Source: a virus. From it: a stretch of DNA of 20,021 nucleotides. The position numbers were made by a program, and so were the translations under genes. Location: IMG/VR virus record IMGVR_UViG_3300027797_000189, positions 1-20,021 of that record. One strand, 5' to 3'. Below the pieces are notes generated by a model that worked only from the letters and a program-made list of their open reading frames with translations, did no database searches and was not told the DNA's origin. Numbering within the stretch: the first letter of the stretch is position 1; each line of letters starts with the position of its first letter. This document shows, piece by piece, positions 1 to 20,021 of the stretch.

Positions 1-2
1 CG

Positions 3-398
3 CCAGAAGCAGAAGCACCTAAGCCAGGAGCAGAAGCACCTAAGCCAGGAGCAGAAGCACCTAAGCCAGGAGCAGAAGCACCTAAGCCAGGAGCAGAAAC
101 ACCTCCAGCACCAGGCGCTGAAGCCCCAGCCGCAGAAGAAAAGCCAAAGGCAGGAAAAAACCCAATGTTTAAAGATCCTACTAAGTTTAAAGCAGAGTGG
201 GACAAATATGTTGAAGGGCAGAATGCTAAAAATAAAGCCAATGGTATGGGCGACTTTAAATTAATTAGTGAGCCTAAACTATTAGCAGTACTTAAACAGA
301 TGTGGATGAGTTCTGGAGGTACCAAAGCAGAATCTAAGAAAAATAAAGCTACTCCCATAGTAGAAAATAAAAAGAAAAAATTGGCGGTGTTTAAATGA
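3..398 (+). CDS. Pro/Ala-repeat virion-type protein, 5' end outside the window
   Basis: The frame is open from the left edge, so this is the C-terminal part (131 codons visible plus stop) of a longer protein. It starts with four exact heptapeptide repeats (AEAPKPG type), then a Pro/Ala/Glu linker. A short globular segment follows, with the pattern F-x8-W-x2-Y (from MFKDPTKF to WDKYV), and the tail is Lys-rich, ending KLAVFK. A similar F-x-W pattern occurs in the next gene ([15 protein letters not shown]), and both genes carry the same repeat DNA, so the two look like related mosaic proteins. The stop overlaps the next start (ATGA, 395-398), which suggests translational coupling. A methionine at 165 could be called as a start, but the repeats upstream are in frame without a stop, so it is more likely internal. 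Function is unknown; a structural or head-associated role is inferred only from composition and context. Confidence 0.75.
   Translation, partial: PEAEAPKPGAEAPKPGAEAPKPGAEAPKPGAETPPAPGAEAPAAEEKPKAGKNPMFKDPTKFKAEWDKYVEGQNAKNKANGMGDFKLISEPKLLAVLKQMWMSSGGTKAESKKNKATPIVENKKKKLAVFK
9..92 (+). repeat. Four exact 21-bp tandem repeats in coding DNA
   Basis: The unit gcagaagcacctaagccagg(a) is repeated four times without change, encoding AEAPKPG. A fifth, diverged unit follows and merges into a segment (93-115) that also occurs in the downstream gene around 2972-2994. Perfect identity at the DNA level implies recent expansion or homogenisation. Confidence 0.9.
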
Positions 399-3300
399 AA
401 ATAAGTCAACTCTCAAGGCCTACAGTAATAGAGGCTATGATAATTAATAAGTCTATGTTCTCTAAGAGAAAATTATATGAAGGACTACATGGCGAAAATT
501 TACGTAGTGTTATGTTATGGGAAAGTGTTGGTAAAAAATTAATTGAAGCAGAGTTAACTCCGGATCAAATAACTCAAATTTTTCAAAACGCTGAACAAGG
601 TGCCACCGACGCTGGCGGCAATCGCACAGGCCTAGGCCGAGCCAAAGATGCCACACAAGCAGTTAATAAAGCATGGGAAGATCTTAAAACTAAAATTCAA
701 AGTAGCGGCCCCATTGAAAAGGTCGACTCGACATATGACAGTGCAATATCTAAAATTGAAGCAGGCCTAGGCGGCCCCGACAATGCAATTAGTAAAATTA
801 TCATGGGTTATAGGAAATTTGCTAAAGAACATCCTGTTGCACAAGGTTTTATATATGCGGTACTAATTGCGGCGGCAGGTATTACTGGCGCAGGCCTAGG
901 CGGTGCCGCACTTCTTGCGCTGTTCAAACTAGTAGACAAATTGTTACAAGGTGAAAAGTTCTCCAGCGCGGCATACTCCGGAGTCAAGACTGGTGCAATG
1001 GCATACGGTGCAAGCCAACTTGGCGACTTAATCAAAGGAGGCAAAGCAAGCGCAGACGCCGCTACCAATGCCGCTACTGACACTGCCAATGCCGCTACCA
1101 ATGCCGCTACTGACACTGCCAATGCCGCTACTGATGCACTTCAAAACTACGCAACAGATCCTAATTTAAGTCCTGTTGCACAGAAATTGGCCGCAGATTT
1201 AGCGTCGGGCAAAAATGTTAGTGGCACCATGGAGTTTTTACGTAAGTCAATCGCGGCCGCGGCAAAAAGAGCAGATGTGTTAGGTCCTACTGCTGATGGA
1301 ACAGCTAATGCGGCAGAAGCAACTTTTGGAAGTTTACAAGGACTAATGAAGACGGCCATTGAAGCTGGCATTAAAGAATCAGTTGAATTATCTGAGTCTC
1401 AGATTACTAGAATATTTGTCATGGTTCAACGACGTCAGTTAAACGAAGGCCCATGGGATTCTATTAAAGCTGGCGCTGGCAAAGCGGCCGACTGGGCAAA
1501 GACTAAAGGTAAAAATTTAACTACGACAATCACAGCTGACAAGTTAAATTCATTATGGAAAAAAGCAGGTAGTCCAACAGATAGTAATGCAGTGGCGGAT
1601 GTATTGCAACAAAATGGTGTTGCCCCTGACATAGTTACAAAAGTTTATGCTGATATGAAAATTGAAGCGCCTTCTGCTCCAACGGCCGCGGCCGCTGACA
1701 ATAAAATAGAACCAACGTTGGATGCAGACGCACCCGCAGTCGCAACTCCTCCTGGTGCTGAACCTACTGCTGGCGCTGATGCGGCAAAACCAGGTGCTGA
1801 AACTCCTGCTGGCGCTGATGCGGCAAAACCAGGTGCTGAAACTCCTGCTGGCGCTGATGCGGCAAAACCAGGTGCTGAACCTACTGCTGGCGCTGATGCG
1901 GCAAAACCAGGTGCTGAACCTACTGCTGGCGCTGATGCGGCAAAAGCCGACGCCCCAGCGTCAACAGGATCAGTATTTGATAATTATAATCAATTACAAA
2001 CACAATGGAATGAATTCTTAGATGATGACGGATCTGTTCCACCACAACTACGTGGGGTATTGCGTGATATTCTTTTAACTGCACTTAAAACAGTTGAAGG
2101 TAAACAGATTTTTGCCAATGCAGAAAATTATTTGTTAGAAGATAGATTAGACGAATTAGGCAACCGACCTAACGATTCTAGTGATCCGGGAACCGCCGGC
2201 GGTGTAGCAAACGCAGTTGGTAATTTAAAAGATAGACGTAAACAACGTGCCGACACATTAGCTAAAAATCAAGCACCTGCACCAGAAGCGCCAGCACCAA
2301 CTCCTGCGCCAGGTCCAACTCCTGCACCAACTCCTGCACCAACTCCTGCGCCAACTCCTGCGCCAACTCCTGCGCCAACTCCTGCGCCAGGCCCAACTCC
2401 TGCACCAGGTCCAACTCCTGCACCAACTCCTGCGCCAGGTCCAACTCCAGCACCACCAAAGCCAGGAGCAGAAACACCTCCAGCACCAGGTGGCGCCCCA
2501 GCTGGCGGCGGTGACATGTGGGATCGAATAGTACAAGGATTTTATAAATCTGGCCGTATTACTACTAATCCGCGCGACAACGTAGCACAAAAAATAGGCA
2601 ACTGGGCAAGTAAACAAAGTGCGGCCAGTGATGACGGTGTTACTATTGGATATGATAGCAAACCTGGTACCGGTGATAACTTAGACGGTGATAAAGGAAA
2701 TACATATAACGGTGGCAATGGCGCCGGCGGCGGCGATACCCGCAGACAAGGATTTAACTTTGGCGGTAATGGCGGTGGTAATGGCGGTGGCAATGGCGGT
2801 GGTAATGGCGGTGGTAATGGCGGTGGTAATGGCGGTGGTAATGGCGGTGGTAATGGCGGTGGTAATGGCGGTGGTAATGCACCAGCACCAGAAGCACCTA
2901 AGCCAGGTGTTACACCAGTACCAGCACCAGAAGCACCTAAGCCAGGTGTTACACCAGCACCAGCACCAGGAGCAGAAACACCTCCAGCACCAGGAGCAGA
3001 AACACCTCCAGCACCAGGAGCAGAAACACCTCCAGCACCAGGAGCAGAAACACCTCCAGCACCAGGCAAGAAGAAACGCACCGGCGGCCGCAAAAAAGGT
3101 GCCGGCCTAAGTAATACACCTAATGCTATACGAAAGCGTGATGCTAGGGCACAGGCGGCTGGCAAATCACCAGCTGATGCAGGAGCAAATGCATTTGGCC
3201 AAATGACAAATACATTAGGCGGAGCAAATAAATCTGCATCAAGTACAGGTGGTACAACAACGCAGACTCCTACTGGACAGGTACATACTGCCAATCCAGC

Positions 3301-3532
3301 TAATCCAAATCAGACTGCACCTGCGGCAGAGCCAACTACTGCACCAGAGGCAGAACCGCAAGTTAAGGCTCCACGTCAAAGTCTAAAACAACGATTGGCG
3401 GCTAAAGGTCAAGGAGCAAAAGAAAGTATAGTAATTACAAATGAACCAGTAATGGAACAACGTAACGAAATTCTCGAAAGTTTTAATCGCATGAACAAAG
3501 CAATTATTAAAAATGCAGAGAGCAAAAAATGA
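395..3532 (+). CDS. Large modular low-complexity virion-type protein (1045 aa)
   Basis: Residues 1-60 are an MKISQLS-type N-terminus with several L-x-E sites. A conserved-looking globular module (about 53-215) contains a long hydrophobic Ala/Gly-rich stretch (about 146-180, [16 protein letters not shown]) that could insert into membrane. Residues 220-247 are AAT repeats. A second module (about 332-421) contains KNLTT and KKAGSPTDS. Five [13 protein letters not shown] repeats, a W/F-rich helical segment, a Pro-Ala tract, a (GGGN)9 tract, [13 protein letters not shown] and PGAETPPA repeats follow, then a Lys-rich C-terminus. From memory, the two globular modules resemble proteins of unknown function in marine T4-like phages. 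The long disordered linkers joining small modules suggest a virion or ejected protein. The start overlaps the previous stop (ATGA) and its own stop overlaps the next start. It is not a typical tape measure protein. Function is not assigned. Confidence 0.85.
1058..1132 (+). repeat. 33-bp tandem repeat, two full copies plus a partial copy
   Basis: The unit encodes [11 protein letters not shown]; copies at 1058-1090 and 1091-1123 are identical, and a partial copy follows. It forms an Ala/Thr/Asn linker after the hydrophobic module of the 1045-aa protein. Confidence 0.85.
1751..1945 (+). repeat. Five 39-bp tandem repeats ([13 protein letters not shown])
   Basis: Five 13-codon units run head to tail. 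Copies differ only at the first base of the unit region (cct/cca) and at a two-codon variant (PT versus TP), arranged PT, TP, TP, PT, PT. This pattern suggests duplication of blocks rather than single units. Confidence 0.9.
2272..2490 (+). repeat. Pro-Ala (PTPAP) low-complexity tract
   Basis: Irregular repeats of act-cct-gcg/gca-cca encode PTPAP with PGP interruptions. The tract is probably an extended, stiff linker. The repeat leaves several other frames open on both strands, giving spurious long ORFs. Confidence 0.85.
2762..2878 (+). repeat. (GGGN)9 tract, 12-bp tandem repeats
   Basis: One GGN unit (2762-2770) is followed by nine GGGN units of 12 bp (2771-2878), nearly all ggcggtggtaat with a single ggc for ggt change. 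The tract encodes a flexible glycine/asparagine linker. Near-identity suggests slippage or recombination-driven length variation. Confidence 0.92.
2882..2959 (+). repeat. Two 39-bp repeats ([14 protein letters not shown])
   Basis: Two 13-codon units differ in the last codon. They share the PEAPKPG core with the 21-bp repeats at the left edge of the window, in the preceding gene. Confidence 0.88.
2966..3061 (+). repeat. Four exact 24-bp repeats (PGAETPPA)
   Basis: Four identical units run head to tail at 2966-2989, 2990-3013, 3014-3037 and 3038-3061. The same unit occurs once in the preceding gene (about 90-112), so repeat DNA is shared between adjacent genes. Confidence 0.9.
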
Positions 3533-4854
3533 AAATAGATGAGATTATATTAGCAGGTAAGCGTAAGCGTCCTGGCAGGCTAAGACAAGAAAGAAAAATT
3601 CAAAAAGGATTATCTTTAAGAGAAGCCGCCGAAGGAAAGAATACCCACTTGGAACATTTAGAAGACCAAATTATTAATAAAGGTTTCAATGGAGTACAAG
3701 AAGTTGTAGCTACATTACAGGGACTAAGTGATATGCTTGGCGGACATGCCGAGCACAAATATAAAATTTCAACTAAATGGGATGGCGCCCCTGCAATTAT
3801 TTGTGGCATTGATCCAACTGATAATCAATTCTTTGTTGGTACTAAATCAGTGTTTGCTAAAAATACACCCAAGTTGGTTAAGAGTAAAAAAGATATTAAA
3901 ACAATGTACGGCGAGCAACCTGAGTTAGCCGCAAAGTTATTAACTGCACTAACATACCTAAGCCAAATTGGAATTAAAGGAGTATTGCAGGGAGACTTAT
4001 TGTATGCCGGCCCTGCTGACATTACTCCCGCTACTATAGATGGACAGGAATTTATTACATTTAGACCCAACACTATTACATACGCAGTTCCTGTCAATAG
4101 TAATCTAGCACAAAAAATTAAAAAAACTAAAATGGGAATCGTGTTCCATACAGAATATGTAGGTGGCCCAACACTAGCTGATATGACTGCTGAGTTTGGA
4201 TACGATGCTAGTCCGTTCTCCCATAGTGCCAACGTATGGGTCAATGACGCATTAGTTAAAGACCTAAGCGGTACAGCCACTATGACTCAAGATGAAACTG
4301 ATGCGATTAACCTAGCAATTAGTAAAGTACAACAGTCAGCCGCAAATGTCAAACCAGAAACGTTTGCTTGGATAGATCATGACCTAAGCGGTGTCGATTT
4401 TAAAAACGACTTGAAAGCTCATATTAATAGTATGATTAGATCCGCTGGAGATTTTGAACAAGATCCAAGTGCATTTGCATTAGCATATATTAATCGTTAT
4501 AGAACAAAAATGCTTCAGGCAATTGAAGTTTTAAAATCAGAAAAAGGTAAAGCAAGTAAACAAGAAGCTATGGAAGAAGGATTAAAATTCTTAAATAGCC
4601 ATGTTAACGATCTTAAATCTTTCTATAACTTATACTTAAGAACTATAACTGCTAAACTATTTTTAGTTAAGAAGTTAGCAACAATTAAGAGTCTTGATAG
4701 TTTCTTAGAAGTAGGTCCAAACGAATATAAAGTAACTCCAGAAGAAGGCAAAGTAATCATTGACCATATGGGTAATGCTGTTAAGTTAGTCGACAGACTA
4801 GAATTTAGTAGAGCTAATTTTACCATGCCTAAAAACTGGGGCACAAAGGCCTAA
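3529..4854 (+). CDS. Putative nucleotidyltransferase/ligase-like phage protein (441 aa)
   Basis: The protein resembles an uncharacterised family of marine T4-like phages (DUF6267, from memory). Several motifs match the covalent nucleotidyltransferase (DNA/RNA ligase, capping enzyme) pattern in order. A KxDG motif lies at K83-W-D85-G86, in ISTKWDGAPAI. A Ia-like GTKS follows at 104-107 after a spacing similar to T4 Rnl1, then QGDLLY (154-159), a motif III-like hydrophobic-G-acidic segment. EGxV is at 406-409, closely followed by VKLVDR (418-423), matching motifs IV and V. About 320 residues separate KxDG and EGxV, far more than usual, so a large helical insertion would be needed. Residues 10-26 are strongly basic (KRKRPGRLRQERK), followed by an L-R-E|A site at 30-33. 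It is coupled to both neighbours by overlaps (ATGA and TAATG). The CDS is certain; the enzyme assignment is inference. Confidence 0.8.
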   Translation: MKIDEIILAGKRKRPGRLRQERKIQKGLSLREAAEGKNTHLEHLEDQIINKGFNGVQEVVATLQGLSDMLGGHAEHKYKISTKWDGAPAIICGIDPTDNQFFVGTKSVFAKNTPKLVKSKKDIKTMYGEQPELAAKLLTALTYLSQIGIKGVLQGDLLYAGPADITPATIDGQEFITFRPNTITYAVPVNSNLAQKIKKTKMGIVFHTEYVGGPTLADMTAEFGYDASPFSHSANVWVNDALVKDLSGTATMTQDETDAINLAISKVQQSAANVKPETFAWIDHDLSGVDFKNDLKAHINSMIRSAGDFEQDPSAFALAYINRYRTKMLQAIEVLKSEKGKASKQEAMEEGLKFLNSHVNDLKSFYNLYLRTITAKLFLVKKLATIKSLDSFLEVGPNEYKVTPEEGKVIIDHMGNAVKLVDRLEFSRANFTMPKNWGTKA

Positions 4855-5567
4855 TGAAACTGATGAATTTTAGTGAGTATGATAAGGCAGTCATGGAAGG
4901 CAGTCATGAGCTAGTAACACCTGCAGAATCTATTGGCACAGATTTTGACTTTATACATTCTTTATACGAAAGTAAATTTTACTTGTATACAGGCAACGTA
5001 GCTAATATAGATTATAGAGACTTGGCAAACTTTGCATTTGTTGGGTTATTAGCAGTTTATGTCTTGTATCAAGAATCACATTCACGTGCGTCAGCATCAA
5101 ATTATGCTGACAGATCTATACGTTGGGACATGACGGGTAAATTCAGATCCAAAAGGATTAACGCATCTGACTTATATATAACATGGCAAAGTATACTAGA
5201 CTATGATCATAGTATGATTGCTGGCAAGTTAAAACATACTCCAGAAGAAGAAACAATTAAGTATAGGTTTAAGAATAGAACATTGTTACCGGACTTGCGT
5301 AGATTACTAGTTGATATGAAAACATATCAGCTTAGTACAAAAGATGCGTGGACTGGAAGGTTTTGGTTTAAAGTAAGCCAAGCATTGTACATAGAAGATT
5401 CTAACTTATTAAACTTACGCAGAAAAGTACAAAATTGGCATAATTTAAAGAAAAGTGAAAAGATTTATGTTATTTCTAGACTAAATTTATGGTTTGGGTT
5501 ACACGGAAAACAATTTGATCTATACCCGCTAATCAATGATTTAGCAAGAGCAAAAGATATAGATTGA
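4854..5567 (+). CDS. Unknown phage protein (237 aa), end of first gene block
   Basis: The start overlaps the preceding stop by one base (TAATG at 4852-4856). The N-terminus (MKLMNFSEYDKAVMEG) has the same M-K-hydrophobic style as several neighbours. One hydrophobic stretch (about 59-72, FAFVGLLAVYV) is long enough for a weak membrane segment but could equally be a buried helix. The rest is charged and aromatic-rich with no motif I recognise. As the last gene of a coupled block with two repetitive proteins and the ligase-like protein, it probably belongs to the same late unit. No function is assigned. Confidence 0.75.
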   Translation: MKLMNFSEYDKAVMEGSHELVTPAESIGTDFDFIHSLYESKFYLYTGNVANIDYRDLANFAFVGLLAVYVLYQESHSRASASNYADRSIRWDMTGKFRSKRINASDLYITWQSILDYDHSMIAGKLKHTPEEETIKYRFKNRTLLPDLRRLLVDMKTYQLSTKDAWTGRFWFKVSQALYIEDSNLLNLRRKVQNWHNLKKSEKIYVISRLNLWFGLHGKQFDLYPLINDLARAKDID

Positions 5568-5598
5568 TGTTATTTCATCATGGTTAGAAACCATTCTG

Positions 5599-5606
5599 GA
5601 TAAATA
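5599..5606 (+). promoter_or_regulatory. T4-type late promoter octamer (GATAAATA)
   Basis: It matches the T4 late consensus TATAAATA at 7 of 8 positions and lies 45 bp before the ATG of the 98-aa gene. With T4 geometry the transcript would start near 5612. Similar octamers precede other units in this window. Confidence 0.6.
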
Positions 5607-5613
5607 AAAGTAG

Positions 5614-5627
5614 AACCTTATAAGGTT
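5614..5627 (+). promoter_or_regulatory. Perfect 14-bp palindrome in the leader of the 98-aa gene
   Basis: AACCTTATAAGGTT is a perfect inverted repeat. If transcription starts near 5612, the RNA would open with a 5-bp stem and TATA loop two bases from its 5' end, upstream of the AGGAGT ribosome site at 5637-5642. It could be a 5' stabilising hairpin or a protein-binding dyad. Confidence 0.5.
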
Positions 5628-5650
5628 ACAACATTTTAGGAGTCATAATT

Positions 5651-5947
5651 ATGGCATCAGTAACAAGAGTAAACGGTAGTGCAGGTACATTCGCATCATG
5701 GGGTCGCAATATGCGTTTCCTTACAGTCGGTAAGACCAATATCACAGCCGCACAATTAGAATCAATTCTACAAGCAGTTGCACAACAGGGTTTAACCATT
5801 GAAGCAGTTGGCGGACCGATCACATTTGGTACAACTGACGCAGTTAATATCTGCGTAAGCGGTAACGAAACTGTAACTACAGCTGATCTAGAGACTGCCG
5901 CGGCGGCCGCAGTTGGTAGCACAACAGTTGTTGACATGGCATTCTAA
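5651..5947 (+). CDS. Small late protein, probably structural (98 aa)
   Basis: The protein is 98 residues, Ala/Thr/Val-rich and uncharged in long stretches, with an alternating beta-type pattern (LTVGKTNIT, VNICVSGNETVTT) and an Ala run near the end. The start is set by AGGAGT 9 bases upstream of the ATG. The gene stands alone between a late promoter (5599) and a strong intrinsic terminator (5977-6004), the layout of a highly expressed single-gene transcript. This suggests an abundant virion or late protein, but no family was recognised. Confidence 0.78.
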   Translation: MASVTRVNGSAGTFASWGRNMRFLTVGKTNITAAQLESILQAVAQQGLTIEAVGGPITFGTTDAVNICVSGNETVTTADLETAAAAAVGSTTVVDMAF

Positions 5948-5976
5948 TAGTAAAACTACTACTAGACATGAAATAC

Positions 5977-6004
5977 ATACCCTGCTTCGGCAGGGTATTT
6001 TTTT
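5977..6004 (+). terminator. Strong intrinsic terminator with TTCG loop
   Basis: A perfect 9-bp stem (ATACCCTGC / GCAGGGTAT, 5977-5985 with 5990-5998) closes a TTCG tetraloop and runs into seven T residues (5998-6004). It lies 30 bases after the stop of the 98-aa gene. The next late octamer begins at the base after the T tract. Confidence 0.93.
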
Positions 6005-6012
6005 GCTAAATA
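6005..6012 (+). promoter_or_regulatory. T4-type late promoter octamer (GCTAAATA)
   Basis: It matches TATAAATA at 6 of 8 positions, with an intact TAAATA core. It directly abuts the terminator and lies 26 bases before the ATG of the 155-aa gene. Confidence 0.5.
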
Positions 6013-6037
6013 TCTATAACTATAATTAGGTGAAGAT

Positions 6038-6505
6038 ATGGCAACAATTTTAAAACCAAATGGGACCGCCCGCGGTGCAGAAAATTTAGGGGGAGATCCT
6101 GACTTTTTTACAGTAATGACTTTAGTAGACATCACTGATACAGGAGTTAGCGACAGTAGACTTTCCCCAGCTAAAGCATACAATCAGGCACAGAATTTAA
6201 ACAGTTTAATACAATGTGTGAGTTTACGTGTACAGCCTAATCTTATAAGCACAGATATATTACTGGCGGAGGCCATGGCAGATCACGAATTTGGTTCAGC
6301 ACATACAGGAAATAAAACTGTATGGGTATTAAAATTTGCCACTGAAAGAAGTGGCTATACAGACGAAAATAAATTAAAAGCAGATGTAGATGGACTTCCT
6401 ATCATAACTGGACTAGATGAAACTGCAAGTTTTGTAACCGCAGTATTCAATGGTTTAAGTGCAGTCAATAAGAATATCTACTTCGTTCAACACACAACAT
6501 TATAA
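6038..6505 (+). CDS. Late phage protein of unknown function (155 aa)
   Basis: The N-terminus (MATILKPNGTARGAENLGG) resembles that of small phage surface or decoration proteins in style only. The protein has mixed alpha/beta character, no membrane segment and no Cys cluster. An AGGTGA ribosome site 6 bases upstream supports the ATG. The gene is flanked by its own late octamer (6005) and another at its stop codon (6501), so it is likely a single-gene late unit, next to the similarly arranged 98-aa gene. A structural role is plausible but unproven. Confidence 0.75.
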   Translation: MATILKPNGTARGAENLGGDPDFFTVMTLVDITDTGVSDSRLSPAKAYNQAQNLNSLIQCVSLRVQPNLISTDILLAEAMADHEFGSAHTGNKTVWVLKFATERSGYTDENKLKADVDGLPIITGLDETASFVTAVFNGLSAVNKNIYFVQHTTL

Positions 6506-6508
6506 ATA
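6501..6508 (+). promoter_or_regulatory. T4 late promoter consensus TATAAATA
   Basis: An exact 8/8 match to the T4 late consensus, overlapping the TAA stop of the 155-aa gene. It lies about 100 bases upstream of the next gene, so the transcript would have a leader of roughly 93 bases. Confidence 0.7.
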
Positions 6509-6606
6509 TTAGTTACAGTTTTATTACTGACTTTTTGGCACATTTTATTAACATTATCCCGGCTCAATTAACATAAGTTTCCCCCACAATTTGGAGAAAG
6601 AATATA

Positions 6607-6888
6607 ATGAGTGATTTGGAAAAAACAAATCTAGAAGCGCACGTTGATTTGTGCTCGGAAAGATATAAACGATTAGAGGAAAAATTTGAGAACTTGGATC
6701 TCAATATGAATAGCCTCAGGAAAGATCATGAGAATTTAACTTTAAGAATGAGTTCGAATCATAATGAAGTTATGCAAATGATCCGTGATAGTAATAGTGG
6801 AAAATTTAAAGTACTTGTTGGTACAACTGGGACCATTATTGCGGCGCTGTTATCGGTGCTGGGATACTTAGTTTTAAATTTAAAGTAA
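6607..6888 (+). CDS. Coiled-coil protein with C-terminal membrane anchor, XhlA-like (93 aa)
   Basis: Residues 5-65 form a charged heptad-type helix (ERYKRLEEKFENL). A single hydrophobic segment (about 69-91, VLVGTTGTIIAALLSVLGYLV) ends with a short Lys tail. This coiled-coil-plus-C-terminal-TM plan is that of XhlA-type phage proteins, small membrane proteins often placed near lysis genes; no lysis gene is visible here. A GGAG site at 6593-6596 supports the start. The leader from the TATAAATA at 6501 is long. The next gene starts two bases after the stop, so the two are co-transcribed. Confidence 0.75.
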   Translation: MSDLEKTNLEAHVDLCSERYKRLEEKFENLDLNMNSLRKDHENLTLRMSSNHNEVMQMIRDSNSGKFKVLVGTTGTIIAALLSVLGYLVLNLK

Positions 6889-6889
6889 A

Positions 6890-7180
6890 ATGTTAATAGA
6901 AGACATCGAACAAGATATGATTGTAGAGACTAGAATGGTCTGGGCTCGTAAAGGTAAAAAACTTGTCAGAAAAGTTAGATGTACCAGCGGCCGTAAAAAA
7001 GGTAGAACGGTGGCAAATGCTAGAAGTTGCAATAAAGCAATTAATCTAAAGAAAAGATTTTTAATGCGTAAGTTACTTCGTGCTAGAGGAAAATCAATGC
7101 GCCGTAAAGCATTGCGTACTAAAAAGTTTAGTCCGTTATCTAGAAGATTAAAAACGATGAATAAAAGGCCACACCGATGA
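6890..7180 (+). CDS. Very basic small phage protein (96 aa)
   Basis: Roughly a third of the residues are Lys or Arg. After a short acidic N-terminus (MLIEDIEQDM) comes VRCTSGRKKGRTVANARSC, with two Cys about 15 residues apart, then KKR/RRK clusters to the end. From memory, proteins of this pattern occur in marine T4-like phages without a known role. The composition suggests nucleic acid binding, for example a packaged DNA-associated or core protein, but that is inference. It is spaced one base after the preceding stop and overlaps the next start (ATGA at 7177-7180). Confidence 0.75.
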   Translation: MLIEDIEQDMIVETRMVWARKGKKLVRKVRCTSGRKKGRTVANARSCNKAINLKKRFLMRKLLRARGKSMRRKALRTKKFSPLSRRLKTMNKRPHR

Positions 7181-7380
7181 GAGCAATAACACTAGAAAAT
7201 AATACAGCAGTATTAGTCAACAATGAAGAACATGGACTGTATTCTAAAATTAGTGTATCTCCAGTAGCCTTAACAGATTTAGATGCAAGAGAACGAGAAG
7301 TCAGTAGACAATTATTCATGAAGGGTCTGCTAAAGAAAGTTAAGAATGAAAGCAAAATTTATTACAAGGCAGTTATATGA
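7177..7380 (+). CDS. Small conserved-type phage protein (67 aa)
   Basis: A short beta-rich N-terminus is followed by DAREREVSRQLFMKGLLKKV and ending KIYYKAVI. This helix-turn-helix-beta layout resembles small winged-helix-like proteins seen in T4-like marine phages, by pattern only. It is coupled at both ends by ATGA overlaps (7177-7180 and 7377-7380), so it is produced with the basic protein and the 595-aa protein. No function is assigned. Confidence 0.7.
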   Translation: MRAITLENNTAVLVNNEEHGLYSKISVSPVALTDLDAREREVSRQLFMKGLLKKVKNESKIYYKAVI

Positions 7381-9164
7381 AAGCTAATGATTTATTAAAT
7401 GAAAAAGAAAAAGGAATGTCCGACAGCCATCATTCCGCAATTCCTGGCATGGTAGGTTTAAAAACAGATCAGTACTTTGGTACATATAAGTGGAGTAAAG
7501 ATGTTGCTGGCCATGACGGAAAGAAACAAACGGCGCCAAAATCTAAGTCAGGAGCGTTCAAAGATGCCCCAGTAGTAGGCGGATATACAAAAGCTGAAAG
7601 GGATATGACTAAGGCCGCGGCCAAAGGTAAAGTAACACAAATAACTCCTGCAGGTAGTTCAGAGCATGGCGTTAACAAAGATAGTCCAATAAGTGGTAAA
7701 AAATTAAAAGAATCTGGCGAAAAAGAAATGTTGTTTTATGCTAAGGTTCCAAACGGAGATAAAGTCTATGCCCGTCCACGTGATGCTAGTCATTTAGAAG
7801 AATTAAAAAACGAATATAAAACCAGCGACATTAAAGTATTTGATTTCAATATGCGAGAAATACAAGATTGGTTAGAAGCCAGACGTATTAACCTTAGAAA
7901 ATTTACTAAAGGTATGGTACAAACAATGACTAAGCATGCCTACGAAAATGTCGACAAAGTAAAGCCCATAGCAGAAAATGCCGATGACCCTCCAATGTTA
8001 CGTGCAATTATTAGTCGTATTATGAATTCACATTTAGACGTATTGCAAAAATATGGTCCGGAAAAAGTTCTTGATGCCGCCCAAGATGTGGCAGACTGGA
8101 TTGGCGATGTTGATGAAATTGGAACCAGCGATGTTAGCATTGCTGTAAATTCTGTAATACAAAAATTAAAACATAGCCATGGTGTAGAAGAAGTTAAGTT
8201 ATCTAGAAACTATGCAGGAAAGAAGTTAAACGAAGTGAACCCACATGATTTTGACAGTGACATTGATTACTATAATGCACTAAAAGCGCCAAGTCGTAAA
8301 CATCGCGGCGACGACGACTATGAACTACCCGATGCTGGTCCGTCCGAAGAAGACATGGCACACGATCGTCAACTTAAAAAATTTAGAAAAGCACAGGAAA
8401 CTGCGCCTAAACAAACACATAAAGAAGAAGATGGTATCGCTCCCAACGGAGAGAAATATAACACAGTAGTAACTTTTAGTGGCCCGGATGCTAACCGAAA
8501 TAAACACGGAGCCGACAGTTATAAAGAACATCACTGGGGCGCAAAAAAAGTAGTAGATACTAAACAGGGTCATGATTCTTATACAATTTATGTAGTTGAT
8601 AATCATCGCAGGGGATACTGGAAGCCATGGGAAGACCAGCCAGCATTTGAATCAAAGTTAGTTGAATTAGGATATAACAGTGGTTATAATTTTAACAGTA
8701 ATAAAGATTATGCTAAACCTTCTATGGGAACTGACATGAGCTATAACTGGGACGGCTCTGGGGCTAATGCATACGGCATCGATAGTAAATTGGGCGGCCA
8801 TGGCGACCCAAGAGCACAAAAACGCAAACAGGGATATCAATTAAAACAAAGTCCTAGTGAATATGGAGACTCTGATGCTCCAAAAAGTACCACTACAAAA
8901 TCAAGTTCACGTCTTGATTCGTTAAAACAACAGTATACTGACCTAGTATCTAAGATGCATGCCATATCCGGTGACGAAAGTAAAAAAACAAGACTTGCAC
9001 AATATAGAACACAAATTGGTAGATTGGAACAAGCTATCAGAGTAGAAGACGGCGGCCCAACTTGGCTACGTCGATTTACCGAAAGTAAACAGCAAGTTGC
9101 AGATCTATCCAGTTTGGAAGAATCTTTTGTAAAAAAGAATAGTAAGATTTATAATACTAAGTAA
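7377..9164 (+). CDS. Large hydrophilic phage protein of unknown function (595 aa)
   Basis: The protein is hydrophilic and Lys/Asp/Gly-rich, with disordered stretches and a few likely globular segments. A helical segment at roughly 205-265 contains KYGPEKVLDAAQDVADWIGD and EIGTSDVS. From memory, this signature occurs in several uncharacterised marine T4-like phage proteins. A second segment (about 355-425) has alternating beta strands (YTIYVVDNHRRGYW). A coiled-coil candidate lies near the C-terminus (about 535-570). The N-terminus MKANDLLNEKEKG contains an L-N-E|K site of the type cut by T4 prohead protease. ATGA coupling to the upstream gene and a short gap before the next gene place it in the late unit starting at 6607. 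An internal-head or other virion role is inferred. Confidence 0.78.
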   Translation: MKANDLLNEKEKGMSDSHHSAIPGMVGLKTDQYFGTYKWSKDVAGHDGKKQTAPKSKSGAFKDAPVVGGYTKAERDMTKAAAKGKVTQITPAGSSEHGVNKDSPISGKKLKESGEKEMLFYAKVPNGDKVYARPRDASHLEELKNEYKTSDIKVFDFNMREIQDWLEARRINLRKFTKGMVQTMTKHAYENVDKVKPIAENADDPPMLRAIISRIMNSHLDVLQKYGPEKVLDAAQDVADWIGDVDEIGTSDVSIAVNSVIQKLKHSHGVEEVKLSRNYAGKKLNEVNPHDFDSDIDYYNALKAPSRKHRGDDDYELPDAGPSEEDMAHDRQLKKFRKAQETAPKQTHKEEDGIAPNGEKYNTVVTFSGPDANRNKHGADSYKEHHWGAKKVVDTKQGHDSYTIYVVDNHRRGYWKPWEDQPAFESKLVELGYNSGYNFNSNKDYAKPSMGTDMSYNWDGSGANAYGIDSKLGGHGDPRAQKRKQGYQLKQSPSEYGDSDAPKSTTTKSSSRLDSLKQQYTDLVSKMHAISGDESKKTRLAQYRTQIGRLEQAIRVEDGGPTWLRRFTESKQQVADLSSLEESFVKKNSKIYNTK

Positions 9165-9181
9165 TACACAAAGGAAAAACA

Positions 9182-9826
9182 ATGCTAGATAGAAACTCAA
9201 TTGATGCAATGAAAAAGGTAATGGCTCAACTGAATAATGTTGAGGATCGTTCTACTACCGTTAACAAAATGATTACGGAAAGTTCTACAGCCTTAGAAAC
9301 CAATTCAGTCAGCAAACATTCAGATCCAAGTGTCCAGGCAATGGCCAATATATTAAGTAAATTCCAAAAAGTAACATTGGATACCAAAGAGACATTGCAA
9401 GAAGAAAGCAAGACAAATGTACGAACCCGCCAGTTACTCAATACAGAAAAAACAAATACAGGCGTTAGAATAGCCGACTATCATGTTTTAATTAAAGAAA
9501 CTGAATGGGCACCGGGCAAGCACAAGAATGTATATGATATTGTTGATTTAAAGACCAACGAAGTATTATATCAAGATCTAGCACTATTCGAAAGTGCCGC
9601 CGCAATTACCAAACAACTTATATCAAATTCTGGCTCATCATCTAAATGTAAAGAAATATACGAAGCTGATAAAACGTATGCTAATCATTTGTATGAAGCA
9701 AGCGTGTATACCAGCAAAATTAAACGTACATCTGACCTAGATAAAAGGTCTATTTACGAAAGCAGATATACACAAAGCCGTAGCCTAGCTAAAGATGCTA
9801 GGACTAGAATACTAAAGAGCTACTAA
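9182..9826 (+). CDS. Phage protein of unknown function (214 aa)
   Basis: The first 80 residues are polar and helical. A central beta-rich part (YHVLIKETEWAPGKHKNVYD then IVDLKTNEVLYQDLALFESA) reads as a small domain in which a metadata-like strand-turn-strand packs on a helix. The C-terminal third is helical and basic. An AAGGAA site (9171-9176) fixes the start. It follows the 595-aa gene by 17 bases and precedes a late octamer, so it probably closes that transcription unit. No family is recognised with confidence. Confidence 0.75.
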   Translation: MLDRNSIDAMKKVMAQLNNVEDRSTTVNKMITESSTALETNSVSKHSDPSVQAMANILSKFQKVTLDTKETLQEESKTNVRTRQLLNTEKTNTGVRIADYHVLIKETEWAPGKHKNVYDIVDLKTNEVLYQDLALFESAAAITKQLISNSGSSSKCKEIYEADKTYANHLYEASVYTSKIKRTSDLDKRSIYESRYTQSRSLAKDARTRILKSY

Positions 9827-9830
9827 CTTG

Positions 9831-9838
9831 GCTAAATA
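9831..9838 (+). promoter_or_regulatory. T4-type late promoter octamer (GCTAAATA)
   Basis: Same octamer as at 6005, here in a 34-bp intergenic gap, 22 bases before the ATG of the 241-aa gene. Its placement between two genes and its repeat elsewhere support it despite only a 6/8 match. Confidence 0.5.
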
Positions 9839-9860
9839 GTTCATAATATGGAAGAACACC

Positions 9861-10586
9861 ATGAAATTAACAGATTTTTCAGTAAAACCGCAGACTAAAC
9901 TGCAACAACTTAGCTCTTATCTTAAAGAGCAGTTTGGCTATAGCTTAAAGCAAGGCAATGTTGATAGTACTAAACTACGCAACATTTTACAGCAAGTAGA
10001 GCGCCAACAATGGGACATTAGTTGTTCTATTAGAAACTATCAGAATGACCCACGCTATATTAAAAGTGTAATGGTCGGCGAAAGCATTAAGATTATGTTA
10101 AGCGAAATCGCTCCTAAGCGTAGCGACAGTCGAAATGTACGTCCTAAGCGTGTAGACGAAAGCATTCGCGGCCTAAAAATGTTAATGGAACAAGATCTAC
10201 AACAAGCGGAAGTTTTACTTGCCGCTAAAAGTATGGTTGGTGATTTACAAGACATGGCTGAAAAAATTGCTAAGTTACAAACCGAAACATTAATGGCTTT
10301 AACTGAACGCATTAAAGAAGTATTTGGCACAGCAGAAGCAGAAGCATTTAACAGTTCAGTTGAAGGTGGATTACAACAAGTGCTAGATACACTAAAACAA
10401 AATCATGAAAGCCTAGGTAATGCCGTAGCAGTTCTAAGTGGCGAAGAACAACCTGATATGGCCGCTGACGCTGGCGCAGTACCAGCTGACGATATGGGTG
10501 TTGAGCAACCAATGGGCGACGAAATGGCTGGCGCACCAGCCGCGGCCGGTCCAGAAGAAGAAGCAATAGGCCGCGAGTTAAAGTAA
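9861..10586 (+). CDS. Helical late phage protein (241 aa)
   Basis: Almost entirely helical, with a run of charged heptads from about residue 110 (QAEVLLAAKSMVGDLQDMAE) to 190, ending in an acidic Ala/Pro/Gly-rich tail (about 195-241). Similar helical proteins with an AEVxLAAK motif occur in marine T4-like phages, from memory, without a firm function. The composition would fit a scaffold-like or virion protein. The start is MKLTDFS, behind its own late octamer, and the stop overlaps the next start by one base (TAATG). Confidence 0.78.
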   Translation: MKLTDFSVKPQTKLQQLSSYLKEQFGYSLKQGNVDSTKLRNILQQVERQQWDISCSIRNYQNDPRYIKSVMVGESIKIMLSEIAPKRSDSRNVRPKRVDESIRGLKMLMEQDLQQAEVLLAAKSMVGDLQDMAEKIAKLQTETLMALTERIKEVFGTAEAEAFNSSVEGGLQQVLDTLKQNHESLGNAVAVLSGEEQPDMAADAGAVPADDMGVEQPMGDEMAGAPAAAGPEEEAIGRELK

Positions 10587-10924
10587 TGAAACTGTTTGAG
10601 TTAAACAGCTCGTATGTCAATGAACTTAAAGATGCTGTCTTGAATCTATTGTATACTGCAAGTGCAAACGGGCAGACTACAGTAGATATGCACGACATGG
10701 TATCTGATTTAAGCAACGATGGCTACTACGTTAGCCCTCGCGATATAATTCAGTTGCTAGACGGCGCTCCTAGTATTAAGACTGTTAATGCAAAGGAAAT
10801 AGAAATCGACGACGGCATTAACGATACTGGAGATGAAATGGCATCGGGTGCTGACCAAAAGGATGCCGCGGCAGACACAGTAGCCGATATGGCACAAAAA
10901 CAAGCGCAACAAGGTATTCAATAA
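10586..10924 (+). CDS. Small acidic phage protein (112 aa)
   Basis: Residues 9-60 form a compact helical domain (ELKDAVLNLLYTASANGQTT, then VSDLSNDGYYVSPRDIIQLL) that could be a small winged-helix-like fold. The C-terminal half is acidic and disordered (DDGINDTGDEMASGADQKDA). The start overlaps the preceding stop and the stop overlaps the next start, so the three genes from 9861 form one coupled unit. Function is unknown. Confidence 0.75.
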   Translation: MKLFELNSSYVNELKDAVLNLLYTASANGQTTVDMHDMVSDLSNDGYYVSPRDIIQLLDGAPSIKTVNAKEIEIDDGINDTGDEMASGADQKDAAADTVADMAQKQAQQGIQ

Positions 10925-11235
10925 TGTTAACAGCAAAAGAAGCAAGACTAAGGGCCAGAGATAATACAACTATTCATAGTGAAATTTCGGCTATCGAATC
11001 GGCAATTCTTGTTGCAGTTGATAACGGGTTATTAACAGTTGCCGTTACCACAAGTGTAATGACATCTGGTCCCGACGATGAAATTTATTGGAATGTTTGG
11101 CAAGGAAATTCCACAAATTATACGTTCCAAGACCAAATGGATCAAGTTATTAAATATTTTGAAAACTTGAACTATAGCATTGAGCAATTGACTGCTCAAT
11201 CAGCTAATACGTTTATTTGGCAAATAAGTTGGTAA
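10924..11235 (+). CDS. Small conserved-type phage protein (103 aa)
   Basis: An N-terminal helix (LTAKEARLRARDNTTIHSEI) is followed by ESAILVAVDNGLLTVAVTTS, a polar middle region and a final strand ending FIWQISW. Small proteins with this helix-strand layout and a terminal I-x-W are common in marine T4-like phages, from memory, with no known role. It is the last gene of the 9861 unit, and the sigma70-type promoter of the exonuclease begins 3 bases after its stop. Confidence 0.75.
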   Translation: MLTAKEARLRARDNTTIHSEISAIESAILVAVDNGLLTVAVTTSVMTSGPDDEIYWNVWQGNSTNYTFQDQMDQVIKYFENLNYSIEQLTAQSANTFIWQISW

Positions 11236-11237
11236 GG

Positions 11238-11266
11238 TTGACATATTGTAGTTAGTTTGCTACAAT
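11238..11266 (+). promoter_or_regulatory. Sigma70-type promoter of the exonuclease gene
   Basis: TTGACA (11238-11243), 17-bp spacer, TACAAT (11261-11266). The -35 is perfect and the -10 matches 5 of 6. The expected transcription start (about 11272-11274) coincides with the ATG at 11272. Confidence 0.78.
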
Positions 11267-11268
11267 AT
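11243..11268. promoter_or_regulatory. 9-bp dyad overlapping the exonuclease promoter, candidate operator
   Basis: Arms ATATTGTAG (11243-11251) and CTACAATAT (11260-11268) are perfect inverted repeats separated by 8 bp. They fill the spacer and cover the -10 box. There is no T tract after it, so it is not a terminator. Confidence 0.6.
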
Positions 11269-11271
11269 ACA

Positions 11272-11949
11272 ATGATACCAATTAATCCTCCTGTAGAATA
11301 TAAACCTTTATCACGTGCTGAACTAAACGGCAAAAGACTATACGCAACTCCTGACGGTAATAAATTGCCCAGCGTAACAACAATCCTAGATAAAACAAAA
11401 GACAAAACATTCTTAATTGAATGGCGTAAACGAGTAGGCGATGCCGAAGCAACTCGTATTAGTACAGAAGCCGCCGGCCTAGGAACACTACTACATACAC
11501 ATTTAGAAAACTGGATCATTGGTAAAGAAAGACCTAGTGGTAATAACCTAGTACATCAGCTTGCTAGAGATATGAGCGAAGTTATTATAACCAAAGGACT
11601 ATGCGATGTAACCGAAGTATGGGGTCAAGAAGTAGGACTATATTATCCAGATTTATATGCAGGTACAACCGATTTAATTGGACGATACAAAGGTGTACCT
11701 GCAATCATTGATTATAAAACAACAAAAAAGCCTAAAAAAGAAGAATGGGTGGAAGATTATTACTTACAATGTTGTGCCTATGCTCATGCACACAATAAAT
11801 TATATGACACAGATATAAGGAAATCTGTAATCTTTATGGTGTCTAGAGACTTAGAATGGCAATGTTTTGAGCTCGAATTAGATAAGTTTGACACCATGAG
11901 TGAGAAGTGGGCTAATCGTGTACAGGAGTATTATGCCAAGTTCGCTTGA
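11272..11949 (+). CDS. PD-(D/E)XK exonuclease, RecB/Cas4-like (225 aa)
   Basis: A single nuclease domain contains the family signature in order: G71-x3-H75 (GTLLHTHLE), D134 (YAGTTDLIG), D147-Y-K149 (IIDYKTTKK) and Q166-x3-Y170. These are the metal ligands and catalytic lysine of RecB-like nucleases. It is predicted to be a cytoplasmic DNA exonuclease in phage replication or recombination, or in host DNA breakdown. An N-terminal YATPDGNKLPSVTTIL element matches my memory of the marine T4-like phage version. The only candidate starts are TTG at 11257, which is upstream of the promoter's start point, and ATG at 11272; no Shine-Dalgarno precedes the ATG. It is the only gene here with both a host-type promoter and an apparent operator. 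No helicase or Cas gene is adjacent. Confidence 0.88.
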   Translation: MIPINPPVEYKPLSRAELNGKRLYATPDGNKLPSVTTILDKTKDKTFLIEWRKRVGDAEATRISTEAAGLGTLLHTHLENWIIGKERPSGNNLVHQLARDMSEVIITKGLCDVTEVWGQEVGLYYPDLYAGTTDLIGRYKGVPAIIDYKTTKKPKKEEWVEDYYLQCCAYAHAHNKLYDTDIRKSVIFMVSRDLEWQCFELELDKFDTMSEKWANRVQEYYAKFA

Positions 11950-11955
11950 TAAATA
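11948..11955 (+). promoter_or_regulatory. T4-type late promoter octamer (GATAAATA)
   Basis: It overlaps the TGA stop of the exonuclease (TGATAAATA) and lies 18 bases before the ATG at 11974; the AGGAG ribosome site is at 11963-11967. It is the same octamer as at 5599. Confidence 0.6.
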
Positions 11956-11973
11956 AGATATCAGGAGCCCACA

Positions 11974-12669
11974 ATGGCAGATACAATTTTAGCAAAAATA
12001 CAAATTAGACGCGGTGACTATATTGACTTACCCATGTTACAAGAAGGTGAGTTCGGCTATGCATTAGATACCGGCAGGTTATTTTTAGGTAATCCTAGGT
12101 CAGTATATGTAGGAACAGGCGACACAGCCGAATTCCAATTAGATTTACGTTTTATCAGACCAGGTGCACCTATTTTTGTTTTTATTGATGAAATACAAAA
12201 ACAACCACAGATAGAATATAGTGTATCAGGAGCACGTCTAGTGTTCAATGATCCTCCATTGGAAGGACAGCAAATTATTGTAGGTTACAACAGCGAAGTA
12301 TCAATGATAGGCCAAGCACAAAATGTCGACTTAGTCAGACTAGAGCCTAAGCCCACTGCACCTGCTCTTAATCCCCCACGTCCTACAGGCATTTTAGTTA
12401 ACTGGGAACACGCCAACACTGGTATATTCGATTTTACATTACGATCCGGCAATACAATAATGTTAGGAACTTTTAATTACTTAACAGACGGTGTAGATGT
12501 TGAAATGAACAGTACTGTTAATAGTTTAGGTGTATTACAACCTTGTTACTTGTCTGCAAGATTACTAGATTCCAATACTGAAGGAAAATATGTAAGTATT
12601 GATTATGTAAACGAAACTTCCAATCCTTTTAATTTTTATTATACAGCCAGAGTGTGGAAATCAGCATAA
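11974..12669 (+). CDS. Fibre/baseplate-type structural protein with Mtd-like N-terminus (231 aa)
   Basis: The N-terminus has the pattern I-x-I-RRGD-x-L-x-L-x-GEFGYALDTGRLFLGN (about residues 8-40). This is typical of the N-terminal domain of phage fibre and tropism-determinant proteins, a beta structure used for attachment or trimer assembly. The rest is beta-rich (FVFIDEIQKQPQIEYSVSG; LRSGNTIMLGTFNYLTDGVD) with no membrane or catalytic motif. A late octamer and strong AGGAG site precede it, as expected for a virion gene. The next gene starts within its last codons. It is probably a tail fibre, baseplate or head-fibre component; the exact position is unknown. Confidence 0.75.
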   Translation: MADTILAKIQIRRGDYIDLPMLQEGEFGYALDTGRLFLGNPRSVYVGTGDTAEFQLDLRFIRPGAPIFVFIDEIQKQPQIEYSVSGARLVFNDPPLEGQQIIVGYNSEVSMIGQAQNVDLVRLEPKPTAPALNPPRPTGILVNWEHANTGIFDFTLRSGNTIMLGTFNYLTDGVDVEMNSTVNSLGVLQPCYLSARLLDSNTEGKYVSIDYVNETSNPFNFYYTARVWKSA

Positions 12670-13100
12670 AGCAAATTTGGTCGTTAAGCGCCGCCGGCCG
12701 ACTACGAGAGTGGCGCAAATTAAGAATAGGATTAGAGGAACTTTCTTCTAACCACCTTAGTACTGCATACACTTGGTGGACACAAGCACCTGCAATTCGT
12801 AGGACATTTGACCCATGGAAAATTGATACTTGGCCCAACCCATGGAATCTTTTATATTCTCCTGATTTTTGTCCAAACAGTATTATATTAGGAATTTACT
12901 ACTCACTTAAACTTGCTGATATTGATATAAACAATATAAGCCTTTGTATAGTTAACGATAAAGAACAAAGGCATAATTGTTTGGCAATTAACGTTGACAA
13001 TCAAACGGTATTCCTTTATAATAAGCATCTAGCATACGACTCACCGGAAATTGAAATATTAAAAATATTTGAGTCCGATGAATTAGAAAAATTATTTTAA
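12654..13100 (+). CDS. Unknown phage protein with GTG start (148 aa)
   Basis: The start is GTG at 12654, overlapping the fibre-type gene by 16 bases; no ATG or good ribosome site is available, so translation is probably coupled. The sequence is rich in Trp and Pro at the N-terminal half (YTWWTQAPAIRRTFDPW, then DTWPNPWNLL). It has DFCPNSIILGIYYSL in the middle and RHNCLAINVDNQTVFLYN near the end. A Cys followed by a His in a short beta hairpin is loosely reminiscent of transglutaminase-like proteins, with Asn where Asp would be expected; I would not assign that. Its 3' part contains the promoter for nrdA. Confidence 0.72.
   Translation: MEISIKQIWSLSAAGRLREWRKLRIGLEELSSNHLSTAYTWWTQAPAIRRTFDPWKIDTWPNPWNLLYSPDFCPNSIILGIYYSLKLADIDINNISLCIVNDKEQRHNCLAINVDNQTVFLYNKHLAYDSPEIEILKIFESDELEKLF
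12994..13022 (+). promoter_or_regulatory. Perfect-consensus sigma70 promoter upstream of nrdA
   Basis: TTGACA (12994-12999), 17-bp spacer, TATAAT (13017-13022), inside the coding region of the preceding gene. The expected start is near 13029, giving a leader of about 144 bases before the nrdA ATG. Confidence 0.8.
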
Positions 13101-13129
13101 ATACTAGCTTTTAACTAGTTGGAGTCTGG

Positions 13130-13137
13130 CTTAAATA
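13130..13137 (+). promoter_or_regulatory. Weak late-octamer candidate (CTTAAATA)
   Basis: It has the TAAATA core in the 72-bp gap before nrdA, 35 bases from the ATG, but departs from the consensus at the first two positions. It could add late transcription to nrdA, or be chance. Confidence 0.25.
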
Positions 13138-13172
13138 TCAAACCACTAAAACAATAACACCCGGAATAATTA

Positions 13173-15512
13173 ATGACAAAAAATATATATGTAACAAAAA
13201 GAGACGGAAGCGTTGAGCCTTTGGCAGTAGAAAAATGGCAGGCACAGGTAGCAAAAGTATGCGCCGGCATTGCAGATGTTAGCCAAAGCATGATTGAGAT
13301 CAAAGCGCAACTGCATTTTTATGATGGCATTACTACTAAAGAAATTGACGGCGTCACCTTACGTGCTATTGTCGATTTGATTGACGTTGAATCAAACCCA
13401 GACATTGGACATGTTAACTATCAATACGTGGCAGGTAAGCAACGTTTAAGTATGCTACGCAAAGATGTATATGGCAGTTATACTGTTCCTCACTTATATG
13501 AAATAGTAAAAACAAACGTAGCCACTGGATTGTATACCGCAGAACTTCTTGAATGGTATACTGAAGAAGACTGGAATCGAATGAACGACATGTTGGATCA
13601 TGAAAAAGATGAACAATATGGATATGCGGCTATTGAACAACTGATTGAAAAATACCTAGTTAAAAATCGTAGCACAAAACAAACATATGAGACACCGCAG
13701 ATTAGATACATGATAGCGGCCGCTACGGTGTTTCATAAAGAAGAACCTAACACGGCCCGTATGCGTTACATAAAGGAATACTACAATGCCGCAAGTGATG
13801 GATTATTTACCCTTGCTACTCCCGTCCTTGCTGGTCTCGGTACCCCTACTAAGCAATTCAGTTCGTGCGTACTTATTCGCAGTGATGATGACTTGGATAG
13901 TATTTTCGCTAGTGGCGAGATGATGGCCAAGTATGCCAGTAAACGTGCTGGCATTGGTTTGGAAATTGGACGATTGCGTCCATTAGGATCTCCTATCAGA
14001 GGCGGTGAGATCATGCACACAGGTATGATACCTTTCTTGAAGAAGTGGTTTGGCGACCTGCGTAGTTGCAGTCAAGGAGGTATTCGTAATGCAAGTGCTA
14101 CTGTATTTTATCCTATTTGGCATCATCAGTTTGATGATCTTATTGTACTTAAGAACAACCAAGGAACAGAAGAAACCCGAGTCCGTCATATGGATTATGG
14201 GGTTGTGCTTAGTGCTTTCTTCTGGAGACGATTCAAAAATCGAGAAGACATAACATTCTTTGATCCCAACGAAGTACCAGATTTGTACGAAGCATTTTAC
14301 AAAGACACTGCATTGTTTGAAGAACTATATGTAAAATATGAAAAGCAGAAAGGTCTACGTAAAAAGACCATGAGTGCCGAAGAAGTGTTCAAGAGTGGTA
14401 TACTAAAAGAACGCACAGATACGGGTCGAATATATCTCGTATTCATTGATAATGTAATGAACCAAGGACCTTTTGATCCCGAGTACCATACGATTTATCA
14501 AAGTAACTTGTGCTGTGAGATCCTATTACCCACACGTTCATTTAAGCGATTAGACGACGATAGTGGACGCATAGCGTTATGTACACTGGGATCTATCAAC
14601 TGGGGATCGTTCCGTAATCCAGAGGATATGCGTAGGGCCTGTAGGATTCTACAACGTAGCCTGTGTAACATTCTTGACTATCAAGATTTCTTGTCGATAC
14701 AAAGCAAACTGTCTAACGATGAGATACAACCACTAGGCATTGGTGTTACTAATCTTGCCTACTGGCATGCCAAGCGTGGGCTCAAGTATGGCGAGAAAGA
14801 TGCACTACAGGATGTTAAGACATGGATGGAACATCAAGCGTTCTACTTAACAGAAGCTACAGTAGAGCTGGCCAAAGAACGTGGACCATGTACCGAAAGT
14901 CATAAAACTAGATACGGTCAAGGCGTCTTTCCTTGGGAACTACGTGCCAAGGGTGTTAATGAACTGGCAGACTTTGCTCCTGAACTTGATTGGGAAACAC
15001 TACGTAGTAATATGAAACAGTATGGTGTACGCAATGCCACATTGATGGCTATTGCCCCTGTTGAAAGTTCAAGTGTTGTAATCAACTCAACCAACGGCAT
15101 TGAAATGCCCATGAGCTTGATTTCAGTTAAAGAATCAAAGGCAGGAAGTTTTGTACAGGTTGTACCTGAGTATCATAAACTAAAAAACAAATATCAAATG
15201 ATGTGGGAACAGAAAGACTGTGATGGCTATTTGAAAACAGCCGCGGTACTTGCTGCCTATGTTGATCAATCAATTTCAACTAACACATTTTACAATCCGG
15301 CACACTTTGCAGATCGTAAAGTGCCAACTACATTGATTGCTAAAAATTTAATGCAAGCACACATGTGGGGATTGAAAACATTCTATTACAGCTTAATTAA
15401 CAAAGCAGGCAGTAAAGCAATGGCTGAAGCAACTCCCGAAGTACACTATAACGGGTTCCATAACGAAAGAGAATTAATCGAAGACGAAGACTGCGAGGCA
15501 TGTAAATTATGA
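13173..15512 (+). CDS. nrdA: Ribonucleoside-diphosphate reductase, class I alpha subunit
   Basis: It reduces ribonucleoside diphosphates to deoxyribonucleotides, supplying dNTPs for phage replication. An ATP-cone-like N-terminus (VTKRDGSVEPLAVEKWQAQV) is followed by the ten-stranded barrel. The redox cysteines are C232 (FSSCVLI) and C470 (ALCTLGS). The active-site N445-L-C447-C-E449 carries the radical cysteine C447, and Y738-Y739 (TFYYS) form the radical transfer pair. All sit at a constant offset of +7 to +8 from E. coli NrdA. The C-terminal CEAC (C774, C777) is the shuttle pair, reduced by thioredoxin or glutaredoxin. At 779 aa it is full length for the class. It overlaps nrdB by ATGA, giving stoichiometric coupling. 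A perfect sigma70 promoter at 12994 suggests early or middle expression. Confidence 0.98.
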   Translation: MTKNIYVTKRDGSVEPLAVEKWQAQVAKVCAGIADVSQSMIEIKAQLHFYDGITTKEIDGVTLRAIVDLIDVESNPDIGHVNYQYVAGKQRLSMLRKDVYGSYTVPHLYEIVKTNVATGLYTAELLEWYTEEDWNRMNDMLDHEKDEQYGYAAIEQLIEKYLVKNRSTKQTYETPQIRYMIAAATVFHKEEPNTARMRYIKEYYNAASDGLFTLATPVLAGLGTPTKQFSSCVLIRSDDDLDSIFASGEMMAKYASKRAGIGLEIGRLRPLGSPIRGGEIMHTGMIPFLKKWFGDLRSCSQGGIRNASATVFYPIWHHQFDDLIVLKNNQGTEETRVRHMDYGVVLSAFFWRRFKNREDITFFDPNEVPDLYEAFYKDTALFEELYVKYEKQKGLRKKTMSAEEVFKSGILKERTDTGRIYLVFIDNVMNQGPFDPEYHTIYQSNLCCEILLPTRSFKRLDDDSGRIALCTLGSINWGSFRNPEDMRRACRILQRSLCNILDYQDFLSIQSKLSNDEIQPLGIGVTNLAYWHAKRGLKYGEKDALQDVKTWMEHQAFYLTEATVELAKERGPCTESHKTRYGQGVFPWELRAKGVNELADFAPELDWETLRSNMKQYGVRNATLMAIAPVESSSVVINSTNGIEMPMSLISVKESKAGSFVQVVPEYHKLKNKYQMMWEQKDCDGYLKTAAVLAAYVDQSISTNTFYNPAHFADRKVPTTLIAKNLMQAHMWGLKTFYYSLINKAGSKAMAEATPEVHYNGFHNERELIEDEDCEACKL

Positions 15513-16609
15513 GCAAACAACAATATAACCTAACTACAAAAACAGACTATCTCAATCGCAAGATGTTTCTGGACCCAGCAGGGCCAGTTACCATTCAACG
15601 CTTTGAAGAAGTAAAATATAAAAAGATTGCAGACTTTGATGCAACTGCTCGAGGATTCTTTTGGCAACCAGAAGAGATCAGTCTTACTAAAGATTCAAAC
15701 GATTTTAAAGATGCTAGCGATGCTGTCAAACATATCTTTACTAGTAACTTGTTACGTCAAACTGCGCTAGACAGTTTGCAAGGTCGTGGTCCAACACAGG
15801 TCTTTACTCCGGTATGCAGTCTCCCCGAAGTAGAAGCACTGATGTACAACTGGGGATTCTTTGAAACCAACATTCACAGCAAGAGCTACAGTCATATTAT
15901 CCGCAACATCTATAACGTGCCCAAGGATGTGTTCAACACAATCCATGATACTACAGAAATTGTAGACATGGCATCAAGCGTTGGAGACTACTACGACAAA
16001 CTGCATGTTATCAACTGCCGTAAAGAACTTGGACAAGCAGTCACTGAGAAAGAACATGTCAAAGCCGTTTGGTTGGCCTTACACGCAAGTTATGCTCTAG
16101 AAGCATTTCGATTCATGGTATCATTTGCCACAAGTTTAGCCATGGTAGAGAATAAAATCTTTATGGGCAATGGTAACATTATTCAATTGATTCTTCAAGA
16201 TGAATTGTTACACAAAGGCTGGACTGCCTACATGATCAATCAAGTGGTTAAAGAGGATGCTCGATTTGTTGAGGCTCGAGAAGAATGCCATGCAGAAGTG
16301 TATCAACTTTACATGGATGTTATTCGTGAAGAAAAAGAATGGGCTACTTACTTGTTCAAGTTAGGACCTGTTATTGGACTTAATGCAAACATCCTGCGAG
16401 ACTTTGTAGATTATACCGCAGTAGGTGCATTAAAAGATATTGGTATCAAATATCTTCAGGCCGCACCAAAATCAACACCAATTCCGTGGTTCAACAAGCA
16501 CACGGATACCAGCAAGAAACAAAGTGCTCTACAAGAAACAGAAAGCACAAACTATGTTATCGGAGTCATGGGAGAAAATATTGACTATGCTGAATTGCCG
16601 ACTATATAA
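15509..16609 (+). CDS. nrdB: Ribonucleoside-diphosphate reductase, class I beta subunit
   Basis: This is the small ferritin-like subunit that holds the di-iron/tyrosyl radical cofactor for NrdA. Recognisable ligands are D88 (LDSLQGRG), E119 and H123 (FFETNIHSKSY), E198 (ALEAFRF), E232 and H235 (QDELLH), with radical tyrosine Y127. The first helix is unusual: E119 and H123 are four apart (ExxxH), whereas E. coli E115/H118 are three apart. The length (366 aa) is normal. The start overlaps nrdA. The last codons contain the promoter for the glutaredoxin gene, so expression of the downstream genes can be uncoupled from nrdAB. Confidence 0.97.
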   Translation: MSKQQYNLTTKTDYLNRKMFLDPAGPVTIQRFEEVKYKKIADFDATARGFFWQPEEISLTKDSNDFKDASDAVKHIFTSNLLRQTALDSLQGRGPTQVFTPVCSLPEVEALMYNWGFFETNIHSKSYSHIIRNIYNVPKDVFNTIHDTTEIVDMASSVGDYYDKLHVINCRKELGQAVTEKEHVKAVWLALHASYALEAFRFMVSFATSLAMVENKIFMGNGNIIQLILQDELLHKGWTAYMINQVVKEDARFVEAREECHAEVYQLYMDVIREEKEWATYLFKLGPVIGLNANILRDFVDYTAVGALKDIGIKYLQAAPKSTPIPWFNKHTDTSKKQSALQETESTNYVIGVMGENIDYAELPTI

Positions 16610-16610
16610 T
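16581..16610 (+). promoter_or_regulatory. Sigma70-type promoter of the glutaredoxin gene
   Basis: TTGACT (16581-16586), 18-bp spacer, TATAAT (16605-16610), overlapping the end and stop codon of nrdB. The expected start near 16617 leaves a leader of about 13 bases that just contains the AAGGA site (16619-16623). Confidence 0.7.
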
Positions 16611-16629
16611 ACAGTTAAAAGGATATATC

Positions 16630-16878
16630 ATGGAAGTAATAGTTTGGAGCAAGTATCATTGCCCTTATTGCGATCAGGCAAAAGCACTGCTGGCACAGCA
16701 AGGTGTTAAATTTGAAGAACGTAAAATTGGTGACGGCTATACCAAAGAAGAATTGTTAGAAGCTGTACCAACTGCTAGAACAGTACCACAAATTGTTATC
16801 AATGGCAACGTGATTGGTGGTTTTACAGAATTAAGAAAATACATCGATGAAACTGGTTTCAACGGTAGCGGGTACTAA
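16630..16878 (+). CDS. nrdC: Glutaredoxin (82 aa)
   Basis: A compact thioredoxin-fold protein with active site C11-P-Y-C14, the cis-proline loop T51-V-P53 and the GSH-binding G63-G64 after VIG. It has the size and motifs of GrxC-type glutaredoxins, and in T4-like phages it is the usual electron donor for phage ribonucleotide reductase. It presumably re-reduces the CEAC tail of NrdA. It lies directly after nrdB with its own promoter and AAGGA site. A few extra residues at the C-terminus (GFNGSGY) follow the last helix. The family call is firm; the pairing with NrdA is inferred from adjacency. Confidence 0.95.
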   Translation: MEVIVWSKYHCPYCDQAKALLAQQGVKFEERKIGDGYTKEELLEAVPTARTVPQIVINGNVIGGFTELRKYIDETGFNGSGY

Positions 16879-16892
16879 TAGGAAAAATGTAA

Positions 16893-17210
16893 ATGTTATT
16901 TAATAAACAGAAATTCACAGCAGGCGACATTGTCACAATTAAATTAATTTCAGGCGACGAGATAATGGGTAAGTTTATCGAAGACGCCATGGGTTCAATT
17001 ACTCTTGATAGGCCAGTTATGTTAGCTATGACACAGAAAGGACCAGCAATGGCTCCTGTGTTAGTCACAGTGAATCCGGATTCAAAGTTGACCTTCAACA
17101 CACAGGCAATTACGGTGATGGCAGAAAGTGATGCTGAAATTGGCAAACAGTATGTTTATCAAACCACAGGTATTCAACCAGTGACTGCTGGCAGCATTAT
17201 CAAAGGATAA
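16893..17210 (+). CDS. Sm-like (LSm/Hfq-type) phage protein (105 aa)
   Basis: The N-terminal half has the Sm1 pattern of five alternating strands: TAGDIVTIKLISGDEIMGKF, then IEDAMGSITLDRPVML, with the K-L-x-S-G-D-E-x-x-G core and a terminal hydrophobic strand (about 60-72, AMAPVLVTVN). Comparable small Sm-fold proteins occur in marine T4-like phages, from memory, with no proven function. An RNA-binding or ring-forming role is possible by analogy with Hfq, but the Hfq-specific YKH-type Sm2 motif is not present. It follows glutaredoxin by 14 bases and is probably transcribed with it. The start has only a weak GGAAAAA site. Confidence 0.7.
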   Translation: MLFNKQKFTAGDIVTIKLISGDEIMGKFIEDAMGSITLDRPVMLAMTQKGPAMAPVLVTVNPDSKLTFNTQAITVMAESDAEIGKQYVYQTTGIQPVTAGSIIKG

Positions 17211-17213
17211 TGT

Positions 17214-17591
17214 ATGGCTGTTACTTCATCAACAGTTATAACTTACGAAAGCAGATTGATAGATTCGGGCAATGCTCGTGCTATTTTTAAAGTTACAACA
17301 ACGACAACTGTTACTACTGCTCCGAGCGCCCCTGTGGGTACCGTAATTTCAGAGTCTCTTCAATTCGAATCTGTAGATTACAGTGAGCTAGTTAGATTAG
17401 CAGCCGGAGATGGAATACATACGATAAGCCCTTTAGAGTTTATCAGTTTTATATCTACTTATATATTTTTAATTGAGGGTGGAGAACTTTCAAAAGACAG
17501 ACCAACTATAACACCTAAAGAATTAGATAAAGTTCAAAAACGAATTGCTGGATATCTAAGTAAGATAAACGACTTGCCGAAAGCATTTTAA
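17214..17591 (+). CDS. Unknown phage protein (125 aa)
   Basis: It starts three bases after the Sm-like gene. The N-terminal part is Ser/Thr/Val-rich with beta character (TTTTTVTTAPSAP). A helical segment (about 57-95) contains SELVRLAAGDGIHTISPLEF and a short hydrophobic run (FISTYIFLI). The C-terminus is charged and helical (TPKELDKVQKRIAGYLSKI). No signal peptide or catalytic motif is visible. It is co-transcribed with its upstream neighbour and followed by PAAR after 9 bases. Function is unknown. Confidence 0.72.
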   Translation: MAVTSSTVITYESRLIDSGNARAIFKVTTTTTVTTAPSAPVGTVISESLQFESVDYSELVRLAAGDGIHTISPLEFISFISTYIFLIEGGELSKDRPTITPKELDKVQKRIAGYLSKINDLPKAF

Positions 17592-17600
17592 GGAACGTAT

Positions 17601-17906
17601 ATGCCAGCTGTAGCTAGACAAGGCGACCCAACAACAACCGGACATGGGTGTGATGCCACTTCGACTATAACAGGACCAACCGGCGCCAGTGCAAGAGTAT
17701 ATGTCAACAGTATAGCAGTTGAATGCCAAGGTGATCCAGTGGCTTCTCATACTATTCCGTCCGGTCGAAATTGTGTTGCTCACTCAGCAGTTATTAATGT
17801 TGGGTCAGGCACAGTTAAGGTAGGTAATAAACCGTTAGCACGAGTCAGCGACTCAACCGACGGCGGTGCCATCACTGCTGGCAGTCCCAACGTATTTGCA
17901 GGGTAA
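17601..17906 (+). CDS. PAAR-domain tail-spike tip protein (101 aa)
   Basis: It opens with MPAVARQGDPTTTGHGC, the standard PAAR start, and ends with VGSGTVKVGNKPLARVSDS and ITAGSPNVFAG, the second PAAR-type repeat. Candidate zinc ligands are H15, C17, H50, C58 and H61 (ASHTIPSGRNC-VAH). PAAR proteins sharpen the tip of the central spike; T4 gp5.4 is the phage example, and related proteins cap VgrG in type VI secretion. At 101 aa it is a single domain without a toxin extension, as expected for a phage structural tip. It sits among metabolic genes, 9 bases after the preceding stop, so it must be read from an upstream promoter. Confidence 0.92.
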   Translation: MPAVARQGDPTTTGHGCDATSTITGPTGASARVYVNSIAVECQGDPVASHTIPSGRNCVAHSAVINVGSGTVKVGNKPLARVSDSTDGGAITAGSPNVFAG

Positions 17907-17907
17907 A

Positions 17908-18318
17908 ATGAAAAAATTCTTATGGAAATGTTTAGGCTTCCTTAGTTTGGGAATGGCCTATGTTGGATTAGTTACACCGGGCATCCCCTACTCAATCTTT
18001 GTGGTATTTGCAGCCTACTGCTTTAGCAAGGGCAGTGAGCGTATGCATGCTTGGATTTACAATCACAAACTGTTTGGACCGTTCCTTACTAACTGGGGTG
18101 AAAAGCGTGTGTTCCCACAGAAGATGAAATACTTCATGTTGTTCATGATGACAACCAGTTTGATCACCATGTGGTTGACAGCAGTCCCAGTTCGTGGTAT
18201 AATATACACAGCAGTGTTTATGATGCTGGTGGCCATATGGGCTTGGAGATTCCCCAGCTCAGTTGAAGAATATGACAACAGAAAAGCACAAGGTAAAAAA
18301 ATTGGATGGATTAAATGA
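17908..18318 (+). CDS. YbaN/DUF454-family inner membrane protein (136 aa)
   Basis: The pattern matches the DUF454 (YbaN) family: FLSLGMAYVGLVTPGIPYSI, then VFAAYCFSKGSERMHAWI, NHKLFGPFLTNWGEKR and a second hydrophobic half (MLFMMTTSLITMWL, IIYTAVFMMLVAIWAWRFP). It has about four membrane segments. The family is common in bacterial genomes and has no known activity, so its presence on a phage suggests acquisition from a host. The start is ATG at 17908, one base after the PAAR stop; an upstream in-frame ATG at 17866 would lie inside the PAAR gene and is unlikely. Its coding sequence contains a perfect sigma70 promoter, and its stop overlaps the next start (ATGA). Confidence 0.85.
   Translation: MKKFLWKCLGFLSLGMAYVGLVTPGIPYSIFVVFAAYCFSKGSERMHAWIYNHKLFGPFLTNWGEKRVFPQKMKYFMLFMMTTSLITMWLTAVPVRGIIYTAVFMMLVAIWAWRFPSSVEEYDNRKAQGKKIGWIK
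18175..18203 (+). promoter_or_regulatory. Perfect sigma70 promoter with extended -10
   Basis: TTGACA (18175-18180), 17-bp spacer, TATAAT (18198-18203), preceded by TGG (18195-18197) as an extended -10. It lies inside the DUF454 gene. The expected start is near 18210, about 105 bases before the first oxygenase gene. Confidence 0.82.
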
Positions 18319-18965
18319 CACCTACCTATAAGGTCACTCCACTGTTTGGCGTGCCTTTGTACCAGACCAACATTGGGTCATTAGATAAAAGCATGCGTGA
18401 CTTTATTGAAAGTCAAGAATATGAGCGCATGGCCGCCGACAACGGTGACTATACAGTGAACAAGTATATTTTAGATACTCCAGAACTTGCTCCGTTGAAA
18501 GCTAAAATTATGAAAGCGGCAGATAATTTTATCTACACAGTGTTAGACGTAAAACGCAACATGGATTTTCGCATGGAGAACAGTTGGGTGAATCGGCATT
18601 ACACAGGTGATTTCTCAGGACAACACTATCATGGCAACAGCCTTATCAGTGGCGTCTATTACATAGATACAGGAGTTGATACCGGCGCATTTGTCTGTCA
18701 CAAAGACAAGGGCAATTATAATCTATGGACCGAAACTGTGAGAGTGGACTTCAACTATCAAGACCACGCTGATGATGCCAAACTGAATTTCTTCAATGCA
18801 GATGCTTGGGGCATATTCCCTGCCAAAAATGATTTGATCATGTTCCCGTCCATGATGACTCATTCAGTTGAGGAAAATCAATCAGCAAAGGTACGATACA
18901 GTTTGGCCTTTAACCTATTCCCTAGGGGCAAAGCCGGCGGCCCAATCAACACACTGACTGTTTAA
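18315..18965 (+). CDS. Putative 2OG-Fe(II) oxygenase (216 aa)
   Basis: It has the double-stranded beta-helix pattern of the phage 2OG-Fe(II) oxygenase family (TIGR02466-like, from memory): VTPLFGVPLYQTNI at the start, WVNRHYTGDFSGQHYHGNS, then SGVYYI. A distal MFPSMMTHSVEEN and VRYSLAFN follow. Probable iron ligands are in H104-Y-H106 and H183, and R194 would bind 2-oxoglutarate. No clear HxD is present; the position after the second His is Asn (H106-G-N108). Such enzymes hydroxylate or modify proteins, nucleic acids or small molecules; the substrate is unknown. It overlaps the DUF454 stop (ATGA), and a second, related enzyme follows immediately. Confidence 0.85.
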   Translation: MTPTYKVTPLFGVPLYQTNIGSLDKSMRDFIESQEYERMAADNGDYTVNKYILDTPELAPLKAKIMKAADNFIYTVLDVKRNMDFRMENSWVNRHYTGDFSGQHYHGNSLISGVYYIDTGVDTGAFVCHKDKGNYNLWTETVRVDFNYQDHADDAKLNFFNADAWGIFPAKNDLIMFPSMMTHSVEENQSAKVRYSLAFNLFPRGKAGGPINTLTV

Positions 18966-19613
18966 ATGCAACATAGAATAACGCCATTGTTTGCAATACC
19001 CTTGTTCCAAACACATCTAGGCGATCTCAATATTATAACCAAAACTTGGTTAAAAAATCTTGAGTATCCTTATCAACGGACTGGCCACGATGGCACTGAC
19101 GAAGATCTCGATGAGGGATCAAAAGGCATGTATATTCTAGACAAACCTCAACTCAAGAATTTGCGTAAACAGATAACAGACACCATTGATTATTTTGTGC
19201 ATCAATCGTTGGGCGTCGACGATGGTATAAAATTTGATATATCAACCAGCTGGGCCAATCGATATCTAAATGATGAACTTGTGATTAAACATAATCATAA
19301 AAATTCTATGATCAGTGGAGTCTACTATATAGAAACAACTCCCACCACTGCTCCAATTGTGTTTGAACAGGCATGGTCGCATGTGAACCTGTTTCACTCA
19401 ACAACAACGCCCACATTTAAAAAAACGCATTTGAATGAGTATAACTCAAGCACACATACCATTTATCCGAGAACTGGAGATCTCTTGTTGTTCCCTTCCC
19501 ATCTAGAACACACAGTTCCCGCAAGTGATTCAAAAGACATAAGATACAGTCTAGCATTTAATTGTTTTGCTAGAGGACATATGGGATTCGGAACTGGACA
19601 AATAACACTATGA
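18966..19613 (+). CDS. Second putative 2OG-Fe(II) oxygenase, paralogue of the preceding gene (215 aa)
   Basis: It has the same length and motif order as its neighbour: ITPLFAIPLFQTHLGDL, SWANRYLNDELVIKHNHKNS, MISGVYYIET, LLLFPSHLEHTVPASD and IRYSLAFNCFARG. Candidate ligands are H109-N-H111, H182 and R193. As in the first copy, an Asn follows (H111-K-N113) instead of an acidic residue. Outside the core the two proteins differ strongly, so the duplication is old. It starts directly at the first base after the upstream stop and overlaps the next start (ATGA). Both are probably driven by the promoter at 18175. Distinct substrates or a heterodimer are possible. Confidence 0.85.
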   Translation: MQHRITPLFAIPLFQTHLGDLNIITKTWLKNLEYPYQRTGHDGTDEDLDEGSKGMYILDKPQLKNLRKQITDTIDYFVHQSLGVDDGIKFDISTSWANRYLNDELVIKHNHKNSMISGVYYIETTPTTAPIVFEQAWSHVNLFHSTTTPTFKKTHLNEYNSSTHTIYPRTGDLLLFPSHLEHTVPASDSKDIRYSLAFNCFARGHMGFGTGQITL

Positions 19614-19858
19614 AAAAAATTACACTAGAACAGCTGGTAGAAATTGCAGCAGAAGTAGAAGCTGGCGATCCTGCAGATTGGGGCAAACTTGCTGTCGGGC
19701 AAGAACAGGCATTTAGAATGATTGGCACAAGTATACTTGACATGTTTGACAAAGAAGTGTATACTGATGATGACAAGCTAATAATGTTGGCAACTATTAC
19801 CAAACTAACAGTTGAAAACATGTTGCTTAATCTAAAGATTATGGATAAAAATTCATAA
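19610..19858 (+). CDS. Small unknown phage protein (82 aa)
   Basis: It is helical and acidic, with [20 protein letters not shown] near the start and a C-terminal hydrophobic helix ([20 protein letters not shown]). No motif is recognised. It is coupled to the second oxygenase by ATGA. Its coding region contains a TTGACA-N17-TATACT promoter directed at the cold-shock gene. Its function may relate to the oxygenases, but only adjacency supports that. Confidence 0.7.
19737..19765 (+). promoter_or_regulatory. Sigma70-type promoter of the cold-shock gene
   Basis: TTGACA (19737-19742), 17-bp spacer, TATACT (19760-19765): 11 of 12 consensus bases. It lies inside the 82-aa gene. The expected start is near 19772, giving a leader of about 134 bases, unusually long for this genome. 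Confidence 0.68.
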
Positions 19859-19861
19859 ATA
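19854..19861 (+). promoter_or_regulatory. T4-type late promoter octamer (CATAAATA)
   Basis: It overlaps the TAA stop of the 82-aa gene and lies 44 bases before the cold-shock ATG. Together with the host-type promoter at 19737, it suggests expression both before and during the late phase. Confidence 0.5.
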
Positions 19862-19905
19862 ACTCACACAGACAGCATAAATTTACAAACAAGGAAAATA
19901 GTAAA

Positions 19906-20021
19906 ATGGTAACAGGAAAAGTAAAATGGTTTAACGACGCCAAAGGTTTTGGATTCATTACTCCGGACGATGGTGGCGCAGACTTATTTGCTCACTTTTC
20001 ACAGATTAATTCGAGTGGCTT
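19906..20021 (+). CDS. CspA-type cold-shock protein, 3' end outside the window
   Basis: The first 38 residues are visible. They contain [15 protein letters not shown], with the aromatic surface and RNP1 motif (KGFGFI), and DLFAHFSQI with the RNP2-type motif. CspA proteins are about 70-residue beta-barrel RNA/DNA-binding chaperones that melt RNA structure. AAGGAA at 19891-19896 supports the ATG at 19906. The long leader from the promoter at 19737 recalls the structured leaders of bacterial cspA genes, although no cold box was identified. Phage copies occur and presumably aid translation or antitermination late in infection. Confidence 0.93.

Follow-up and report, generated by a model that had tools for sequence, protein, structure and literature searches.

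Hairpins that enclose a promoter and inhibit the gene behind it have been described for the T4 genes e, soc, 49 and I-TevI, as well as for Aeh1 mobE (PMC3014915, PMC2988022). For e, soc and I-TevI, the gene is a late one carried on early transcripts, from which it is freed by a late promoter nested in the hairpin (PMC3014915, PMC2988022). Leaderless mRNAs, such as that of lambda cI, and -10 boxes directly adjoining open reading frames in Deinococcus-Thermus have been reported separately (PMC9031893, PMC12340547). A search of largely open-access literature for a silencing hairpin that encloses a leaderless promoter returned no example. The locus considered here, the start of an exonuclease gene, lies in a 20-kb virus record that was analysed as one stretch of 20,021 nucleotides (the window). 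The gene and its surroundings comprise the following features.

10586..10924, + strand: upstream gene, related to RaK2 ORF136 and PA5oct EST35_0238 (virion structural), by iterated HMM search
10924..11235, + strand: directly upstream gene, related to PA5oct EST35_0239 (virion structural), by iterated HMM search
11238..11243, + strand: -35 box TTGACA, 6/6 consensus
11261..11266, + strand: -10 box TACAAT, 5/6 consensus, preceded by TG
11272..11274, + strand: ATG start codon and predicted leaderless transcript start, from spacing, protein alignment, upstream in-frame stops in relatives and lack of a Shine-Dalgarno (SD) sequence
11272..11949, + strand: exonuclease, PHROG_298, PD-(D/E)XK type, MGME1-like, profile match E 9.7e-57
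11948..11955, + strand: GATAAATA, a motif resembling T4 late promoters, placed after the exonuclease and ahead of the next virion gene (11974), by pattern scan

The assignment of the exonuclease is consistent across several lines. Compared with solved structures, the family profile has its best match in the human mitochondrial genome maintenance exonuclease MGME1 (E 2.5e-16). The residues H75, D134, D147, K149 and Q166 are invariant among 16 sequences, and the D...DxK core is present. A 70-kb contig (G001/L005) encodes an exonuclease with 100% amino-acid identity and carries the same upstream DNA as the window.

The promoter TTGACA-N17-TACAAT, pointed out in a preliminary description of this DNA, agrees with the consensus at 11 of 12 bases and has TG before the -10 box. 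As the ATG at 11272 sits only 5 nt past the end of the -10 box, a sigma70-type start is expected on or beside its A; with a 5-nt gap the transcript could also begin at 11273-11274, in which case the AUG would be lost from the message. No SD sequence occurs within 18 nt upstream of the ATG. AAGG at 11234-11237, the SD-like tetramer closest to the ATG, precedes the predicted transcript and is separated from the ATG by about 35 nt. The start codon itself is backed by the alignment of homologous proteins at this position and by in-frame TAG codons just upstream of it in close relatives. The alternative TTG start at 11257 is not favoured, because such a TAG separates the corresponding position from the ATG in these relatives. 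Two perfect TTGACA-N17-TATAAT sequences were additionally noted at 12994-13022 and 18175-18203 of the window, each within a gene or at its end; the former could be a candidate promoter for nrdA at 13173.

The leaderless arrangement was examined in 94 distinct exonuclease homologues with upstream DNA, most of which have a sigma70-type promoter at the same place. A homologue was classed as leaderless when its promoter matched at least 9 of 12 consensus bases and the -10 box ended 5-9 nt before the start. This layout was found in 57 of the 94, at distances of 5 nt (8 homologues), 6 nt (28), 7 nt (17), 8 nt (3) and 9 nt (1). Distances of 10-11 nt do not occur, and in 18 homologues the leader is longer. 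An SD-like tetramer is present in 1/57 leaderless homologues vs 16/18 leadered ones (p 3e-13). The leaderless start persists among homologues down to about 35% identity, and on the homologue tree the leaderless and leadered states have interchanged at least seven times. The suggestion that the exonuclease message is leaderless and made from a sigma70-type promoter, with no SD sequence, is thus well supported by the comparison of homologues, while the exact 5' end is predicted.

The same spacing recurs at other genes. In the contigs of ten relatives, the distance from -10 box to start peaks at exactly 6 nt (16 genes, with no more than 8 at each of the other distances), and a broad hump is seen at 18-24 nt too. 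Boxes 5-6 nt before an ATG occur at G004:62000, G006:12881, G007:20532 and G014:109890, at G007:26958, and at G006:46242 and G010:1560, which we take from their sequences to be primase, UvsW-like helicase and DexA-like exonuclease genes. The peak at 6 nt points to a phage-wide class of leaderless genes, of which the exonuclease would be a member. In another phage, a minus-strand promoter (L107, 2928-2958) shows the same layout of dyad and promoter, with a gap of 5 nt to the ATG of a 301-aa gene that is unrelated to the exonuclease.

The position of the gene is equally characteristic. RaK2 ORF136 belongs to a virion structural PHROG, and the structural annotation of PA5oct EST35_0238 and EST35_0239 rests on mass spectrometry. 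The stop codon of the directly upstream gene (11233-11235) is 36 nt ahead of the ATG. Downstream of the exonuclease follows a gene with an Mtd_N domain and weak matches to head proteins, and then nrdA, nrdB and glutaredoxin. The order of structural gene, exonuclease, one or two genes and nrdA is common to RaK2, GAP32, XaC1 and PA5oct; the exonuclease of the examined cyanophages and Ackermannviridae phage overlaps phoH or uvsY and lacks such a promoter. A terminator scan listed no terminator-like site on the + strand between 5998 and 17266 of the window. With structural genes upstream and this terminator-free stretch, late read-through into the exonuclease is expected. Of the T4-late-like NATAAATA motifs, the + strand of the window has four (5599, 6501, 11948 and 19854) and the - strand has none, but the coding strand is A-rich, so that this bias is at most suggestive of T4-like late promoters. 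Elsewhere in the window, 395-3532 encodes a protein of 1045 aa that contains extended proline/alanine and glycine/asparagine repeats.

The promoter overlaps an inverted repeat formed by ATATTGTAG (11243-11251) and CTACAATAT (11260-11268). The repeat is exact over 9 bp with an 8-nt spacer and, as first described, covers the promoter spacer and the -10 box. A scan allowing up to three mismatches revealed this single copy of the dyad in the window. Perfect repeats of at least 9 bp with loops of 3-12 nt number three in the window, whereas Markov copies contain 0.8 on average. When the -35 and -10 boxes were held, the chance of a dyad this good was 0.00056 (0.056% of random fillings); based on this value and on covariation in a sister subclade (see below), a chance dyad was rejected. 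In RNA reading through from upstream, a larger structure is predicted to build on the dyad as its core.

11243..11268, + strand: hairpin core, the 9-bp dyad (exact repeat), with an RNA stem of 10 bp (11243-11252 / 11259-11268)
11227..11283, + strand: full predicted read-through RNA hairpin, with the A and U of the AUG in its 3' arm (folding)

The full hairpin has a predicted folding energy of -22.3 kcal/mol (z -5.8), and none of the shuffles folded as well. Both promoter boxes lie within it, and the predicted transcript start lies behind its 5' arm. The probability of being unpaired in the read-through RNA is 0.003 for the A of the AUG and about 0.006 for the U, in contexts of 69 to 251 nt, vs 0.985 and 0.772 for the same bases in the leaderless RNA. 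The preliminary description had recognised the dyad only and proposed that read-through transcripts would form a hairpin that could block translation. The hairpin is supported, and it exceeds the proposal both in size, extending over 11227-11283 and including the AUG, and in generality; the block itself we infer. An intrinsic terminator was rejected at this site, as a U-run is absent after the stem and the terminator scan did not list it. Directly before the exonuclease of Agrobacterium phage Atu_ph07 (L136, upstream of 3001), a large inverted repeat was observed that is near-perfect, has TTTTT behind it and looks like a terminator rather than a nested promoter.

Absence of the dyad from close relatives had been named as evidence against the initial reading, and the nearest relatives of the window retain it. 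Hairpins of similar strength and different sequence were found in L006, L126, L012 and L007; in L007 the -35 box pairs with the codons around the AUG (-22.2, z -7.6). Bases of the AUG are also buried in L149, L145, L185, L170 and PA5oct. Significance was evaluated against shuffles in which the -35 box, the -10 box and the ATG were held fixed. Under this procedure, and ignoring kinship, leaderless homologues have a mean z of -1.71, with p < 0.05 in 25/57 (about 3 expected) and p < 0.01 in 14/57. Structure at p < 0.05 is found in 3/18 leadered and 1/19 remaining homologues (kinship ignored). Among other leaderless genes of these phages, the mean is -0.28 and 3/20 are significant (kinship ignored), so a hairpin as a general trait of leaderless genes in these phages was rejected as a rule. 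Leaderless homologues behind structural genes average -2.32 (20/37 significant) vs -0.58 elsewhere (5/20), again ignoring kinship. Leadered homologues behind the same structural gene average -0.5, and position alone is therefore not the explanation. Moreover, once the shuffled baseline is subtracted, the sense RNA is stabler than the antisense RNA (p 1e-4, kinship ignored), which points to a function in RNA and not in double-stranded DNA.

These comparisons bear on the possibility that the leaderless promoter is real and the hairpin functionless, a chance product of AT-rich and partly self-complementary promoter sequence. In its favour, about half of the leaderless homologues, among them L009, L013 and L035 (65-66% identity), are without significant structure, and tree-corrected association tests gave no significance, having six independent contrasts and no power. 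It is opposed by the promoter-fixed shuffles, the control with other leaderless genes, the strand asymmetry and the covariation, and we regard it as very unlikely. In L009, as in L010 and L011, the exonuclease is found behind a gene resembling window 17866-18318 and not behind the structural gene; these phages retain the leaderless promoter and lack the hairpin.

One subclade, that of L198 with 31 distinct sequences, shows clear covariation. In the stem around the -10 box, AU alternates with CG and CG with GC at two pairs. Cells with both sides changed number 16 vs 7.7 in shuffles, and the covariation score is 0.163 vs 0.078; neither value was reached in 500 shuffles. All five sequences of the clade that includes the window have the 10-bp core paired, with two pairs changed on both sides. 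This conservation holds for the core only, so pair-by-pair conservation of the outer helix with the AUG was rejected for this clade. Overall, a promoter nested in a predicted start-codon hairpin recurs in dozens of related phages with the letters changed and the pairing kept.

The persistence of pairing is also relevant to the first interpretation of the dyad as a DNA operator; in the form considered here, a dimeric repressor bound to TTGTAG-N8-CTACAA over the spacer and -10 box would shut the promoter. The location is the usual one for an operator, the core TGTAG/CTACA is almost constant within the window's clade, and TGTAG-N8-CTACA promoter dyads exist in unrelated phages, one of them ahead of an XRE-type gene. 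A search for further dyads and for a phage repressor, as originally advised, revealed neither in relatives' records that are mostly partial. The dyad core occurs once each in G001, G002 and G007, always at the exonuclease, and in none of the other scanned contigs; no HTH_3 protein was detected in G001, G002, G004, G007 and PA5oct (mostly partial records), with 14/14 control genomes positive. The arms are unrelated in sequence between sister lineages while their pairing persists, and both sense-strand bias and covariation favour RNA over operator DNA. The operator interpretation is thus not borne out and appears improbable. Since similar promoter dyads occur in unrelated phages, the dyad might still serve as an operator in the window's clade alone, which would leave the other lineages unexplained. 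The dyads in unrelated phages have the general form TTGAC-N4/5-TGTAG-N8-CTACA. As a side observation, those of the type TTGACA-N4-TGTAG-N8-CTACAATA in L116-L119, L121, L122, L127, L130, L132 and L133, among which the one in L132 precedes the XRE-type gene, look like a shared operator type.

An RNA hairpin could also aid translation or serve the upstream message, by bringing an SD sequence near the AUG, by coupling translation to that of the upstream gene, or by protecting or processing the 3' end of the upstream mRNA. Hairpins bring a distant SD sequence close in T4 genes 25 and 38, an inner stem closing the gap would place AAGG (11234-11237) close to the AUG, and the upstream stop codon is only 36 nt from the ATG. 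Against this, AAGG is not retained in L006, L126 and L012, and the AUG is itself paired in the window, as are at least two of its bases in 42/57 leaderless homologues. The stems of the L198 subclade (5-7 bp) would moreover be poor substrates for double-strand processing. We consider a helping role of this kind unlikely.

The reading we favour, and hold to be probable, is that the exonuclease has an early sigma70-dependent leaderless message and that the hairpin silences the gene on late read-through RNA. A host sigma70-type early promoter would give a transcript starting from or beside the A of the ATG, and thus a leaderless exonuclease mRNA; the exact 5' end and the early timing we infer. The promoter would be nested in an inverted repeat that acts as RNA and not as an operator. 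Polymerase entering from the upstream late virion genes would transcribe the 5' arm of the hairpin as well, and the read-through RNA would fold with the start codon in the 3' arm and, having no SD sequence, leave the exonuclease untranslated. The leaderless transcript, which lacks the 5' arm, would stay open. As a point against silencing, the upstream stop codon at 11233-11235 is so close that a ribosome terminating there could disrupt the outer stem at its base and then initiate anew. Under the silencing model, the nested layout would allow an early DNA-processing gene to sit within a late structural block and be made solely from its own promoter.

Leaderless messages of phages, e.g. lambda cI, are usually viewed as isolated curiosities. 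Here, a leaderless start is kept at one gene, alternates with a leader carrying an SD sequence, and is paired with a hairpin that is possible in read-through RNA only. Leaderless translation may thereby gain a concrete regulatory use, in that a gene's own transcript would be told apart from a passing one. The wider proposal is of a widespread and previously undescribed phage layout, in which a leaderless sigma70 promoter lies in a start-codon-hiding hairpin, places an early gene inside a late virion operon and alternates in evolution with a leader and Shine-Dalgarno sequence at the same gene; we see this generalisation as evenly balanced. The layout is directly testable in the cultured phage PA5oct.

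Among described phages, RaK2, GAP32, XaC1, 121Q and PA5oct resemble the window in having structural genes, then a sigma70-type promoter and then the exonuclease, with nrdA near the exonuclease in RaK2, GAP32, XaC1 and PA5oct. What sets RaK2, GAP32, XaC1 and 121Q apart from the window is a short leader that carries an SD sequence (13-17 nt, three measured), and the hairpin signal is absent in the three of them tested. Conversely, the PA5oct exonuclease, EST35_0240, is near-leaderless (7 nt) with its AUG in a stem. Lambda cI and the Deinococcus-Thermus genes share with this locus an AUG at or near the 5' end (predicted here), a -10 box directly before the open reading frame and the lack of an SD sequence, whereas a hairpin against read-through is not described for them in PMC9031893 and PMC12340547. 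In principle, the locus resembles T4 e, soc and I-TevI: an initiation region hidden by a hairpin on longer transcripts alone, as predicted here, and a promoter inside the hairpin that yields a 5'-truncated translatable message. The T4 messages keep their SD sequence, whereas that of the exonuclease is predicted to be leaderless and without one. Their promoters are of the T4 late type (TATAAATA), whereas the exonuclease has a sigma70-type TTGACA/TACAAT promoter and TATAAATA is absent at the site. Likewise, the T4 class comprises late genes on early or middle transcripts, whereas the exonuclease is a presumed early gene behind relatives of virion structural genes. As it has neither the late-type promoter nor the late gene on early transcripts, we do not file it as a member of that class; most likely, its layout represents the principle of T4 e, soc and I-TevI in mirror image and in leaderless form.
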